From Parafrankia elaeagni (lineage in GTDB: Bacteria > Actinomycetota > Actinomycetes > Frankiales > Frankiaceae): a stretch of 64,000 nt of DNA. The notes beneath the pieces are model-generated. The model was given only the letters and a program-made list of their open reading frames with translations. It ran no database searches and was not told the origin of the DNA. Below, in pieces: positions 1 through 64,000 of the stretch. Made by a program: the position numbers and the translations under genes. The first letter of the stretch is position 1, and each line of letters starts with the position of its first letter. The stretch covers positions 32,705 to 96,704 of the forward strand of contig NZ_KB893670.1 in the NCBI RefSeq assembly GCF_000374165.1. Direction: 5' to 3'.

Positions 1-59
1 CCCCGACCGCCGGCGCCGCCGGGAGCGGGTCCGCCACGGGCCGCCCCGCACCCCCGGCG

Positions 60-917
60 TTGGGCGAGCAGGCGCACCCGGAGAGCCCCGTTGAAACCAC
101 CGTCGAGACCACCGAGGCGGCCGGTCCCGAGGCGGGTGCGGCTCCGGAGCGCAGCACCTCCCCGGACCGGGTCCGTGCCCGCGCGCTGTTCGCGCAGCTG
201 GTCTCGCTGCCGCAGGGCGACCCGGAGCGGGCCGCCGTGCGTGACCAGCTCGTCCGCATGCATCTCCCGCTCGTCGAGTACCTCGCCCGGCGCTTCCGAA
301 ACCGCGGCGAGCCCCTCGACGACCTGGTGCAGGTCGCGACGATCGGCCTCATCAAGTCGGTCGACCGGTTCGACCCCGAGCGCGGGGTCGAGTTCTCGAC
401 CTATGCCACCCCGACCATCGTCGGCGAGATCAAGCGCCACTTCCGGGACAAGGGCTGGGCCATCCGGGTGCCCCGCCGGCTCCAGGAGCTGAAGCTCTCG
501 CTGACGAAGGCGACCTCCGAGCTCTCCCAGTCGCTGGGCCGCTCGCCGACGGTCAGCGAGATAGCCCGCCACCTGGAAATGACCGAGGAGGAGGTCCTCG
601 AGGGACTGGAGTCGGCGAACGCCTACTCCGCGGTGTCCCTCGACGCGCCCGACTCCGGCGACGACGAGGCACCGGCCGTCGCGGACACGCTCGGCGTACA
701 GGACGAGTCACTCGAGGGCGTGGAGTACCGGGAGTCGCTCAAGCCGCTCCTAGAGAAGCTGCCGCCGCGGGAGAAGCGCATCCTGCTCCTCCGGTTCTTC
801 GGCAACATGACGCAGTCACAGATCGCGAACGAGCTCGGGATCTCGCAGATGCACGTGTCCCGCCTGCTGGCCCGCACACTGGCCCAGCTGCGCCGTGGGC
901 TGCTCGAAGACGGCTGA
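60..917 (+). CDS. SigB/SigF/WhiG-class RNA polymerase sigma factor
   Basis: Alternative sigma-70 factor that would direct RNA polymerase to stress or developmental promoters. Region 2 spans about residues 67-137 (FRNRGEPLDDLVQ, then DRFDPERG and FSTYATPTI), region 3 about 146-200, and region 4 about 225-280 with the helix-turn-helix near 250-270 (QSQIANELGISQMHVSRLL). This is the layout of the SigF group, which anti-sigma kinases of the RsbW type normally control; no such partner lies in the window. The reading frame stays open to the left edge, so the TTG used here is only the first start inside the window and the real N-terminus may lie outside. The first 35 residues are acidic and low complexity. 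Confidence 0.9.
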   Translation: MGEQAHPESPVETTVETTEAAGPEAGAAPERSTSPDRVRARALFAQLVSLPQGDPERAAVRDQLVRMHLPLVEYLARRFRNRGEPLDDLVQVATIGLIKSVDRFDPERGVEFSTYATPTIVGEIKRHFRDKGWAIRVPRRLQELKLSLTKATSELSQSLGRSPTVSEIARHLEMTEEEVLEGLESANAYSAVSLDAPDSGDDEAPAVADTLGVQDESLEGVEYRESLKPLLEKLPPREKRILLLRFFGNMTQSQIANELGISQMHVSRLLARTLAQLRRGLLEDG

Positions 918-1029
918 CCAGACCGACGACCGACCCCCGGGCCCGGGTCGGTCCAGCTCCGTGCCCTCTCCGTGCCCTCCTGGCCCCGGCTCGCCACCGC
1001 TCCACGGGCCGGTCTGGCACAGGCCGGGC

Positions 1030-1049
1030 AGGCCAGGCCAGGCCAGGCC
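1030..1049. repeat. 5-bp tandem repeat (GGCCA type)
   Basis: Four near-perfect copies of a 5-bp GGCCA unit lie in the 155-bp space between two convergent genes. No terminator with a T-run is seen there. Confidence 0.6.
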
Positions 1050-1072
1050 GGAGCTGCTGCCCGAGGCCGGAG

Positions 1073-1513
1073 CTACTGCTCCTGGCTGGCGCCGGGACGG
1101 GCATATCCCCCGCCGAGGGCGATCGCAACGATAATCATGATCGGCACCACGACCAGCGGTACCCCGTAGCCGTAGAGACCCCCCTGGAGCAGCCCCCAGG
1201 CAACAGGGAGGCACAGCACCTGGGTCACCAGCGCGGGTGAGCGGAACGCCTCCCGCCCGCGCAGCACACCCCAGGTGACGAGGCCGAGGCCGGCCGCGCC
1301 GACCAGCGCCAGCAGGCCGCCTGTCTCCGCCCGCCCGACGTCGTCGATGTCGGAGCCGAACCCCCGGACCACCAGCAGCACTCCGAGGCCGGTCAACACC
1401 ACCGTCTGGAGCCCGAGCAGCGCTCCCGCGACCAGCAGGGGCCGCGGCACGGCACGCGTCTGCTGCGCCGGACCGCCGCCCGGCTCCCCCGCAACGCCGC
1501 GGTTGGTACCCAT
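1073..1513 (-). CDS. Small four-helix membrane protein, unknown function
   Basis: A 146-residue protein I do not recognise. A polar N-terminus of about 22 residues is followed by four hydrophobic segments (about 25-50, 65-85, 95-112 and 113-137) and a short polar tail, so it is probably an integral membrane protein with both ends in the cytoplasm. No catalytic motif is visible. It converges on the sigma factor gene and is divergent from the lipid kinase gene, so it probably has its own promoter in the 128-bp gap. The ATG start lies just before the first helix region and fits. The call rests only on hydropathy and typical codon bias. Confidence 0.6.
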   Translation of the reverse strand: MGTNRGVAGEPGGGPAQQTRAVPRPLLVAGALLGLQTVVLTGLGVLLVVRGFGSDIDDVGRAETGGLLALVGAAGLGLVTWGVLRGREAFRSPALVTQVLCLPVAWGLLQGGLYGYGVPLVVVPIMIIVAIALGGGYARPGASQEQ

Positions 1514-1629
1514 CCGTCGAGATTACGTGCCCGCGGCCGCGGGCCCGCCACCCGGCCGCGCGGCGGCGCCGGGTCAGCACGGACGGTGTGAGAGTTTTCC
1601 CAGCCGACGCCCTGAATGACTGCGCAGGC

Positions 1630-1635
1630 TACCGT
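1630..1635 (+). promoter_or_regulatory. Leaderless -10 box (TACCGT) of the lipid kinase gene
   Basis: TACCGT is followed by six bases and then the ATG at 1642. This spacing puts the transcription start at or next to the start codon. Confidence 0.55.
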
Positions 1636-1641
1636 ATTGCC

Positions 1642-2709
1642 ATGCGCGGGCTGCTGGTCGTCAATCCGGTTGCGACCACCACTACTGAGCGGGTCCGCGA
1701 CGTTCTCGTCACCGCACTCGCCGCTGACGTCGACCTGGAGACGGTTGTCACCAAGGGCCGTGGCCACGGGGTCGAGCTCGGGGCCGACGCCCGTGAGATG
1801 GGTGTGGACGTCGTGATCGTCCTCGGTGGTGACGGCACCGTCAACGAGATCGTGAACGGCCTGGTGAGCAGCGGCCCGGCCGCCGGCGGCCCCGCGCTCG
1901 CCGTGGTTCCCGGCGGCAGCACGAACGTCTTCACCCGAGCTCTCGGGTACTCGTCGTCGCCGGTCGAGGCGACCGGCGAGCTGCTCGCAGCCCTGCGGGA
2001 GGGCCGCAGCCGCGAGGTGAGCGTCGGCCTGGCCCACTACGGCGACCAGCAGCGGTACTTCGCCTTCTGCCTGGGTGTCGGGCTGGACGCCGACGTGGTC
2101 GCCGCCGTCGAGCGGCGCCGGGAGAAGGGGCGGCGCAGCACCCCGGGGCTGTTCGTGCGCTGCGCGGTCACGGAGCTGCTGCGTCGGACCGGCCGGTCCG
2201 GCCCGACGATCTCCGTCAGCTCGACCGGCGGCGTGCCGGACCTGCGCGGAATCCTCGACGAGGCGGACGGCACTCCCGAGAGCGCGGCTCCCGCGGACGG
2301 TACGGGCCGCGAGGCCGGAGCCGCGTCCGGTGACGGCGGGTCGGTGGTGGGCGGTGACGGCGGCCGCGCACCGGTCGAGGTGTCGCTGGCGATCGTGTGC
2401 AACACCCGGCCCTGGACCTACCTGAACAACCGCCCGGTGGCAGCCTGCCCGGCCGCGTCCTTCGACACCGGGCTGGACCTGCTGGGCCTGCGTCGGGCGC
2501 GGCTCACCAGCGTGCTGCGGACCGGGCTGAAGATGCTCGGCGAGGACGCCGACCCGCGGGGCCGCAACGTCTACGGGCTCCACGACACGACGTCCCTCAC
2601 GCTGCGTTCCGACGAGCCGGTCGCCGTGCAGATGGACGGCGAGGTGCTGGGCCTGTTCACCTCGGTCGAGCTCACCCACCACCCGCGGGCCCTGCGGGTC
2701 ATCGCCTGA
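1642..2709 (+). CDS. Diacylglycerol kinase-like lipid kinase
   Basis: Member of the DAGK catalytic family (YegS/BmrU/DgkB type), which phosphorylates diacylglycerol or a related lipid with ATP at the membrane face. Seen: VVNPVA near residues 5-10, the nucleotide-binding GGDGT at about 62-66 followed by VNEIVNGL, a PGGSTN loop, and a C-terminal VQMDGE typical of the family. A Gly/Ala-rich insert near 210-245 looks like a flexible linker. The start is set at the ATG at 1642 because a TACCGT box sits six bases upstream; an upstream in-frame GTG at 1588 would add 18 residues that do not look like the family. A similar gene neighbours whiB1 in mycobacteria (recalled, Rv3218). Confidence 0.88.
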   Translation: MRGLLVVNPVATTTTERVRDVLVTALAADVDLETVVTKGRGHGVELGADAREMGVDVVIVLGGDGTVNEIVNGLVSSGPAAGGPALAVVPGGSTNVFTRALGYSSSPVEATGELLAALREGRSREVSVGLAHYGDQQRYFAFCLGVGLDADVVAAVERRREKGRRSTPGLFVRCAVTELLRRTGRSGPTISVSSTGGVPDLRGILDEADGTPESAAPADGTGREAGAASGDGGSVVGGDGGRAPVEVSLAIVCNTRPWTYLNNRPVAACPAASFDTGLDLLGLRRARLTSVLRTGLKMLGEDADPRGRNVYGLHDTTSLTLRSDEPVAVQMDGEVLGLFTSVELTHHPRALRVIA

Positions 2710-2740
2710 CCCAGGTCAGCAGGTCAGTACCCGCCCGCAG

Positions 2741-3604
2741 TCATCTCCCGAGTGCCGTGGTGATGCCGGCCGGGTCGTCGCAGATGATCCCGTCGACGCC
2801 GGCGTCACGCAGCTCGAGCGCCGCCGCCGGGTCGGTGACCGTCCAGGTGACCAGGCGGACGCCGGCCCGGCGTGCCCGCGCCACCGCGTCCGGAACGCCG
2901 TGGACGGCGGACACGTGCGCATGGAGCTCGGTGTGGCCGGCGGAGCGGACATAGGCGATTCCGCCGCTGACCGACATCCGGGGCATGGTGAGGAACGCGG
3001 TCGCGACCCCGAGGCCGGCGTCGCGGACCGCCTCGATCGCGAACCAGTCGAAGGATGACACCGTGATCCCCGGCTGGACCGCGGAGCCGGCACCCGGCTC
3101 ACCGCCGTTCGCCCGCGCGTCCGGCGTGGCTGCGGGATGCCACCGGGGTTCGGCGGCATCGCCGGTGGGGCTCTCGGCCGGGTCCAGCCGCCCGGGGGTG
3201 CCCGGACCCGGCTCCGGGGTGGTCGGACCCAGCTCGGGGAGGCCCCGGGCCCGCAGGAGCTCGATGAGCGCCCGGGCGGTGCGCTCCCGCGGCGCGTCGA
3301 AGTCGGGTTGACCCGGCTGGTTCTTGATCTCGAGGATGAGCCGGCCACGGCCGGCCCACACGTCCAGCACGTCGGTCAGTGCCGGGATCCCGCGGCTGGC
3401 CAGCTCCCTGGTCGACCGGCGGAGGACGGCGCGGCCACCGAGGCGCGGGAGCCGGGCGTCGTGCACACAGACCAGATCCCCGTCGGCGCTGCGCCGGATG
3501 TCGAGCTCCACGCCGTCGGCGCCGGCTCGTAACGCGGCGTCGACAGCCTCGACCGTGTTCTCGGGGCCAGGTGTCCGGCTGCCCCGATGGCCAAGAACCT
3601 CCAT
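2741..3604 (-). CDS. Glycerophosphodiester phosphodiesterase
   Basis: GDPD-family TIM-barrel enzyme that hydrolyses glycerophosphodiesters to glycerol-3-phosphate and an alcohol. The active-site signature is plain: HRG at residues 6-8, PENT at about 14-17, then ELDIRRSADGDLVCVHD carrying the acidic metal ligands and the second catalytic His. Later motifs EIKN and the closing VNTWTV-like segment (here LVTWTVTDP) also fit. At 287 aa the length is normal. A Pro/Gly-rich stretch near 135-185 interrupts the barrel more than usual and may be a surface loop. The ATG at 3604 sits directly before the HRG strand. No signal peptide is seen, so the enzyme is probably cytoplasmic. Confidence 0.87.
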   Translation of the reverse strand: MEVLGHRGSRTPGPENTVEAVDAALRAGADGVELDIRRSADGDLVCVHDARLPRLGGRAVLRRSTRELASRGIPALTDVLDVWAGRGRLILEIKNQPGQPDFDAPRERTARALIELLRARGLPELGPTTPEPGPGTPGRLDPAESPTGDAAEPRWHPAATPDARANGGEPGAGSAVQPGITVSSFDWFAIEAVRDAGLGVATAFLTMPRMSVSGGIAYVRSAGHTELHAHVSAVHGVPDAVARARRAGVRLVTWTVTDPAAALELRDAGVDGIICDDPAGITTALGR

Positions 3605-4243
3605 CGCTCCATCCTGCACGGACTGTTCCCCGCCCTTCCACCGCAGCATCACCGCCACGCACGGTGACCTTCGGGCGATTCCATCGGTGGCGGCAGCCCG
3701 CCGGGCCGGCCCGGCGGGACCCCCGCGCGCACCGCACCGCACGATGCGCCAGAATGGCCCCTACGCCTCCAGAATCAACACCAAAGCGACAACACAGCAC
3801 AGAATGACCAGGCGGCATGGCCGCCAGATGAACGTCGCCGAGCGCTCGCGCCTCGGCCGACGTTCGGGCACCCCACAACGGTCCAACATGATCCGGAGAG
3901 CCTGGAAGTGCCGACAGCCACGGGATTCCCTCCCGATGGCCAATGCCCGATGGGCAGTCGCGTCACCCGTGGTCCGGCCGTGTCCCTGGCGGACAGGGAC
4001 CGGCCAGAACCGCCGTCACACCACAGGTAGGTTCTTGCGCCCCTGCCCGTTCCGGTGGGAGGGTGGCGAATGTCCGAGGTAGATGCACGTGCACCTGGGA
4101 CCACGCGCATGCACTCGCACCAGCCCCCGCCGCCGCGCCCGACGCGACATCCAGAATTTTCTTTCGGGACGCGACGCAACCAAGGCGGCTCACCGAGCGT
4201 CTGATGTGCAGTGTGGTCCGAGACGAGAGAGGGAGTAGTACGC
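3605..4243. other. Divergent intergenic region, gdpd / whiB1
   Basis: 639 bp with no gene I can support. It carries the promoters of two divergent genes and is relatively A/T-rich for this DNA around 3775-3800 and 4150-4170. A strong hairpin lies at 3976-4005 in what would be the whiB1 leader. A TAGGTT hexamer at 4027-4032 could be a -10 box, but no convincing -35 goes with it. Confidence 0.5.
3976..4005 (+). promoter_or_regulatory. Hairpin in the whiB1 upstream region
   Basis: GGCCG then (one bulged T) GTCCCTG pairs with CAGGGAC-CGGCC across a 5-nt loop: 12 base pairs in total. There is no T-run, so it is a leader structure or a factor-assisted terminator rather than a classic intrinsic terminator. 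It lies about 240 bp upstream of whiB1 and cannot be the 3' end of the leftward gdpd. Confidence 0.4.
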
Positions 4244-4492
4244 ATGGACTGGCGCCACCGAGCGCTCTGCCGTGACGAGGATCCCGAGCTCTTCTTCCCG
4301 ATCGGTACGACCGGTCCGGCAGAACGCCAGGTCGAAGAAGCGAAGGCCGTCTGCAGGCGATGCGCGGTCACGAGTGACTGCTTGAACTGGGCTCTGGACA
4401 CCGGGCAGGATTCCGGGGTCTGGGGTGGGCTGAGCGAGGACGAACGACGGGCGCTGAAGCGTCAGGTTCGCCTCCGGGTCCGCACCGCCTGA
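4244..4492 (+). CDS. whiB1: WhiB1/WblE iron-sulfur transcription factor
   Basis: 82-residue WhiB-like protein that binds a 4Fe-4S cluster and in WhiB1 partners the primary sigma factor and senses nitric oxide. The four cluster cysteines are C9, C37, C40 and C46 in the pattern C-x27-C-x2-C-x5-C, followed by the GVWGG turn at 58-62 and a basic C-terminal tail. The N-terminus MDWRHRALCRDEDPELFFP is diagnostic of the WhiB1/WblE branch rather than WhiB7 or WhiD. The ATG at 4244 is preceded by GAGAGGGAG about nine bases upstream; an in-frame GTG at 4211 lacks this. It lies between the lipid kinase/GDPD genes and pdtaS, the order I recall from M. tuberculosis. Confidence 0.93.
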   Translation: MDWRHRALCRDEDPELFFPIGTTGPAERQVEEAKAVCRRCAVTSDCLNWALDTGQDSGVWGGLSEDERRALKRQVRLRVRTA

Positions 4493-4985
4493 GCCTGGGC
4501 CCGAACCGCCCGAGCCTGTTGGCGCCCTACCCGGGGCGGCACCAAGCCGGACGGCGACAGCACCGAACTGGCCCACCGCCGGTGGGCTGATCACAACCGA
4601 ACAATGATCGTGAACAGCCGTTCCGCGCACGAACGAGCCCGGCCGACGCCTCGCTGCAACGAGGTGCTCCGTGCCCGTTCCCGCGGAGTGGGTTCCGTGC
4701 GCGCTCAACGCGGACGGCACGAGAGGTAACACCATCGGCCGCTCTGTCCGCTGGTCCGCCGTTGCACCACGTGCGGGCTCGGACGGAGCGGCCGAAAAAT
4801 CGTCCGGATCCCCGCCTTCACCGTCTGTGCCGCCTGCGGCTGATCGACCCGAGGCACCCGCACCATCGGAGGCAACGAACCCGTTCCAGCCGTCCGCGGG
4901 AGACGACGCAACCAGCGCACGTCGGCGGCGGTCAGAGGGCACGCCGGGTCTCATACCCGCCCATGCAAGCCCCAAACACGCAACC
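4493..4985. other. Convergent intergenic region, whiB1 / pdtaS
   Basis: 493 bp between two convergent genes. The only structure I see is the GCCCACC-GCC-GGTGGGC hairpin at 4571-4587. Long open frames crossing this region on + are antisense shadows of the kinase gene. Confidence 0.5.
4571..4587 (+). terminator. Candidate terminator hairpin after whiB1
   Basis: A perfect 7-bp GC stem with a 3-nt loop lies 79 bp after the whiB1 stop. It lacks a T-run, as is common in high-GC actinobacteria, so its role is inferred. Confidence 0.35.
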
Positions 4986-6455
4986 TCAGGAAAGTGGAAT
5001 CGACAGCAGGGCCTCCGTCCCCCGGGCCGGACCGGCCTGCAGCCGGATCGTCCCGCGCATCTCGCCGAGCACGAGCTGCCGCACGATCTGCAGGCCCAGC
5101 CGCGGCGAGTGCTCGAGCTGGAAGTCCTCCGGCAGGCCCGCCCCGTCGTCAGCGACCACGACGTCGAGGCGGTCCAGCTCCCGCCGGACGCGGAGCTCGA
5201 TCGCCCCGGCCGATCCATCGAACGCATGTTCGACAGCATTCTGCAGAAGTTCCGAAAGCACAAGGGCCAGCGGCGTGGCGAGCTCGCCGGGCAGCTGCCC
5301 GAACGATCCGGTGCGCCGCGTCGTGGCGCGTGTCCCGGTCGAGGCGAGGTCGACCGTCACCGAGGTGATCTGGTCGGCGATCTCGTCGAACGGCACGGAC
5401 TCGCCCAGCGTCTGCGAAAGCGTCTCGTGGACGACCGCGATCGAGGTGACCCGCCGCACGGACTCCCGCAGGGCGTCCCGTGCCTCGTCCGCCTTCGTCC
5501 GCCGCATCTGCAGGCGCAGCAGAGCGGCCACCGTCTGCAGGTTGTTCTTGACGCGGTGATGTATCTCACGGATCGTCGCATCCTTGCTCAGCAGCTGGGC
5601 CTCCCGGCGCCGCAGCTCCGAGACGTCCCGCACGAGGACGAGCACCTCCCGGATCGCGCCGGGGTACAGCGGGATGGCGCGCAGGAGCACCACCGTGCTG
5701 CCCACCTCGAGCTCGACCTCGACCGGGCGCCGCCGGCTGATCGCATGCCACACCGCGGGCGTCGTCGCCGGCAGGTTGAGGGCGCGGTGCACGGTGCGCA
5801 GGTCCTCACCGGTGACGTTCCCGGTGTAGCCGAGGCGGCGGTAGGCGGACAGCGCGTTCGGGCTGGCGAAGATGACCTTGCCGGCACCGTCCAGTCGCAT
5901 CATGCCGTCGCCCACCCGGGGCGGTTCCGGAAACTCCGCCGAGCCCGCGCGGAACGGAAAGGCACCCTCGGCGATCATGAGCGCCAGGTTGTTCGCGGCC
6001 TGGAGATAGGCCGATTCCAGCGCGCTCGGCGTGCGGGTCGTCGCGAGGTTGGTGTCGCGCGCCAGCACGGCGATCACCCGGTCGCCGTGGCGGACCGGAA
6101 TCGCCTCGGTGCGGACGGGGACACCGCCGTCCCACTCCGGCTCGCCCTCCCGGGCGATGCGGTGCTCCCGCCAGGCGTTCTGGACCACCCACCGGTTGAT
6201 GACGACGCTGCCCACCTCGTCGTTGTGGTAAGCCGTCGGACCGGTGGTGGGCCGTACCTGCGCCACGACCTGGAACTCCATGCCGCCGGCATGGCCGGCC
6301 CGAACCGCGCCGGACCGCACGGGCACGAGCAGCAGCAGGTCGGCGAACGACAGGTCGGCCAGCAGCGCCCAGTCCTCGACGAGGGCATGGAGGTGGTCGA
6401 TGTCGTCGCCGGCGAGATCAGTACTCGCCCGCAGGGCGTCGGCCAGGGTTCCCAC
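4986..6455 (-). CDS. pdtaS: PdtaS-like cytosolic sensor histidine kinase
   Basis: 489-residue two-component kinase that normally phosphorylates an ANTAR-domain response regulator (PdtaR). Layout: N-terminal GAF-type sensor (about 1-165; the LADLSFADLL and VAQVRPTTGPTAYHNDE segments are typical of PdtaS), a PAS domain (about 185-285), the HisKA_2 box with EIHHRVKNNLQTVAALLRLQ and the phospho-acceptor His at about 299, then an HATPase domain with LSELLQNAVEHAF and VVADDGAGLPEDF. No membrane segment is present, in line with a soluble sensor. The GTG at 6455 is chosen because the family N-terminus (GTLADAL...) begins there and a CAGTCT box lies seven bases upstream. It is divergent from bioF. No PdtaR is present, but a GAF-ANTAR protein lies at 48.6-50.1 kb. 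Confidence 0.9.
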   Translation of the reverse strand: MGTLADALRASTDLAGDDIDHLHALVEDWALLADLSFADLLLLVPVRSGAVRAGHAGGMEFQVVAQVRPTTGPTAYHNDEVGSVVINRWVVQNAWREHRIAREGEPEWDGGVPVRTEAIPVRHGDRVIAVLARDTNLATTRTPSALESAYLQAANNLALMIAEGAFPFRAGSAEFPEPPRVGDGMMRLDGAGKVIFASPNALSAYRRLGYTGNVTGEDLRTVHRALNLPATTPAVWHAISRRRPVEVELEVGSTVVLLRAIPLYPGAIREVLVLVRDVSELRRREAQLLSKDATIREIHHRVKNNLQTVAALLRLQMRRTKADEARDALRESVRRVTSIAVVHETLSQTLGESVPFDEIADQITSVTVDLASTGTRATTRRTGSFGQLPGELATPLALVLSELLQNAVEHAFDGSAGAIELRVRRELDRLDVVVADDGAGLPEDFQLEHSPRLGLQIVRQLVLGEMRGTIRLQAGPARGTEALLSIPLS

Positions 6456-6462
6456 GGCACGC

Positions 6463-6468
6463 AGACTG
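6463..6468 (-). promoter_or_regulatory. Leaderless -10-like box (CAGTCT) of pdtaS
   Basis: CAGTCT on the - strand lies seven bases before the GTG at 6455. It departs from TANNNT only at the first base. Confidence 0.4.
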
Positions 6469-6515
6469 CCAGATGCCGTCCGTGGCGTGCCGGGCGGCCG
6501 GGCCGGAATGCACCG

Positions 6516-6521
6516 TACGCT
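6516..6521 (+). promoter_or_regulatory. Leaderless -10 box (TACGCT) of bioF
   Basis: TACGCT is followed by seven bases and the GTG at 6529. This decides the bioF start against an in-frame ATG at 6508, which lies upstream of the box. Confidence 0.55.
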
Positions 6522-6528
6522 CGCCGAC

Positions 6529-7917
6529 GTGACGCCCGATCCCACCCGCACCACGTCATCCGCCGCCCTGGTCGGCCCCCCGGACCCTCTGGCCAGCAGT
6601 GACGCGGACACGCTCGCCAGCGGCCCGCCCGTCTCGCCCGTCTCGCCCGCACCCGCCCCGGCTGGCACGACCGACCCGGCAGCGGCGTCGGATCCGCTCG
6701 GCTGGCTGGACGAGGCCGCGCGGCTGCGCGCGGCCGCCGGGCTGCACCGCGTGCTGCGCCCCCGTGCCCCCCGCGCCGCGGCGACAGCGGGGACGCCGAC
6801 GACACCGGGCGTTGCCGGCGGGCCGGTCGAGCTGCCGGTCCAGGGCTCCCTGCAGCCCTGGACCAACGGCGATCTGCTGCTCGACCTCGCAGGCAACGAC
6901 TACCTCGGCCTGGCCCGTCATCCCGAGGTGGTCGAGGGCGGAATCGCGGCGCTGCGTGCGTTCGGTGCCGGGTCGACCGGAAGCCGGCTGGTCAGCGGCA
7001 CCACCACCCTGCACGGGGAGCTGGAGGAGGCGCTGGCCGCGCACCTCGGCTTCTCCGTCGCGCTGGTCTTCTCCTCCGGCTACGCGGCGAACCTGGCGAT
7101 GCTGACCGTGCTCACAGGACCAGGTGACCTGGTCGTCTCGGATGAGCGCAACCACGCGTCGCTGGTGGACGCCTGCCGCCTCTCCCGGGCGGAGGTCCTG
7201 GTCACCCCACATGCGGATGTCGCCGCCGTCGACGAGGCGCTGGCCACCCGGGCCTGGCGGCGGGCGTTCGTCCTGACCGACTCGGTCTTCTCCGCGGACG
7301 GCGACCTGGCTCCGCTGCCGGCCCTGCATGCTGTCGCCCGGCGCCACGGCGCCGTGCTGCTCGTCGACGAGGCGCACGGGCTGGGGGTCGTCGGCCCGGG
7401 CGGGCGCGGCGCACTGGCCGCCGCCGGGCTGGCCGGTGAGCCGGATGTGGTCGCGACAGTGACGCTGTCCAAGTCGCTGGGGAGCCAGGGCGGGGCGGTA
7501 CTGGGGCCGGCGGCGCTGCGCGACCATCTCATCGACACCGCCCGCACCTTCATCTTCGACACCGGTCTGGCGCCCGCGTGCGCGGGTTCCGCGCTGGCCG
7601 CGCTGCGGCTGCTGACCGCACGGCCGGAGCTGCCCGACCAGGTCCGGCACCGGGCCAGGCAGATCGCCGAGGCGACCGGCGCTCCGGAACCGGCCGGGGC
7701 CGTGGTCTCCGTGGTGCTCGGAGATCCCGAGCGCGCCGTCGCGGTCGCCGCCGCCTGTCGGGAGGACGGGGTCGCCGTCGGCTGCTTCCGGCCACCGACG
7801 GTCCCACCCGGGACGAGCCGGCTGCGGGTCGCCGCCCGCGCCGACCTCACCGACGGGGACATCGAGCGCGCCGTCGGCGTGATCACCAGTGCCATCGCCC
7901 GGATCCCCGCACCGTGA
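6529..7917 (+). CDS. bioF: 8-amino-7-oxononanoate synthase
   Basis: PLP-dependent alpha-oxoamine synthase that condenses pimeloyl thioester with alanine, the first committed step of biotin ring assembly. Seen: the NDYLGLARHP substrate-site motif, the GAGSTGSRLVSGTT loop, VFSSGYAANL, LLVDEAHGLGVVG with the PLP-pairing Asp, and the Schiff-base lysine in TLSKSLGSQGG at about residue 315. Length is 462 aa, longer than the usual 385-400 because of an Ala/Pro-rich N-terminal extension of about 75 residues. First gene of bioF-bioD-bioB; its stop overlaps the bioD start by 4 bp (GTGA). bioA and bioC are absent from the window. Confidence 0.93.
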   Translation: MTPDPTRTTSSAALVGPPDPLASSDADTLASGPPVSPVSPAPAPAGTTDPAAASDPLGWLDEAARLRAAAGLHRVLRPRAPRAAATAGTPTTPGVAGGPVELPVQGSLQPWTNGDLLLDLAGNDYLGLARHPEVVEGGIAALRAFGAGSTGSRLVSGTTTLHGELEEALAAHLGFSVALVFSSGYAANLAMLTVLTGPGDLVVSDERNHASLVDACRLSRAEVLVTPHADVAAVDEALATRAWRRAFVLTDSVFSADGDLAPLPALHAVARRHGAVLLVDEAHGLGVVGPGGRGALAAAGLAGEPDVVATVTLSKSLGSQGGAVLGPAALRDHLIDTARTFIFDTGLAPACAGSALAALRLLTARPELPDQVRHRARQIAEATGAPEPAGAVVSVVLGDPERAVAVAAACREDGVAVGCFRPPTVPPGTSRLRVAARADLTDGDIERAVGVITSAIARIPAP

Positions 7918-8630
7918 GCGTGATTGTCGTCACAGGAACCGGGACCGGGGTGGGCAAGACGGTGGTGACCGCGGCGCTGGCGGCACTGGCCGCCGACCGC
8001 GGCAGCACGGTGGCGGTGGTCAAGCCGGCGCAGACCGGTGTGCAGGCCGGCGAGCTCGGTGACGTGGACCTGGTCCGCGACCTCTCCGGCGTCGACGACG
8101 TCCACGAACTCGCCCGGTACACCGACCCGCTCGCGCCGGTCAGCGCCGCCCGGCGGGCCGGCCTGCCCACCCTCGACCTGGCCACCGTCGCCGGAACCGT
8201 CCGGGAGCTGCAGGCTGACCGCCGGCTGGTGCTGGTCGAGGGCGCCGGCGGGCTGCTCGTCCGGTACGACGACGACGGTTCCACCCTCGCCGACCTGGCC
8301 CGTGACCTGCGGGCGCCGGTTCTGGTGGTGACGACGGCGGGCCTGGGCTCGCTCAACGCGACCGCCCTGACCCTGGAAGCCATCGCGCACCGCGGGCTGG
8401 ATCTGGCCGGCATCGTCATCGGCGCCTGGCCCGCCGAGCCGGATCTGGCCGCCCGCAGCAACATCACGGACCTGGAGCTGCTGGCTGCCCGACCGCTGGC
8501 CGGCGCCGTCCCGGAGGGCGCCGGCCTGCTCGACACCGCACGGTTCCGGGACGTCGCGCGCGCCTCGCTGGAACCAGCCCTCGGCGGCGCGTTCAACGCC
8601 GCACGGTTCCGCTCCCGGCACACTGCATGA
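7914..8630 (+). CDS. bioD: Dethiobiotin synthetase
   Basis: ATP-dependent enzyme that carboxylates 7,8-diaminononanoate to close the ureido ring and give dethiobiotin. The 238-aa product has the P-loop GTGTGVGKT at residues 8-16, the KPAQTG substrate motif, DLVRDLSG, PVSAARRAG, VEGAGGLLVR and VVTTAGLGSLN, all typical of BioD. The GTG start overlaps the bioF stop (GTGA), so the two are probably translationally coupled; upstream in-frame codons in the same frame lie inside bioF and are shadows. A 183-bp gap separates it from bioB. Confidence 0.94.
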   Translation: MSVIVVTGTGTGVGKTVVTAALAALAADRGSTVAVVKPAQTGVQAGELGDVDLVRDLSGVDDVHELARYTDPLAPVSAARRAGLPTLDLATVAGTVRELQADRRLVLVEGAGGLLVRYDDDGSTLADLARDLRAPVLVVTTAGLGSLNATALTLEAIAHRGLDLAGIVIGAWPAEPDLAARSNITDLELLAARPLAGAVPEGAGLLDTARFRDVARASLEPALGGAFNAARFRSRHTA

Positions 8631-8813
8631 CGGTGCCGCGGCCCCAGGACGGTGCCGGACGAACGACAGCGCCGGGCAGCGGCGACCGGCACCGGGCGGA
8701 CGCACGTCACAACACGCGCGCGAGCCCCGCGGATGACTGAACAATGGACACTCCAAGCCCGACCGGTGGACACCACCACGCCGCCGGCACGACCTCACGA
8801 TGAGGACCAACCT

Positions 8814-9860
8814 GTGACCGCACCTGTGACCACGACAGTGGAAACGTCCACGGCCGCCGGGACAGCCGACGGTGACCTGCTCGCCCGGGCCCGGCAGCAG
8901 GTCCTCGAGGAGGGCCGAGGGCTCGACGAACAGGACGTCCTGGCGGTGCTACGGCTGCCCGACGAGACGCTCACCGACCTGCTCGCGCTGGCCCACGAGG
9001 TGCGGCTGCGCTGGTGCGGGCCGGAGGTCGAGGTCGAGGGCATCATCAGCCTGAAGACCGGCGGCTGCCCGGAGGACTGCCACTTCTGCTCGCAGTCCGG
9101 GCGGTTCGACTCCCCCGTGCGCTCCGCGTGGCTGGACATCCCGTCCCTCGTCGACGCCGCGAAGGCCACGGCGGCGACCGGAGCCACCGAGTTCTGCATC
9201 GTCGCCGCGGTCCGCGGACCCGACGAGCGGCTGATGGCGCAGATCCGCGAGGGCGTGGCGGCGATCCGGGCGGCGGTCGACATCAACGTCGCCTGCTCGC
9301 TCGGCATGCTGACGCAGGAGCAGGTGGACGAGCTCGCCGACCTGGGCGTCCACCGCTACAACCACAACCTCGAGACCGCCCGTTCCTACTTCCCCCAGGT
9401 GGTCACCACCCACAGCTGGGAGGAGCGCTGGGAGACCTGCGAGCTCGTCCGGGCCGCGGGGATGGAGCTGTGCTGTGGGGCGATCATCGGCGTCGGCGAG
9501 ACGCTGGAACAGCGCGCCGAGCTGGCCGCCCAGCTCGCGGCCCTGGAGCCGGACGAGGTGCCGCTGAACTTCCTCAACCCGCGGCCGGGCACGCCGTTCG
9601 GCGATCTCCCGCCGGTCGAGGCGCGGGAGGCGCTGCGCACCATCGCCGCCTTCCGGCTGGCGCTGCCGCGCACCATCCTGCGCTATGCCGGAGGCCGGGA
9701 GATCACCCTCGGCGACCTGGACGTCCAGGGCATGCAGGGCGGTATCAACGCGGTGATCGTCGGCAACTACCTGACGACCCTCGGCAAGAACCCCGACAGC
9801 GACCTGGCCATGCTCGCCGAGCTCCGCATGCCGATCAAGTCGCTGCAGGCCACCCTGTAG
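8814..9860 (+). CDS. bioB: Biotin synthase (radical SAM)
   Basis: Radical SAM enzyme that inserts sulfur into dethiobiotin to form biotin. The 4Fe-4S cluster motif C-x3-C-x2-C is at C85, C89 and C92 ([13 protein letters not shown]). Further cysteines in NVACSLGML and ELCCGAIIG, and the Arg in AGGREIT, match the ligands of the auxiliary 2Fe-2S cluster. YNHNLET and [11 protein letters not shown] are also family hallmarks. The GTG at 8814 is chosen because GAGGA lies seven bases upstream; an ATG at 8733 would add 27 low-complexity residues and has no Shine-Dalgarno sequence. Third gene of the biotin operon, and the likely client of the BsaP-like protein encoded convergently just downstream. Confidence 0.95.
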
Positions 9861-9915
9861 GCACCCGCACCACAGCCAGGCACCCGCACCACAGCCAGGC
9901 ACCCGCACCACAGCG
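9861..9915. repeat. 19-bp direct repeat after bioB
   Basis: Two full copies and one partial copy of GCACCCGCACCACAGCCAG start one base after the bioB stop codon and fill most of the gap to the convergent bsaP gene. Confidence 0.85.
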
Positions 9916-9957
9916 CCGCCGGGCCACCCGGGCGCCGCCGACGGCGTCGCCCGGGTC

Positions 9958-10146
9958 TCAGGACCCCGTGAACGTGCCGTGCTCCGCGCAGTGCGCGCTC
10001 CACCCCAGCGGGGTCACCTGGACGACGAGGCGGCGCCGGCAGGACGCGCAGTAACGCGGCGGCTCGAGCGCCCGGGCACGCGCACAGGCCTCATGGCTGC
10101 CAATGCTCGCGAGCTGACCGCAGCGGTCGCAGAACGAGGCCTCCAT
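9958..10146 (-). CDS. bsaP: Biotin synthase auxiliary protein (BsaP-like)
   Basis: 62-residue Cys-rich protein. Pairs C6-x2-C9 and C33-x2-C36 plus C21, C53 and several His suggest metal or Fe-S binding. The signature LEPPRYCxxC, then VVQVTPxGWxAxC and EHG, is what I recall for mycobacterial BsaP (Rv1590), reported to be required for biotin synthase activity. In mycobacteria it follows bioB on the same strand; here it converges on bioB (97-bp gap) and lies 41 bp downstream of the biotin carrier protein gene on the - strand. A TAGGGT box eight bases before the ATG suggests its own near-leaderless transcript. A plain zinc-ribbon protein is the alternative. Confidence 0.8.
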   Translation of the reverse strand: MEASFCDRCGQLASIGSHEACARARALEPPRYCASCRRRLVVQVTPLGWSAHCAEHGTFTGS

Positions 10147-10154
10147 GAGACGTC

Positions 10155-10160
10155 ACCCTA
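10155..10160 (-). promoter_or_regulatory. -10 box (TAGGGT) before bsaP
   Basis: TAGGGT on the - strand with eight bases to the ATG at 10146; it lies in the 41-bp gap after the carrier-protein gene. Confidence 0.35.
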
Positions 10161-10187
10161 TGGCACGAACCGCCCGCCGCGGCCGGG

Positions 10188-10406
10188 TCAGGACTCGACG
10201 ACGGCGATCAGGTCGCCGTCCTGCACGACGTCACCCTCGTGCACGGCGATGCTGGCGACGGTGCCGCCATCCTCGCTGATCACCGGGATCTCCATCTTCA
10301 TGGAGTCGAGGATGACCAGCGCGTCGCCGGCGGCGACGGAGTCACCCACGCCGACGACGACCTTCCAGACATTGGCGACCATCTCGGCACGGACTTCCTC
10401 CGCCAT
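10188..10406 (-). CDS. Biotin carboxyl carrier protein, single biotinyl domain
   Basis: 72-residue stand-alone biotinyl/lipoyl domain that would carry biotin for an acyl-CoA carboxylase (the mycobacterial counterpart I recall is TB7.3, Rv3221c). The biotinylation motif is LDSMKMEI with the acceptor lysine K37; the two halves of the flattened beta-barrel surround it, ending VVQDGDLIAVVES. The ATG at 10406 follows GAGGAG at good spacing; an in-frame ATG at 10442 lacks it. A TACGCT box at 10472-10477 would start a transcript with a leader of about 60 nt. In mycobacteria the carrier gene lies next to the sigH/pdtaS block without bio genes; here the two are joined. Confidence 0.92.
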   Translation of the reverse strand: MAEEVRAEMVANVWKVVVGVGDSVAAGDALVILDSMKMEIPVISEDGGTVASIAVHEGDVVQDGDLIAVVES

Positions 10407-10754
10407 CGCAGATCTCCTCTTCGCCTCGGCCACGCGCATGGCCTCGACCACGTTGCGGCACTGACAATGTGAGCGTAGTGGCCGCCGCCCGGGCGCCGGG
10501 CCCGAGTCCGGCGACTCGCCGCCGGGCGGCTCCCCGGCCGTCTGCCGCCACCTGTCGCCGCCTGCCCACCGCCACCCGGCCCGCGCCGACCACACCCACG
10601 GGCCTGGCCGGGGGGCAGGGGCACCCGCCGCCCGCGGCGCCGCGGGCGACACCGCCCACGTCGGCGGGGTGCGGGCAGCCCGCACCCGCGGCGGACGGGT
10701 CACACAGGCGGCCCGTGCGGCGCACCCGGGCCCGCACCGTCCACACTTACGGAT
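10407..10754. other. Divergent intergenic region, biotin carrier / DUF5317
   Basis: 348 bp, extremely GC-rich. It holds the carrier-gene promoter near 10472-10477. I see no gene and no clear promoter element for the rightward gene. Confidence 0.5.
10472..10477 (-). promoter_or_regulatory. -10 box (TACGCT) of the biotin carrier gene
   Basis: TACGCT on the - strand lies about 65 bases upstream of the carrier ATG and leaves a leader with a proper GAGGAG site. Confidence 0.4.
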
Positions 10755-11828
10755 GTGCTCGTACTCCTCCTCCTGACCCTCCTGTGCGGGTTGGCCGTGG
10801 GTCTCGCGAGGGGCGGAACCCTGGACGCCCTCAGCCGCGTGTACATCGCCCGGCCCCTGCTGTTCGTCGGAGTGGTGGCGGTGCTGGCCTTCGGCCGGCT
10901 CGTCGGCCCACTGCACAGCCCGGCCTGGATCCTCGCCTCGGCCGGCCTGCTGGCCTTCGCCCTGACCAACAGCCGGCTCCCCGGCCTCCCCCTGCTGTGC
11001 GCCGGCGTGATCCTCAACGCCGTCGTGATCAGTGCGAACGGCGGGGACATGCCCGTCTCGGAGTGGGGCGCCGACCGCGCCGGAGTGCCCGTCGAGGACA
11101 TCAGATCCTCCGACTTCCACACGGTGGCGGATTCGGGCACGTCGCTGCGCCTCCTCAGCGACATCCTCCCGCTGCCCACCCCCGCCGCTCCGGCCGTGGT
11201 CAGTCTGGGGGACGTCCTGATGGCCGCCGGTCTGGGACTGTTCGGCGGGGTGGCCCCGGTGCGGGCGCGCCGGACCCTGCAGGCACGGCTGGCGGCCACC
11301 CTCGGCCGGCCGCGCCGGAGCACGCCGGCCCCCTTCGACCCGGATCCGCAGGGACACGGGGACAGCGACAGCCGTGCGCCCGGCCCGCAGGACGGGAACA
11401 GCCTCGACGAGGACCAGTACGACGAGCCGGACGACGGCCCGGCAGACGACATCGCCCTCGAGGACGACCCTGCCGACGACGGACCGGACCACCTCGAACC
11501 GGACCACCTCGAACCGGTCGGCCACGAGCCGGTCGGCATGCTGCCTGACCAGGAGCCGCCGACGGGTGTCCGGGGCGCTGCCGTCCCCGTGGGCGCCACC
11601 GCAGCCGGTGACGGCCGGTCAGGCGCCGGTCCCGGGGGCGACCACCCGGCTGCCGGTCTCTCCGTCGGCGACGCCGGCGGCGGAGGCCCCGACAGTGGCG
11701 CCGGGGCGGATGACGATGACCCTGGCGAGGACGGCCGGACCGGAACCGGCGGCACCGCCGTCGGCGGACCGCCGGCCGCCGAGCCCGGGGGACACCGCAG
11801 CGGCGACACCCGCCAGCCCGTCGACTGA
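10755..11828 (+). CDS. DUF5317-type membrane protein with acidic tail
   Basis: 357 residues in two parts. Residues 1-175 hold about five hydrophobic segments (LVLLLLTLLCGLAVGLARGG at the start, then FVGVVAVLAFGRLVG, ILASAGLLAFAL, LLCAGVILNAVVI and a last one near 155-172). Between them is the loop with NGGDMP, which I recall from DUF5317 proteins. Residues 180-357 are Asp/Pro/Gly-rich, low complexity and probably disordered, with an imperfect duplication (PDHLEPDHLEPVGHEPVG). Function is unknown. The GTG at 10755 starts directly at the first helix. No partner gene is evident; the tiny ribosomal protein gene follows 65 bp downstream. Confidence 0.65.
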   Translation: MLVLLLLTLLCGLAVGLARGGTLDALSRVYIARPLLFVGVVAVLAFGRLVGPLHSPAWILASAGLLAFALTNSRLPGLPLLCAGVILNAVVISANGGDMPVSEWGADRAGVPVEDIRSSDFHTVADSGTSLRLLSDILPLPTPAAPAVVSLGDVLMAAGLGLFGGVAPVRARRTLQARLAATLGRPRRSTPAPFDPDPQGHGDSDSRAPGPQDGNSLDEDQYDEPDDGPADDIALEDDPADDGPDHLEPDHLEPVGHEPVGMLPDQEPPTGVRGAAVPVGATAAGDGRSGAGPGGDHPAAGLSVGDAGGGGPDSGAGADDDDPGEDGRTGTGGTAVGGPPAAEPGGHRSGDTRQPVD

Positions 11829-11893
11829 GCCCGTCCTGACGACCCGCAGCCGCGGGCTGGCAGTATGTGGCCGACGGAGGAAAGGAGGCCACC

Positions 11894-11968
11894 ATGGCGA
11901 AGAAGAAGCGCAAGCGGCGCGCCAGGGCCAAGAGCAAGGCCAACCACGGCAAGCGTCCGAACACCTGA
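11894..11968 (+). CDS. Small 50S ribosomal protein bL37
   Basis: 24-codon gene, short enough to be missed by normal gene calling. The product is almost all Lys/Arg: MAKKKRKRRA at the start and SKANHGKRPNT at the end. That ending and length match what I recall of bL37 from the Mycobacterium smegmatis ribosome (24 aa, ending SKANHGKRPNA). Two overlapping Shine-Dalgarno stretches, GGAGG and AAAGGAGG, lie upstream, the nearer one about five bases from the ATG, in line with a highly translated gene. It stands alone between the DUF5317 gene and a convergent epimerase gene. Confidence 0.82.
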   Translation: MAKKKRKRRARAKSKANHGKRPNT

Positions 11969-12076
11969 CAGTCGGCCCGGGCGGGCCGGGGCGGGGCGGC
12001 AGCTGTGCTGTGCCCGGCCAGGCCCGCCCGGGTGCTTGGGCCATCCGTCCCCGGGTCAGGCGCCTCCGGCGTCGAT

Positions 12077-13054
12077 TCAAAGGCCTCCGGCACCGGCCGT
12101 GGCGGTCGTGGCGGTGAGCCGGCCACGGATCCAGTCGACGGTGTTGCCGAGCCCCGTGTCGAGGTCGACCAGCGGGCGCCAGCCCACCTCTCGTTCGGCG
12201 AGGTCGACGTTCAGCGAGATGTGTTGCAGCTCGCCGGGGCGGGCCGGGGCGAACTGCGGCTCGTCCGGCACGCCGGCGAGGCGTGCGACCCGGCCGTGCA
12301 GGTCACGGACCGTGGTCTCGACCGACGTACCGATGTTGAGCCGCCGGCCGTTGGCGGCCTCGGCCGGCAGGCAGCGGGCGAAGGCGTCCGCGACGTCGCC
12401 GACGTAGACGTAGTCACGGCTGGTGGTGCCGTCACCGAAGATCTTCGTCGGGCGCCCCTCCAGCATCGCCGTGCCGAAGATCGCCACCACCCCGGCCTCG
12501 CCGTGCGGATCCTGCCGCGGGCCGTAGACGTTGCCCAGGGCGAGCGCTGTGGTGCCGAGTCCGTAGGTCGCACGGTAGACGTTGAGGTACAGCTCTCCGG
12601 CGGCCTTGCCCGCCGCGTACGGCGACTCCGGCGCGGGCGCGGCCGACTCGTCGACCGGGAGCACCGTCGGAGTGCCGTAGATCGAGCCACCGGACGAGGT
12701 GTGGATCACCTTCGACGCGCCGGCCAGCCGGGCCGCCTCGAGCACGTTGATCGTGCCGAGCACGTTGAGGCGCGCGTCGTGCAGCGGATCGGCCACACTG
12801 ATCCGGACGTCGATCTGCGCGGCGAGATGCGCGATCACGTCCGGCCGGACCCGGGCGACGAAGTCCGCCAGGTCGGGGGCGGTGATGTCGCCGCGCTCGA
12901 ACGAGAAGCGGGCGTCCGACGCGGCCTGTGCCAGGTTCTCCAGCCGCCCGGACGACAGGTCGTCCAGGCCGACGACCTGGTGGCCGTCAGCAAGCATCCG
13001 ATCGACGACGGTGGAACCGATGAAACCGGCCGCGCCGGTGACGAGGATACGCAC
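12077..13054 (-). CDS. NAD-dependent sugar epimerase/dehydratase (GalE-like)
   Basis: 325-residue extended short-chain dehydrogenase acting on a nucleotide sugar, most like UDP-glucose 4-epimerases. Seen: the Rossmann motif TGAAGFIG at residues 6-13, LDDLSSG binding the adenosine ribose, the active-site TSSGG near 120 and YAAGK with catalytic Tyr about 146 and Lys about 150, GNVYGPRQ, and the substrate-side FGDGTTSRDYVYVGDVADA. The exact substrate cannot be told from motifs. The GTG at 13054 is used because a TAGGCT box lies seven bases upstream; the in-frame ATG at 13075 would lie upstream of that box. No sugar pathway genes are adjacent. Confidence 0.87.
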   Translation of the reverse strand: MRILVTGAAGFIGSTVVDRMLADGHQVVGLDDLSSGRLENLAQAASDARFSFERGDITAPDLADFVARVRPDVIAHLAAQIDVRISVADPLHDARLNVLGTINVLEAARLAGASKVIHTSSGGSIYGTPTVLPVDESAAPAPESPYAAGKAAGELYLNVYRATYGLGTTALALGNVYGPRQDPHGEAGVVAIFGTAMLEGRPTKIFGDGTTSRDYVYVGDVADAFARCLPAEAANGRRLNIGTSVETTVRDLHGRVARLAGVPDEPQFAPARPGELQHISLNVDLAEREVGWRPLVDLDTGLGNTVDWIRGRLTATTATAGAGGL

Positions 13055-13061
13055 GCCCCGG

Positions 13062-13067
13062 AGCCTA
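13062..13067 (-). promoter_or_regulatory. Leaderless -10 box (TAGGCT) of the epimerase gene
   Basis: TAGGCT on the - strand, seven bases, then GTG at 13054. Confidence 0.5.
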
Positions 13068-13207
13068 ACCGCCACCTTCGGGTGGCCCGCGCCCGCGGTG
13101 CGCGGCTGGTCCGGGGCTCCTGGGCCGCCTCGGCGACCCGGCGGCGGCTCCCGGCGACTTCCCCCCGGGGCCGGGGAGCCCGGCCCGGCGGCCCCGGCCG
13201 GCTGCCC

Positions 13208-13239
13208 GGCGGCTACTCCGGGCGGCGGCTACTCCGGGC
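13208..13239. repeat. 16-bp direct duplication at the rsrA stop
   Basis: GGCGGCTACTCCGGGC occurs twice in tandem; the second copy contains the rsrA stop codon. Probably a local slippage duplication. Confidence 0.6.
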
Positions 13240-13513
13240 GGAACTCGGCCGCGTCGGCGCCCGAGCGGGCCGCCCGCAGCCGGGCCATGACACTGAGCCG
13301 CAGCGAGTCCGGCGCGCGCTCGCCGCCGCAGGTGCGGGCGACGAGCATCTTCACCTCGTGTTCCACGCCGAACTCACGCAGGCAGGGCGAGCACTCGTCC
13401 AGATGCGCACGGATCAGGTCGTGGTCGGAGCCGTTACACTCGCCGTCCAGATAAAGGAAGACCGCGTCGAGTACCTTCCGGCAGTCGATGTTGTGGGAAG
13501 CTCCGCAGCTCAC
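13229..13513 (-). CDS. rsrA: Thiol-redox anti-sigma factor RsrA
   Basis: 94-residue zinc-binding anti-sigma factor (ZAS family) that holds SigR until disulfide stress oxidises its cysteines. The H-x3-C-x2-C motif is at H37, C41 and C44, and C11 (HNIDCRKVL) supplies the fourth ligand, as in RsrA/RshA. C3 is an extra Cys near the N-terminus. The protein is all helical and soluble. Its GTG start overlaps the sigR stop by 4 bp, so the two are co-translated at matched levels, as expected for a sigma/anti-sigma pair. Confidence 0.93.
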
Positions 13514-14334
13514 GACCCACCGCCCTCGTTCTCGCCGGTCCCGGCCGGCACAAGGCCCCGCTCCAGTGCGTAGTGCTCGAGCGACTTGCGCAGACCGCGG
13601 CGCCCACGGTGCAACCGGGACATGACCGTTCCGATCGGCGTGCCCATGATCTCGGCGATCTCCTTGTAGGAGAACCCCTCGACATCGGCGAGGTACACCG
13701 CCATCCGGAAGTCCTCGGGAAGTGCCTGGAGCGCCTGGGTGATGTCGCTGTCGGGCAGGTGCTCCAACGCCTCCGCCTCGGCGCTCTTCAGCCCCGTGGA
13801 GGTGTGCGACTCGGCCTCGGCCAGCTGCCAGTCCTCGACCTGCTCGGTCGGGCTCTGCAACGGCTGCCGCTGCCGCTTCCGGTAGGTGTTGATGAAGGTG
13901 TTCGTCAGGATGCGGTAAAGCCAGGCCTTGAGGTTCGTGCCCTCCTGAAACTGGTGGAACGCCGCAAACGCCTTCACGAAGGTCTCCTGAACGAGATCCT
14001 CCGCGTCGGCGGGATTGCGTGTCATGCGCAACGCGGCCGCGTACAGCTGATCGAGGAACGGCAGCGCGTCGCGTTCGAAACGCGCGCCCCGCTCCTCCAC
14101 GGTCTCGTCGTTGGTCCCGTCGACCAGGATCACTTCCTCACCATGCCGTGCGCCGGCCCGTGGGCCGGACGCCGCCCCGCCGGTGACCGCCCGGGCGAAC
14201 CTTCTCTCCGCGCCGGACGATACCCCCGCCGCCGGCCGGGCGCGTCCCGGTCCGCCGGGGGGGCCGCCGTGCGAGGGCCGGGCCGCGCGGTGTTCCGCCG
14301 GCGACGACGCCGCAATGCCGTGGTGGTACCTCAT
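13510..14334 (-). CDS. sigR: SigR/SigH-type ECF sigma factor, oxidative (disulfide) stress
   Basis: Extracytoplasmic-function sigma factor for thiol-oxidative stress. Region 2 is [39 protein letters not shown] followed by [11 protein letters not shown]; region 4 has [45 protein letters not shown]. The conserved domain begins about 80 residues in. The start used, ATG 14334, has GGAGG four bases upstream and gives an N-terminally extended form; a shorter form could begin nearer the conserved domain, but I see no good ribosome site there. In Streptomyces coelicolor the SigR-driven promoter makes such an extended, unstable isoform. A perfect SigR-type promoter lies upstream. Confidence 0.9.
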
Positions 14335-14421
14335 CGAACCTCCGTGCCGCGGGCCCGCCCGGGGCCACACCACCTCGGTGCGGCCCGGCCGGACCAGGCA
14401 TCAAGCGCTTCCTCCTCGGCA

Positions 14422-14448
14422 AACCCGCGAACGTCAGCCGCAATTCCC
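14422..14448 (-). promoter_or_regulatory. SigR-dependent promoter of sigR-rsrA (autoregulation)
   Basis: On the - strand GGGAAT (14448-14443), 18 bases, then GTT (14424-14422). This is exactly the SigR/SigH consensus GGGAAT-N18-GTT. The predicted transcript starts near 14415, upstream of the extended sigR start at 14334. Confidence 0.75.
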
Positions 14449-14591
14449 GGTTCCCCGCCGCGAAGCTGGGTATCAGAGGTGGACGTGAGCACATATCGGG
14501 GGTGCGGCCTGCCCGCGTCCCAGGCACCTGCCCACGGCCAGGCCCCGTCACCGGCCCCGTCACCGGCCCAGGCCCCGTCACCGGGCCGGGC

Positions 14592-15380
14592 TCAGGCCCC
14601 GTCGGTGAGCAGGTGGCCGAGCAGCCAGGTGGCACCGACGTCCGCGGCCTCGGCTGTCACGTCGTCCACCGTCCGGGCGTCCCGGAGCCGGACGCGGAAC
14701 GAGTGGTCGGCGCCCGCCACGATGTGGAGGGACACCGCTCGGGCCGGGTCGGACGACGCCGGGTCGGGCGACGCCGGGTCGGGCGACGCCGGGTCGGGCG
14801 ACGCCGGGTGCGGCCCGGGCGCCGGGTGCGGCACAGGAGTGCCGAACGCATCCCGCTCCCCCTGGACCACCAGCACCGGAACACCCGCGCCGGCCAGCTC
14901 GGGGGCACGCGAGGGCCGCCCACCCGGTGGCAGCAGGGGAAAGCCCAGCGCCAGCACGGCGCGGGCCCCGACCGCGCGGGCGCACCGGACCGCCACCCGC
15001 GATCCCATCGACGCGCCGGCCAGCCCCAGCACCGCGGGGCGGCCCAGCACCTCGGTCGCGGCGGTGAGCACGGCGTCCAGCCGGGCCGGCCGGTCCGGGG
15101 CACGCCGGCCGGCCACCCGGTAGGGCATCTCCAGCGCGGCGACGCGCACCCCGGCAGCCGTGAGGCGACCCGCGAGCGCCGTCAGTACCGGGGTGTCGGT
15201 GCCGCTGCCCGCTCCGTGCAGCAGCACCACCGTCGCACCGGGCCGGGCCAGGCCGGCGGCCCGCGCGGGAACCGTGCGCAGGCGCCCTCCGTCCACATCT
15301 ACGGGGGGCTCGACATCCACGGAGGCGACAGGCAGTGCCACGCCGTGTTCTCCGTCGCCCGAGCCACTCCGGAGGGACAT
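14592..15380 (-). CDS. Alpha/beta hydrolase (KANL3/Tex30-like)
   Basis: 262-residue alpha/beta-fold hydrolase of unknown substrate. The oxyanion strand VVLLHGAGSG, the nucleophile elbow GASMGSR, the ERDAFG acid region and the closing ADHSF histidine are all present, as in the KANL3/Tex30 and dienelactone-hydrolase-like group. Between the acid and the histidine is a low-complexity Pro/Ser/Asp insert (four PASPD-type repeats) encoded by perfect 15-bp repeats around 14747-14812; since 15 is a multiple of three, copy-number change would leave the frame intact. The start is uncertain: ATG 15380 is used, and GTG codons nearer the domain are possible. Confidence 0.7.
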   Translation of the reverse strand: MSLRSGSGDGEHGVALPVASVDVEPPVDVDGGRLRTVPARAAGLARPGATVVLLHGAGSGTDTPVLTALAGRLTAAGVRVAALEMPYRVAGRRAPDRPARLDAVLTAATEVLGRPAVLGLAGASMGSRVAVRCARAVGARAVLALGFPLLPPGGRPSRAPELAGAGVPVLVVQGERDAFGTPVPHPAPGPHPASPDPASPDPASPDPASSDPARAVSLHIVAGADHSFRVRLRDARTVDDVTAEAADVGATWLLGHLLTDGA

Positions 15381-15469
15381 TGCGTGGTCGGGCTGAACAT
15401 CTGTCAGAATTTCACCGTGCGTGTGTGACTTGCCTCGCATCATTACCCCTCGAAGGGTAGGAACGGTCA

Positions 15470-16270
15470 ATGCTGTCTGGCGCCGAAGCCGACGCTCACT
15501 CGTCCCGGGCGAACACGCTGGTCTGTGAGGCCCCGGCCGACAGTGACGACCCCTACTGGGCCTTCTACGAGGAGGTCGCCTCGGCCCAGCTGCGGGAGTG
15601 GCTGCCCACCGAGCCGGTCCGTGTCCTCGATGTCTCGGGCCCGCGGGCCAGATTCGCACGCCAGATGGTCGCCGCCGGCCACGAGGTGGTGCGGGTGGTC
15701 GGCAGCCTGAGCAGCATCGACGCGCCCGGCGAGAGCGGGCCGGCGCCCGGTCCGGGCCGGCTGCGGCGGGTCGTCGGCGACGCCCGCTCGCTCGACTGGT
15801 TCCGCCCCGGCGCCTTCGACGCGGTCCTCGCCGAGGCCCGCGCGCTGTCGTTCTGCCTGGCCACCGAGACCACACTGGAGGAGATCCATCGCATGCTGCG
15901 GCCCGGCGGCCGCCTGCTGCTGTGTGTCGACTCGCTGCTGCTCGGCCTGGCGCGGCTCGCCGAGCAGCACCGGTGGGCGGAGCTGTCGGACGTCCCACGC
16001 GCCGACGTCGTGCTCGTCCCGGCCGAGGACGGGACCATCACCCGCTGTTTCTGGCCCGAGGAGCTGCGTGCCCTGCTGACCAGCGCGGGCCTGGAGGTCG
16101 ACTGGATCCGTCCGCGCACGGTGCTCTCCGCGGAGGCCGTCCGACGGGCCGTGGCCGAGGACGTCTCCTGCTTTCCGACCCTCGTCCGCACCGAGGTGGA
16201 GCTCGCCGCCGAGCGTGAGGGCGAGTCGATCGGCATCCATCTGATCGCGTCGGCCCGCCGGCCCGACTGA
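15470..16270 (+). CDS. Class I SAM-dependent methyltransferase
   Basis: 266 residues with a Rossmann-like methyltransferase fold. Motif I is degenerate (VRVLDVSGPRARFARQM instead of LDxGxGxG), but the rest fits: VVGDARSLDWFRPGAFDAVLAEARALSF, then EIHRMLRPGGRLLLCVDS, then a C-terminal strand pair. The substrate is unknown. AGGAA lies six bases before the ATG. It is divergent from the hydrolase gene and 24 bp upstream of aroA on the same strand, so it may be co-transcribed with aroA-rsgA, but nothing links it to the shikimate pathway. Confidence 0.75.
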   Translation: MLSGAEADAHSSRANTLVCEAPADSDDPYWAFYEEVASAQLREWLPTEPVRVLDVSGPRARFARQMVAAGHEVVRVVGSLSSIDAPGESGPAPGPGRLRRVVGDARSLDWFRPGAFDAVLAEARALSFCLATETTLEEIHRMLRPGGRLLLCVDSLLLGLARLAEQHRWAELSDVPRADVVLVPAEDGTITRCFWPEELRALLTSAGLEVDWIRPRTVLSAEAVRRAVAEDVSCFPTLVRTEVELAAEREGESIGIHLIASARRPD

Positions 16271-16294
16271 CGCTCGATCCGGCATGCTGGCAGG

Positions 16295-17680
16295 GTGACC
16301 ACCACCACCCACGCGCAGCGTGAGCAGATCGACCCGTGGCCGGCGCCGGTGGCGACCGGGCCGGTCCGGGCCACTGTCGCCGTTCCGGGCTCGAAATCGG
16401 GTACGAACCGGGCGCTCGTCCTGGCCGCGGTGGCCGATGGCACGTCCCGGCTGCGGGCGCCGCTGCGCTCGCGGGACACCCTGCTCATGGCGGGCGCGCT
16501 GCGGGCGCTCGGGGCGGAGGTCACCGACGCGCCCGGGGCACCGGGCACCTCCGCCGCCTCCACCGAGGCGGATCTGGTCGTCACCGGGCCCCTCGGCACG
16601 ATCAGCGGCGGCGCGGCCACGGTCGACTGCGGGAACGCGGGGACCGTCGCACGCTTCACGCCGGCGCTGGCCACGCTGGCCCGCGGCGACGTCCACTTCG
16701 ACGGCGATCCACGGATGCGGGAACGCCCGCTCACCCCGCTGCTGGCGGCACTGCGCGGCCTCGGGGCGCGGATCGACGGCGACCTGATGCCCTTCACGGT
16801 GCGGGGCAGCGGCGGCATCCCCGGCGGAGCGGTGACCGTGGACGCGTCGACGTCCAGCCAGCTGGTGTCCGGGCTGCTGCTGGGCGCGGCCCGCTTCGAG
16901 CACGGGGCGACCGTGACACACGCCGGCCACCGGCTGCCGTCCGGGCCGTACCTGGACATGACGGTCGCCGACCTGCGCGCGGCCGGTGTGGTGGTGCATG
17001 TCGATGATCCGTCCGTCGCGGGCGGCCGAGGCGCCGAGGCCGATCCGGGCGCGGCGCCGTCGACCCGGCGCTGGCGGGTCGAGCCGGGCGGGCCGCAGGC
17101 ACGCGACCGGGTGATCGAGCCGGATCTCAACAGTGCGGCCGCCTTCCTCGCCGCGGCGGCCGCCACCGGCGGCCAGGTGACGATCCCGGGCTGGCCGGAG
17201 CGGACCGAGCAGCCCGGCCGGATGCTGCCCGACCTGCTGGTGGCGATGGGCGCCCAGGCGGAACTCGGCCCCGAGGGCCTGCGGGTCACCGGCGGCGGGC
17301 GCCTCACCGGCATCGACGTCGACCTGTCCGACTTCGGCGAGGCCGCGCCGGTTCTGACCGGGCTCGCCGTGCTGGCGGAGTCACCGTCGCGGCTGCGCGG
17401 CATCGCCCACCTGCGCCTGCAGGAGACGGATCGGCTGGCCGCGCTGGCCAGCGAGCTCGGCAGGCTCGGTGCCCGGGTCGCCGTCACCGAGGACGGTCTG
17501 CGGATCGACCCGGCGCCGCTGCACGGCGGTCGCCTCGACCCGCACGCCGACCACCGGCTGGCGATGACCTTCGCTGTGGTGGGCCTGGTGGTGCCGGGCG
17601 TGACCGTCGACGACATCGCCACGACCGGAAAGACCGTCCCCGATTTCGCCCGGATGTGGACGACGATGCTGGCCGGCTGA
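16295..17680 (+). CDS. aroA: 3-phosphoshikimate 1-carboxyvinyltransferase (EPSP synthase)
   Basis: Sixth step of the shikimate pathway: transfers enolpyruvyl from PEP to shikimate-3-phosphate. The 461-aa protein shows PGSKSGTNRALVLAAVA near the N-terminus, DCGNAGTVARFTPALA, DGDPRMRERPLTPLLAALR, STSSQLVSGLLL, LRLQETDRLAALASELGRLG and the closing DHRLAMTFAVVGLVVPGV. All are standard EPSP synthase motifs, with the Gly of GNAGT and the Arg of MRERP in place. A CATGCT hexamer seven bases before the GTG start resembles a leaderless -10. rsgA starts 4 bp after the stop, the aroA-rsgA pairing known from other actinobacteria. Confidence 0.95.
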   Translation: MTTTTHAQREQIDPWPAPVATGPVRATVAVPGSKSGTNRALVLAAVADGTSRLRAPLRSRDTLLMAGALRALGAEVTDAPGAPGTSAASTEADLVVTGPLGTISGGAATVDCGNAGTVARFTPALATLARGDVHFDGDPRMRERPLTPLLAALRGLGARIDGDLMPFTVRGSGGIPGGAVTVDASTSSQLVSGLLLGAARFEHGATVTHAGHRLPSGPYLDMTVADLRAAGVVVHVDDPSVAGGRGAEADPGAAPSTRRWRVEPGGPQARDRVIEPDLNSAAAFLAAAAATGGQVTIPGWPERTEQPGRMLPDLLVAMGAQAELGPEGLRVTGGGRLTGIDVDLSDFGEAAPVLTGLAVLAESPSRLRGIAHLRLQETDRLAALASELGRLGARVAVTEDGLRIDPAPLHGGRLDPHADHRLAMTFAVVGLVVPGVTVDDIATTGKTVPDFARMWTTMLAG

Positions 17681-17684
17681 CACC

Positions 17685-18677
17685 GTGGCTCGCGAGTTGG
17701 ATGAGGACGACGTCCGGACCCGGCCGGGCCGGGGCTCCCGGCCGCGGACCCGGCAGCGCCCCGAGCACGCGGACGCGGCGGGAGCCGTCGTGGTCGCGGT
17801 GGACCGGGGCCGCTACACCTGCCGGCCGGCGGCGGGCGCCCCGTTCGCCGCCCCGTTCGTCGCCGCGGTGCGCGGCGGGTCGATGCGCCGGACGTCCGTC
17901 GTCGTCGGCGACCGGGTCGAGCTGGTCGGCGACCTGTCGGGCCAGCCGGGTTCGCTGGCGCGCATCGTGCGCCGCGACGAGCGGAGCAGCCTGCTGCGGC
18001 GCACCGCCGACGACACCGACCCGGTCGAGCGGCCGATCGTCGCCAACGCCGATCTCCTGGTGATCGTCTGCGCGCTGACCGATCCCCCGCCGCGCACCGG
18101 GCTGATCGACCGCTGCCTGGTCGCCGCGTACGACGGCGGTCTCACCCCGGTGCTGTGCCTGACCAAGGCGGATCTCGCCGACCCCGGGCCGGTCCGGGCG
18201 TCGTACCAGCCGCTCGGGCTACCCGTCGTCACCACCCGGCCGGCAGGCGATCTCGGCCCGCTGCTCGCCCTGCTGCAGGACGCGACCAGCGTCTTCTTCG
18301 GCCACAGCGGGGTCGGTAAGTCGACCCTGGTGAACCGCCTGGTCCCGGACGCGGACCGGGCGATCGGCGTGGTGAACGCGGTGACCGGGCGCGGCCGGCA
18401 CACCTCGTCCGCAGCCGTCGCGCTGGCGCTCCCCGACGGGGGGACGGTGGTCGACACCCCGGGCATCCGCTCGTTCGGGCTGGGAGCCGTCCAGCTCGAC
18501 CGGGTGCTGCTCGCCTTCGACGATCTCGCGGCGGCGACGGCCGACTGCGAGCCCGGCTGTGATCACCTGACCTCGCCGGACTGCGGCCTCGACGAGGCCG
18601 TCCGCCGGGGCCGGGCCGACCCCACTCGGGTGGAGAGCCTGCGGCGGCTGCTCGCCGCCCGGGTCACGCCCGGCTGA
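17685..18677 (+). CDS. rsgA: Ribosome small subunit-dependent GTPase A
   Basis: Circularly permuted GTPase that checks late 30S subunit maturation. Order seen: OB-fold domain (about 25-105), then the G4 motif LCLTKADL, then the P-loop GHSGVGKST (about 205-213), then G3 DTPGIRSFGL, a permuted G4-G1-G3 order diagnostic of RsgA/YjeQ. The C-terminal zinc site is C-x4-C-x-H-x5-C (CEPGCDHLTSPDC), here in a short form. Length is 330 aa. The GTG start is 4 bp after aroA. An array of 11-bp repeats begins at its stop codon. Confidence 0.93.
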   Translation: MARELDEDDVRTRPGRGSRPRTRQRPEHADAAGAVVVAVDRGRYTCRPAAGAPFAAPFVAAVRGGSMRRTSVVVGDRVELVGDLSGQPGSLARIVRRDERSSLLRRTADDTDPVERPIVANADLLVIVCALTDPPPRTGLIDRCLVAAYDGGLTPVLCLTKADLADPGPVRASYQPLGLPVVTTRPAGDLGPLLALLQDATSVFFGHSGVGKSTLVNRLVPDADRAIGVVNAVTGRGRHTSSAAVALALPDGGTVVDTPGIRSFGLGAVQLDRVLLAFDDLAAATADCEPGCDHLTSPDCGLDEAVRRGRADPTRVESLRRLLAARVTPG

Positions 18678-18731
18678 CGTCCGGCCGACGTCCGGGTGAC
18701 GTCCGGCCGACGTCCGGGTGACGTCCGGGTG
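18677..18731. repeat. 11-bp tandem repeats, five copies, after rsgA
   Basis: Five perfectly phased units of ACGTCCGGCCG or ACGTCCGGGTG run from the last base of the rsgA stop, followed by a degenerate sixth. Each unit starts with the palindrome ACGT, so these recur on one face of the helix (about one turn per unit). The rest of the 237-bp gap before the TetR gene shows nothing else. Confidence 0.85.
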
Positions 18732-18902
18732 ACGTATGCCGGTGACGTGCCATGGCGGGGGCGCGCGGGACGTGCCCGGAGCAGCCCCTGCGGGCACACA
18801 ACCGCGGGCGTCCCAGCACAGCGCGCGACCCAGCAGGGCTAGCGTCGGTCATGTGATCGACAAACCGTGCCCCGGACAGAGTGATCATGCTATGACGGCG
18901 CC

Positions 18903-18908
18903 TAGTCT
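18903..18908 (+). promoter_or_regulatory. Leaderless -10 box (TAGTCT) of the TetR gene
   Basis: TAGTCT, six bases, then GTG at 18915. Confidence 0.55.
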
Positions 18909-18914
18909 CGGGCT

Positions 18915-19718
18915 GTGATTGATCAAGGGACGCTGCCGCGCGCGGCCGAGTTCGCCCGCGTCGCCAGACGCCGGCGCCGGCAGCCGGTGGAAGCCGAACG
19001 CGAGATCCTCCGCGCCGCCACCGAGATGATCGGATCCGACACGGGCACCCCGATGACCGTCGCCGCGCTGATGTCCCGGACGGGCCTGGGCCGCTCGGCG
19101 TTCTACGCCTACTTCCGCGACCTCCCGGACCTGCTTCGCCGACTCCTCCATGAGATCGAGGGCGAGCTGGCCGCGACGTCCGCCGGCTGGTTCGACGGCA
19201 CCGGCGACCCGGTCGAGGACTGCCTGCGCTCCACCCGCGTCCTCGTCGGCGTCCACCGGCGGCACGGCCTGGTGCTGAGCGCCATCGCGGACGCCGCCGC
19301 CGCGGACCCCGACCTCGCGGCCCGCTACCGGCAGACGGCCGTCGACGGGTTCGCCGACGCCGTGACGGAACGGATCAGCCGGGAACGCGCCCGCGGGCGG
19401 GTCGCCGCCGAGCAGGAGCCGCAGAGCGCGCGGGCGCTGATGGCGATGACGGACGCCTACCTGCGCGAAACTCTCGGCCGCCACCCCCGGGCCGACCCCG
19501 TCGACGTGGTGAGAACGCTCACGCTTGTCTGGACCCAGGCGCTCTACGGACGGCCGCCCGCAGACGGGTACGACCCGCCGGCGCACGCCGGAACCGCTGG
19601 AACAGGCGGCCCCGGCACGACGCGGCCCTCGGATGAGCCGGTGCCGCCGCCGGCCGGGCCGCCCGGGGCCGGTGGGGCCGGAGCACCGCGGCCGATCCCC
19701 GGACGTCGAAACTCGTAG
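18915..19718 (+). CDS. TetR-family transcriptional regulator
   Basis: 267 residues. The N-terminal TetR DNA-binding domain covers about 25-75: EREILRAATEMI, then MTVAALMSRTGLGRSAFYAYFRDLPDLL with the recognition helix. The C-terminal ligand domain (about 80-215) is helical and of unknown specificity. The last 50 residues are Pro/Gly-rich and look disordered. The GTG start is set by a TAGTCT box six bases upstream. Its TAG stop codon at 19716-19718 is also the first half of the hisN -10 box, so the two genes are packed without being a conventional operon. The target is unknown. Confidence 0.85.
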   Translation: MIDQGTLPRAAEFARVARRRRRQPVEAEREILRAATEMIGSDTGTPMTVAALMSRTGLGRSAFYAYFRDLPDLLRRLLHEIEGELAATSAGWFDGTGDPVEDCLRSTRVLVGVHRRHGLVLSAIADAAAADPDLAARYRQTAVDGFADAVTERISRERARGRVAAEQEPQSARALMAMTDAYLRETLGRHPRADPVDVVRTLTLVWTQALYGRPPADGYDPPAHAGTAGTGGPGTTRPSDEPVPPPAGPPGAGGAGAPRPIPGRRNS

Positions 19719-19721
19719 TCT
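19716..19721 (+). promoter_or_regulatory. Leaderless -10 box (TAGTCT) of hisN, overlapping the TetR stop
   Basis: TAGTCT, six bases, then GTG at 19728. The hexamer is identical to that of the preceding TetR gene, and its TAG is the TetR stop codon. Confidence 0.5.
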
Positions 19722-19727
19722 TCCCTC

Positions 19728-20570
19728 GTGACTCCGTCAAACCCGAGCCCCGTCAGCACCAACCCGGTCGGGGCGGTCGACCCCGCCGGCTGGATCGCCG
19801 ATGACCTCGCCCTCGCTCTGAGCCTCGCCGACGCCGCCGACCGGATCACCCTTTCCCGCTTCCAGGCGGTGGACCTCCACGTCGAGTCGAAGCCCGACAA
19901 CACCCCGGTCTCGGACGCGGACACCGCCGTCGAGTCCATGATCAGAGAACGGCTGGCCGCCGCGCGCCCCGGGGACGGGGTGCTCGGCGAGGAGGAGGGC
20001 CTCGTCGGTGAGAACACCCGGCGGCGCTGGATCCTCGACCCGGTTGACGGCACGAAGAACTTCGTGCGCGGCGTGCCGGTGTGGGGCACGCTGCTCGGCC
20101 TCGAGGTCGACGGCGAGATCGTCGTCGGGGTCGCGAGCGCGCCGGCGATGAGCCGCCGCTGGTGGGCCGCCCGCGGCACGGGCGCCTTCACCCGCGACGC
20201 CACCGGGGACACCCGGGCGCTGCGGGTCTCCTCCGTTGCCCGGCTCTCGGACGCGTTCCTGTCCTTCGCCTCCATCGAGGGGTGGCGCACCGCGGACCGC
20301 CTGCCCGAGTTCCTGAGCCTGGCGGAGCAGGTCTGGCGCAGCCGCGCCTATGGCGACTTCTGGTCGCACATGATGGTCGCCGAGGGCGCCGTCGACCTCG
20401 CCTGCGAGCCGGAGGTCTCGCTGTGGGACCTCGCCGCTCTGCAGATCATCGTCGAGGAGGCCGGCGGCCGGTTCACCGATCTGCGCGGTCAGCGCGGCCC
20501 GGCGGGGGGCACCATCCTCACCACGAACGGCCATCTGCACGATCTCGCACTGCGGCACTTCACCAGGTGA
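19728..20570 (+). CDS. hisN: Histidinol-phosphatase, inositol monophosphatase family
   Basis: Mg-dependent phosphatase, most likely the actinobacterial HisN that removes phosphate from histidinol phosphate in histidine synthesis. Metal-site motifs are present: VLGEEEGL with the first Glu, WILDPVDGTKNFVRG with the DPxDGT core, and SLWDLAALQIIVEEAGGRFTDL closing the site. Length is 280 aa. In other actinobacteria hisN often lies close to aroA-rsgA, which supports this over a general inositol monophosphatase. The GTG start follows a TAGTCT box by six bases. Confidence 0.88.
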   Translation: MTPSNPSPVSTNPVGAVDPAGWIADDLALALSLADAADRITLSRFQAVDLHVESKPDNTPVSDADTAVESMIRERLAAARPGDGVLGEEEGLVGENTRRRWILDPVDGTKNFVRGVPVWGTLLGLEVDGEIVVGVASAPAMSRRWWAARGTGAFTRDATGDTRALRVSSVARLSDAFLSFASIEGWRTADRLPEFLSLAEQVWRSRAYGDFWSHMMVAEGAVDLACEPEVSLWDLAALQIIVEEAGGRFTDLRGQRGPAGGTILTTNGHLHDLALRHFTR

Positions 20571-20616
20571 CCGGCCGGGCGGCGGGGCACCTGGTGGCGC
20601 GAGGGGCCATCCGGCG

Positions 20617-21405
20617 GTGGTGATCGGTTTCGCGCACCGCGGCTCCCCCGGCCGGCTCCAGCGGGAGAACACCCTGCCCGCCTTCCGGCGGGCGCTGGCC
20701 GCGGGCGCGAACGGCCTGGAGTCGGACGTCTGGCTGACCGCCGACGGTGTCCCGGTGCTGCGCCACGACGACGCCCTGGGCCCGCCCGGGCCCCGGCGGC
20801 GGCGGGTGACCGGCCTGCGCCGCGAGGCGCTGCCCGGGTGGATACCGAGCCTCGCCGAGCTGTACCAGGACGTGGGCTGGGGTTACGACCTCAGCCTCGA
20901 TCTGAAGGGCCACCCGGCGGGGATGTCCACCACGGATGCGGTGAACGCGGCCCTCGCCGCCGCGCGGGCCGCCGGCGGCACCGCGGCCGTCACCCGGTTG
21001 TGGCTCTGTGGCCCGCTGTCCGAGCTGCGGGCGTGGCGGCGGATCGACAGTGATGTCAGGCTCGTCAACTCCACCTCTGCCGCGGAGGTGGCCAGGCACG
21101 GCGGCGGCGCGGCGTACGCGGCCGTCCTGCGGGCGGCGGGCGTCGACGCCCTGAACCTGCGTGCCCGGGAGTGGGCGCCGGCTCGCGCCGGGATCGTGGC
21201 CGACCTGCACGCCGCCGGTGTCGCGGCCTTCGGCTGGGACGCGCAGTCGACGGCGACGCTGCGCCGGCTGCGCGGGTACGGCCTGGACGGTCTGTACTCG
21301 GATCGCCTGCAGCGCCTGGTCGATGTCACCGCGGCACCGCCCATGCCGCAGGAGCCGCCCGCCCGGAAGGCACCGTCGTCTCCGGATTCCGTCAGCGACG
21401 ACTGA
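20617..21405 (+). CDS. Glycerophosphodiester phosphodiesterase, second copy
   Basis: 262-residue GDPD-family barrel. Seen: AHRGSPGRLQRENTLPAFRRAL at the N-terminus with the catalytic His-Arg and Glu-Asn, GLESDVWLTADGVPVLRHDD with metal ligands and the second His, LSLDLKG, and the final GWDAQSTATLRRLRGYGLDGLYSD. It is shorter and simpler than the copy at 2741-3604 and lacks its Pro/Gly insert. The starts GTG 20617 and GTG 20620 are equivalent. It follows hisN by 46 bp on the same strand and is the last gene before a gene-poor segment. Confidence 0.88.
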   Translation: MVIGFAHRGSPGRLQRENTLPAFRRALAAGANGLESDVWLTADGVPVLRHDDALGPPGPRRRRVTGLRREALPGWIPSLAELYQDVGWGYDLSLDLKGHPAGMSTTDAVNAALAAARAAGGTAAVTRLWLCGPLSELRAWRRIDSDVRLVNSTSAAEVARHGGGAAYAAVLRAAGVDALNLRAREWAPARAGIVADLHAAGVAAFGWDAQSTATLRRLRGYGLDGLYSDRLQRLVDVTAAPPMPQEPPARKAPSSPDSVSDD

Positions 21406-21860
21406 GTCAGCCGACGGTTCGGCCAGCGCGACGACCGACCCCCACACACGGGTGCCTGCGCACCACTGCACCACGGCACCGGGGAACCACGGGGAATCCC
21501 GGTCACCCGGAAGCGCACACCCGCAATAGACCGTGGCCACGCGCCGACGAGCAAAGAGTCACCCGATTGCGGTGACGCAGTCTGAATGTGACTGTTCCAC
21601 TACCCGAACGATTGACCTGACCAGCCCAATTCGGCGAAGTGCTCGGATGGGCGTGGGTTCGAACCGCACGCCTTGGCGCTGTACACGATGAGACACCAAG
21701 GGACCGACACGCAGAGAAGTATTGTTGACACCGTCGGCAACCAACACCACACGCCCCGCGCTACAACCACGGCCATGTCGGCTCGGGCGCGCGGAACCCG
21801 GCCGACCGGCAAGAGTCCGTGACATCACGAGGACATCACGACTGCCGGATGAACGACCGG
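21406..21860. other. Gene-poor segment of lower GC
   Basis: 455 bp with visibly more A/T than the surroundings and no gene I can support. A near-palindrome GTTCGAAC with GCGTG/GCACGC flanks at about 21650-21675 resembles a tRNA T-arm, but no complete cloverleaf fits on either strand. It may be decayed mobile DNA. Confidence 0.4.
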
Positions 21861-22058
21861 TCAGTCCTCTCCCGCCACTTTGAGCATCTGCGCGGGAAAG
21901 CCTGTCCGTTCCGCGACGTTCTCGACGGAGTAGCCCTGCTCCACGAGGTCACGAGCTTGTTCGAGGGTCCAGCCCCGGCCGGGATCCACCCGACGGACGA
22001 CCACCTCACTCGCCTGATGATGTTCCTGCGGCCAGCTCAGTCGCGCACGGCGTGCCAA
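21861..22058 (-). CDS. Small helix-turn-helix protein (65 aa), unknown
   Basis: The C-terminal half, WTLEQARDLVEQGYSVENVAERTGFPAQML, has the spacing of a homeodomain-like HTH of the kind found in recombinases and small regulators. The TTG start at 22058 has GGAGG seven bases upstream, inside the preceding small ORF, so translational coupling is plausible. The same frame stays open far upstream, so the two small ORFs could also be one gene broken by a frameshift. I know no specific family; existence is uncertain. Confidence 0.4.
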   Translation of the reverse strand: MARRARLSWPQEHHQASEVVVRRVDPGRGWTLEQARDLVEQGYSVENVAERTGFPAQMLKVAGED

Positions 22059-22216
22059 CGGTCGACCTCCGAAGTTTTGACGGACATTCGCGTTACGAAC
22101 CAAGGATAAGCCAGATACGCACCTTCCCGCTCCATGAACTTCGCGATAGCGGCCGCACCGGAGTAATGCGCAACCACGGGCACCCTCGACACCCGGTCCC
22201 GGCCCGGCACCATCAT
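22037..22216 (-). CDS. Small winged-helix/excisionase-like protein (59 aa), unknown
   Basis: The segment YSGAAAIAKFMEREGAYL followed by RMSVKTSEVDRWHAVRD loosely resembles the small winged-HTH domains of excisionases and MerR-like adaptors, where the final EVDRW helix packs after the wing. ATG 22216 is used; a TTG at 22273 would give 78 aa. It overlaps the next small HTH ORF by 22 bp. Upstream lies the phased CTTGTCC repeat array, a possible operator. No integrase or other mobile-element gene is nearby, so this may be a remnant. Confidence 0.4.
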   Translation of the reverse strand: MMVPGRDRVSRVPVVAHYSGAAAIAKFMEREGAYLAYPWFVTRMSVKTSEVDRWHAVRD

Positions 22217-22639
22217 CGCTGTCACCGGACGCGCAAGCCACCTGGCCCTGCCGACAACACGGGAGTGAGACAAGTGTTGCGGCGAGGCGGGTCACGCCGT
22301 GAGATGTCTGATGGACATGTCCGCTTAACTTGTCCGGTCGGTACTTGTCCGACCAGTTCTTGTCCGGTAATGTCCACGGGCCGCCCCAGACGGATGAGGA
22401 CAACTCCGACCGAGTCAGGCGCCATCAACGGCGCCTCATCCCGCAGCCCTCATCCCGCAGGCTCCTCTTCCCGCGGCCGACCCGGGCCCGCAGCCACCTC
22501 CGGCCGCGGGCACCTCATGCCGCACAGTACCGCCGTGGCCGCCGGCGCGGTGTCGGCCGGAGGTCACCTGCCCGACCGTCGGTTCCGCCACCGCCCGCCC
22601 TCCCTCTCGGACCGGCCACGGCTGCCCGACGGACCGCCC
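22217..22639. other. Intergenic region with phased repeats
   Basis: About 420 bp between the small HTH ORFs and the end of the hydrolase gene. It contains the CTTGTCC array at 22316-22375; the part from 22380 on is GC-rich with no gene I can support. Confidence 0.5.
22316..22375. repeat. Phased CTTGTCC repeats (operator or iteron-like)
   Basis: CTTGTCC occurs at 22329, 22344 and 22359, exactly 15 bp apart. Related CATGTCC at 22316 (inside the palindrome GGACATGTCC) and AATGTCC at 22369 flank them. GGTCGG and CCGACC form a 6-bp inverted repeat around the middle copy. TTGTCC equals the first six bases of the actinobacterial DnaA box TTGTCCACA, so both an operator and a replication-type array are possible. 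Confidence 0.7.
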
Positions 22640-23680
22640 CTATCCGCCGGACAGGCTCGGGCCTGCGGTGCCACCCGGCCCGCGCTGGCGGCCGGCCACG
22701 GTGGCCGGGTGCTGCTCGCGCCCATCGCCACCGTGCGAGCGCAGCAGCGTCCGCCACTGCCGGTCCGAATGGCTGGCGGGACTCGTCGTCGCGAGAAAGT
22801 CCTCCAGCACCGCCCGGAACCGCGCCGGCTCGGCATGGTGCGGAAAATGACCGGAGTCCGGGAAGATCTCCAGCCGGCTTCCCGGCATGGCCTGGTGCGC
22901 GATCCGGGCGTGTTCCACCGGGATGACCCCGTCGTGTTCCCCCCACACGATCAGGGAAGGCATTCCCGCGGCGAGATAGCACCGGTCCAGCATGGTGATG
23001 GCCTGCCCCCGCCCGTCCACGGCGGCGCGCAGCGTGCGCAGGAACGCCCGGCGGGCCGTCGGGACCTCGAGGGAGGCGAAGACACGCATCAGGTCATCGG
23101 CGTCCCGGCCGACATCGGTGTGCGCCAGCCGCAGCGCGTTGACGACAACCGACCCGACCCGGCGGGCCGGCGGGCTCGCGAGCAGCGAAAGCGCCTGCCC
23201 GGCGCCGGGGGCGGTCGCGGCCCGCAGCAACGGGTGCAGGTCCGGCCCGACGCCGCCGGTGGAGACCAGCACGAGCCGCTCGCACCGCGCGGGAAACTGA
23301 TAGGCGAACTGCATCGCCACGCCCCCGCCGAGCGAATGGCCCACGACGGTCACCCGCTCAATGCCGAGGATGGTGAGCAGATCCCGCATCCCGCAGGCAT
23401 AGCCGGCGACGGAGTAGTCGCCCCGCGGCTTGTCCGAAGCGCCGTGCCCGAGCAGGTCGGGCGCGATGACCGTGTGGTTGCGCGCCAGCGCGGGGATCAG
23501 CTCACGCCAGGTTCCCGAGTTGTCGCCGATGCCGTGGATCAGCAGCAGCGCCGGGCCGCGGCCGGCCCGCAGATAGGCACGGCGATATCCGTGCACGGTC
23601 ACGAAGCGCGGCGCCAGGCCGCTCCCCACCGCTCTGGGCTTCCGTGCGACCACCCGGTCCACTTCCCGACTCCCGACCAC
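22640..23680 (-). CDS. Alpha/beta hydrolase
   Basis: 346-residue alpha/beta-fold hydrolase close to the haloalkane dehalogenase / meta-cleavage hydrolase group. Seen: LLIHGIGDNSGTW with the oxyanion hole, the nucleophile elbow VVGHSLGGGVAMQ, VWGEHDGVIP with the acid, and the catalytic His in FPDSGHFPHHAEP. The last 45 residues are low complexity. The substrate is not evident; an ester or amide in the neighbouring amine pathway is possible. It lies 6 bp downstream of the aldehyde dehydrogenase gene on the same strand, so the two are probably co-transcribed. The GTG start is not backed by a clear ribosome site. Confidence 0.8.
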   Translation of the reverse strand: MVGSREVDRVVARKPRAVGSGLAPRFVTVHGYRRAYLRAGRGPALLLIHGIGDNSGTWRELIPALARNHTVIAPDLLGHGASDKPRGDYSVAGYACGMRDLLTILGIERVTVVGHSLGGGVAMQFAYQFPARCERLVLVSTGGVGPDLHPLLRAATAPGAGQALSLLASPPARRVGSVVVNALRLAHTDVGRDADDLMRVFASLEVPTARRAFLRTLRAAVDGRGQAITMLDRCYLAAGMPSLIVWGEHDGVIPVEHARIAHQAMPGSRLEIFPDSGHFPHHAEPARFRAVLEDFLATTSPASHSDRQWRTLLRSHGGDGREQHPATVAGRQRGPGGTAGPSLSGG

Positions 23681-23686
23681 TGTCCG

Positions 23687-25201
23687 TCACCCCGCCACCG
23701 CCGCCCGGCCCTGGAATTCGACGTTGTGCATCACATGCTTGATGCGGGTGTACTCCTCCAGGCCGTAGACTGAGAGGTCCTTTCCGTAACCGCTCTTTTT
23801 GAAACCGCCGTGCGGCATCTCGGCCACGATCGGAATATGCGTGTTCACCCACACGCACCCGAAGTCGAGCCGGTTCGCCACCCGCATCGCGCGGGAGTGG
23901 TCGCTCGTCCAGACGCTGGACGCGAGCCCGTACTCGACACCGTTCGCCCAGGCGACGGCCTCGTCCTCGGACGTGAACGCCTGGACCGTGACAACCGGGC
24001 CGAACACCTCCCGCTGTACCAGCTCGTCCTGCTGTCGCAGCCCGGCGATCACCGTGGCCGGGTAGAAGTAGCCGGGCCCGCCCAGCGGCGCCCCGCCGGC
24101 GAGCAGGCTGGTGTGCTCCGGCCGGCGCTCGACGAAGCCGCTGACCCGCTCCAGCTGGGCGGCGCTGTTCAACGGCCCGAAATCCGCATCGGCGGCGGCA
24201 GCGGCGCCCGCAGCCGCACCGGCGTCAGCGCCCGCGCCCGCGCCGGCACCCACTCGGGAGGGCGGGCCGGTGACGGTGCCGCGCGCGGCTGTGGCCAGCG
24301 CGGCCGCCAGCTCGGCGGCGATGCCCGGACCGGCGAGCACCCGGGTGGCCGCGGTGCAGTCCTGACCGGCGTTGAAGTAGGCCGCGCCCGCGATCGCGGT
24401 CGCGACGGCTGCGGGGTCGACGTCGTCGAAGACGATGACGGGGGCCTTGCCGCCCAGTTCGAGCTGCACCCGCTTGAGCGTGTCCGCGGCCGCCCGGGCG
24501 ACCTCCATGCCGGCCCGGACGCTGCCGGTGACGGAGACCATCGCCGGGCCGGGGTGGGCGACCATGTCCCGCCCGGTGTCCCGGCCTCCGCAGACCACGT
24601 TGAGCACACCCGGCGGCAGGAACTCGCCAGCGATCTCCGCGAGCAGCAGGGAGCTGAGCGGCGTCGTCTCGGCCGGCTTGAGCACGACGGTGTTCCCGGC
24701 GGCGATCGCGGGCGCGATCTTCCAGACCGCCATCATCAACGGGTAGTTCCACGGGGTGACCTGGGCGCAGACGCCGACCGGCTCCCGCCGGACATAGCTG
24801 GTGTGGCCCGCGAGGTACTCTCCCGCCGAGCGCCCCTCCAGCAGCCGGGCCGCACCGGCGAAGAACCGGATCTGGTCGACCGACGGCGCGATCTCCTCGT
24901 CCAGGGTGAGCTGGCGTGGCTTGCCGGTGTTCGCGCACTCCACCGCGGCGATCTCGGCCGCGCGGCTCTCGATCGCGTCGGCCAGGCGCAGCAGCGCACG
25001 GGAGCGCTCGGCGGGCGTCGTGCGGCGCCACTCCTCGAAGGCCTCGCCGGCCACCCGGACCGCCGCGTCGACGTCCGCGGCCCCCGAGGCGGGCGCGTGG
25101 GCGAGGAGCTCGCCGGTGGAGGGGTCCAGCACCGGCGCGACCCGACCGTCCACGGCCGGCACCGACTTGCCGCCGACGAGGTTGTACAACGTCCGCACCA
25201 T
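23687..25201 (-). CDS. Aldehyde dehydrogenase, aminobutyraldehyde type
   Basis: 504-residue NAD(P)-dependent aldehyde dehydrogenase, most like gamma-aminobutyraldehyde dehydrogenases that oxidise the product of putrescine deamination to GABA. Seen: TPWNYPLMMAVWKIAPAIAAGNTVVLKPAE, FTG-type turn SVTGSVRAG, general-base Glu in LELGGKAPVIVF, and the catalytic Cys in NAGQDCTAATR. An Ala/Gly/Asp-rich insert of about 25 residues after GTVTGPPSR is unusual and probably a surface loop. A good GGAGGGAGAAGG ribosome site precedes the ATG. It is divergent from the FAD oxidoreductase gene. Betaine aldehyde dehydrogenase is the main alternative. Confidence 0.87.
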   Translation of the reverse strand: MVRTLYNLVGGKSVPAVDGRVAPVLDPSTGELLAHAPASGAADVDAAVRVAGEAFEEWRRTTPAERSRALLRLADAIESRAAEIAAVECANTGKPRQLTLDEEIAPSVDQIRFFAGAARLLEGRSAGEYLAGHTSYVRREPVGVCAQVTPWNYPLMMAVWKIAPAIAAGNTVVLKPAETTPLSSLLLAEIAGEFLPPGVLNVVCGGRDTGRDMVAHPGPAMVSVTGSVRAGMEVARAAADTLKRVQLELGGKAPVIVFDDVDPAAVATAIAGAAYFNAGQDCTAATRVLAGPGIAAELAAALATAARGTVTGPPSRVGAGAGAGADAGAAAGAAAAADADFGPLNSAAQLERVSGFVERRPEHTSLLAGGAPLGGPGYFYPATVIAGLRQQDELVQREVFGPVVTVQAFTSEDEAVAWANGVEYGLASSVWTSDHSRAMRVANRLDFGCVWVNTHIPIVAEMPHGGFKKSGYGKDLSVYGLEEYTRIKHVMHNVEFQGRAAVAG

Positions 25202-25518
25202 GGGCCTTCTCCCTCCACCAGGACCCGTGCGCACCCCGGGTCCTGGGGCTCCTACCCACCGCGGTCGATGCTTCCACGGTCCGTCACGCATCGGCCGCGC
25301 GTCCGCCCGGCTTCTGCCCGGCTTCTGCCCGGTCGCGACCTTCGCGGAAGCGCGAGCGCGGAGGGTGCGCCTCGTCCCGGAAGGGGCCTCGCAGACGCCC
25401 CGGGGCGAGGCACGCGGACGAATGGTGCGACCCTGGGCGGTGTCTCGGCCCGCCGTCGTCCCGGGCGCGCCGATCAGAGCCTGGTGGTCGGTCCGGGGCA
25501 GTGGGAGACGACGGCACC
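25202..25518. other. Divergent intergenic region, ALDH / FAD oxidoreductase
   Basis: 317 bp. It holds AGGACCC...GGGTCCT (7-bp inverted repeat, 11-nt spacer) at about 25219-25243 and two adjacent copies of CGGCTTCTGCCC near 25308-25335. Either could be a regulator site; no clear -10 box is seen. Confidence 0.4.
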
Positions 25519-26868
25519 GTGAGCGACAGCGAGACACGCACGGACACGCTCGTCAGCCCTACCGGGTGGTCCCTGTGGTCCGATGCCCCGACCCGCCAGC
25601 CGCGCCCGCCCCGACCGAGGGCCCGTGGCGCCCTCACCGCCGACGTGTGCGTGGTGGGCGCCGGCTACACCGGCCTGTGGACCGCCTATTACCTGGCCGT
25701 CACCCATCCCGCGCTGCGGGTGGTCGTGGTGGAGATGGAGACCGTCGGTTTCGGGGCCTCCGGCCGCAACGGCGGCTGGTGCTCGGCGCTGTTCCCCGCC
25801 GCAGCCCTGGCCGGGCAGATGCGCCCCGCCCTCGCCGACACGGTCGAGGAGATCGGCGCTGTCACCCGGGAGGAGGGCATCGACTGCGACTTCACCCGGG
25901 CCGGGCTGCTCACTGTGGCGACCACCCCGGCGCAGGCCGCCCGGCTGCGCCGCGAGGCCGGCCCCGACTGGCTGGGCGCCGCCGAGGTCGCCCGCCTCGT
26001 ACGCGTGGCCGGCGCCGAGGGCGGGATTCTGGACCCCGACTGCGCCGCAGTCCATCCCGGCCGCCTCGTGCGCGGGCTCGCGGACGCCGTCGAGCGCCGC
26101 GGGGTGACCCTGTTCGAACGCAGCCGGGCCCGCCGCATCGTGCCCGGGCGGGTGGTCCTCGACGACGGCGTCGTGCGGGCGGACGTCATCGTGCGGGCCA
26201 CCGAGGCATACACCGCCGCGCTGCCGGGCGCCCGTCGCGACGTCGCACCGGTGTACTCGCTGCTGGTCGCGACCGAGCCGCTCCCACCGGCGGTGTGGGA
26301 GGAGATCGGCTGGGAGCGCCGGGTGACCGTCGGCGATGCCAGGCACACCGTCGTCCACGCCCAGCGGACCGCCGACGGCCGGATCGTCCTCGGCGGCCAC
26401 GGCACGCCCTACCACTTCGGGTCGCGGGTCCGTCCCTCCTTCGACGTGGAGCCGGCCGTCTTCGACCAGCTCCGCCGGACTCTCGCAACGCTGTTCCCCG
26501 CCGCGGCGCAGGCCCGGATCACCCACCGCTGGGGCGGGCCGCTCGCCGTTCCCCGGGACCGGACACCGGTCGTCCACCTCGACCGCGGGACCGGCCTGGC
26601 CCACGCCGGCGGCTACGTGGGTGACGGGATGACGGCGAGCGCGCTCGCCGGCCGGACGCTGGCCGAGCTGATCACCGGGCGCAGCTCGGAACGCACCGGA
26701 CTGCCCTGGGTCGGGCGCGAACGGCGACGCTGGGAACCCGAGCCGCTGCGGTGGCTCGGCGTCAACGGCGGTGCGCTGCTGGCCGCGGCGGCCGACGCCC
26801 GCGAGAACCGCACCGGACACCCGTCCCGGCTCGGCACCGTCGTCACGGCTCTCACCAGCGGCCGCTGA
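25519..26868 (+). CDS. FAD-dependent amine/amino-acid oxidoreductase (DAO family)
   Basis: 449-residue flavoprotein of the DAO/PuuB type, expected to oxidise an amine or gamma-glutamyl-amine to an aldehyde. FAD binding: CVVGAGYTGLWTAYYLA, then VVVEMETVGFGASGRNGG, where the GASGRNGGW stretch is typical of the PuuB / glycine-oxidase-like branch. The C-terminal THRWGGPLAVPRDRTPVV and HAGGYVGDGMTASALAGRTLAELI complete the FAD domain. The GTG at 25519 is chosen as the nearest start before the conserved N-terminal region; the frame is open far upstream as an antisense shadow of the ALDH gene. Context with ALDH, aminotransferase and Lrp regulator suggests polyamine or amino-acid catabolism. Confidence 0.85.
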   Translation: MSDSETRTDTLVSPTGWSLWSDAPTRQPRPPRPRARGALTADVCVVGAGYTGLWTAYYLAVTHPALRVVVVEMETVGFGASGRNGGWCSALFPAAALAGQMRPALADTVEEIGAVTREEGIDCDFTRAGLLTVATTPAQAARLRREAGPDWLGAAEVARLVRVAGAEGGILDPDCAAVHPGRLVRGLADAVERRGVTLFERSRARRIVPGRVVLDDGVVRADVIVRATEAYTAALPGARRDVAPVYSLLVATEPLPPAVWEEIGWERRVTVGDARHTVVHAQRTADGRIVLGGHGTPYHFGSRVRPSFDVEPAVFDQLRRTLATLFPAAAQARITHRWGGPLAVPRDRTPVVHLDRGTGLAHAGGYVGDGMTASALAGRTLAELITGRSSERTGLPWVGRERRRWEPEPLRWLGVNGGALLAAAADARENRTGHPSRLGTVVTALTSGR

Positions 26869-26916
26869 CAGCGGCCACCCGGCTGGTCTGGCCGGTGGCC
26901 GGTGGCCGGTGGGCCG

Positions 26917-28371
26917 TCAGCCGCGGGCCGCGAGGTCTCCCGCCATCGCGTCGAGGCTGTCCAGGTAACGGTCGACGTCCGCGTCGGTGTGCTGGACGGA
27001 CAGGGTCCACTCCTCCTCCCGGCCGGGAGCCATGAGCACTCCCCGGTTCGCGTTGTACAGCCAGGCGAGCTCCGGCAGAGCAGCGTTCTGGTGGGCCATG
27101 AAGGATGTGTAGTCCCGGATCGGCGCGTCGGTGAAGTGGACGCAGCCCTTGGAGCTGATCCCCACCGCATAGCCGGCCAGGCCGTGCCGGGCCAGGATCT
27201 CCTCGCAGCCCGCCAGCAGGCGGTCGTTGAGCTGATCCAGATGCGCGTAGGCGTCCCCGGTGAGGACCTCCTGCAGGCTCGCCCGGGCCGCCGCCATCGC
27301 GAGCGGGTTGCCGTTGTACGTCCCGACCTGCTTCACCCTGTCCTCGGCCACCACCGCCATCAGTTCCTCGGTGGCCCCGATGGCGCCGGTCGGCAGCCCG
27401 CCGCCGAGCGCCTTGGCCAGAGTGACCATGTCCGGCGTCACGCCGAACCGCTCGACCGCGCCGCCCGCGGCGACGCACAGGCCGGTCTTGACCTCGTCGA
27501 AGATGAGAACGATGCCGTGCCGCCGGGTGATCTCGCGGACGGCCTCGAGGTAGCCGGGCTCCGGCAGCACCACGCCCAGGTTCATCATCGCGGCTTCCAT
27601 GATCACGCAGGCGGGCGGTTTCCCCTCGGCCTCCAGTGCCTCGATCCGGCGTTCCATCGCCGCGGCGTCGTTGAACGGCACCGCCACGGTGAGCTCCACG
27701 ACCACCTCGGGGATTCCGGCGCCGTAGCTGAGGGAGTTCATCCGGTCCGCCGGGCCGATGTCGGCGTAGGGGGCGCCGATCGACACCATCACGTAGTCGT
27801 GGTGGCCGTGGTACGACCCGAAGATCTTGACGATGTGATCACGGCCGGTCACCCCGCGGGCGATCCGGATCGCGTCCATCGTCGCCTCCGAGCCGGAGTT
27901 GACGAACCGCCACTGCGGCAGGCCGAAACGGCGGGCCAGCTCCTCGCTGACGATGACCGAGTCCTCGGTCGGCATCGCGAAGTGGGAGCCGAGGGCGATC
28001 CGCTCGGTGACCGCGCGCACGATCGCCGGATGGGCGTGGCCCTGAACCATCGAACCGAAGCCGTTGTGGAAGTCGGCGTACTCGTGGCCGTCGACGTCCC
28101 ACACCCGCGAGCCCCGGCCGTGGGTGAGATAGATCGGCCACGGATCACGCGCCTGGTAGGAGGACGGGACGCCGCCCGTCATCGTCCGCGCGGCGCGGGC
28201 GTGCAGGGCGCGTGAAGCCGGGGTGCGCTCCTGCAGGGCACGTTCCTCGCGCTCCCGCAGGCCCGCGGCGATGTCGTCGGGCCCACCCGGAGGTGGGGCT
28301 GCCGGACGGTCCGTCCGGGGGGTCGCCCGGGGAGCTGTCTGAGGGGTCGTGGACGTCGCGTTCGGCACCAT
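26917..28371 (-). CDS. Class III aminotransferase
   Basis: 484-residue PLP enzyme of the glutamate-1-semialdehyde / GABA aminotransferase superfamily. Seen: DVDGHEYADFHNGFGSMVQGHAHP, VNSGSEATMDAIRIAR, SYHGHHDYVMV with the PLP-stacking residue, LIFDEVKTGLC with the cofactor Asp, and the Schiff-base lysine in TLAKALGGGLP. The EV(K)TG and early SEAT motifs put it near GSA aminotransferase, but the catabolic neighbours (ALDH, FAD amine oxidoreductase, Lrp regulator) make an omega-amino acid or polyamine substrate more likely than haem synthesis. The first 40 residues are Pro/Thr-rich. ATG 28371 follows a GGGAAGGG stretch; GTG 28374 is equivalent. Confidence 0.85.
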   Translation of the reverse strand: MVPNATSTTPQTAPRATPRTDRPAAPPPGGPDDIAAGLREREERALQERTPASRALHARAARTMTGGVPSSYQARDPWPIYLTHGRGSRVWDVDGHEYADFHNGFGSMVQGHAHPAIVRAVTERIALGSHFAMPTEDSVIVSEELARRFGLPQWRFVNSGSEATMDAIRIARGVTGRDHIVKIFGSYHGHHDYVMVSIGAPYADIGPADRMNSLSYGAGIPEVVVELTVAVPFNDAAAMERRIEALEAEGKPPACVIMEAAMMNLGVVLPEPGYLEAVREITRRHGIVLIFDEVKTGLCVAAGGAVERFGVTPDMVTLAKALGGGLPTGAIGATEELMAVVAEDRVKQVGTYNGNPLAMAAARASLQEVLTGDAYAHLDQLNDRLLAGCEEILARHGLAGYAVGISSKGCVHFTDAPIRDYTSFMAHQNAALPELAWLYNANRGVLMAPGREEEWTLSVQHTDADVDRYLDSLDAMAGDLAARG

Positions 28372-28490
28372 CACCGCACCCTTCCCTGCTCTCGACTACC
28401 GAAAGCGTAGCCCCGGAGCACATTTTGCGATGGAATCGATAGAAAGCAAGCGTCACAAAGACCGCATCCAGATCAGGCCCCACCCGGCCA

Positions 28491-28496
28491 TACGAT
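28491..28496 (+). promoter_or_regulatory. -10 box (TACGAT) of the Lrp-family regulator gene
   Basis: TACGAT lies about 65 bases before the regulator start. The A/T-rich stretch at about 28420-28455 in the same divergent region (GCACATTTTGCG to ATAGAAAGC) is a plausible Lrp-type binding site for both genes. Confidence 0.4.
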
Positions 28497-28561
28497 GACG
28501 CGCAGCGAGTACCCGCCCCACGATCGGCGTCCGTCGGACGAAGCATCCAGGAGGATGTCGC

Positions 28562-29050
28562 GTGCAGTCACGCAGGTCGTCCGGTCAGCGCCAGGCGCCT
28601 GAGCCGCTGCTGGACGACATCAACAAGGCGATCATCGAGCAGCTCCAGCAGGACGGGCGCCGTTCCTACGCGGCGATGGCCACGGCCGTCGGGCTGTCCG
28701 AGGCGGCGGTCCGTCAGCGGGTCCAGCGCCTGCTCGACGCCGGGGTCATGCAGATCGTCGCCGTCACCGACCCGCTGCGGGTCGGCTTCCGGCGCGAGGC
28801 GATGGTCGGCGTGCGGGTCTCCGGCGACACCCGGGAGGTTGCCGAGGAACTCGCCCGGCTGCCCGAGGTCGACTACGTCGTGCTCACCGCGGGAACGTTC
28901 GACATCCTGATCGAACTGGTCGCCGAGGACGACGAGCACCTGCTCTCGCTGATCAACGACCAGATCCGTGCACTGCCCCAGGTCAGGGAGACGGAGACCT
29001 TCGTCTACCTGCGACTGGTCAAGCAGACCTACGCCTGGGGCGCACGATGA
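28562..29050 (+). CDS. Lrp/AsnC-family transcriptional regulator
   Basis: 162-residue Lrp/AsnC regulator. The N-terminal HTH is DINKAIIEQLQQDGRRSYAAMATAVGLSEAAVRQRVQRL (about 19-57); the C-terminal RAM ligand domain follows, with the VDYVVLTAGTFDILIELVAED strand pair. Such proteins sense amino acids or related amines and usually control the adjacent divergent gene, here the aminotransferase. The GTG start has AGGAGG seven bases upstream. Its placement beside the aminotransferase, FAD oxidoreductase and ALDH suggests it is their local regulator. Confidence 0.92.
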   Translation: MQSRRSSGQRQAPEPLLDDINKAIIEQLQQDGRRSYAAMATAVGLSEAAVRQRVQRLLDAGVMQIVAVTDPLRVGFRREAMVGVRVSGDTREVAEELARLPEVDYVVLTAGTFDILIELVAEDDEHLLSLINDQIRALPQVRETETFVYLRLVKQTYAWGAR

Positions 29051-29135
29051 CCGGACGTGTCGGGCTCGCGACCCGAACCATCACCGGCAAGCACGGAGAC
29101 ACCGGGCAACCATGAAGAGCCAACAGGAGTCCAAC

Positions 29136-29447
29136 ATGTCGCGAAGACTGGTTGGTTCCGGCTCGAGCGATGAGGAGACCATGGCGCTCGTCCACCATGA
29201 CCCGCGGGACGGCATCCTGATCACGAAGATCGGGCAGGCGGAGATCACCGTCCGGCCTGAGCCGCCTGCCAGCACCGGCGCCGCGCCTGTTGTCCTGCTG
29301 CGCGTCGACGCCCCCATGCTCGAAAGCCTGGCCGCCGCCTACCTCGACCCCGACGAGGCCCGGTCGCTGGCCCGCGCGCTGCTGCGGGCGGCCGACCAGC
29401 TACGCCCGGCCAGCCCCTGGCGGACGCCCGAGCGCCCGACCGGCTGA
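29136..29447 (+). CDS. Hypothetical protein (103 aa)
   Basis: I do not recognise this protein. It has a short polar N-terminus, a probable beta region (ILITKIGQAEITVRPE), a hydrophobic strand VVLLRVDAP, then a helix LESLAAAYLDPDEARSLARALLRAADQLR, and a Pro-rich end. It has no Cys, no membrane segment and no known catalytic motif. ATG 29136 is preferred because CAGGAG lies six bases upstream; ATG 29112 is the alternative. It follows the Lrp gene by 85 bp and might share its transcript. An 8-bp repeat array begins 12 bp after its stop. Confidence 0.55.
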   Translation: MSRRLVGSGSSDEETMALVHHDPRDGILITKIGQAEITVRPEPPASTGAAPVVLLRVDAPMLESLAAAYLDPDEARSLARALLRAADQLRPASPWRTPERPTG

Positions 29448-29459
29448 CCGCCCGACCGG

Positions 29460-29523
29460 CTGCCCGGCTGCCCGGCTGCCCGGCTGCCCGGCTGCCCGGC
29501 TGCCCGGCTGCCCGGCTGCCCGG
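29460..29523. repeat. 8-bp tandem repeat CTGCCCGG, eight perfect copies
   Basis: 64 bases of perfect (CTGCCCGG)8 lie between the hypothetical gene and the ABC exporter gene, ending about 30 bases before the TACGGT box at 29555-29560. The number of copies can change by slippage and would move any upstream element of that promoter. Confidence 0.95.
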
Positions 29524-29554
29524 CCGGTTCAGGGTGAGGGTCGGGTGCTGCCGT

Positions 29555-29560
29555 TACGGT
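29555..29560 (+). promoter_or_regulatory. Candidate -10 box (TACGGT) of the ABC exporter gene
   Basis: TACGGT lies 44 bases before the ATG at 29605, just downstream of the 8-bp repeat array. No clear -35 is seen. Confidence 0.35.
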
Positions 29561-29604
29561 GAAATTCACGTGCAGTCAGCGGATATCCGCGCCACGCTGC
29601 CGGA

Positions 29605-31581
29605 ATGGCAGAGTCGTCCGCGCGCCTGGCCGGTCCCGCCAGCTCCGCGCCCAACGCCGGCGACGAGGAGGAGCAGGAGCAGGCCGCGGTCCCGAGCAAC
29701 CGCCGCAACGCCGGCCTGCACTCGTTCCTCGCCCACATCCGGACGTTCCGATGGCGTGCGGTGGCCGTTCTGGGCGTTTTCGCCATCGCCAACCTGTTGC
29801 TCGCGGTCGTGCCGATCTTCGCCGGCCGGCTCGTCGCGGCACTGGCTGCCACACCGGTCGACCGGGACGCGGCCCTGTTCGGTGCCGGGGTGCTCATCGG
29901 ATTCGGCGTTCTGCACGACATCTTCTGGCGCAGCGCCGAGCTGCTGTGGGTACGCCTGATCCTCGATCGTGGGTACGAGTACGAGGACCTCGTGTTCACC
30001 AAGGTGATCACCCAGCCTTACCCCTACTTCGTCGGCACCTTCACCGGAAAGATCAGCAGTTACGCGGGAACTCTCGGCCGGGAGTACCGGCTGTTCCTCA
30101 ACTCGGTGTACTGGGAGTACTGCGGGCAGGTCGTGCGACTGCCGACGCTCGCGGCGATCATGTTCACGGTCAACGTGCCGACCGGCTTCGCCTTCGCCGG
30201 CGGCCTGGCGTTGATGCTCCTGCTGGGCCGGCTGACAGTGCGACGGGTGGCGGCCCGGGAGCGGGCCGCTGCCGATGTCGCCTCCGACGTCGAGGGTCAC
30301 ACGATCGATGTGATCGCGAACTTCGTCGCGGTGAAGTCGTTCACGCGGGAGGCGGCCGAGTCGGCCGGGCTCCGGGCCAGGCGGCGTGGCCTGGCCCGGG
30401 TGGCCGCCTCGTCCTACCGGTGGAACTTCCTCTATTTCGGGGCGATGAGCATTGTCGTCCGCTACGTCCTGTGGCCGACGACAATTCTTTTCAATCTGCA
30501 TCTCTATCTGGACGGAAATCTCACGCTCGCGCAGTTCGCCACGTTCCTCACCGCACTGATGGCCTTCTCGGAGTACATCTGGGGCACCGTCTGGTTCGTT
30601 TCCCAGCTGAACCTGCAGCTGGCCCGGGTCGAGGAGGCCTACCGCTACCTTTTCGGCGCCCGCGACATCATCGACGAGCACCGCCGGGTGGCGCCGCGGG
30701 AGGAGACCAGCAGCCCGCCCGCCTACACCCGCTCACTGCGGATCGACAACCTGCGCTTCGCCTACCCGGACGACCCGGCCCGGCCGGTCCTCGACACCAT
30801 CAGCCTGGACGTCGCCCGTAACGAGAAGATCGGGATCGTCGGCCGGAGCGGCAGCGGAAAGTCGACGCTGCTCAAACTGCTGCTGGGCTACTACCCACTG
30901 CCCCCCGGCACGCTGTGCGCCGACGGCGCCCCGATCGACGACCGGCAGCTCGCCCGGCTGATCTCCTACGTCCCGCAGGACATCACGCTCTTCCACCGCT
31001 CGATCCGGGACAACATCGTCTACGGCACCGCCGCGGCGGCGACGCGCGAGGAGGTCGAGGACGCCGCACGCCGGGCCCACGCCCACGAGTTCATCGCCAG
31101 CACCAGGGACGGGTACGACACGCTGGTGGGCGAGCGGGGCATCCGGCTGTCCACCGGGCAGCGCCAGCGCATCGCGCTGGCGCGCGCGTTCCTCAGCCCG
31201 GCCCCGATCCTGGTGCTGGACGAGGCGACCAGCGCCCTCGACAGCGAGAGCGAGCGGCTCGTCCAGGACGCACTGGAGGATCTGTGGGCCAGCCGGACGG
31301 TGATCGCCATCGCGCACCGTCTGTCGACACTGCTGACGATGGACCGGATCGTGGTGCTGGAGGGCGGACGGATCGCCGAGCAGGGCTCACATGAGGAGCT
31401 GCTCACCCGGACCGGGCTCTACCACCATCTGTGGAACCGGCAGAGCGGTGGCCTGATCGGCGGCCGGGATCTGACCGCGGGCCCGGTCGTGCCCAGCCCA
31501 CTTCAAACGCCGAAAAAGAATATCCCCCAGAAGCCTGGGCTTCTGGGGGATATTCCATCTGGTAGCGGGGGCAGGATTTGA
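29605..31581 (+). CDS. ABC exporter, fused membrane and ATPase domains
   Basis: 658-residue half-transporter that probably works as a homodimer. The membrane domain has about six helices between residues 50 and 335; the ATPase has Walker A GRSGSGKST, Q-loop YVPQDITLF, signature LSTGQRQRIALARA, Walker B ILVLDEATSALDSESE and the switch His in AIAHRLS. It looks like a general lipid/drug-type exporter with no substrate clue. The 3' end is odd: about the last 25 codons are formed by the terminator hairpin at 31519-31554 and by the antisense of the initiator tRNA, where the stop codon lies. The natural C-terminus has therefore probably been replaced by read-through into this region. Confidence 0.88.
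   Translation: MAESSARLAGPASSAPNAGDEEEQEQAAVPSNRRNAGLHSFLAHIRTFRWRAVAVLGVFAIANLLLAVVPIFAGRLVAALAATPVDRDAALFGAGVLIGFGVLHDIFWRSAELLWVRLILDRGYEYEDLVFTKVITQPYPYFVGTFTGKISSYAGTLGREYRLFLNSVYWEYCGQVVRLPTLAAIMFTVNVPTGFAFAGGLALMLLLGRLTVRRVAARERAAADVASDVEGHTIDVIANFVAVKSFTREAAESAGLRARRRGLARVAASSYRWNFLYFGAMSIVVRYVLWPTTILFNLHLYLDGNLTLAQFATFLTALMAFSEYIWGTVWFVSQLNLQLARVEEAYRYLFGARDIIDEHRRVAPREETSSPPAYTRSLRIDNLRFAYPDDPARPVLDTISLDVARNEKIGIVGRSGSGKSTLLKLLLGYYPLPPGTLCADGAPIDDRQLARLISYVPQDITLFHRSIRDNIVYGTAAAATREEVEDAARRAHAHEFIASTRDGYDTLVGERGIRLSTGQRQRIALARAFLSPAPILVLDEATSALDSESERLVQDALEDLWASRTVIAIAHRLSTLLTMDRIVVLEGGRIAEQGSHEELLTRTGLYHHLWNRQSGGLIGGRDLTAGPVVPSPLQTPKKNIPQKPGLLGDIPSGSGGRI
31519..31554 (-). terminator. 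Intrinsic terminator of the initiator tRNA, inside the ABC gene 3' end
   Basis: A perfect 17-bp inverted repeat with a 2-nt centre; on the - strand it is followed by TTCTTTTTC, giving a real T-run for the leftward tRNA transcript. On + it lies inside the ABC exporter ORF and has no T-run. Confidence 0.85.
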
Positions 31582-31636
31582 ACCTGCGACCTCTGGGTTA
31601 TGAGCCCAGCGAGCTACCGAGCTGCTCCACCCCGCG
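31560..31636 (-). tRNA. Initiator tRNA-fMet (CAT)
   Basis: On the - strand the gene starts CGCGGGGTGGAGCAGC, has anticodon CAT in the loop CTCATAA, and ends CCCCGCTACCA with an encoded CCA. Two hallmarks of initiators are seen: an unpaired 1-72 position (C1 against T72) and three consecutive G-C pairs in the anticodon stem (GGG/CCC). The T-loop is GGTTCAAATCC. It is therefore the translation initiator, not an elongator tRNA-Met. It has its own promoter upstream and a strong terminator downstream, and overlaps the 3' end of the convergent ABC gene. Confidence 0.96.
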
Positions 31637-31651
31637 TCGGTGTGTGTCTTT

Positions 31652-31682
31652 ACTATACAGGGACGCTTGGCCCAGGTGTCAA
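31652..31682 (-). promoter_or_regulatory. Promoter of the initiator tRNA
   Basis: On the - strand TTGACA (31682-31677), a 19-bp spacer, then TATAGT (31657-31652) with an extended TG. Both hexamers are near consensus, as expected for a stable RNA gene; the first tRNA base lies 16 bases past the -10. Confidence 0.7.
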
Positions 31683-31866
31683 ATGAGCGGGCCTACTAAT
31701 TTCCCGGCCCCTCCCCCAGTCGACGCTCCGTACTCCGCCGGTCCGGGGCCCGGACCGGCGACCGGCCGGCGGCCTGGCTGGAGCCAGGCCGCCGGCCGGT
31801 CGATCCGATCCGATCCGTTTCGATCCGGTCCGTCCGGCCCGGTCCGGTCGATCCGTTCCCGTGGGC

Positions 31867-34800
31867 TCAGCCGGGGCTGCCGGTCGGCGCCGCCACCGGG
31901 CGGATCGCCGCCGGCACCGCGCCGACCGCCTGCTCGACGACACCACCCGTCCCGCGCACCGGCTCCGCCGGGGCCCCAGGGGTCCCCGGGCTCGCCGGAG
32001 CCGCTGTGACTGTCGGCGCCGGTGCCGCGGTGGGTTGCGCCGCCCCCGGCGAAGCCGGGGGCGGCGGGGTGGGCGGCGCAGCCGTGGGCGCCAGAGCGCG
32101 GAGCCGACCGAGCGCGTCCTGCAGGTCCCTCTGGGCCTCGCCGTAGGCGGTGAAGTCCGGCGGGGTCTTCGCCAGGGCCTCCTCGCCGGCCCGGTAGGCG
32201 GCGTCGGCGTCCTCGATGGCACTGGCCAGGTCGCCGCTCGACGGCGCGGACGGGGCGGGCGGGCCCGATCCGGATTCACCCTCGCCCTCGCCCTCCTCCT
32301 CGCTCTCGTCACCGGTGGTCGGGGCCGCCGAGGTCCCGGCGCCGGCCGCCGATGCTCCCGCCCCGGGGCCGAAGACGTCGTCCAGCGCGTCGGCCAGCGA
32401 GGAGCCGAAGCCGATCCGGTCCCCGAAGGCCACGGCCACCCCCTGCAGGGTCGGGTACCCCGTCGACCCGCGGGCCTGGACGTAGTAGGGCTCCACGTAC
32501 AGCAGGCCGCCTGCGACGGGCAGCGTCAGCAGGTTTCCCTCGATCGTCTGTGAGCCCGCACCACGCCACAGGGTGAGCCGGTTGGCGACGTCACCGTTGG
32601 ACTCGATGGCCCCCTGTACCTGCACCGGCCCGTTGATCGTGTCGCCGGGCGGCAGCTGGAGCAGGGTGAACCTGCCGTAGTTGTCCGGATCCATGGACAC
32701 CGCCATGTAGGCGGCGAGCTTGGACGACCGGGCCGAGATCAGCGGCGAGGTCAGGTTGTAGGACGGGGCGTCGCGCCCTGGCAGCTGGCTGTACACGTAG
32801 AACGGCGGCTGCGGCTCACCGGTGTCGTCCGGGGACTGCGACACGTTCCAGAAGTCCTCCTGGGAGTAGAAGTCCCGGGCGCTGTCCACGTGGTACTGGC
32901 CGATCAGGTCCCGCTGGACCTTGAACAGGTCCTCCGGGTAGCGCAGGTGCTCCATGAGGGAGGGCTTGATGTCCTTCTTCGGCTTGACGGTGTCCGGGAA
33001 GGCCTTCATCCAGGTCCGCAGCACCGGGTCCTGCTCGTCCCAGGCGTAGAGGGTGACCGTGCCGTTGTAGGCGTCCACCGTCGCCTTCACCGAGTTACGG
33101 ATGTAGTTGACCTGGTTCGGCGGCTGCTGGGTGCGGTTGCGGCTCTGGGTTGTCACCGCGTCCGCCGTGACGTCCCCGAACGTCCGCCGTGCGGAGTAGG
33201 GGTAGCCGTCCGAGGTGGTGTAGCCGTCGAGGATCCAGGTGACCCGGCCGTCGACCACCGCCGGGTACGGGTCGCCGTCGAGGGTGAGCCAGGGTGCCAC
33301 CTTGCTGACTCGCTCGCGCGGATTGCGCTCGTAGAGGATGCGCGAGTCGCCGGTGATGTCCTTGGAGAGCAGGACGTTCGCCTCGCCGAAGCGGAGCGCG
33401 AACAGCGCCCGCCGGAAGCTGGAGCCGATCGAGACGCCGCCGTCGCCGTCGTAGCTCGTCGTGAGCTGGGTGTCGTTCGGCCCGGGGCCGTCGATCTCCG
33501 CCTGGCGGGTGCCGACGATCGAGTACTCGGGCGACATCTCGCCGAAGTACACCCTGCTCTCGGTGACGTCCAGGTCGCCCGTCTCCGGGAGGTTGCGCTC
33601 GGTGAAGGCCGGCCGGCCCTCGTCGGCGGTGTTGGACGGCGCCGCGACGAAGCCCCGGCCGTGGGTGTAGGTCAGGTGCTCGTTGATCCAGTTCCGCTGG
33701 TCCTCCCCGAGCCCGCCCTGGTTGAGCTCGCGGACCGACACGACGTAGTCCCGAGTCGTGTTCCTCCCGTTGACCGTCGTGGTGTAACGGTCGACGTCCA
33801 GAGTCTGCGGGAAACCGTAGTAGCCGCGGATCTGCTGGAGCTGCTGGAACGTGCCCGACATCTTGCTCGGGTCGAGCAGCCGGATGTTCGGCACCGTTCC
33901 CTTGTCCGCCGCGATCTGTTCCGCGGTCGCGTCCGTCCGCGCCGAATAGGGCTCCGGTTTGACGTCCTGGATGCCGTAGGCCGATCTGGTAGCCGCGATG
34001 TTGCGGGTGATGTAGGGCTCCTCGCGGGAAGCCTCGTTCGGCTTCACCTGGAACTGCTGGACGATCGCCGGGTAGATGCCGCCGATGACGACCGAGGACA
34101 GCACGAGGATTCCGGCGCCGAGCAGCGGCAGCGTCCAGCCCCGCTGGAAGATGTTGTAGATGAACAGCACCGCGCAGGCCAGCGAGATGAACAGCAGGAT
34201 CAGCTTCGCCGGCAGCACGGCGTGCAGGTCGGTGTAGGACGCCCCCGTCGACACGCCGCGGGAGGAGAAGACCAGCCCGAACCGGTCCAGGTAGTAGGCC
34301 CAGGCCTTCAGCAGCGCGACCAGCCCGAGCAGCACCGAGACGTGCGCCTTCGCCGCCGGCGCGACCCGCTCCCCCGCCGACTGCAGCCGGATGCCCCCGA
34401 ACAGGTAGTGCGTGAGCACCGTGACCAGCAGGGAAAGCAGCACCGCGGTCAGCAGGAAGGCGAGCAGGAAACGCTGGAACGGGTAGCTGAAGGTGTAGTA
34501 GCTGATGTCGCGGCCGAACTGGGCGTCGACCTCACCGAAACGCTCGCTGTTGATCCACAGCAGCCACGTGCGCCACCGCCCGGACGCCGACAGCCCGGCG
34601 ACGAGGCCGAACAGTGCCGAGACGGCCAGCAGAACCGGCAGCATGAACGGCTCGATCGCCACCCGGTAGCGCTCGAGGTTCTGCTGCTCGGTCGACAGGG
34701 GACGGATCGGGGGGCGAAGCCTGTAGGCGAGTACTATGTTCGTTCCCACGGCAATCGCCATCACGGCACCGAAGAGAACGAACAGCAGTATTCGCGTGAA

Positions 34801-34968
34801 CACCACGGTCCTGAAGACGTTACTGAAGTCCACCGAACGGTAGAACAGAAGATCCGTGTAGAGACGGGTGTAGACGCCGACTCCCACGAGGATCAGGACC
34901 AGGACGCCCACCACCGGCACGAGCAGGCGTGTCCGTGTCAGCAGCGGTCTGCGACTGGTTCCTGCCAC
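31867..34968 (-). CDS. UPF0182 family membrane protein
   Basis: 1033-residue protein of the UPF0182 family, widespread in actinobacteria and of unknown function. The first 320 residues hold about seven hydrophobic segments (LLVPVVGVLVLILVGVGVYT, ILLFVLFGAVMAIAVG, FMLPVLLAVSALFGLVAGL and others), followed by a large extracytoplasmic domain of about 550 residues. The tail (about 890-1033) is Pro/Ala/Glu-rich and disordered. The GTG at 34968 follows GGAGGAG at good spacing. With the divergent PPA1309 gene and ylbL it forms a block also found in M. tuberculosis (recalled, Rv3193c-Rv3194c). Confidence 0.92.
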   Translation of the reverse strand: MAGTSRRPLLTRTRLLVPVVGVLVLILVGVGVYTRLYTDLLFYRSVDFSNVFRTVVFTRILLFVLFGAVMAIAVGTNIVLAYRLRPPIRPLSTEQQNLERYRVAIEPFMLPVLLAVSALFGLVAGLSASGRWRTWLLWINSERFGEVDAQFGRDISYYTFSYPFQRFLLAFLLTAVLLSLLVTVLTHYLFGGIRLQSAGERVAPAAKAHVSVLLGLVALLKAWAYYLDRFGLVFSSRGVSTGASYTDLHAVLPAKLILLFISLACAVLFIYNIFQRGWTLPLLGAGILVLSSVVIGGIYPAIVQQFQVKPNEASREEPYITRNIAATRSAYGIQDVKPEPYSARTDATAEQIAADKGTVPNIRLLDPSKMSGTFQQLQQIRGYYGFPQTLDVDRYTTTVNGRNTTRDYVVSVRELNQGGLGEDQRNWINEHLTYTHGRGFVAAPSNTADEGRPAFTERNLPETGDLDVTESRVYFGEMSPEYSIVGTRQAEIDGPGPNDTQLTTSYDGDGGVSIGSSFRRALFALRFGEANVLLSKDITGDSRILYERNPRERVSKVAPWLTLDGDPYPAVVDGRVTWILDGYTTSDGYPYSARRTFGDVTADAVTTQSRNRTQQPPNQVNYIRNSVKATVDAYNGTVTLYAWDEQDPVLRTWMKAFPDTVKPKKDIKPSLMEHLRYPEDLFKVQRDLIGQYHVDSARDFYSQEDFWNVSQSPDDTGEPQPPFYVYSQLPGRDAPSYNLTSPLISARSSKLAAYMAVSMDPDNYGRFTLLQLPPGDTINGPVQVQGAIESNGDVANRLTLWRGAGSQTIEGNLLTLPVAGGLLYVEPYYVQARGSTGYPTLQGVAVAFGDRIGFGSSLADALDDVFGPGAGASAAGAGTSAAPTTGDESEEEGEGEGESGSGPPAPSAPSSGDLASAIEDADAAYRAGEEALAKTPPDFTAYGEAQRDLQDALGRLRALAPTAAPPTPPPPASPGAAQPTAAPAPTVTAAPASPGTPGAPAEPVRGTGGVVEQAVGAVPAAIRPVAAPTGSPG

Positions 34969-35056
34969 TAGCTCCTCCGTCCGTTCCTGATGCGGCTGCC
35001 CGCCTTCAGGGCAACCTACGCCAGCCCTGTTCGGCTAGATCCGAGAGGATGGGTCG

Positions 35057-35563
35057 GTGACCACTCCGAGCATCACCGAGCTGACCTCCGTCGTCCTGGA
35101 GGTCGAACGACACGTCGCCGAGCTGGGGTGGGACCAGCCCAGTCAGGTGTACGCGCTGGCAGACACCTCCGAGCTGCTCATGCGCGAGCCTGGCCTGGCC
35201 CCCCATATCGGCGACGCCCCACCAGGTTCCCTAACGCCGGTGGAGCAGGAACCGCTCCCGGCCGGGCGGCTCGACGAAGTTCTGGCTGGCATCGGCTGGC
35301 CCCCCGAGGTCCTCGGCTGCGTCCTTGTCACCGAACTCGTCGTCCTGCCGCCAAGTGCCGAGGCGGAGGTCCCCTACGACGAGCACGACATCGAGCACTG
35401 GGCCGCCAACCATCCCGAGCGGCAGGACGTCCGGCTCGCGGTCGGGGTCACCCGGGCCGGCATGCACGCATCCTGCCTGCGGGTGCGCGGTGACGACGAG
35501 CTGGTCATCGACCCCGACCTCGCCGACAACCTGGTTGACGGGCTGCTGGAGACCTTCCGGTAG
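35057..35563 (+). CDS. PPA1309 family protein
   Basis: 168-residue soluble protein of the PPA1309 family, a conserved actinobacterial group without known function. The N-terminal ELTSVVLEVERHVAELGWDQPSQVYALADTSELL and the central TELVVLPP region match what I recall of the family; HDIEHWAANHPERQDVRLAVGVTRAG and the closing DDELVIDPDLADNLVDGLLETF complete it. GAGAGG lies about eight bases before the GTG start. The gene is divergent from UPF0182 (88-bp gap) and convergent with ylbL, the usual context. Confidence 0.85.
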   Translation: MTTPSITELTSVVLEVERHVAELGWDQPSQVYALADTSELLMREPGLAPHIGDAPPGSLTPVEQEPLPAGRLDEVLAGIGWPPEVLGCVLVTELVVLPPSAEAEVPYDEHDIEHWAANHPERQDVRLAVGVTRAGMHASCLRVRGDDELVIDPDLADNLVDGLLETFR

Positions 35564-35645
35564 ACCTCCGGGCCGGGGGCCCGGGTGCCTGCTCTGCGCG
35601 GCCTGGTGCCGTGACCGGCCGGGTTCGCCCCGGCCGGTCACGGCG

Positions 35646-36698
35646 CTAGCTCGCGTCGGCGGAGCAGGTGGGCACCGAGGTCGAGGCGGGATCCCCGCGC
35701 AGGGTCTCCAGCGCCTCGAGAGCACCTGACAGGCCTGTCACCTCGACGAGCCGCAGGTCGGTCTTCATCCGGACGGCATCGACGCAGTTCCCCTCGGGCA
35801 CGAGGAACACCGAGGCGCCCGCCTGCTCGGCTCCGAGGATCTTCTGCTGGATACCACCAATGGGCCCGACCTCACCGGTGCTGTCGATGGTCCCGGTACC
35901 GGCGATCGTCCTCCCACCGGTGAGCTCACCCGGGGTGAGCAGGTCGACGATGCCCAGCGCGAACATCAGGCCCGCGCTCGGGCCGCCGATGTCGGAGATC
36001 CGGATCCGAACGGTGAACGGGTAGGACCGCTTCTCGGTGGTGGTGACACCGATCATGGGACGACTGTCGTCGTCCGGGGCGGGCCTCGTTGTGATCCTCG
36101 CGGTGGCAGGCCGGTTGTCACGGCGGTAGGCGACCTCGACGACATCGCCGGGCTTCGCCGCGCCGACCCGCTCCCGCAGCCCGTCCTGGTCGGTGATCCT
36201 CGCCCCGCCGACCGCGGTGATGACGTCGCCGGACCGCAGCTGCCCGGCGGCCGGCGAGCCGGCCGGCACCTCGTGCACGACGACCTCCGTGCCCGTCGGT
36301 TCGATGCCGAGCTCGCTGAGTGCGGCGGCCGTCGCCTGGTCCTGGGAGTCGATCATGGCCTGGGTGTTCTCCTGCCGGATCTCCTCCTGGCTGGATCCCG
36401 GCGGGCGCACCAGCTCGCTCGGGACGACGGCCCGGTCGGAGGACACCCAGTCCCCGAGCGCGCCGAGCAGGTTGAGTCGCGGCGTCTCCTCGACGGTCGT
36501 CAGATCGAGGCTGCCCGAGGTCGGGTAGGTCTGGCGACCGTCGATCTCGATCAGCGGCGCCCCGTCGACCTTGCCGAGCGTGTCGGTGACCGGGCCCGGG
36601 GCGAACGTCACATAGGGCACCGGTAGCCACAGGCCGACGACGGCGAGGATCAGCGTCAGCACCGACGCAACGAGGAGTGTCTGCGCGCGGCGGCCCAT
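35646..36698 (-). CDS. YlbL-type PDZ / Lon-like S16 serine protease
   Basis: 350-residue membrane-anchored protease of the YlbL family. It has one N-terminal membrane helix (about 7-27), a PDZ domain (about 145-215; SGDVITAVGGARI), and an S16 Lon-like domain with the catalytic Ser in GGPSAGLMFALG and Lys in QQKILGAEQAGA. The active site would face outside the cytoplasm. In Bacillus YlbL degrades a cell-division inhibitor after DNA damage; a role here is not known. The ATG is set by a TAGACT box six bases upstream, so the mRNA is probably leaderless. Confidence 0.92.
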   Translation of the reverse strand: MGRRAQTLLVASVLTLILAVVGLWLPVPYVTFAPGPVTDTLGKVDGAPLIEIDGRQTYPTSGSLDLTTVEETPRLNLLGALGDWVSSDRAVVPSELVRPPGSSQEEIRQENTQAMIDSQDQATAAALSELGIEPTGTEVVVHEVPAGSPAAGQLRSGDVITAVGGARITDQDGLRERVGAAKPGDVVEVAYRRDNRPATARITTRPAPDDDSRPMIGVTTTEKRSYPFTVRIRISDIGGPSAGLMFALGIVDLLTPGELTGGRTIAGTGTIDSTGEVGPIGGIQQKILGAEQAGASVFLVPEGNCVDAVRMKTDLRLVEVTGLSGALEALETLRGDPASTSVPTCSADAS

Positions 36699-36704
36699 GC
36701 CCGC

Positions 36705-36710
36705 AGTCTA
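36705..36710 (-). promoter_or_regulatory. Leaderless -10 box (TAGACT) of the ylbL-type gene
   Basis: TAGACT on the - strand, six bases, then ATG at 36698. Confidence 0.55.
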
Positions 36711-36890
36711 CGTAGATCGCCGCCGAGCGCTCGTCCGAGCGCGTTCCAACGCCCGGGAGCCCCGACGTGCGGCCGGGCTCCACCGACGGGACCCTCTCAT
36801 GCCGGTGGGGCGGTGGCCCGCGTCGATCTCGCGGTGCCACCGCCCCACCGGGCGTGACTGGTGTGACCGGGTGACTGGTGTGACCGGGTG

Positions 36891-37190
36891 TCAGTGGTCT
36901 CCGGCCGCGTCGCCTTCGGCCGAGACCGCGGCGACGGCCTCGGCCGCCCGGGCATCCCCGGGACGTGCGGCCGGAACCGGGACGAGGGCGGGCAGGGTCG
37001 TCACTGACGGTGAAACCAGGGGAGTGGAGATCTCGTGGCCGGCTGAGATGGGGCGGGCGAGGGCAGCCATACTGCGGCGGTAACCCTCGACAGTGATCAT
37101 GGCTTCGGAGGTGCGGTCAGGGCGACTGCGCAGCGTGAACCAGGCCAGGGCCAGGAGCATCGTGGCAGGTGGGATCAGCAGGAACCACAT
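36891..37190 (-). CDS. Small single-pass membrane protein, unknown
   Basis: 99 residues. One N-terminal membrane helix (MWFLLIPPATMLLALAWFTL) is followed directly by a basic stop-transfer RSRPDR and a helical, Ala/Pro-rich cytoplasmic part with a MITVEGYRRSMAALARP segment that looks conserved. I recall similar short proteins near moaE in other actinobacteria but cannot name a family. The ATG at 37190 starts at the helix. It lies 60 bp downstream of moaE on the same strand and may be co-transcribed with it. Confidence 0.6.
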   Translation of the reverse strand: MWFLLIPPATMLLALAWFTLRSRPDRTSEAMITVEGYRRSMAALARPISAGHEISTPLVSPSVTTLPALVPVPAARPGDARAAEAVAAVSAEGDAAGDH

Positions 37191-37250
37191 GGCGGCCTCG
37201 ACGTCGAGACGGGGAAGGAAGATGACCTACATCTATCCTAGGTGCCCCAC

Positions 37251-37721
37251 TCAGCAGGCGCCTACCCATTCCGACGAGCCATCTGCGAATGCCTGACGCT
37301 TCCAGATCGGCACCTGTTCCTTCACATCGTCTATGAGACGCCGGCAGGCGTTCAGGGCCTCCGCCCGGTGCGCGGCACCTGCGGCCACGATGACGGCGAT
37401 GTCACCAATCGCCAGGCGCCCGGTGCGGTGCACCACAGCGATCGCGCGAACGCCCAGCTCAGCGGCCACCTCCTCGGCAACCCGGGCAAGCTCACGCGCC
37501 GCGTGGGGATGCGCGCTGTACTCCAGGTCGTCGACCGACCGCCCGTGGTCATGGTCCCGAACCGTGCCGATGAACAGCCCGATTCCCCCCACCTCCGGCA
37601 ACCGGACGGCAGCCAGACATTCATCCACGGACAGCGCGCTTTCCCTCATCTGCGCGAGAACCACGACACCGGGTGACACGCCGTCGACAACAGGCGCTCG
37701 ATCCGAGAAGGTCACATCCAC
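37251..37721 (-). CDS. moaE: Molybdopterin synthase catalytic subunit MoaE
   Basis: Large subunit of molybdopterin synthase, which transfers two sulfurs from MoaD to cyclic pyranopterin monophosphate. The 156-aa product shows GGIGLFIGTVRDHDHGRSVDDLEYSAH, VVHRTGRLAIGDIAVIVAAGAAHRAEALNACRRLIDDVKEQVPIWKRQ with the active-site Lys region, and the ending DGSSEWVGAC. No moaD is in the window. The GTG at 37721 is set by a TACCGT box six bases upstream, a leaderless arrangement. It is divergent from the metalloprotease gene. Confidence 0.94.
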   Translation of the reverse strand: MDVTFSDRAPVVDGVSPGVVVLAQMRESALSVDECLAAVRLPEVGGIGLFIGTVRDHDHGRSVDDLEYSAHPHAARELARVAEEVAAELGVRAIAVVHRTGRLAIGDIAVIVAAGAAHRAEALNACRRLIDDVKEQVPIWKRQAFADGSSEWVGAC

Positions 37722-37727
37722 CCCCCG

Positions 37728-37733
37728 ACGGTA
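37728..37733 (-). promoter_or_regulatory. Leaderless -10 box (TACCGT) of moaE
   Basis: TACCGT on the - strand, six bases, then GTG at 37721. Confidence 0.5.
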
Positions 37734-37776
37734 ACGCCCGGCCGACTCCGTTTCACCAGTCGGCCGGAAAACGCAC

Positions 37777-37782
37777 TACCGT
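37777..37782 (+). promoter_or_regulatory. Leaderless -10 box (TACCGT) of the mini-ORF / metalloprotease unit
   Basis: TACCGT, six bases, then the ATG of an 11-codon ORF at 37789. Confidence 0.5.
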
Positions 37783-37788
37783 GGGTTC

Positions 37789-37824
37789 ATGTCCCTACGG
37801 AACGACCACAGGCCCCAGCGATGA
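37789..37824 (+). CDS. Leaderless 11-aa leader peptide coupled to the metalloprotease gene
   Basis: Reading from the ATG at leaderless spacing from a TACCGT box gives MSLRNDHRPQR and a TGA. The TGA overlaps the ATG of the DUF2342 gene (ATGA, 4 bp). The main gene has no good Shine-Dalgarno sequence, so ribosomes finishing this mini-ORF probably restart on it. The alternative is chance, with the main start used directly. Confidence 0.5.
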   Translation: MSLRNDHRPQR

Positions 37825-39182
37825 GCGGCGGCTTCCCCTTCGGCTTCGGCCCCACGCCGGGTGGGGACCCGAATCGTCCCCCCGGCGGCGGCGGGGCACC
37901 GTTCTTCGCCGAGCTCGAGCGCCTGCTGTCGTGGCAGGGCGGGCCGGTCAACTGGGAGCTCGCCCGCCAGGTCGCGGTACGGACGCTCGGCAGCGACGAC
38001 CGCACGGTGAGCCCGGCCGAGGTGAGCGAGGTGGAGAACGCGCTGCGGATCGCGGACGTCTGGCTCGACCCGCTCACGGTGCTGCCCGCCGGCGCCACCA
38101 CGGCCGCCGCCTGGTCGCGTGAACAGTGGATCGAAGCCACCCTGCCGGTCTGGCGGACGCTGTGCGACCCCGTCGCGAGCAAGGTCGTCGAGGCCATGCG
38201 CACCGGGATCTCCTCCGGCCTCAGCCAGCTCGGCGGCGGCGACCTGCCGCCCGAGCTCGCGGGGGCGCTGCCGCCCGGCGTCGACCTCGGCCGGCTGATG
38301 GGTGCCGGCGGGCCGGTCATGCAGATGATGAACCAGGTCGGCGGAATGCTCTTCGGCGCGCAGGTGGGCCAGGCCATCGGCGGCCTCGCCTCCGAGGTGG
38401 TCAGCTCCACCGAGGTCGGCCTGCCGCTCGGCCCGCTGGGCACCGCCGCTCTGCTCCCGGCGAACGTGGCCGCCTTCGGGCAGGGTCTGGGCGTCACGGA
38501 CGACGAGGTCCGCATCTACCTCGCGCTGCGCGAGGCGGCGTCGAACCGGCTCTACGCGCACGTCCCCTGGCTACGGGCGCACGTGCTCGGCGCGGTCGAG
38601 GAGTACGCCCGCGGGATCGCCGTCGATCCCGAGGCGGTCGGCCGGGTGATGCGGATGATCGACCCCAGCGCGCTGATGAACCCGGAGCGGCTCACCGAGG
38701 CCCTCGGTGAGGATGTCTTCGCTGACGCCGACACCCCCGAGCAGAAGGCGGCGCTGGCCCGGCTGGAACTCATCCTGGCGCTGATCGAGGGCTGGGTGGA
38801 CCACGTTGCGGACACCGCGGCGCGCGAGCATCTGCCGTCCTCGGCGAAGCTGCGGGAGATGGTGCGCCGACGGCGTGCGGAAGGTGGCCCGGGCGAGCAG
38901 ATCTTCGCGACACTCGTCGGCCTCTCCCTGCGCCCACGCCGCCTGCGCGAGGCCGCGGCGCTGTGGGAGGCGCTGTACGACGCCCGCGGCCATGAGGGGC
39001 GGGACGCCCTGTGGGCCCACCCCGACCTGCTGCCGGGCGCGGATGATCTCGCGGACCCGGCCGCCTTCGTCACCGGCACCGGGGCGGGCGCGGATGTCGA
39101 CATCATCGCCGAAATCGAGAAACTCGACGGCGCGTCGCCAGGAGATGAAACACCGCCCAGTTCGGACGGTCCGAGTTCCTGA
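37821..39182 (+). CDS. Zinc-dependent metalloprotease-like protein (DUF2342)
   Basis: 453-residue DUF2342 protein, a zincin-like family sometimes called F420-biosynthesis-associated. The N-terminus SGGFPFGFGP and the Gly/Pro spacer match other actinobacterial members, which fixes the start. Then come FFAELERLLSW, MLFGAQVGQAIGGLASEVVSSTEVGLPLGP, the VRIYLALREAASNRLYAHVPWLRAHV core, and EGWVDHVAD. In the members I recall the core reads REAAHxRLFxHVPWL; here the first His is replaced (AASNR), so metal binding may be altered. Function is unknown. It belongs to the conserved ylbL / DUF2342 / ABC1 kinase / whiB7 / uvrD2 neighbourhood. Confidence 0.87.
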   Translation: MSGGFPFGFGPTPGGDPNRPPGGGGAPFFAELERLLSWQGGPVNWELARQVAVRTLGSDDRTVSPAEVSEVENALRIADVWLDPLTVLPAGATTAAAWSREQWIEATLPVWRTLCDPVASKVVEAMRTGISSGLSQLGGGDLPPELAGALPPGVDLGRLMGAGGPVMQMMNQVGGMLFGAQVGQAIGGLASEVVSSTEVGLPLGPLGTAALLPANVAAFGQGLGVTDDEVRIYLALREAASNRLYAHVPWLRAHVLGAVEEYARGIAVDPEAVGRVMRMIDPSALMNPERLTEALGEDVFADADTPEQKAALARLELILALIEGWVDHVADTAAREHLPSSAKLREMVRRRRAEGGPGEQIFATLVGLSLRPRRLREAAALWEALYDARGHEGRDALWAHPDLLPGADDLADPAAFVTGTGAGADVDIIAEIEKLDGASPGDETPPSSDGPSS

Positions 39183-39289
39183 CCAGTTACTTCCCGCCGT
39201 CGATACGGCTACGCGGGACACAAGAGGCCACACGAATTGACCGACACGGCGATTCGGTCGTAGCTTGACCACGCGGGCCCCCGGCATGC

Positions 39290-39324
39290 GTGGCGCCTCC
39301 GGAAGGGGAAGCCGGAGGCGCCAC
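39290..39324 (+). terminator. Terminator hairpin after the metalloprotease gene
   Basis: GTGGCGCCTCCGG pairs perfectly with CCGGAGGCGCCAC (13 bp) across a 9-nt loop, 107 bp after the stop. There is no T-run, as is common in high-GC actinobacteria. Confidence 0.6.
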
Positions 39325-39540
39325 GTTCACCCCGGGGGCTCGCCCGTACGTGATCTCCGGGTGGCAACCCTGCTCGGGGCGCCACCTCGCCCTCCTCGCG
39401 GCGGATATGCCCTGCTGGTGAGGGGTTGCTCGGTGTGCCGCCCGGCCTTCTCCCAGCCGGCGAGTCACTTCGATCATGTGGTTGCCCATTTGCCAGGTCG
39501 GCCCTGAAGGCGCGGCTCGCTGGTCGACGGCGTCTCGGCG

Positions 39541-39572
39541 CCCCGGCGCCCCGGCGCCCCGGCGCCCCGGCG
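39541..39572. repeat. 8-bp tandem repeat CCCCGGCG, four copies
   Basis: Four perfect copies of CCCCGGCG in intergenic DNA; unit length equals that of the CTGCCCGG array at 29460. Confidence 0.85.
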
Positions 39573-39863
39573 GACTGTGCTCGGGGCCAGTGCGCCCTGA
39601 CCGCGACGGGCAACGACGGGCAACGCAGCGAAATCCGTGGTGAAACCCAAACTTTCTGATCATGCGAGATAGATCGCATTTCTCCACCCGAATAGTCCCG
39701 ATAAACGGTGATGATTCGGGCGCTCTCCACCGGGCCGTCCGCGCGAATCCGCCTTGTCCACAGGTCCCGCCGACAGGCGCTGGTGCATTCCGATCTCATG
39801 TCATGGTGGACCGGTCTTCATCACCGCCGGTCGGTCTGGCTGGCAGACGCGAGGGAGGATCCC

Positions 39864-41054
39864 GTGCGCCCGGTCCTCAAGCCCGGTCTCCGCCGGCTCT
39901 GGCGGAGCAGCACCACCCTGCAGATCGGCGTCGACCCACTGCGGGCGGTGATCCTCGCCGGCCTCGACCCGGCCCATCTCTCCGCGCTCGACGCACTGGA
40001 GCCTCCCGGCCCCGACCTCGACGCCTGCGGGCAGGCCCGCAGCCCGGCCACCCGCACGATGATCGAGCTCCTGGCGCAGGCCGGGCTGCTCGACGACGAC
40101 ACCGATTCCAGCCAGCCCGCCAGCGGCGAGCTCGACCAGAACCGGTTCGCCCCCGATGTGGCCGCGCTCTCGCTCGCGAGCTTCGGTGTGCGGCTGCCCC
40201 GGTCGGCGATGCTGCGCCGGCACCGGGCCCGGGTGGCCCTGCGCGGCGCCGGGCGGATCGGGGCACAGATCGCGACTCTCCTGGTGGCTGCCGGCGTGGG
40301 TCAGGTGATCGTGGACGACCCCGGAGCCACCTCGGCCGCGGACCTGGCGCCCGGTGGCCTCGGGCTCGACGACGTGGGCCAGCCGCGTTCGGTCGCCGTG
40401 CACGCGGCGCTGGGCCGGGTCGGCGGTCGGCGGGACCCACCAGGTCGCCTTCCCCCCGGCCGTGCACCACGCACACAGCACCCGGAGCCACTACGCCCCG
40501 ACCTGCTCCTCCTCGCCCCGGTCGGCATCCCGCTGATCCACCCGGACGAGTGCCTCGCGCTGGAGCGATCCGGTGTCCCGCACCTGCTCGCGGGTGTCCG
40601 CGAGACCACCGGGATCATCGGCCCGCTGGTCGTGCCGGCGGTCAGCGCCTGCCTGCACTGCCAGCATCTGCACCGCGACGCCCGCGACCCCGACTGGCCG
40701 ATCCTCGCGATGCAGATGATCCGTCCCTCCGGCCGCGGCGCCGACCCGTGCGAGATCTCCCTGGCCACACTCGTCGCGGCGATCGCCTGCATGCAGGCCC
40801 TGGACTTTCTCGACGCCACCCCGCCCGCACCGGACGGCCCGAAACCCCTCCTGCCGCCGACAGTCGACGGCGCTCTGGAGATCTCCCGCGCCGACCTGCG
40901 CATCCGCCGCCGGAGCTGGCTGCTGCACCCCGAATGCCCCTGCCGCACGGCACGGTCCGCCGCCACCGCCTCACCAGAGACGGGCATGTCCTCACCGACC
41001 GGCTTCCGGGTGCCCACCCAGGGCCAGCCGATCGCTACGGGGAGCGCCAGTTGA
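39864..41054 (+). CDS. ThiF/E1-like adenylyltransferase-family protein
   Basis: 396 residues. A Rossmann nucleotide site GAGRIGAQIATLLVAAGVGQVIVDD lies near the middle, as in ThiF/MoeB/E1 enzymes, and two Cys pairs (CLHCQH and PECPC) probably bind zinc. Much of the N-terminal part (LKPGLRRLWRSSTTLQIGVDP) matches the actinobacterial ThiF-like group found beside DUF2342 and ABC1 kinases. Some database names link this group to TOMM leader-peptide binding, but no peptide-maturation genes are near, so its role here is open. The GTG at 39864 is used because GGGAGG lies five bases upstream; a GTG at 39708 would add 52 unsupported residues. Confidence 0.72.
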   Translation: MRPVLKPGLRRLWRSSTTLQIGVDPLRAVILAGLDPAHLSALDALEPPGPDLDACGQARSPATRTMIELLAQAGLLDDDTDSSQPASGELDQNRFAPDVAALSLASFGVRLPRSAMLRRHRARVALRGAGRIGAQIATLLVAAGVGQVIVDDPGATSAADLAPGGLGLDDVGQPRSVAVHAALGRVGGRRDPPGRLPPGRAPRTQHPEPLRPDLLLLAPVGIPLIHPDECLALERSGVPHLLAGVRETTGIIGPLVVPAVSACLHCQHLHRDARDPDWPILAMQMIRPSGRGADPCEISLATLVAAIACMQALDFLDATPPAPDGPKPLLPPTVDGALEISRADLRIRRRSWLLHPECPCRTARSAATASPETGMSSPTGFRVPTQGQPIATGSAS

Positions 41055-41110
41055 GGGCGTGTATCGCAAGGGCGCCCCGCTCCCGGCGATGGAGGGGGCA
41101 CGATGGAGCT

Positions 41111-42667
41111 GTGTCCGACATCCCGCGGCGGGCAGTCGTCCGCACCGCCAAGCTCGCGACCCTCCCGATCGGCATGGCAGGCCGGGCGACGCTCGGCGTC
41201 GGCAAGCGCCTCGGCGGCCGGCCCGCCGAGGCCGTGGCCACCGAGCTGCAGCAGCGCACCGCCGCCCAGGTCTTCCGGGTGCTCGGCGAGCTCAAGGGCG
41301 GCGCCATGAAGCTGGGGCAGGCGATGTCCGTCTTCGAGGCAGCGCTGCCCGACGAGGTCGCCGGCCCCTACCGGGCCGCCCTCACGAAACTCCAGGAGGC
41401 GGCGCCCCCGCTCCCGGCTGCCACAGTGCACAAGGTGCTCGCCGACGAACTCGGCCCGGGCTGGCGGGCCCTGTTCGCCAGCTTCGACGACACGCCCGCC
41501 GCCGCGGCCAGCATCGGGCAGGTGCACCGCGCGGTCTGGGCCGACGGCCGACAGGTCGCCGTCAAGATCCAGTACCCGGGTGCCGGCCCCGCGCTGCTGG
41601 CCGACCTCAACCAGCTCGGCCGGGCCGCCCGGCTGTTCGGGGCGCTGACTCCGGGGCTCGACATCAAGCCCCTGGTCGCCGAGCTGAAGGCCCGCATCAC
41701 CGAGGAGCTCGACTACCGGCTGGAGGCCGCCTGGCAGCAGGCGTTCGCCCGGGCGTACGCCAACGACCCGGACATCTGTGTGCCCATGCCGATCGCCGGG
41801 GCCGACCGGGTGATCGTCAGCGAGTGGATCGACGGCGTGCCGCTGTCCACCGTGATCACGCACGGCACCCAGGAGGAGCGGGACCGGGCCGGGCTGCTCC
41901 TGGTCCGGTTCCTCTACTCCTGCCCGGGGAGAGCCGGGCTGCTCCACGCCGACCCCCATCCGGGGAACTTCCGCCTGCTGCCCGACGGCCGGCTCGGGGT
42001 TCTCGACTTCGGGGCCGTCAACCGGCTCCCCGGCGGGCTGCCCGAGCCGATCGGCCGGCTGGCCCGCCTCACCCTCGCCGGCGACGCCGAGGCGGTGGCG
42101 GACGGGCTGCGGGCCGAGGGCTTCATCCCGGCCGGCACCGACATTCCGGCGGACGGTCTGCTGGACTACCTGGCCCCGATGCTCGCGCCGATCGCCGCGG
42201 ACGAGTTCACCTTCTCCCGCGAATGGCTGCGCGGCGAGGCGCTCCGGCTCGGCGACTGGCGGTCCGCGGCGGCGCAGCTCGGCCGCCAGCTGAACCTGCC
42301 GCCGTCCTACCTGCTGATTCACCGGGTGACGCTCGGCGCCATCGGCATCCTGTGTCAGCTGGGCAGCTCAGGGCCGTTCCGGGCCGAGATGGAGCGCTGG
42401 CAGCCCGGCTTCGCCGCGCCCCGCACCGCCGCGGCCCGGCATGCCGCCTCGGCGAACCGGCCCGGTCGCCGCCTGCCGAAGCTCGACGTCGAGGACGACG
42501 CGGGGGTTGTCCGTGCCCGGCAGGGCCCGGTGGTGCTCGCCCCGGCGCAGCGCTCCAGCCGGTCACGGAGCCGGATCCGCCCACCGGAGCAGGCCGGGCC
42601 CGCCGAACCGAGCCGTCCGTCCCGTCGATCCACGCCCACCCGCAAGCCGAAGGCCGACCAGGACTGA
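41111..42667 (+). CDS. ABC1/UbiB-family atypical kinase
   Basis: 518-residue ABC1 (ADCK/UbiB) protein. All family features are visible: the KxGQ motif (GAMKLGQAMS), the Ala-rich loop replacing the glycine loop (AAAASIGQVHRA), the lysine in VAVKIQYPG, EELDYRLEA, the catalytic HADPHPGNF and the metal-binding DFGAVNRL. The last 80 residues are basic, Pro/Ser/Arg-rich and probably disordered. The M. tuberculosis counterpart I recall is Rv3197, next to whiB7, and linked there to drug tolerance. The start GTG at 41111 follows the preceding gene by 56 bp; upstream extensions of the frame are shadows of the ThiF-like gene. Confidence 0.9.
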   Translation: MSDIPRRAVVRTAKLATLPIGMAGRATLGVGKRLGGRPAEAVATELQQRTAAQVFRVLGELKGGAMKLGQAMSVFEAALPDEVAGPYRAALTKLQEAAPPLPAATVHKVLADELGPGWRALFASFDDTPAAAASIGQVHRAVWADGRQVAVKIQYPGAGPALLADLNQLGRAARLFGALTPGLDIKPLVAELKARITEELDYRLEAAWQQAFARAYANDPDICVPMPIAGADRVIVSEWIDGVPLSTVITHGTQEERDRAGLLLVRFLYSCPGRAGLLHADPHPGNFRLLPDGRLGVLDFGAVNRLPGGLPEPIGRLARLTLAGDAEAVADGLRAEGFIPAGTDIPADGLLDYLAPMLAPIAADEFTFSREWLRGEALRLGDWRSAAAQLGRQLNLPPSYLLIHRVTLGAIGILCQLGSSGPFRAEMERWQPGFAAPRTAAARHAASANRPGRRLPKLDVEDDAGVVRARQGPVVLAPAQRSSRSRSRIRPPEQAGPAEPSRPSRRSTPTRKPKADQD

Positions 42668-42773
42668 GCAGGGCTGACCGGGCGGTGCCGCGCAGCCACC
42701 CGGCGCTACCCAGCCACCCGGCGCTGGCCGGCCGTCCCGGGGCCAGGCGGCCTGCGCCCGGCCCCCAGCCGGG

Positions 42774-44528
42774 TCAGGAGCCGGCCGGCTGCGGCGGCAG
42801 CAGGTCCACCGCCGGCTCGTCCGGTTCCGGCTCGCCGTCCGGGGCTGCCCTGGTGGGAGGCTCCGCCGGGGCGGGAACGTCCAGGTAGATGAACCCGTAG
42901 CCCTCGTCGCGAAACCGCAGGCCCTGCTCGCGCAGAACGGCGTCCCAGTCACCCCGGCAGTCCGGATCGGCTGTCTCGAAGCCGTGGTCGGCGGTCAGCA
43001 GAATGGCGGTGGAGTCCGTGAGCCCGCGGCGGTCCACCAGATCCAGGAAGACGCCCAGGCGGCGGTCGGCGTCCGCCAGTGCGGCCCGTGCCTCGGGTGA
43101 GAAGGCCCCGCCGCCGTGGTGGCCGGTGTCGGTGATGGTCGTGTTCCACCAGGTCAGCGCCGGTGGTTCCTGTCCTTCGGACCACAGGTCGATGACCTGG
43201 TTGAGCCCCAGCGCGTCCACCCGCGTCGACCAGGAGTAGTCCCGGTCGGCAGCCACCCAGTCGGGGCTGGCGTGCGGGTCGTCCTGTGCGGAGGGCAGGT
43301 AGTCGTCCATCCGCCCGCCGCCCGCACCGTCCGCCTCCCCGGAGTCACCGCCCTCGGCTGTGCCGCTGGTGACGCCGAGGGCGCGGACGAGGCCGAACGT
43401 CGAGTAGTCCGCACCGCGGTCGATCGGTTCGTTCACGCAGGCTGTCGTGGCTCCGGGACGCGAGGACGCGACCGCCTCGAACACGGTGAGCACCCCGTCC
43501 CGAAGCTGGTCGCAGGCGGCGTGCCAGGAGGCGGCGTCGTTGGTGATCACCTGGCGGCCGGTGGCGCGGTCGAAGTAGACGTTGTGCAGGATCCCGTGCC
43601 GGCCCGGACCGAGACCGGTGAGGGCCGAGGTGTGGTTCGTCAAGGTGACGCTCGGGAACTCCGCGACGGCACCGCCGGTGAGCGCCACCCCGCGGGCAAG
43701 CAGGCGGGCGACGTTCGGCAGCTCCCCACGGGACGCCAGGTCGAGCAGGTCGTTGCAGTTCGTCCCGTCCCAGAGCAGCCCGACCACGTGGCGGGCCCCG
43801 GGCTCGGCGAGGTCGGTGAGCGGGGCTCCCTCCGCGCCGGGCATCTCCGCACCGGCGAGCATCGCCAGTGTCGGGCCGATGTCGACCACCCGGGCGGCCT
43901 TCGGCAGCAGCCCACAGGCGGTGACGCCCGCCCCGGAGAGGATCAGTGGCGCGCGGGACTGACCGGCGTCCAGAGAGCCATGCTCGCCCAGATGCCCCCC
44001 GCGTTCGGGCCAGTAGTGACGCGGTGTGTGGACGACGACGACGTCGGGGGAACGGGTCGGATCGGCGAAGACGGACAGCAGCCGCCGCCCGGCGAACGGA
44101 TAGGAGTTACGGGCGGAGGGCGGCGACGGGTCCGCGAGCGCCGCCGCCAGCGGGACGCCGTGCAGCGGGTCCTGGACCGCGACCGGGTCGCGCCCGCGCA
44201 CGACCTCCCAGGCCCCGTCCGGGTCACCGGTCGGCAGGCGGGACGCACCGTCGGCGTTCGCCACGTGCAGCCAGCCGTCCTCGATCCAGGCGACGAGGTC
44301 GACCACCTGAGCGAGGTCTGAACCGGTGAGAACCTCCACCGCCCGCGCGACGGACACCCCGGCGACAGACACCCCGGCGGCAGGCACCGTGCCGGCGCCG
44401 GCCTGCGCGGCGGCCGGGGCCTGCGCGGCGGGAGTCTCGGCACCGGCGGCCTCAAGGACATGACCGGGACCGGCGACAACCCTGCCGTCACCCGCCCGGA
44501 CCGGATACACACGATCACTGCTGGGCAC
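42774..44528 (-). CDS. Alkaline phosphatase-superfamily phosphodiesterase, circularly permuted
   Basis: 584-residue member of the nucleotide pyrophosphatase/phosphodiesterase clan. The order of motifs is unusual. Residues 180-235 carry elements that normally end the fold: GEHGSL (last metal-binding His), APLILSG, and VVDIGPTLAMLAGAE. They are followed by those that normally begin it: LLWDGTNCNDLL (about 251-262), then FPSVTLTNHTSALTG with the nucleophile Thr at about 295, then TDTGHHGG, and near the C-terminus LTADHGFE. This reads as a circular permutation. No signal peptide is apparent, so the location is unclear. A TAGGGT box six bases before the GTG suggests a leaderless mRNA. Confidence 0.78.
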   Translation of the reverse strand: MPSSDRVYPVRAGDGRVVAGPGHVLEAAGAETPAAQAPAAAQAGAGTVPAAGVSVAGVSVARAVEVLTGSDLAQVVDLVAWIEDGWLHVANADGASRLPTGDPDGAWEVVRGRDPVAVQDPLHGVPLAAALADPSPPSARNSYPFAGRRLLSVFADPTRSPDVVVVHTPRHYWPERGGHLGEHGSLDAGQSRAPLILSGAGVTACGLLPKAARVVDIGPTLAMLAGAEMPGAEGAPLTDLAEPGARHVVGLLWDGTNCNDLLDLASRGELPNVARLLARGVALTGGAVAEFPSVTLTNHTSALTGLGPGRHGILHNVYFDRATGRQVITNDAASWHAACDQLRDGVLTVFEAVASSRPGATTACVNEPIDRGADYSTFGLVRALGVTSGTAEGGDSGEADGAGGGRMDDYLPSAQDDPHASPDWVAADRDYSWSTRVDALGLNQVIDLWSEGQEPPALTWWNTTITDTGHHGGGAFSPEARAALADADRRLGVFLDLVDRRGLTDSTAILLTADHGFETADPDCRGDWDAVLREQGLRFRDEGYGFIYLDVPAPAEPPTRAAPDGEPEPDEPAVDLLPPQPAGS

Positions 44529-44534
44529 GCTCGC

Positions 44535-44540
44535 ACCCTA
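44535..44540 (-). promoter_or_regulatory. Leaderless -10 box (TAGGGT) of the phosphodiesterase gene
   Basis: TAGGGT on the - strand, six bases, then GTG at 44528. Confidence 0.5.
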
Positions 44541-44651
44541 CCGGCGCCGACCGCACCGCCAGGAGAAGCGCCTGCCAACGTGGTGCGGCGGGACGCCGAA
44601 GACTCGACGTCCCGCCGTGGTGCCGGCAGTCAGCGCGCAGGGCCGCGGCCG

Positions 44652-44927
44652 TCAGGCCGCGACCTCCTTGCGGGGCCGGCCGCGGGGCCGCTTGCGCGGA
44701 ACGACGCGGCCCGTCACGACAAGCTCGCCGCCCCAGACTCCCCAGGGCTCGGCCCGGTCGATCGCGGCGGCCAGGCAGGCCAGCCGCACCGGACAGGCGA
44801 CGCAGACGGACTTGGCGGACTCCACGTCCGCCGGGGATTCGGCGAAGAACAGCTCGGGGTCCACGTCCCAGCAGGGCAGGACGAGACGCTCCCGCTCGAT
44901 CCTGGAATCGATCGAGGGGTCGAACAC
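44652..44927 (-). CDS. whiB7: WhiB7/WblC antibiotic-resistance regulator
   Basis: 91-residue WhiB-type iron-sulfur factor that, with the primary sigma factor, switches on intrinsic antibiotic-resistance genes when ribosomes are inhibited. Cluster cysteines are in LVLPCWDVDPELFF and VCVACPVRLACLAA; then come the WhiB7-specific EPWGVWGGEL turn and the C-terminal AT-hook RPRGRPRKE, which together identify WhiB7. The GTG at 44927 has GGAGG eight bases upstream and gives the expected length; the open frame to 45086 crosses the attenuator and is not coding. It is controlled by the upstream uORF and terminator annotated separately. Neighbours (ABC1 kinase, uvrD2, mycoredoxin) match mycobacteria. Confidence 0.96.
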   Translation of the reverse strand: MFDPSIDSRIERERLVLPCWDVDPELFFAESPADVESAKSVCVACPVRLACLAAAIDRAEPWGVWGGELVVTGRVVPRKRPRGRPRKEVAA

Positions 44928-45040
44928 CGGGGTCACCTCCGACACTGGCGGTTTCTTCGGTTCGGTTGCGGTCCTGCGTCCATCGACGACGGTCAAGATC
45001 ACACCTCGGGTGGTGGCCGGCACTGATGCGCCAGGAGAAA

Positions 45041-45077
45041 CAAAAAGGCCGCGGATCCCTGTCGGGACCGCGGCCTT
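45041..45077 (-). terminator. whiB7 transcription attenuator
   Basis: On the - strand AAGGCCGCGG plus an inner 4-bp stem (one bulge) pairs with CCGCGGCCTT around a 4-nt loop and runs into TTTTTGTTT. It lies between the uORF stop (45099) and the whiB7 start (44927), so it ends transcription before whiB7 unless an antiterminator forms. Confidence 0.88.
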
Positions 45078-45098
45078 GGATGTCACTCCGAGTCGGCG

Positions 45099-45401
45099 TT
45101 ATGCCAGGAGCGGATCCGGGACGGGGCCCGACGGGTGGTACAGACGCGTGGTGCGTGCGCCTGTGCGGATGCCGGTCGTCTGCTCATGCGTCAGGTGCTC
45201 GTGCGCCGTGTGCGCCGCCGGGACGGCGGAGCCGCAGCCGGCAACGCCTGCTTGGGCGGACCCGGCGACAGCGAGCGCCCTGCGGGCATCACCCAGGGCA
45301 TCTGCCTGCAGGGCGGCCCTCGGCGCGTTGGCACCACGCGGCAACGAGACGTCGGCGGGGAGCGAGCGCATACGCGCGAAGGCCACCATGAGGTACCTCA
45401 T
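45099..45401 (-). CDS. whiB7 leader uORF (100 aa)
   Basis: Upstream ORF with a strong GGGAGG eight bases before its ATG. The product starts MRYLMVAFARMRSLPADV and ends GPVPDPLLA; its TAA is 21 bases before the attenuator hairpin. Translation speed over this ORF would decide whether the terminator or an alternative structure forms, the known logic of WhiB7/WblC induction by ribosome-targeting drugs. The peptide looks like no enzyme and is probably a sensor of translation only. A GTG/ATG further upstream in the same frame lies before the ribosome site and is not used. Confidence 0.82.
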   Translation of the reverse strand: MRYLMVAFARMRSLPADVSLPRGANAPRAALQADALGDARRALAVAGSAQAGVAGCGSAVPAAHTAHEHLTHEQTTGIRTGARTTRLYHPSGPVPDPLLA

Positions 45402-45450
45402 CGTGGTGACCTCCCTCGCGAGCCGTAGGTGCGGACCGCATCCGGCCCGC

Positions 45451-45469
45451 GAGCGCGATGATCGCGCTC
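45451..45469. promoter_or_regulatory. Palindrome near the whiB7 transcription start
   Basis: The 19-base GAGCGCGATGATCGCGCTC is a nearly perfect palindrome about 15-25 bases after the -10 box. It would form a hairpin at the very 5' end of the leader RNA or serve as an operator. Confidence 0.5.
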
Positions 45470-45484
45470 CAGTGTTCACGGACA

Positions 45485-45522
45485 ACGGTAGGAGCCGCCG
45501 CCCACGCTGACAACCTATTTTT
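45485..45522 (-). promoter_or_regulatory. whiB7 promoter, WhiB7-autoregulated type
   Basis: On the - strand TTGTCA (45513-45508), 17 bases, then TACCGT (45490-45485), preceded a few bases upstream by the A/T-rich AAAAATA (45522-45516). An A/T-rich block just upstream of the -35 is the known feature of promoters that WhiB7 activates with SigA, using its AT-hook. The transcript would start near 45478, about 550 bases before whiB7. Confidence 0.8.
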
Positions 45523-45658
45523 CGCGCGATCATCCAGACACGTGCAGCCACAGGCACGATCGGGCCATCCCGGGCGTGTCACCGTCCGCGACGTATCCGT
45601 TTCCGGTGTTCGGTGTTCGGTGTTCGGACATGGTGCTGTCAGGGCAGGTGCGACACGC

Positions 45659-48016
45659 TCAGCCGGTGGGCCCCGCTGGTCGCGGGCTGCCCGCGACCAG
45701 CGCGAGGACGTCCTCGCCGTACCGGTCGAGCTTGACCTGGCCGATGCCGGGCAGTGCCACGAGCTCGGCGACGGTGGCGGGACGCCGTTCGGCGACGAGG
45801 CGCAGCGTCGCGTCGGTGAGGACGACGAAGGCGGGCTGGCCCTGTTCCTTCGCCCGTTGTGCCCGCCAGGCGCACAGCCGCTCGAACAGCGCCGTGTCGA
45901 CCTGCCCCGGGCAGTCGTCGCACCGGCCGATCCGGGCCCGGGCGCCCGCGAGAGCACGCCCGCAGACCCGACAGGTGACGCTCTGCCGCCCCCGTCCCCG
46001 CCCGCGGGCCTGCCCGCGGTCCGCGCCGCCGATGGACCGGGCGGCGGTGTCCCGGCCACCGGGCGAGCCGCCCGCGTCGGGTCCCCCGGCGGGGCCGGAC
46101 GCCCGGGCCGTGGACCTGCGCAGGTCGTCGAGGAACCGCGACGGCCGCCGGGAGCGGCGCGTGCCCTCGGCCCGGGCCAGTGCCCACGACAGCGTGAGAT
46201 GGACGCGCGCGCGGGTGACCCCGACGTAGAGCAGCCGCCGTTCCTCGGCCAGTTGCTCGTCGGTCTGCGCGTGGATGATCGGCAGGGTCCCGTCGACGAG
46301 CCCGACCAGGAAGACCGCGTCCCATTCCAGGCCCTTGGCCGCGTGCAGCGAGGCCAGCGTGACGCCCTGCACGGTCGGGGTGTGCTGGTGCACGGCGCGC
46401 TCGGCCAGTTCGGTGACGAAGGTGGTGAGGCTGGCTTCGGGCTGGTCGGTCTCGAGGTCGGCGGCGAGGCGGTGTAGCGCGGCCAGGTTCTCCCACCGTT
46501 CACGGTCTGCACCCGGGCCCGCCGGGGCCTGGCCTGCCCGCCAGCCGACAGCGCCGAGGACGTCCGCGACGGCGTCGGCGAGCCCGCCGGGGCGGTCCGG
46601 TTCCGCGGAGCGGACCGCCGCACGCAGCATCCGCACCGCCGCGGTCACCTCGGGCCGCTCGAAGAACTTCTCCCCGCCGCGCAGAAGGTACGGGATGTCC
46701 GCCCGGCCGAGCGCGGTCTCGTACGCCTCGGACTGCGCGTTGATCCGGTACAGCACCGCGATCTGACTGGCCGGGACGCCGGCGGCCAGCAGACCGCGGA
46801 TACGGCGGGCCACCCCGGCCGCCTCCTCGGGCTCGCTGTCGGCCTCCAGCCAGGCCGGCGCCGGGCCCGGTGGGCGCATGGCGACCAGCCGCCCAGCCCG
46901 CCCGACCTGCCCGACCTGCCCGGGCTGCCCGACCTGCCCGGGCTGCCCGACCTGCCCGGGCTGGCTCGCCCGGCCACCGCCCGGCGCGGTCGCACCGTCG
47001 AGCAGACCGTTCGCCAGGGCGACCACCTGCGGAGTGGACCGGTAGTCGCGGACGAGCCGGACGACCGTGGCGGTCGGGAACCGCCGTGGAAATCCGACCA
47101 GGTAGCGGGCGCTCGCCCCGGTGAAGGAGTAGATGGTCTGGTGCTCGTCCCCGACGACGCACAGGCTGTCCCGGTCGCCGAGCCAGGCATCGAGAACGCG
47201 CTGCTGGAGCGGGTTGACATCCTGGTACTCGTCGACGACGAAGTGCCGGTAGCGGGCCCGCAGCTCGGTCGCGACCCAGCTGTGCTCCTCGATGACGGCC
47301 GCGGTGAGCAGCAGCAGGTCGTCGAAGTCGAGGACGCTCGCCTCACTCTTGACGTCCTCGTAGGCCTCGTAGAGCCGGGCGACGAGGTCGGGGGCCAGCG
47401 AGGTCTCCCGCCCGTGCTCGGCGGCGGCGCCGGGGTAGTCGGCGGGGGTGACCATCGTCGACTTCGCCCACTCCACCTCGGAGGCGAGGTCGCGCAGCTC
47501 GGCCCGGTCCGGACGGATCTGCAGGCGGGCCGCCGCCCGGACGAGCAGGGGTATCCGGCTCTTCTCCAGTCTCGGCAGCGCCACGCCGGCCACCTGCGGC
47601 CAGAAGTAGCCGAGCTGGCGCAGCGCGGCGGCGTGGAACGTCCGGGCCTGGACGCCTTCCACCCCCATCGACCGCAGCCGCCCGCGCAGCTCACTGGCGG
47701 CCCGGTTGGTGAAGGTGACGGCCAGGACCTGGCCGGCGCCGACGCCCCGTTCCGTCACCATGTGCGCGATCCGGTGCGTGATGGCCCGGGTCTTGCCCGT
47801 GCCGGCGCCCGCAAGGATGCAGACCGGGCCCACCGGGGCCAGGACCGCGGCGAGCTGCTCGGGGTCGAGACCCTCAGTCGGCGCCAAGGCCGCCGCGCGC
47901 TCCGCGGCCGCGGCCGGCATCGGCTCGACGGCGGCCTTCGGTTCCGCTGCGGGCGGCCGACGGCGTGCGGCGGCCGTCACCTGGCGGTTCCCGCGAGTAC
48001 CTGGTCCGGACATCAT
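45659..48016 (-). CDS. uvrD2: UvrD2-type superfamily 1 helicase with HRDC domain
   Basis: 785-residue 3'-5' DNA helicase. Motifs: Walker A AGAGTGKT, TFTNRAASELRGR (Ia), VVDEYQDVNPLQ (II), VVGDEHQTIYSFTGA (III), VRDYRSTP (IV), LHAAKGLEWDAVFL (V) and LLYVGVTRAR (VI). Near the C-terminus a C-x2-C...C-x2-C zinc element (CRVCGRAL, CDDCPG) leads into an HRDC domain (about the last 80 residues), the UvrD2 layout; UvrD2 is essential in M. tuberculosis. A GQVGQP repeat (about 18-bp units near 46905-46975) is inserted in domain 2 and is probably a loop. ATG 48016 or 48013 follows a TACGGT box. Confidence 0.94.
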   Translation of the reverse strand: MMSGPGTRGNRQVTAAARRRPPAAEPKAAVEPMPAAAAERAAALAPTEGLDPEQLAAVLAPVGPVCILAGAGTGKTRAITHRIAHMVTERGVGAGQVLAVTFTNRAASELRGRLRSMGVEGVQARTFHAAALRQLGYFWPQVAGVALPRLEKSRIPLLVRAAARLQIRPDRAELRDLASEVEWAKSTMVTPADYPGAAAEHGRETSLAPDLVARLYEAYEDVKSEASVLDFDDLLLLTAAVIEEHSWVATELRARYRHFVVDEYQDVNPLQQRVLDAWLGDRDSLCVVGDEHQTIYSFTGASARYLVGFPRRFPTATVVRLVRDYRSTPQVVALANGLLDGATAPGGGRASQPGQVGQPGQVGQPGQVGQVGRAGRLVAMRPPGPAPAWLEADSEPEEAAGVARRIRGLLAAGVPASQIAVLYRINAQSEAYETALGRADIPYLLRGGEKFFERPEVTAAVRMLRAAVRSAEPDRPGGLADAVADVLGAVGWRAGQAPAGPGADRERWENLAALHRLAADLETDQPEASLTTFVTELAERAVHQHTPTVQGVTLASLHAAKGLEWDAVFLVGLVDGTLPIIHAQTDEQLAEERRLLYVGVTRARVHLTLSWALARAEGTRRSRRPSRFLDDLRRSTARASGPAGGPDAGGSPGGRDTAARSIGGADRGQARGRGRGRQSVTCRVCGRALAGARARIGRCDDCPGQVDTALFERLCAWRAQRAKEQGQPAFVVLTDATLRLVAERRPATVAELVALPGIGQVKLDRYGEDVLALVAGSPRPAGPTG

Positions 48017-48021
48017 GCGAC

Positions 48022-48027
48022 ACCGTA
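48022..48027 (-). promoter_or_regulatory. Leaderless -10 box (TACGGT) of uvrD2
   Basis: TACGGT on the - strand lies five bases before ATG 48016 and eight before ATG 48013. Confidence 0.45.
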
Positions 48028-48256
48028 GTCGGGGCACGTCCCGACACGCGGGACCGGGAAGCGAAGACGCCACATCGGGGTTATGCACCTCGCCACCCAC
48101 CGGCACAACCACCAGGACCGGACCTCCCGGACGAGGCCCCGCCAGACCGGGCGATCCGGCCTACCATCGCCAAACGCGCCGGCGTCGCCGACGAAGACCA
48201 CACCGCGCTACCGGTCGCCGTCCCCGGACGGGTCACTCACCAACGGAGGTTCCGCC

Positions 48257-48496
48257 GTGATCACGATGTACACCACTTCCTGGTGCGGCTACTGCGTCCG
48301 ACTGAAGCGTCAGCTTGACCGGGCCGGCCTGGAGTACGTGACGGTCAACATCGAGCACGACGCGACAGCAGAGCAATTTGTCCGCGATGCCAACAACGGC
48401 AACGCGACCGTACCGACGGTGCTGTTCGCCGATGGGACGGTGATGACGAATCCGTCCATCCGTCAGGTCACCGAGAAGGCCACTTCCGCCGCGTAG
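48257..48496 (+). CDS. Mycoredoxin (Mrx1-like glutaredoxin)
   Basis: 79-residue glutaredoxin-fold oxidoreductase that reduces mycothiol mixed disulfides. It shows MYTTSWCGYCVRLKRQLDRAG with the CGYC active site at the N-terminus, VTVNIEHDA, ATVPTVLFADG with the cis-Pro, and a short C-terminal helix. These match what I recall of Mrx1 (Rv3198A), which also neighbours uvrD2. GGAGG lies seven bases before the GTG start. It joins RsrA/SigR as a mycothiol/disulfide-stress function in this window. A TACCAT hexamer near 48166 may be its -10. Confidence 0.94.
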   Translation: MITMYTTSWCGYCVRLKRQLDRAGLEYVTVNIEHDATAEQFVRDANNGNATVPTVLFADGTVMTNPSIRQVTEKATSAA

Positions 48497-48609
48497 CGGA
48501 TACGTAGAGCGACGACAACGGGGGAGTTCGCCTCTTCCCGACACACACGCGGCCGGCTCGTGGGACGGTGTCCGTCACTGCCCGTGAACTTTGTGGGAGA
48601 GTTCGGCCT

Positions 48610-50139
48610 GTGTCGTCAGCACCTTCAGGACTCCCGTGGAGCACGGTCGACGCCGCGCTGAGAGCCACGCACGCCCTCCACCAGCTGGAGCAGACGTGCC
48701 TCGTCGCGGTGTCGGCGACCGATGCCGTATACCTGCGGGTGACCGGGCCGATCCCCGAGCTGGTTGCCGGGCTTGGTATCCCTCGCGCCCGGTGTCTACC
48801 TGCCCGAATGCTCGACGGGGCGCCCGCAGTCGGCTCCCTGGCCGACCAGGAACCCGCCCTGGCCGACACCGTCGAGGTCGAACGGTTCGGCATCCGCAGC
48901 CATGTCTCGATGCCCATCCTCGGTCCGGACGGGACGGTGCTCGGCATCCTCGCCGGGCTCGACCGGTCCCCAGTGGAGGTGCCTGCGGAATCACTCGGTG
49001 TACTACGGGCGATAGCGGACAGTCTGGGCGCGTCCGACACACTGCGGGACCAGCTTGCCCGCCAGGTCCACGCCGAGGTTGCTGCCAGTAACGGAAGCGG
49101 GGCTGACCGGGAGGAAGCCGCCGCGGAGGCAGCAGCGGCAGCCGGCCGGATGGGCGGTCCCGGCGGCGCAGCCTCGCCCACCGGGCACCCGCCGCCCGGG
49201 CACCCGCCCGCCGCCCCACCGCCGCCCGTCGCGTCGTCTCCCGGGGTGGTCCCGCCTGCCGCCCCCGGCACCGCGGCGCCGGCGCCGGCGCCGGCTTCCG
49301 CCGAGCCCCGGCCCACCGCGGTCCAGCCGTCGGCCCCGGCCGCGTCCGCGGGCTCCCCGGAGACAACCGGCGGCATCGGCGTGCCGATCGAACCGGAGCG
49401 TTCCCCGGCTACGGGCCAGAGCCAGAGCCCGGGGCGTGGCCAGCCCGGGCCGGTGGCGACCGGTGGCGCGTCGCGGGTCACCCCGGAGGTTCTCGCCCGG
49501 GCAGCCCGGCCCGGGCCGGCCATGCGCGCAGGCACCACGCAGCCCGCACCGCCGCGGTCCGGGCCGCCGCGGGCCGGCGCCGCCCGCGGACAGGGCGGGA
49601 CCCCCGGGCCATCCGGGGGAGGCGTTCCGGGACCGTCCGACATGCGCCTGCGGCGGGCCTCCGCCGGATGGGTCGTCGAAGGGCCCGGTTCCGAGGTCCG
49701 CCCGGTCGGCGACCTCATCTCCGCGATGGTCCTCGCCGATCTGCTTGCCGACGATCTCAGTCCACCGGGCCGGCCCCGGCGGGCGGACCGCGATCTCAAC
49801 GAGACCGAACAGCTCCGCCTGTCAGTGATCCAGCTGGAACACGCCCTGGCGTCGCGGGTCATCGTCGAGCAGGCGATCGGCGTACTGGCCGAGCGGAACC
49901 ACATCAAGCCCAGAGACGCGTTCGAGCGGCTGCGCCGCACCGCGCGCGGTATGGGCAGGCGGGTCCATGACCTGGCCCGCCAGGTGGTCGAGTCGGTGGG
50001 TGATCCACGGATCAACCTGCCTGGGGAACTGGGCCGCGGCAGCGCCGGACCGCCGCCGGGCGCGAGCCCGGCAGGGGGAGGAACCGGCGGCGGGTCACCC
50101 CGGCCCAGCCCGCCACGCGCCACGCCCAGCCGCCACTGA
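48610..50139 (+). CDS. GAF-ANTAR regulator with long disordered linker
   Basis: 509 residues. The N-terminus (about 10-145) looks like a GAF sensor domain (LHQLEQTCLVAVSATDAVYLRV, then FGIRSHVSMPILGPDGTVLGILAGLD). The middle 150-380 is Pro/Ala/Gly-rich and disordered. The C-terminal end (about 395-460) is an ANTAR RNA-binding domain: LSVIQLEHALASRVIVEQAIGVLAERNHIKPRDAFERLRRTARGMGRRVHDLA. ANTAR proteins bind paired hexaloop RNA stems and prevent termination. A classic receiver domain is missing, so it would be controlled by the GAF ligand or by protein contacts rather than by PdtaS phosphotransfer. GGGAG precedes the GTG start by eight bases. Confidence 0.85.
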   Translation: MSSAPSGLPWSTVDAALRATHALHQLEQTCLVAVSATDAVYLRVTGPIPELVAGLGIPRARCLPARMLDGAPAVGSLADQEPALADTVEVERFGIRSHVSMPILGPDGTVLGILAGLDRSPVEVPAESLGVLRAIADSLGASDTLRDQLARQVHAEVAASNGSGADREEAAAEAAAAAGRMGGPGGAASPTGHPPPGHPPAAPPPPVASSPGVVPPAAPGTAAPAPAPASAEPRPTAVQPSAPAASAGSPETTGGIGVPIEPERSPATGQSQSPGRGQPGPVATGGASRVTPEVLARAARPGPAMRAGTTQPAPPRSGPPRAGAARGQGGTPGPSGGGVPGPSDMRLRRASAGWVVEGPGSEVRPVGDLISAMVLADLLADDLSPPGRPRRADRDLNETEQLRLSVIQLEHALASRVIVEQAIGVLAERNHIKPRDAFERLRRTARGMGRRVHDLARQVVESVGDPRINLPGELGRGSAGPPPGASPAGGGTGGGSPRPSPPRATPSRH

Positions 50140-50191
50140 CGGCCGCGACACGACCCACTTCGACACCCAACCGGCCCTGACCCCGCGCGGT

Positions 50192-51595
50192 TCAGGCGGA
50201 CTCGACGTCGCCGAGCACCCGCACCGCATCGGTGATCTTCGACGCGTCGCCCACCAGGACGGTCACCAGGCCGGCCGGGGCGAGCAGCTCCGCCGAGACC
50301 GCCTGGACGTCCGCCGCGGTGACCTCGGTCAACGCTCGCGGATGGTCCCGCAGGAACTCCACCCCGATGCCGGCGCCCGACAGGCCGGACAGCGTGCCGG
50401 CCAGCCCGGCCGCGGTGGCGCTGGCCAGCGCCAGCGTGCCGATCAGGTACTGGCGGGCGGCCTCGAGCTCGTCGGCGTCGGGCGGCAGCAGCGCGATCCG
50501 GCCGAGCTCGTAGCGGATCTCCAGCAGCGCCGGGCCGGTCACGTCGGTGGAGACGTCCGCGGCGACGGTGAACCGGGAACCGGCCTGGTAGTGCTCCACC
50601 GAGCTGCGCGGGGAGTATGTGTACCCCTTGTCCTCCCGGATGTTGGAGACCAGCCGCGAGCTGAAGTAGCCGCCGAAGATCGTGCTGGCGAGCCGCAGCG
50701 CCGGGTAGGCCGGGGCGGTCCGGTCCAGCGCACGACCGCCGAGCCGGATGTTGGTCTGCACCGCCCCCGGCCGGTCGACGATCAGGATCCGGCCCGCCGT
50801 AGGCACCGGGGGGGCCGGGTGGCCCGCCCCGGCGGTGCCGCTCCAGGCGCCGAGGGTGGCTTCGACGGCGTCCAGCGCACGCTCGGGATCGACGTCCCCC
50901 ACAAGGGTGAGGATCGCGCCGCCGGGGCGGACCCGCGCCGCGTGCAGTGTGCGCACCGGCCCGACGCCCACCTCGGCGAGCACCGACGGCGGCGTGACGG
51001 CGGTGCCGTAGGGGTGGTCACCGAACATGCGCCTGCGCAGGGCCTCGCGGGCGATCACCACCGGCTGGCTCAGCGCCGTCTCGGTGTCCTCGACAACACG
51101 GGCGCGCTCGCCGGTGAACTCGTCCTCGGGGTAGCTCGCCGAGATCAGGACGTCGGCGATCAGAGCGAGCAGTGGTTCGAGGCTGGTGGCGAGGGCGGAG
51201 CTGACGATGGCCAGCCGGTCCGCGTCGACGCCGGCCCGCAGCGACCCGCCCAGGGCCTGCACCGCGGTGGCCAGGCCGACGCGGTCGTACCGGCCGCTGC
51301 CGGTGAGAATCGTCTCCGCCAGCAGCTCCGCCTCGGCCTGGTAGACCTCACCCGCGCCGGCGAACGGGATGCGCAGCCGCAGCTCCACCAGCGGAACGCT
51401 CGCTCGGGCGACCACGTCGACACGCAGACCGTTGGCCAGCGTGCGCCGAACGACCGTCGGCAGCTCACGGGGGACGGTCGCGGCCACCGCGGGGATCACC
51501 GAGCCCGCCCCCGCCGTCGCCCCGGCGCCGGTTCCCGTACCGGCACCGGCCTCCGCTGTGGAGGGGGTGGCCGCGGTCTCGGTGGTCGTCGTCAC
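50192..51595 (-). CDS. M16-family peptidase-like protein, probably inactive subunit
   Basis: 467-residue M16 (insulysin/mitochondrial processing peptidase-like) protein. The fold is clear (GEVYQAEAELLAETILTGSGRYDR, STIFGGYFSSRLVSNIREDKGYTYSPRSSVEHYQAGSRF), but the HxxEH zinc motif is absent: the equivalent region reads AEAELLAETIL. It retains the R/Y substrate-binding motif in NIREDKGYTYS. It is therefore the non-catalytic partner of the following M16 gene, as in heterodimeric bacterial and mitochondrial enzymes. The GTG at 51595 has GAGGAG six bases upstream. A Gly/Ala/Thr-rich stretch covers the first 35 residues. Confidence 0.9.
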   Translation of the reverse strand: MTTTTETAATPSTAEAGAGTGTGAGATAGAGSVIPAVAATVPRELPTVVRRTLANGLRVDVVARASVPLVELRLRIPFAGAGEVYQAEAELLAETILTGSGRYDRVGLATAVQALGGSLRAGVDADRLAIVSSALATSLEPLLALIADVLISASYPEDEFTGERARVVEDTETALSQPVVIAREALRRRMFGDHPYGTAVTPPSVLAEVGVGPVRTLHAARVRPGGAILTLVGDVDPERALDAVEATLGAWSGTAGAGHPAPPVPTAGRILIVDRPGAVQTNIRLGGRALDRTAPAYPALRLASTIFGGYFSSRLVSNIREDKGYTYSPRSSVEHYQAGSRFTVAADVSTDVTGPALLEIRYELGRIALLPPDADELEAARQYLIGTLALASATAAGLAGTLSGLSGAGIGVEFLRDHPRALTEVTAADVQAVSAELLAPAGLVTVLVGDASKITDAVRVLGDVESA

Positions 51596-51668
51596 GCTGT
51601 CTCCTCGTCCCCCGGGCGGGGGATCGCTCGGCCGATCATCCGGCTGCTGGCGGAGCACCGGGCCGTCA

Positions 51669-53009
51669 TCAGGCGGCCCCGGCCCGCAGCTCCAGCACCG
51701 CGCGGCCCTGCCCGCGCAGCGCACCCGCGGCGGCGGCCACCGCGTCACCGGTGATCTCCGCGAGCAGGCCGGGCAGCTCGTTGAGCAGCTCGGGGCGACC
51801 GTGGTGCAGTTCGAACGTCGCGATCTTCAGGGCGCGGCCGAGCGCGTCGTCCGCCTCGCGCAGGATGCCGGCCCCGACCTGCGCCCGCACCCGGTCGAGC
51901 TCGCCGGGCTCCAGCCCCTCGCCCGCGATCCGGTCGAGCTCCTCGTCGACCGCGGCCAGCACCGCGTCAGCGGTGGAGTCGCCGGCGTGCCGGGCATCCA
52001 GCGTGAGCAGCAGCGGGTCGCGCTGGTCGAAAGGATCACCGAAGGTGCCGACGTAGGTGCTCACCGCGGTCACCAGGCGGTCCTTCTGGACGAGCCGCCG
52101 CTCCAGTCGGCTCGCGTCGCCGTTGGTGAGCACGTCCGCCAGGAGCTCGGCCGCCAGCAGCCCCGGCAGGTCGCTGTCGGGGTCGGGCACCCGGTAGCCC
52201 ACCGCGAGCGCCGGCCGGGGGGCGAGCCGGTCGGTCAGCACCTCGCGGCGCTCCTCGGCCCGTACCGGCTCGGCGAAGCTGCGCCGCGGCGGCACGGGCC
52301 GGGCCGGGATCGTGCCGAAATACCGCTGGACGAGGTCGAGCGCCCGCTCGGGGTCGAACTCACCGACGATCGTCAGGATGGCGTTGCCCGGCGCGTAGAA
52401 CGTGTCGAAGAAGTCCGCGGCGTCGTCCAGGCTGGCGGCCTCCAGCTCGGAGAAGTCGCCGTACCCGTTGTGGGCGTTCGGAAAGGTGTCGAACGCGACC
52501 GGCGGCAGCGCGATCCACGGGAACCCGCCGTAGGGCCGGTTCAGCACGTTGACCCGGATCTCCTCCTGGACCACGGCGATCTGGTTGTCCAGGTTCTCGC
52601 GGGTGATCTTCGGTGCGCGCATCCGGTCGGCCTCGAGGAACAGCGCCCGTTCCAGCGCGCCGGACGGCAGCAGCTCGAAGTAGTCCGTGTGGTCCGGGTG
52701 GGTCGACCCGTTGAAGATGCCGCCCGCGGCCTGCACGTACTTCGGGTGCTCGGCCTTGCCCACGTTCTCGCTGCCCTGGAACATCAGGTGCTCGAACAGG
52801 TGGGCGAACCCCGTGCGCCCCTCGGGCTCCGAGCGGAAGCCGACGTCGTAGTGGACCGCGACGGCCACCACCGGCGCCGTCTGGTCCGGCGCGAGCAGGA
52901 CGCGCAGGCCGTTGTCCAGCACCACCTTGCGCAGCGGGTAGGCGGGCGCGGGCAGCGCTGCACCCACCGCACTGGAGGCGGCCGAGCCGGCGGCTGTAGG
53001 TGAGGACAC
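51669..53009 (-). CDS. M16-family zinc peptidase, catalytic subunit
   Basis: 446-residue M16 peptidase with an intact inverted zinc motif HLFEH (in FAHLFEHLMFQGSEN) and the distal Glu (VQEEIRVN). The second half is the usual non-catalytic M16 repeat. The complementary gene 73 bp downstream encodes the inactive partner. It is probably cytoplasmic or peripheral, as no signal peptide is seen. The GTG at 53009 follows a TAGCGT box by six bases, indicating a leaderless mRNA. Such actinobacterial pairs are of unknown substrate. Confidence 0.93.
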   Translation of the reverse strand: MSSPTAAGSAASSAVGAALPAPAYPLRKVVLDNGLRVLLAPDQTAPVVAVAVHYDVGFRSEPEGRTGFAHLFEHLMFQGSENVGKAEHPKYVQAAGGIFNGSTHPDHTDYFELLPSGALERALFLEADRMRAPKITRENLDNQIAVVQEEIRVNVLNRPYGGFPWIALPPVAFDTFPNAHNGYGDFSELEAASLDDAADFFDTFYAPGNAILTIVGEFDPERALDLVQRYFGTIPARPVPPRRSFAEPVRAEERREVLTDRLAPRPALAVGYRVPDPDSDLPGLLAAELLADVLTNGDASRLERRLVQKDRLVTAVSTYVGTFGDPFDQRDPLLLTLDARHAGDSTADAVLAAVDEELDRIAGEGLEPGELDRVRAQVGAGILREADDALGRALKIATFELHHGRPELLNELPGLLAEITGDAVAAAAGALRGQGRAVLELRAGAA

Positions 53010-53015
53010 AGCGCC

Positions 53016-53021
53016 ACGCTA
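53016..53021 (-). promoter_or_regulatory. Leaderless -10 box (TAGCGT) of the M16 pair
   Basis: TAGCGT on the - strand, six bases, then GTG at 53009. Confidence 0.55.
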
Positions 53022-53208
53022 CTGCCCGCGCCGCCCGCCCGGCCACGTTCGGCAGCTTCCCCCCGCGACCCCGTCCCCGCGCGGAGATGCGCGGACTACG
53101 AAAGGGCCAGTCGGGCGCCCGCCCACCGTCCCACGCTGTGGTCCTTGACCGAGCCAGCCCGTCGCGGTCAGCAGGCACCGCCAGTCAGGCCGGCACCGTC
53201 GGCCAGCC

Positions 53209-53256
53209 GGCACCGCGGTCAACAGGCACCGCGGTCAGCAGGCACCGCGGTCAGCG
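53209..53256. repeat. 16-bp tandem repeat, three copies
   Basis: Three near-identical copies of GGCACCGCGGTCAGCA; the last overlaps the stop of the small membrane protein gene. Related fragments continue upstream to about 53160. Confidence 0.8.
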
Positions 53257-53514
53257 GCGACCGCGGCCGCCCGCGGAGGAGACGAGGAGGACGAGCACCG
53301 CGGCGACGGCCACCTGGAGCAGCAGGGTGAGGAACCAGCCGGCGTCGATGCCGCTGGCGACCACCAGCCCGAGCGCAGCGCCCAGCAGGCCGATCAGCAC
53401 CGTCATGAGAGCGCCGATCGGTACCCGGCGCCGGGCCGGGACGGCCAGCCGGCCCAGCAGGCCGACCAGGCAACCAGTGATCAACGCGCTGACAATGCCG
53501 GTGGGGGTCTCCAC
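53251..53514 (-). CDS. GlsB/YeaQ-like small membrane protein
   Basis: 87 residues with three membrane segments: about 8-25 (IVSALITGCLVGLLGRLAV), 32-53 (GALMTVLIGLLGAALGLVV) and 58-79. The Gly-rich spacing and the GxxxGxxG repeats resemble the GlsB/YeaQ/YmgE stress membrane protein family, but the family's usual signature is weak. The end is Arg-rich (GGRGRR). GTG 53514 is used; a CACAAT hexamer lies seven bases upstream. Function is unknown. It is divergent from the PucR gene. Confidence 0.6.
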   Translation of the reverse strand: METPTGIVSALITGCLVGLLGRLAVPARRRVPIGALMTVLIGLLGAALGLVVASGIDAGWFLTLLLQVAVAAVLVLLVSSAGGRGRR

Positions 53515-53606
53515 GGACCCGATTGTGCTCCTCCCCCACCGCCGCCGACCGGCCCGCGAACACCACCCATCCCACCGTGCGCGGCGCGAGGGGACAGACT
53601 GTGCCG

Positions 53607-54908
53607 GTGGGAACGTTTCCGCCCGGGCTGAGCGACTCCCTGGCCCATGGCCTGGAACAGCTGGCCGACGAGATCATCGCGGCGATCGCCGCGGAGGTCC
53701 CGGCCTATGCCCGGCCGCTGGAGGGCTCGTTCGGCCAGGGAGTCCGTCGCGGCGTCGAGGAGGCGCTCGCCCGGTTCCTCGCCCTCGTCGACGCCGGCCC
53801 GCAGGCCGCCGGTGACCTGGCCGCGAGTCGGGACGTCTACGTCCGGCTGGGGCGTGGCGAGGTGCGGGCCGGGCGCTCCCTCGACAACCTGCTGAGCGCC
53901 TACCGGGTGGGCGCCCGCATCTCGTGGCGCCGGATGGGCGAGGCCGCGCGCCGCGCGGGCCTCGACGCCGCCGGGCTCGTCTCGCTCGCCGAGATGATGT
54001 TCGCCTACATCGACGGGATCTCGGCCGCCTCGGCCGACGGTTACTCGCTCGCGCAGTTCGAGGTCGCCAGCGAGCGGGAGCGGCTCTGGGACCGGCTGGG
54101 CGAGCTGCTGCTCTCCGGCGCGGACCCGGCCACCGTCGAGCACGCAGCCAGCACCGGAGCGGTCCGGCTGCCGGAGCGGATGGCCGCCGTTCTGATCCCC
54201 GACGGGCCCGGTGACCATCTCTCGGCGCGCCTGTCCACCGGCTGCCCCCGCGCCAGCCACGGATCGGACTTCTGGTTGTTCGTGGGCGAGGCGGACGACC
54301 CCTCCCGGCGGCTCTGGCTGGCCGAGCGGCTCGCCGGCACCGGGGCGGTGGTCGGGCCGTGCGTGGCGTGGCAGCAGATCACGACCAGCGTGGAGCGGGC
54401 CGGCTTCGCCCGGGCCGCCCTGGTGGCCGGACGCCTGCCCGCCGCGACGGGACCGGATCCCCTGATCACCGACGATCATCTGACCGAGCTGCTGCTGGCC
54501 CGCGACCCACGGCTGCTCGACGATCTCGCCCAGCGCCGGATCGCCCCGCTCGCGGGGCTGCCCGAGCGCACCCGGGCCCGGTTGGCCGAGACCCTGCTGT
54601 ACTGGCTGACGCTGCACGGCCAGCGGCAGCTGGTCGCCGAGCGTCTGCACATCCACCCGCAGACCGTGCGTTACCGGGTGGGCCAGCTCCGGGAGCTGTT
54701 CGGAGACACCCTGGACGACCCCGACGCCCGCTTCGAGCTGGAACTCGTCCTGCGGGCGACCACCTGCCGCGGCCCGCGGCCCGCGGCCCGGCCACCCACG
54801 GCGAACCCGCCCGCCGCACAGCAGCCCACGCCACAGCAGCAGCCCACACCACAGCGGCAGCCCACACCACAGCGGCAGCCCACGCCACAGCGGGATCCGG
54901 CCGGCTGA
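53607..54908 (+). CDS. PucR/CdaR-type transcriptional regulator
   Basis: 433 residues. The N-terminal half (about 15-190) is helical and resembles the RsbRD-like N-terminal sensor found in many actinobacterial PucR proteins (FGQGVRRGVEEALARFLAL, LLSAYRVGARISWRRMGEAA). The C-terminal HTH_30 is LAETLLYWLTLHGQRQLVAERLHIHPQTVRYRVGQLRELFG. The tail has an 18-bp-repeat-encoded QPTPQ array. Start: GTG 53607 lies six bases after a CAGACT box; GTG 53601, directly at the box, is less likely. The target is unknown; the gene is divergent from a small membrane protein and upstream of an EEP nuclease. Confidence 0.82.
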   Translation: MGTFPPGLSDSLAHGLEQLADEIIAAIAAEVPAYARPLEGSFGQGVRRGVEEALARFLALVDAGPQAAGDLAASRDVYVRLGRGEVRAGRSLDNLLSAYRVGARISWRRMGEAARRAGLDAAGLVSLAEMMFAYIDGISAASADGYSLAQFEVASERERLWDRLGELLLSGADPATVEHAASTGAVRLPERMAAVLIPDGPGDHLSARLSTGCPRASHGSDFWLFVGEADDPSRRLWLAERLAGTGAVVGPCVAWQQITTSVERAGFARAALVAGRLPAATGPDPLITDDHLTELLLARDPRLLDDLAQRRIAPLAGLPERTRARLAETLLYWLTLHGQRQLVAERLHIHPQTVRYRVGQLRELFGDTLDDPDARFELELVLRATTCRGPRPAARPPTANPPAAQQPTPQQQPTPQRQPTPQRQPTPQRDPAG

Positions 54909-54923
54909 CACCGCCAACCGCGC

Positions 54924-54929
54924 TACCGT
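54924..54929 (+). promoter_or_regulatory. Leaderless -10 box (TACCGT) of the EEP gene
   Basis: TACCGT, seven bases, then GTG at 54937. Confidence 0.5.
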
Positions 54930-54936
54930 CCGTACC

Positions 54937-55716
54937 GTGCGGGTGGGTTCGTTCAACGCGATGCACGGCCTGTCCCTCGCCGACGGCCGGGTCGAGGTCG
55001 ACCGTTACACCGCGGCGATCACCGATCTGGACTGCGACGTCCTCGGCCTGCAGGAGATGGACCTGGCGCAGCCGCGTTCCGGCGGCGGCGACCTGGCGGC
55101 CACCGCCGCGACCGCGCTGGGTGCCGCCGACGGCGGCTGGCGCTTCGCCGCCACCGTCTACGGAACTCCGGGGCACAGCTGGCGGCCGGCCGAGGGCGTC
55201 CGGGCCGACGGCGAGCCCGCCTACGGCATCGCCCTGGTCAGCCGGTTGCCGGTACGCCGCTGGTGGGTGCTGCCGCTCGGCCGGGCGCCGGTGCGCGCGC
55301 CGATCCTGATCCCCGGCGGATCACGGCGGGCGCGCCTGATCCTGCTCGACGACGAGCCGCGGGTGGCGCTGGCGGCCGTCGTCGAGACCCCCACCGGGCC
55401 GCTGACCGTGGTGACGACACACCTGTCGTTCGCGCCGGGCTGGAACGCCGTCCAGCTGCGCCGGCTGGTCGGGCGGCTGCGCGGCCTCGACGGCCCGGTG
55501 CTGCTGCTCGGGGACCTGAACCTGCCCGGTCGGCTGCCGACCGCGCTCACCGGCTGGCGGCGCCTCGCCGCCCACCGCACCTACCCGGCCCACGCGCCCC
55601 GGGTACAGCTCGACCACATGCTGGCCCGGGGCCCCGTCGGAACGGTCGCCGCCACCGAGGCGCGCCGCACCGCCGTCTCCGACCACCTTGCGCTGCTCGC
55701 CGACATCCGTCGCTAG
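54937..55716 (+). CDS. Endonuclease/exonuclease/phosphatase family protein
   Basis: 259-residue EEP-fold hydrolase (DNase I / AP endonuclease / phosphodiesterase superfamily). Seen: VGSFNAMHG with the first metal Asn, DVLGLQEMD with the catalytic Glu, YGIALVSRLPV, VVTTHLSF with a His, LLLGDLNLPG with the Asp-Asn pair, and the final SDHLALLADI carrying the catalytic Asp-His. The substrate cannot be told; it could be nucleic acid or a phospho-ester. The GTG start follows a TACCGT box by seven bases. Its TAG stop overlaps the convergent adnB stop in the palindrome CTAG. Confidence 0.9.
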   Translation: MRVGSFNAMHGLSLADGRVEVDRYTAAITDLDCDVLGLQEMDLAQPRSGGGDLAATAATALGAADGGWRFAATVYGTPGHSWRPAEGVRADGEPAYGIALVSRLPVRRWWVLPLGRAPVRAPILIPGGSRRARLILLDDEPRVALAAVVETPTGPLTVVTTHLSFAPGWNAVQLRRLVGRLRGLDGPVLLLGDLNLPGRLPTALTGWRRLAAHRTYPAHAPRVQLDHMLARGPVGTVAATEARRTAVSDHLALLADIRR

Positions 55717-58700
55717 AGGTCGTTCCGGCGACCGGACAGCAGCGCGACGATCTCGGTCTCGCCCAGCAGGGCCGGCCGGACGATCTCGCCGGAGGTCACG
55801 TAGAAGTAGGACGCCTCGACGTCCGCCACGGGCACCCCGCGCACCCGGGCCCAGGCGACCCGGTAGACGGAGAGCTGGGTGGGGTCGGCGGGCTCCGAGC
55901 CGGTCTTCCAGTCGACGACCTCCCAGCGGCCGCCGCCCAGGTCGTAGACGGCGTCGATCCGCCCGCGCACGGCCCGCCCGCCGATCATCACCTCGAACGG
56001 GGCCTCGACGGCGAACGGCCGGCGCGTGCCGTACGGCCCGGTCAGGAAGGCCTCCTGCAGGCCGGACAGGTCGTGGTCGTCCAGGGTGGCGGCGTCGGCA
56101 GCGCCGGGGAGATCCTCCACGTCGATCAGCGGCCGCTGGTCGAAGATCTCCTCCACCCAGGCGTGGAAACGGGTGCCGCGGCGGGCCTGCGGCACCGGCC
56201 GGCGGGGCACCGGCCGGGCCAGGTCGCGGGCGAACTCGGCCGGGTCGGCGCGCATCCGCACGATCTCGGACGCCGTCAGGCTGGCCGGCAGGGCGACGTC
56301 CCGGACGGGGCTGCGGGCGGCGCGTTCCTCGGCGAGCAGCAGCGCGGCCTCGCGGTCGAACTCGGCGAGCTGCGCCCGTTCCCGGGCGGTCATCCCCGCC
56401 AGGTCGTCCGGCGGCGGGGCCTGGCCGGCGCGGAGCAGCTCCAGGGTCTGCCGGACGGCGTCCGCGGCCGCCTGCCGGCGCGCGAACGCGACCGGTTCGT
56501 AGGGCACCGGCCAGGTGAACTCCGGCGGGACGGCCAGCTCGGGGTTCCCGCCCGGCGACGGTTCGGCGGCCCAGACGTCCACCTGCCCGTGGCCGGCCGC
56601 GGCATGGTCGTGCAGCTCGGTGAGGAACACCGAGGGACCACGCCGGGTGCGCTGGCTGGGCCCCCACCAGTGGCCGCTGCCGAGCAGCACCGACTTCGCC
56701 CGGGTGAAGGCGACGTAGGCCAGCCGGCGCTCCTCGCGCTCCCGGTAGCCCCGGCAGTCCTCGTCGAAGGCCACCAGCGCGGCCTTCGAGTCGCCGACCG
56801 TGTAGGACGGCAGCTCGTCCGCGTCGCCGCGCAGCGGGGTCGGCAGCGTGCCGGGCGAGGTCGTCCACCTGTCCCGCACGGTGAGGTCGGGGAAGACCCG
56901 CCGGCTCAGGTCCGGCACCGCGACGACCTCCCATTCAAGGCCCTTCGCCCGGTGCACCGTCATGAGCGCGACGGCGTCCGCGCCGGTCGGGCCGGTGATG
57001 TCCAGGCCCCGCTCGTGCTCGCGGGCGGCCCGCAGGAAGGCGAGGAACGACGTCAGCGAGTTCGGGCCGTCGGGGTCGTCGAAGTCGGCGGCGGCGTCCA
57101 GGAAGGACGCCAGGTTCTCCCGCCGACGGGCCGCGACCGCCTTCGGGCTGGCGGCCAGCTCGACGTCCAGGCCGGTCGTGGAGATCACCCGGTGCAGCAG
57201 GTCGAGCAGGCCGTCACCGACATGCGCCCGCAGCACCGCCAGCTCGGCGCCGAGGCGAGCCACCCGCTCCCGCCCCGCCGCGGAGATCTCGTCGCCGGCG
57301 TCGAGCAGCGCGTCCGCGAGCGAGACGACGTCGCAGGGGTCAACACCCGCGACGGCCTCGGCCAGCGGATCGGTACCGTCCCGCGCGGCCTCGGCCCGGT
57401 CCGCCGCCGCCCCGCCGACGGCCAGCAGGCCGCGGGCCCGGCGGCCGAGCGCCGCCAGGTCCCGCGGCCCGAGCCGCACCCGCGGGCCGGTGAGCAGCCG
57501 GACGAGCGCCGCGTTCGCGATCGGCGAGTCGAGCACCTCCAGGACGGCGACGACGTCGGCGACCTCCGGGGTGTCCAGCAGGCCGGCGAGGCCGACGACC
57601 TCGACGGGCAGCCCGGCCGCCGTCAGCGCCGTGTGCAGTGCCCGGACATCCGACCGGGCCCGCACCAGCACGGCCATGTTCCCGGGCCTCTCCCCCGCCG
57701 CGACCAGCTCGGCCAGCCGGGCGGCGACCCAGGCGACCTCCTGCGCCCAGCTCTCGTGCAGCGCCACCAGGGTGCGCCCGGCCGCGACGACGTCGGCCCG
57801 GGGCCGCAGCTCCACGACGTGGTGACGGGCCCGCAGCGGGGCGGCGACGTCGTTCGCGAGGACGAGCAGCCGGCCGCCGCTGCGCTGGTTCACCGACAGC
57901 CGGTAGCGGGCGGCCGGCGAGCCGTCGGCGCGCGGGAAGTGCTCCGGGAAGTTGTCGAGGTTCGCGACCGAGGCCCCACGCCACCCGTAGATCGCCTGGC
58001 ACGGGTCGCCGACCGCGGTCACCGGATGGCCGTCGCCGAACAGGCCCGCCAGCATCGTCCGCTGGGCCACGGAGGTGTCCTGGTACTCGTCCAGCAGCAC
58101 CACGCCGGCCCGCTGGCGCTCGGCGGCGCCCACCTGCCCGATGTCGCGCGCCAGCCGGGCGGCGAAGGTGACCTGGTCACCGAAGTCGAGGACGTCGCGC
58201 GCCCGCCGGGCGGCCCGGTAGTCGGCGACCAGCCCGGCGAGCTCGCGCCGTGCCCGTGCGGTGGACGCCATCCGGCGCAGCTCCTTGCGCAGGGTCTTCG
58301 TCCCCGGTCGCAGCGCGGCGGACGCCAGCGCGGCGAGTGCGCGCTCGAACATGCCGGCGTCGAAGGCCATCAGGTCGTCCGCGGAGACCAGGTGCTCGCT
58401 CATCTCGCCGTCCAGGGCGACGAGGTCGGCGACGAGGGCCGGCAGCGACCGGCTCAGCACCTCCACCCGCCCGCGGTGGGCACGGGCGACCCGGGCGGCG
58501 AGCTGGTAGCGGGCCGCCGCGACGAGCATCCGGGTGTCCGGCTCGAGGCCGAGCCGCAGCGCGTGCTCGCCGACGAGCCGGCCGGCGTAGGCATGGTAGG
58601 TGCTGATCGTCGGCTCGTCCGCGCCTGCCGCGTCGTCCTGGGCACCGGCAGGCCCGGCAGACCCGGCGAAGTCGACAGGCCCGGCGGAGTCGGCAGACCC

Positions 58701-59102
58701 GCCGAAGTCGGCGGGACCCGCGAGCCCGGTCGTGCGGCCGGGGTCGCTGCCGCCGGCGCGGCGCAGCGCCGTGCGCACCCGCCCGGCCAGCTCGGCAGCC
58801 GCCTTGTTCGTGAAGGTGAGGCCCAGCACCCGGCCCGGCTCGACCTGCCGGGTGGCCACCAGCCAGACCACCCGGGCGGCCATCACGGACGTCTTCCCCG
58901 AACCCGCGCCGGCGATGACGACAGCCGGCTCCAGCGGCGCGGTCGCAGCCGCGAGCTGTTCGTCGGTGTAGGGCACGCCGAGCAGCTCGCGGAGATCCTC
59001 GGGGTCAAGCCTGGGCGCGGTGACCTCACCGTCGCCACCGCCGGACGGTGGGCCGAAGCCGGGGAGCGCCTGCTGCGCGCCTGTGCCGACGACGCCGGTC
59101 AA
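55713..59102 (-). CDS. adnB: AdnB helicase-nuclease subunit
   Basis: 1129-residue subunit of AdnAB, the mycobacterial RecBCD/AddAB counterpart that resects double-strand breaks. Helicase motifs: AGAGSGKTSVMAARVVWLV (I), TFTNKAAAELAGRVR (Ia), LLDEYQDTSVAQRTML (II), VGDPCQAIYGWRGA (III), [15 protein letters not shown] (V) and VAFTRAK (VI). The C-terminal RecB-like nuclease has GRIDAVYD then WEVVDWKTGSE with the catalytic Asp and Lys, and a DAxTLDDHDL helix. A TTG at 59102 overlaps the adnA stop (TTGA), is in frame with the ORF and gives a length near that of AdnB. The M. tuberculosis pair I recall is Rv3201c-Rv3202c. Confidence 0.93.
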   Translation of the reverse strand: MTGVVGTGAQQALPGFGPPSGGGDGEVTAPRLDPEDLRELLGVPYTDEQLAAATAPLEPAVVIAGAGSGKTSVMAARVVWLVATRQVEPGRVLGLTFTNKAAAELAGRVRTALRRAGGSDPGRTTGLAGPADFGGSADSAGPVDFAGSAGPAGAQDDAAGADEPTISTYHAYAGRLVGEHALRLGLEPDTRMLVAAARYQLAARVARAHRGRVEVLSRSLPALVADLVALDGEMSEHLVSADDLMAFDAGMFERALAALASAALRPGTKTLRKELRRMASTARARRELAGLVADYRAARRARDVLDFGDQVTFAARLARDIGQVGAAERQRAGVVLLDEYQDTSVAQRTMLAGLFGDGHPVTAVGDPCQAIYGWRGASVANLDNFPEHFPRADGSPAARYRLSVNQRSGGRLLVLANDVAAPLRARHHVVELRPRADVVAAGRTLVALHESWAQEVAWVAARLAELVAAGERPGNMAVLVRARSDVRALHTALTAAGLPVEVVGLAGLLDTPEVADVVAVLEVLDSPIANAALVRLLTGPRVRLGPRDLAALGRRARGLLAVGGAAADRAEAARDGTDPLAEAVAGVDPCDVVSLADALLDAGDEISAAGRERVARLGAELAVLRAHVGDGLLDLLHRVISTTGLDVELAASPKAVAARRRENLASFLDAAADFDDPDGPNSLTSFLAFLRAAREHERGLDITGPTGADAVALMTVHRAKGLEWEVVAVPDLSRRVFPDLTVRDRWTTSPGTLPTPLRGDADELPSYTVGDSKAALVAFDEDCRGYREREERRLAYVAFTRAKSVLLGSGHWWGPSQRTRRGPSVFLTELHDHAAAGHGQVDVWAAEPSPGGNPELAVPPEFTWPVPYEPVAFARRQAAADAVRQTLELLRAGQAPPPDDLAGMTARERAQLAEFDREAALLLAEERAARSPVRDVALPASLTASEIVRMRADPAEFARDLARPVPRRPVPQARRGTRFHAWVEEIFDQRPLIDVEDLPGAADAATLDDHDLSGLQEAFLTGPYGTRRPFAVEAPFEVMIGGRAVRGRIDAVYDLGGGRWEVVDWKTGSEPADPTQLSVYRVAWARVRGVPVADVEASYFYVTSGEIVRPALLGETEIVALLSGRRNDL

Positions 59103-62100
59103 TCGATCACCTGCTCTCCCTCCGGCCGCGCCGGGCAGCACCGACGGAACGAACACATGGTGCACGCATCGCCCGGAACAGGCCGGAACGACTCGGTGGT
59201 GACGGTCTCCACGGCGGTCTCCAGCAGGTCGTCGATCCACGCCCGCCCGGCGGGAAGCGCCTCCTGACGCTGCACCTCGGGCGGCGCGGGTTCCTCCCCG
59301 GGCAGGCGGGGCCCCAGGCTCTCCCCGCCGGTGTCCCGCCGGAGCTGGACCAGCTCCGCCCCGCCCGGCACCGCTGCCGCCGGGCCGGGCAAACCGTCGC
59401 CGCCCGGCGGCTCACCAACGCCCGACGGTCCGTCATCCCCGGACAGGCCGTCGCGGTGGCGGGCCTCGTCGAGCACCTGGTTGAGCGCACCCTCCCGGAC
59501 GGCGAGCTGGTAGCTCCCGAGCTGGGCGTGGGTCTGCAGGTCCCGCCGGCTGGGCGCCGCGCGGCCTGTCTTGAAGTCGACGACGTGCACCCGGCCGGCG
59601 TCGTCGAGTTCGACCCGGTCGATGAAACCGCGCAGCCGGACCACCCGGCCGGCCACCGCCAGGTCGCAGGAGAAGCGCACCTCGGAGGCCACAACCTCGC
59701 GCCGGCGGGCGGCGTGCCAGTCCAGGAAGCGACGCAGCGCCTCCCGGGCGGCGGACCGCTCCTGCTCGGACCGCCACCGCGCGTCGAACTCCAGGTGCCG
59801 CCACACCAGGTCGAGCCGGGCGTCAAGGGCGTCCATCGACGGGGCGGTGCGGCCGCTCGACACCTCGTCGGCGAGGGCGTGCACCACCTTGCCGAAGCCC
59901 TGCGCCGCCGAGGCCGCCTCGGCCGCGTTCGCCTCATGCTCGAGGAACCAGCGCAGGCCACATGCGGCCAGGCTCGACAGTGAGGATCCGGAGAGCCGGA
60001 TCGGACCGTCCGGCGGAACGACCGGCACCGGCGAGGTGGTGACGTCCACCAGCCCCCACCACCGTCCGGGGTCGGCTGCGGGGACCAGCTGGCGCCCGGC
60101 GCCGTCCCCGGTGGCCGCGAGTGCGGCTAGGCGCACCGCGGCCGCGGCCCGTACGGCCGCCGAGGCCTCCGGGTCGACGGTCAGCCGGCGCAGCGCGGCG
60201 ACCAGGCCGACCAGCGTGAGCGGCCGGGCCGGGCGGACCCGGACGTTCTCCACCTGCACGCCCAGCTCGCCGAGAAACCGGCTGGGCTGCTCCCCGTCAT
60301 CGTCGGCGCCGTCCACCGCCGTCACCACGAGTCGCCGACGGGCCCGGGTGATCGCCACATAGAAGAGGCGGCGCTCGTCGGCGAGCAGCTCCTCCCTGGT
60401 CCGCGGCGGCCGGACGCCCCCACCGCCGCGCCGCGGGGTGTCGAGGGTCTCGGCGGCGAGCAACGTGTGCCGTGCGCGCAGGTCGGGCCAGACGCCGTCC
60501 TGCACCCCGCAGACGACCACGACCTCCCACTCCAGGCCCTTGGAGCGGTGCGCGGTCAGCAGCCGCACGGTTGCCGGGCGGCCGGCCCGGGCGGTCTCCG
60601 TGTCCGGCGCGATCTGCTGTCGGGTGAGCTCGCCGACGACGGAGGCCACACCGAAACCAGGCCCGCGCCGCTCACCGAGGCGGCCCACCGCCTCGAACAG
60701 CGCCACCACGGCGTCAAGATCACGGTCGGCCGACCGGCCGGCGGCCCCGCCGACCGCCGAGACGCGCTCCAGCCTGGGGCCCCATTCGCTGGCTGTCCAC
60801 AGTGTCCACAGCGCGTCCTCGGGGGCGGCACCGCGGCGCAGCTCGGCGCGCACGGTCCGCAGCAGGCGCCCGAGCCGGCGGGCCGGGGCGGCGATGTCGT
60901 CCGGGATCGTGAGCAGCATCCGCTCCGGGTCCGCCACCGCCGCGCGCAGCAGCTCGGCGGAAGACGCCGCTGTCCCCGCCGGCAGGCCCGCGGGGCTGGG
61001 CGTGTCGGCAGCGGACTCCCCGTCAACAGCGGGCTCCGCGCCGGCAGCGGACTCCCCGTCAGCAGCGGGCTCCGCGTCGCCGGCGGCGGGCTCCGCGTCG
61101 CCGGCGGCGCCGTCCAGGTCGACGGAGCCGTCCAGGCCGGCGGCGCGGGCTGCCGCGTCGAAGGCCCGCAGCTCGCGGCCGAGGGCACGCAGACCGGCCG
61201 GGTCGGCACCGCCCAGCGGCGAGGTGAGCAGCGCACGCGCCGTCTCCGGCGTCAGGTGGACGGACGGCTCGTCCGCGCAGCGCAGCGCCGTCAGGAGCAG
61301 CTGCGCGGCTGGCTCCCGCGCGGCCGGCAGGTCGCCGCCCGCGACGCTCACCGGGACCCCGGAGGCCGTCAGCACCCGCCGCAGCAGTCCGAGGCCCGAG
61401 GTGGAGCGCACCAGGACGGCCATGTCGTCCCAGCCGACGCCGTTCTCCAGATGCTCCCGCCGCAGCACCTCGGCGATGGCCTCCGCCTCGGCGCCCGCCG
61501 TGGGGTAGGTGATGGCCGCGACCTGGCCGGGACCGGTGGTGCTCCCCGCCGGAACGAGATCGCGGTGTGCGCGGATGTACCGGACGGGCAGACCCGCCGC
61601 CGGGAGCCGGGCCGCCACCCGGCGGCTGGCCGCGAGCGGCGCCGGGGCCATCCGGCGGCAGCGGCGCAGCGCCGTGACCTGGGCGGGCGAGCCGTCCCCG
61701 TGCGGGAAGCGGGCCGCGAAGTCGAGCAGGCCACGCACCTCCGCCCCGCGGAAGGAATAGATCGCCTGGTCGGGGTCGCCGAAGACGACCAGGTCCCCGC
61801 CACCGCCGGCGACGGCGGTGAGCAGCCGCTCCTGGGCCGGGTCGGTGTCCTGGTACTCGTCGACGAAGACCGCCCGGTAGCGACGGCGCAGGGCGGCGAG
61901 GACGTCCGCGTCGGCGGCGAGGGAGGCCGCGCTGTGCACCAGGTCGGCATAGTCGATCGCGCCTTCGGCGCCGAGAGCGTCCAGATAGTCGCCGTAGAAC
62001 TCGGCCACGGCCGCCCAGTCGGCCCGGCCCGTCCGCCGGCCGATCCGGGAGAGCGCCGGCGGGTCGACGCCGACCTCCCGGGCCCGGGCCATGAGCATCC

Positions 62101-62623
62101 GGACCTCCTCGGCGAAGCCGCGGGTGGTCAGCGCGGCGGCAAGTGCGTCGGGCCAGACGGGACGCCCCAGTTCCCGCGAGCCCTCGAGCAGGTCGCGCAG
62201 CCGGGCGTCCTGCTCGGGGCCGGACAGCAGCCGGAAGCCGCCGAGCGGGGTGTCGGCGCCGTGGGCACGCAGCAGCGCGAGGCACCAGGCGTGGAACGTC
62301 CAGGCCGGCGGGCCGACGGCACCCGCCCCAAGCCGGACGGCGAACCGTTCCCGCAGGTGGCGGGCGGCCCGGCGGCTGAACGTGAGCACCAGCAGCGAGG
62401 CCGGGTCGGCACCCGCCTCGACGCGCCGGGCGACCGCCTCGACCAGCGTCGTCGTCTTCCCCGTGCCGGGCCCGGCGAGGACCAGGAGGGGACCACCGGC
62501 GTGTCCCACCACCTCGGCCTGCGCACCATCCAACACGATGGGTGACGCCACTGGCGCCGGCGGTGCCACCAGACGGAACGATCGCCTGGACGGGTGGCGG
62601 GTGACGGGCGGCACGGTGACCAC
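59099..62623 (-). CDS. adnA: AdnA helicase-nuclease subunit
   Basis: 1174-residue partner of AdnB. Helicase motifs: [19 protein letters not shown] (I), [13 protein letters not shown] (Ia), [16 protein letters not shown] (II), [17 protein letters not shown] (III), [16 protein letters not shown] (V) and VAITRAR (VI). The nuclease region has [21 protein letters not shown] (catalytic Asp and Lys), and the C-terminal [11 protein letters not shown] together with the earlier ACGLRWF could bind a 4Fe-4S cluster, as AddB/AdnA-type nucleases do. A low-complexity insert with [20 protein letters not shown] lies mid-protein. Start uncertain: GTG 62635, 62623 or 62614 are possible; 62623 is a compromise, the frame being open to 62734. 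It is divergent from the SDR gene. Confidence 0.9.
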
Positions 62624-62736
62624 GCCGCACAGCACATCACGACGCTCTGACAAGATCGCCAACGCATGGCGAGGGAACGCGGGCCGCACTGCCGCGGAGC
62701 CCGCGCCGCGGCGCAGGGACACTTGGAGCAGCAAAG

Positions 62737-63615
62737 ATGAGCACGAATAGCACTAAAGGCGGCGAATCGGATGCCTCGCGTGTCGCCAACGTGGCACCTT
62801 CCCCCGATATGAGCGAAGGCACGGAAGGCACGGCGCGCCCGGCAGGCACCGATCGGGCCGCGTCCGCGGGACAGTCGGCACGCGAGGAGCACGCTGGCCA
62901 GGTCGCGCTGGTGACCGGCGCCGCGGCCGGGATCGGGGCCGCCTGCGCACGCCGGCTCGCCGCCGCCGGCGCCTTCGTCGTCCTCGCCGACCAGGACATC
63001 GCCACGGCGAAGGACGTCGCCGCCCAGATCGAGGGCGCCGGTGGCGGTGCCCTGGTCCTGGAGGTGGATGTCGCCGACCCGGAGTCGGTGCTGGGCGCCG
63101 TCCGGACCACCGTGGAGCTCCAGGGCCGCCTTGACCTGGCGGTCAACAACGCCGGCGTGGCCACCGACCGGGCGCCGCTGGAGGACACCCCGCTGTCCGA
63201 CTGGGACAGGGTGCTCGCGGTGAATCTCTCCGGGGTCTTCTACAGCCTGCGGGCGGAGATCCCGGCGATGCTCGCGAACGGTGGTGGCTCGATCGTCAAC
63301 ATGGCCTCCGTGCTGGGCACCGTCGGCCTCCAGGGAACCCCCGCCTACGTGGCCGCCAAGCACGGCGTCATCGGCCTGACCAGGGTGGCGGCGCTGGACA
63401 ACGCGACCCGCAACATCCGGGTCAACGCGGTGGCACCCGGGTTCATCGACACCGGGATGGTCCACGGGCAGCGGGGAGCGCGGTTCTTCCAGCCGACGAA
63501 CCGGCTGGGGACCGCCGACGAGGTCGCCGAGGTCGTCAGCTTCCTGTTGTCGCCCCGGGCCTCACTGGTCACCGGCAGCGTCTACTCGGCCGACGGCGGA
63601 TTCACCGCCCGCTGA
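62737..63615 (+). CDS. Short-chain dehydrogenase/reductase
   Basis: 292-residue classical SDR, NAD(P)-dependent. Seen: [16 protein letters not shown] (cofactor glycines), ADQDIATA (suggesting NAD preference), NNAG, catalytic Ser in VNMASVLG and YVAAKHGV (Tyr-x3-Lys), and PGFIDTGM. The first 50 residues are low complexity, before the Rossmann strand VALVTG. GGAGCAGCAAAG precedes the ATG at a good distance. The substrate is unknown. It runs divergently from adnAB and its last 54 bp overlap the convergent ATL gene. Confidence 0.9.
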
Positions 63616-64000
63616 CACCGTCGCCCCGGTTTCACCAGCCTCGCCGGCCGCGCCGGCCTCCCCGTCCCAGCGGGCGCGACCGAGGTCGACCCGGTCGCAG
63701 CCGCGGCCCAGCGGCGTGCCGTCGGCTCTCAGCCGCCGCAGGGCCTCGGCCGGTGCGCTCGGGTTGGGTTCCCCGGACGCCCGGATCACGCGGTGCCACG
63801 GGACGTCGTCCTCGTCGCCGAACCGGGCCAGCACTGTCCCCACTGTTCGCGCGGTGCCGGCACCGACGTACTCGGCGACGTCCCCGTAGGTCATGACCCT
63901 GCCCGCGGGGATACGCGCGACCGCCTCCAGCACAGCCAGCGCGTAGGGGGTCGGCGCGCCGCCCGCGTGGATCCGCGCCGCGGCTCCGGGCCCCGGCCCG
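63562..64000 (-). CDS. Alkyltransferase-like (ATL) DNA-damage protein, 5' end off window
   Basis: Partial gene: the frame continues through the right edge, so the N-terminus is missing. The visible part starts [36 protein letters not shown] and contains PWHRVI where active MGMT has PCHRV. The catalytic Cys is replaced by Trp, as in alkyltransferase-like proteins that flag alkylated guanine for excision repair without removing it. The C-terminal 35 residues are Gly/Ala/Glu-rich. It overlaps the SDR gene tail by 54 bp. The M. tuberculosis counterpart I recall is Rv3204, near adnAB. Confidence 0.88.

What the first reader, a model, noticed from the sequence alone, without database searches (positions are those of the whole stretch)
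44652..45522. Complete whiB7 attenuation module: WhiB7-type promoter, 100-aa uORF, terminator, gene
On the - strand the region reads, in order: an A/T-rich block and TTGTCA-N17-TACCGT promoter, a 5' palindrome, a 100-codon uORF with a strong ribosome site whose stop lies 21 bases before a strong intrinsic terminator, then whiB7. Ribosome-mediated attenuation of whiB7/wblC is established in mycobacteria and streptomycetes; the exact uORF here and the long peptide are specific to this organism. A 5' palindrome adds a possible antiterminator half.
Basis: partly seen in the sequence, partly recalled or inferred. Interest (0 to 1): 0.75.

Follow-up and report, generated by a model that had tools for sequence, protein, structure and literature searches.

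The report
whiB7 leader attenuator in Frankiaceae
This is the switch in front of whiB7, a bacterial gene that turns on defences when protein synthesis is blocked; it looks like an ordinary member of a switch type known from mycobacteria and Streptomyces, with a long, nearly sequence-free sensor reading frame.

Summary
On the minus strand are a WhiB7-type promoter, a 100-codon uORF with a strong ribosome site, a -28 kcal/mol hairpin with a T-run 21 nt past the uORF stop, and whiB7 (91 aa, GTG 44927). The organism is a Parafrankia relative. The layout was scored in 34 of 35 sampled Frankiaceae genomes with WhiB7.

Two interpretive points fail. The long uORF is not specific to this organism: called uORFs are 53-198 codons in Frankiaceae, 88-123 in Streptomyces-type leaders. 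The 5' palindrome is a self-folding hairpin seen in Parafrankia, with no sign of pairing to the terminator.

The uORF evolves as coding sequence (in-frame indels) with a nearly neutral middle. Its last 14 codons are frozen even at synonymous sites, so the constraint there is on RNA. That end, the stop codon and the terminator's 5' arm can form an alternative hairpin, the likely antiterminator. In the window its arm pairing is no stronger than in shuffled controls, and equilibrium folding favours the terminator, so switching would have to be kinetic.

Verdict: new member of a known kind, the whiB7/wblC uORF attenuator. Mildly new: evidence that the uORF is a generic ribosome test track rather than an arrest peptide.

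The parts
45485..45523 (-). WhiB7-type promoter: GAAAAAT, 3 nt, TTGTCA, 17 nt, TACCGT
   Evidence: in the 34 distinct Frankiaceae leaders selected by the promoter expression, GAAAWY-N3-TTG is exact in 17 and differs only in its first letter in 17 (the window is of the second kind)
45451..45469 (-). 5' palindrome GAGCGCGATCATCGCGCTC, hairpin near the inferred transcript start
   Evidence: stem predicted in 6 of 7 Parafrankia leaders; function unknown
45099..45401 (-). uORF, 100 codons, ATG start, SD GGGAGG
   Evidence: coding-type evolution
45102..45131 (-). 3' end of the uORF (last 10 codons): 5' strand of the putative antiterminator; near-copy of the terminator's 3' half
   Evidence: (D2, 79% over 19 nt)
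45062..45131 (-). putative antiterminator hairpin, stop codon in the apical loop, outer strand pairing with the terminator 5' arm
   Evidence: for; against:
45042..45077 (-). intrinsic terminator hairpin and T-run
   Evidence: I5; missed by the generic scan
44652..44927 (-). whiB7, 91 aa, GTG start
   Evidence: the only one of 6 WhiB-family hits in this genome with an AT-hook by eye
45659..48112 (-). UvrD-type helicase with HRDC domain, upstream neighbour

Best explanation
A ribosome-mediated transcription attenuator of whiB7. Transcription starts near 45478 from a WhiB7-activated promoter. Ribosomes load at the strong SD and translate the 100-codon uORF. If they reach the last ~12 codons and the stop in step with RNA polymerase, they cover the uORF end, the hairpin at 45077-45047 forms, and transcription stops before whiB7. 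If translation is slow or blocked upstream of that, the uORF end is free to pair with the terminator's 5' arm as it emerges, termination is avoided, and WhiB7 is made and feeds back on its own promoter. Shown by sequence: the parts, their conservation, the uORF's coding status, RNA-level constraint on its end. Inferred: transcript start, the switch, its kinetic nature, induction by antibiotics.
For: All parts present. Layout scored in 34 of 35 sampled Frankiaceae genomes with WhiB7. Stop-to-hairpin gap 18-25 nt in 32 of 34 leaders and 40 nt in 2, while uORF length ranges 53-198 codons. Indels in multiples of 3 in 26 pairs: 49 of 69 in the uORF against 3 of 29 upstream and 6 of 57 downstream. 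dN/dS 0.78 in the uORF middle against 0.11 in whiB7; synonymous change 0.017 in the last 14 codons against 0.114 in the middle (10 Frankiaceae pairs: Fisher p 1.8e-4). RNAalifold on 20 Parafrankia/Frankia segments that I had trimmed to this region gives the antiterminator, 3 of 18 pairs with two-sided changes; 97.0% of cells of 14 core pairs form pairs against 30.6-50.4% for slid versions. A covariance model from those 20 matched all 8 leaders given from two other genera (4 of 8 Pseudofrankia-type, 4 of 5 Protofrankia-type were given), E 1.4e-5 to 0.012, at the expected place. Ribosome-masking scan of the window: native arm pairing at most 0.02 with the ribosome at codons -12 to stop (7 of 7 positions), 0.40-0.81 at 13 of 14 positions from -40 to -14, 0.09 at the other, 0.51 with no ribosome. 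The mechanism is described for whiB7/wblC in PMC10727445 and PMC9618640 (passages seen).
Against: At equilibrium the terminator wins even without a ribosome: -48.7 with terminator against -32.0 for the antiterminator; P(terminator) is 0.79 or more in 38 of 39 leaders. In the window the arm-sequestering pairing is no better than codon shuffles (45% of 20 as good) or other uORF stretches (11 of 22; 53% of 32). Only 8 of 34 Frankiaceae leaders reach the 5% mark, against 38 of 42 Streptomyces-type and 25 of 33 others. Swaps of uORF ends and arms between genera give no general own-partner advantage. An alignment of all 34 Frankiaceae regions gave no antiterminator in RNAalifold. Two looser masking measures showed no clean switch: little change in the window with a ribosome at the stop (0.67 to 0.66), and mixed results in 10 leaders. 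Among the 14 core pairs the number with two-sided change (2) does not exceed shuffles (300 of 500 as high). No expression data.
Confidence: 0.85

Rival explanations
1. The uORF encodes a drug- or amino-acid-specific arrest peptide, or an alanine sensor: ribosomes stall at particular codons, as in ErmCL-type or trp-type leaders.
For: Ala is 19.6% of Frankiaceae uORF residues against 14.7% in flanking open frames, 19.0 against 13.6 in Streptomyces-type, 16.1 against 14.5 in the rest; GCA and GCT over-used in Frankiaceae, GCA in Streptomyces-type. Alanine starvation is cited as requiring WhiB7 in mycobacteria (PMC10727445, passages seen).
Against: The middle evolves nearly neutrally and length varies 53-198 codons. 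Synonymous sites at the end are as frozen as amino-acid sites, pointing to RNA. In L063/L065 the stop lies about 6 codons further upstream, yet the apical hairpin downstream is kept. Other A/T-ending codons are over-used too, so the codon signal may be relaxed usage.
Confidence: 0.12
2. The terminator is a fixed brake and induction is at the promoter only; the uORF only keeps RNA translated and protects it from Rho.
For: Equilibrium folding favours the terminator in 38 of 39 leaders; the antiterminator is weak in the window; the promoter is strongly conserved.
Against: RNA-level freezing of the uORF end and two-sided pair changes; narrow range of stop-to-hairpin distance; attenuation in mycobacteria and Streptomyces as reported in the passages seen.
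Confidence: 0.08
3. The 5' palindrome is the antiterminator half.
For: Perfect 19-nt palindrome close to the inferred start.
Against: Folds on itself, compensatory changes within Parafrankia by eye, not seen in the other genera that keep the rest of the module; no inverted repeat with the terminator listed.
Confidence: 0.03
4. The uORF is a functional small protein gene co-transcribed with whiB7.
For: Open frame kept, in-frame indels.
Against: No Pfam or NCBIfam family at E 0.001 for the window's uORF; near-neutral middle and nearly fourfold length range.
Confidence: 0.03

Closest known systems
whiB7/wblC uORF attenuator of mycobacteria and Streptomyces (Lee et al. 2022; Burian and Thompson 2018; neither seen, known through citing papers, passages)
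   Same: WhiB7-autoactivated promoter, uORF, intrinsic terminator, uORF and terminator sequences able to form an antiterminator, whiB7 downstream
   Different: Frankiaceae have longer uORFs (median 136 codons, up to 198, against a median of 107 in Streptomyces-type), their own uORF ends, and a weaker predicted antiterminator; Parafrankia add a 5' hairpin
Amino-acid biosynthesis attenuators (trp, recalled; ilvB1, PMC13236596, passages seen)
   Same: Ribosome position on a leader frame decides between terminator and antiterminator
   Different: I noticed no run of regulatory codons in the window's uORF; the frame is long and its middle nearly neutral
Short uORFs of ARE-ABCF resistance genes (are5sc, tiaA; PMC12421871, passages seen)
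   Same: Antibiotic-stalled ribosome is proposed to prevent premature termination
   Different: Those peptides are 3-9 residues and respond to one group of antibiotics; here 53-198 codons

Membership tests
WhiB7/WblC transcription factor | WhiB domain with four Cys, GVWGG turn and C-terminal AT-hook | tested here: met
   Pfam WhiB; C19, C42, C45, C51, GVWGG and RGRPRK invariant in the 9 aligned sequences (window included)
whiB7/wblC uORF attenuator | WhiB7 box (GAAAWY) 3 nt upstream of the -35, TANNNT -10, 16-19 nt spacer (PMC7157823, passages seen) | tested here: met
   window AAAAAT-AGG-TTGTCA-N17-TACCGT, 5 of 6 box letters; exact in 17 of 34 Frankiaceae leaders
whiB7/wblC uORF attenuator | Translated uORF between promoter and terminator | tested here: met
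   SD, in-frame indels, dN/dS below 1 in the first 12 codons and the middle; translation itself not observed
whiB7/wblC uORF attenuator | Rho-independent terminator between uORF and gene | tested here: met
   the generic scan missed it
whiB7/wblC uORF attenuator | Antiterminator made from overlapping uORF and terminator sequences | tested here: inconclusive
   for; against for the window:
whiB7/wblC uORF attenuator | Read-through induced by translation inhibitors or amino-acid starvation | not testable with these tools
   needs RNA measurements
Arrest-peptide leaders | Peptide sequence under selection near the stall site | tested here: not met
   synonymous sites of the end equally frozen, middle near neutral; shortened end in L063/L065

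The most novel reading that the evidence does not exclude
The whiB7 uORF is a sequence-free ribosome test track: only its start, reading frame, length and RNA-structured end are selected. Each codon upstream of about -14 is a place where a stalled ribosome leaves the antiterminator strand free, so the natural range of 53-198 codons would tune how sensitively different actinobacteria detect translation block by any drug.
Probability: 0.35. Interest if true: 0.5.

Novelty: new member of a known kind. Interest (0 to 1): 0.3.

Why it matters
It extends the whiB7 attenuator to Frankiaceae. Natural leaders that differ nearly fourfold in uORF length while keeping a related end could be used to ask how one leader senses many unrelated translation inhibitors. 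No Rfam family matched the leader at gathering threshold, so an RNA family could be built.

Tried and rejected
One search was a mistake: the query was out of frame by one base. Its hits fell on the right loci through DNA similarity and gave loci L007-L036; the search was repeated in frame. One search timed out and was redone with a faster aligner.

An energy-only duplex test, a first masking measure and a looser one did not discriminate, and an alignment of all 34 Frankiaceae regions gave no antiterminator; these are reported as results against. The genus swap test favoured own partners only in the Pseudofrankia-type genus.

A conserved dyad GTGTC-N8-GACAC upstream of the promoter in Frankia was tested as a regulon operator: 3, 4 and 4 sites in three Frankia genomes, 0 in two genomes of other genera; the sites other than whiB7 lack the WhiB7 box and I saw no common theme in the neighbours looked at. 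Set aside.

The window's promoter pattern, as narrowly written, occurs once in the genome, so the WhiB7 regulon was not mapped. The uneven alanine enrichment was not pursued further.

Papers not held: Lee et al. 2022, PMC11031301, PMC3249081, PMC10122055. Whether they already report uORF lengths or near-neutral evolution I could not check.

Full report
What is there. The minus strand carries, in order, a WhiB7-type promoter (45523-45485), a 19-nt palindrome (45469-45451), an SD and a 100-codon uORF (45401-45099), 21 nt, a -28.1 kcal/mol hairpin followed by T's (45077-45042), and whiB7 (44927-44652). The gene has the WhiB domain, GVWGG and an AT-hook. It is the only one of six WhiB-family hits in this genome with the AT-hook. 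A UvrD/HRDC helicase lies upstream; from memory uvrD2 lies by whiB7 in M. tuberculosis, but the neighbour was not checked in relatives. A same-genus genome shares the leader of Parafrankia sp. EUN1f (L013 and L069), so the organism is a Parafrankia relative.

More than chance. Of the 36 genomes of this family, 35 have a WhiB7-like match at E 4.7e-38 or better; the exception, G008, is 63% complete. Promoter, SD-uORF and hairpin were scored in 34 of these 35; the promoter expression was the filter for that set. The 35th (L151) has a recognisable but diverged version by eye. The uORF stop lies 18-25 nt before the hairpin in 32 of 34 leaders and 40 nt in two, although the uORF varies from 53 to 198 codons. 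A generic consensus scan found neither promoter nor terminator.

Outside the family. Of 187 sequences screened (many of them overlapping copies), 160 passed the WhiB7 motif filter (one, L004, a false pass) and 27 were dropped. One search processed 80 distinct leaders: 7 gave no terminator by my criteria (one of them L151, Frankiaceae), 1 had no uORF, 2 had uORFs under 40 codons and were left out of later counts, 70 were kept. With five non-Frankiaceae leaders, called uORFs are 88-123 codons in 42 Streptomyces-type leaders and 37-130 in 33 others. Starts were picked by script from SD and start codon. The long uORF is therefore usual, not peculiar to this organism. Groups were assigned by end motif and differ slightly; for example L134, a Streptomyces, fell in the 'other' group. 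Leaders of related species are not independent.

How the uORF evolves. In 26 close pairs, indels are multiples of three in 49 of 69 cases inside the uORF, 3 of 29 upstream and 6 of 57 downstream: it is a coding frame. In ten Frankiaceae pairs dN/dS is 0.41 in the first 12 codons, 0.78 in the middle (p 0.049 against equal rates), 1.82 in the last 14 codons and 0.11 in whiB7; in 18 other pairs 0.57, 0.65, 0.91 and 0.07. The high ratio at the end comes from very low synonymous change: 0.017 against 0.114 in the middle (p 1.8e-4), and in the other pairs 0.049 against 0.209 (p 5e-8); nonsynonymous change at the end is also low, 0.030 against 0.091. Constraint on synonymous sites means constraint on RNA. 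In L063 and L065, two related genomes, the stop lies about six codons further upstream, and the hairpin that holds the stop in their relatives is kept.

The alternative hairpin. In the window the uORF end is a 79% copy over 19 nt of the terminator's second half. RNAalifold on 20 Parafrankia and Frankia segments, trimmed by me to this region and cut before the terminator's 3' arm, gives a hairpin with the stop codon in its loop and an outer strand on the terminator's 5' arm, 18 pairs, 3 with two-sided changes. The same program on an alignment of all 34 Frankiaceae regions did not. For 14 core pairs, chosen from individual folds, 97.0% of cells pair against 30.6-50.4% in slid versions; the number of pairs with two-sided change (2) does not exceed the shuffles (300 of 500 as high), while cells with two-sided change and the covariation score do (0 of 500). 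Eight Pseudofrankia-type sequences: 99.2% paired, one two-sided pair, not above shuffles (152 of 500). Several of these changes may be single events between genera. A covariance model from the 20 was run on 57 sources. It matched all 8 leaders given from two other genera at E 1.4e-5 to 0.012, each spanning the stop and the terminator arm; 5 further leaders of those genera were not given. L025, of a fourth genus, reached only 0.23. A non-Frankiaceae locus, L177, matched at 0.0085, and two hits on the wrong strand of training-type loci at 0.037 and 0.13 show the noise level. None of the six Streptomyces-type loci given (L086, L097, L100, L108, L120, L182) matched at E up to 1.

Does it switch? 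Masking 30 nt for a ribosome in the window, native pairing on the terminator arm is 0.40-0.81 at 13 of 14 positions from codon -40 to -14 (0.09 at the other), 0.51 with no ribosome, and at most 0.02 at 7 of 7 positions from -12 to the stop. Two looser measures that count any pairing between uORF and arm showed no clean switch (0.67 to 0.66 in the window; ten leaders). With the 3' arm present the terminator wins (-48.7 against -32.0 kcal/mol), and P(terminator) is 0.79 or more in 38 of 39 leaders. The arm pairing reaches the 5% mark against codon shuffles in 38 of 42 Streptomyces-type, 25 of 33 other and only 8 of 34 Frankiaceae leaders; in the window 45% of 20 shuffles do as well. Duplex and swap tests do not support a window-specific pairing. 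The antiterminator is therefore moderately supported as a conserved element of the family, weakly supported as an efficient competitor here, and must act while RNA is being made.

Compared with what is known. Passages seen describe this mechanism for whiB7/wblC in actinobacteria: uORF translation favours the terminator, stalling favours an antiterminator using overlapping uORF and terminator sequences (PMC11550727, PMC10727445, PMC9618640, and PMC13236596 on stalling in the uORF). A search for whiB7 with Frankia returned two papers, seen as listings only. The case is a new member of that kind.

Remaining idea. Near-neutral middle, kept frame, nearly fourfold length range and an RNA-structured end fit a generic ribosome test track better than an arrest peptide or a codon-specific sensor. 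Alanine is somewhat enriched (19.6 against 14.7%), which leaves a role for alanine starvation open. I saw no statement of the test-track idea in the passages read, but I made no search for it and the key paper was not available.

Noticed in passing
45524-45534 and 45457-45467 (window): An 11-bp perfect inverted repeat (GATGATCGCGC / GCGCGATCATC) flanks the promoter core.
   Followed up: partly
L016-L019, L021, L027-L033, from about 20 bp upstream of the A/T block: In 11 of these 12 Frankia leaders a dyad GTGTC-N8-GACAC sits directly upstream of the WhiB7 box (L032 has one mismatch); related half-sites occur in Pseudofrankia-type leaders (by eye). It may be a binding site for a second regulator of whiB7.
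   Followed up: partly
L063 and L065 leaders: The uORF stop lies about 6 codons further upstream than in relatives, with the downstream hairpin kept.
   Followed up: partly
L017, L019, L036 uORFs: uORF middles look built from in-frame short repeats (by eye), a likely way the length changes.
   Followed up: no
42774-44528 (window): Downstream gene on the same strand is a type I phosphodiesterase/nucleotide pyrophosphatase-family protein.
   Followed up: no
31563-31636 (window): A tRNA gene on the minus strand, the only Rfam match in the window at gathering threshold.
   Followed up: no
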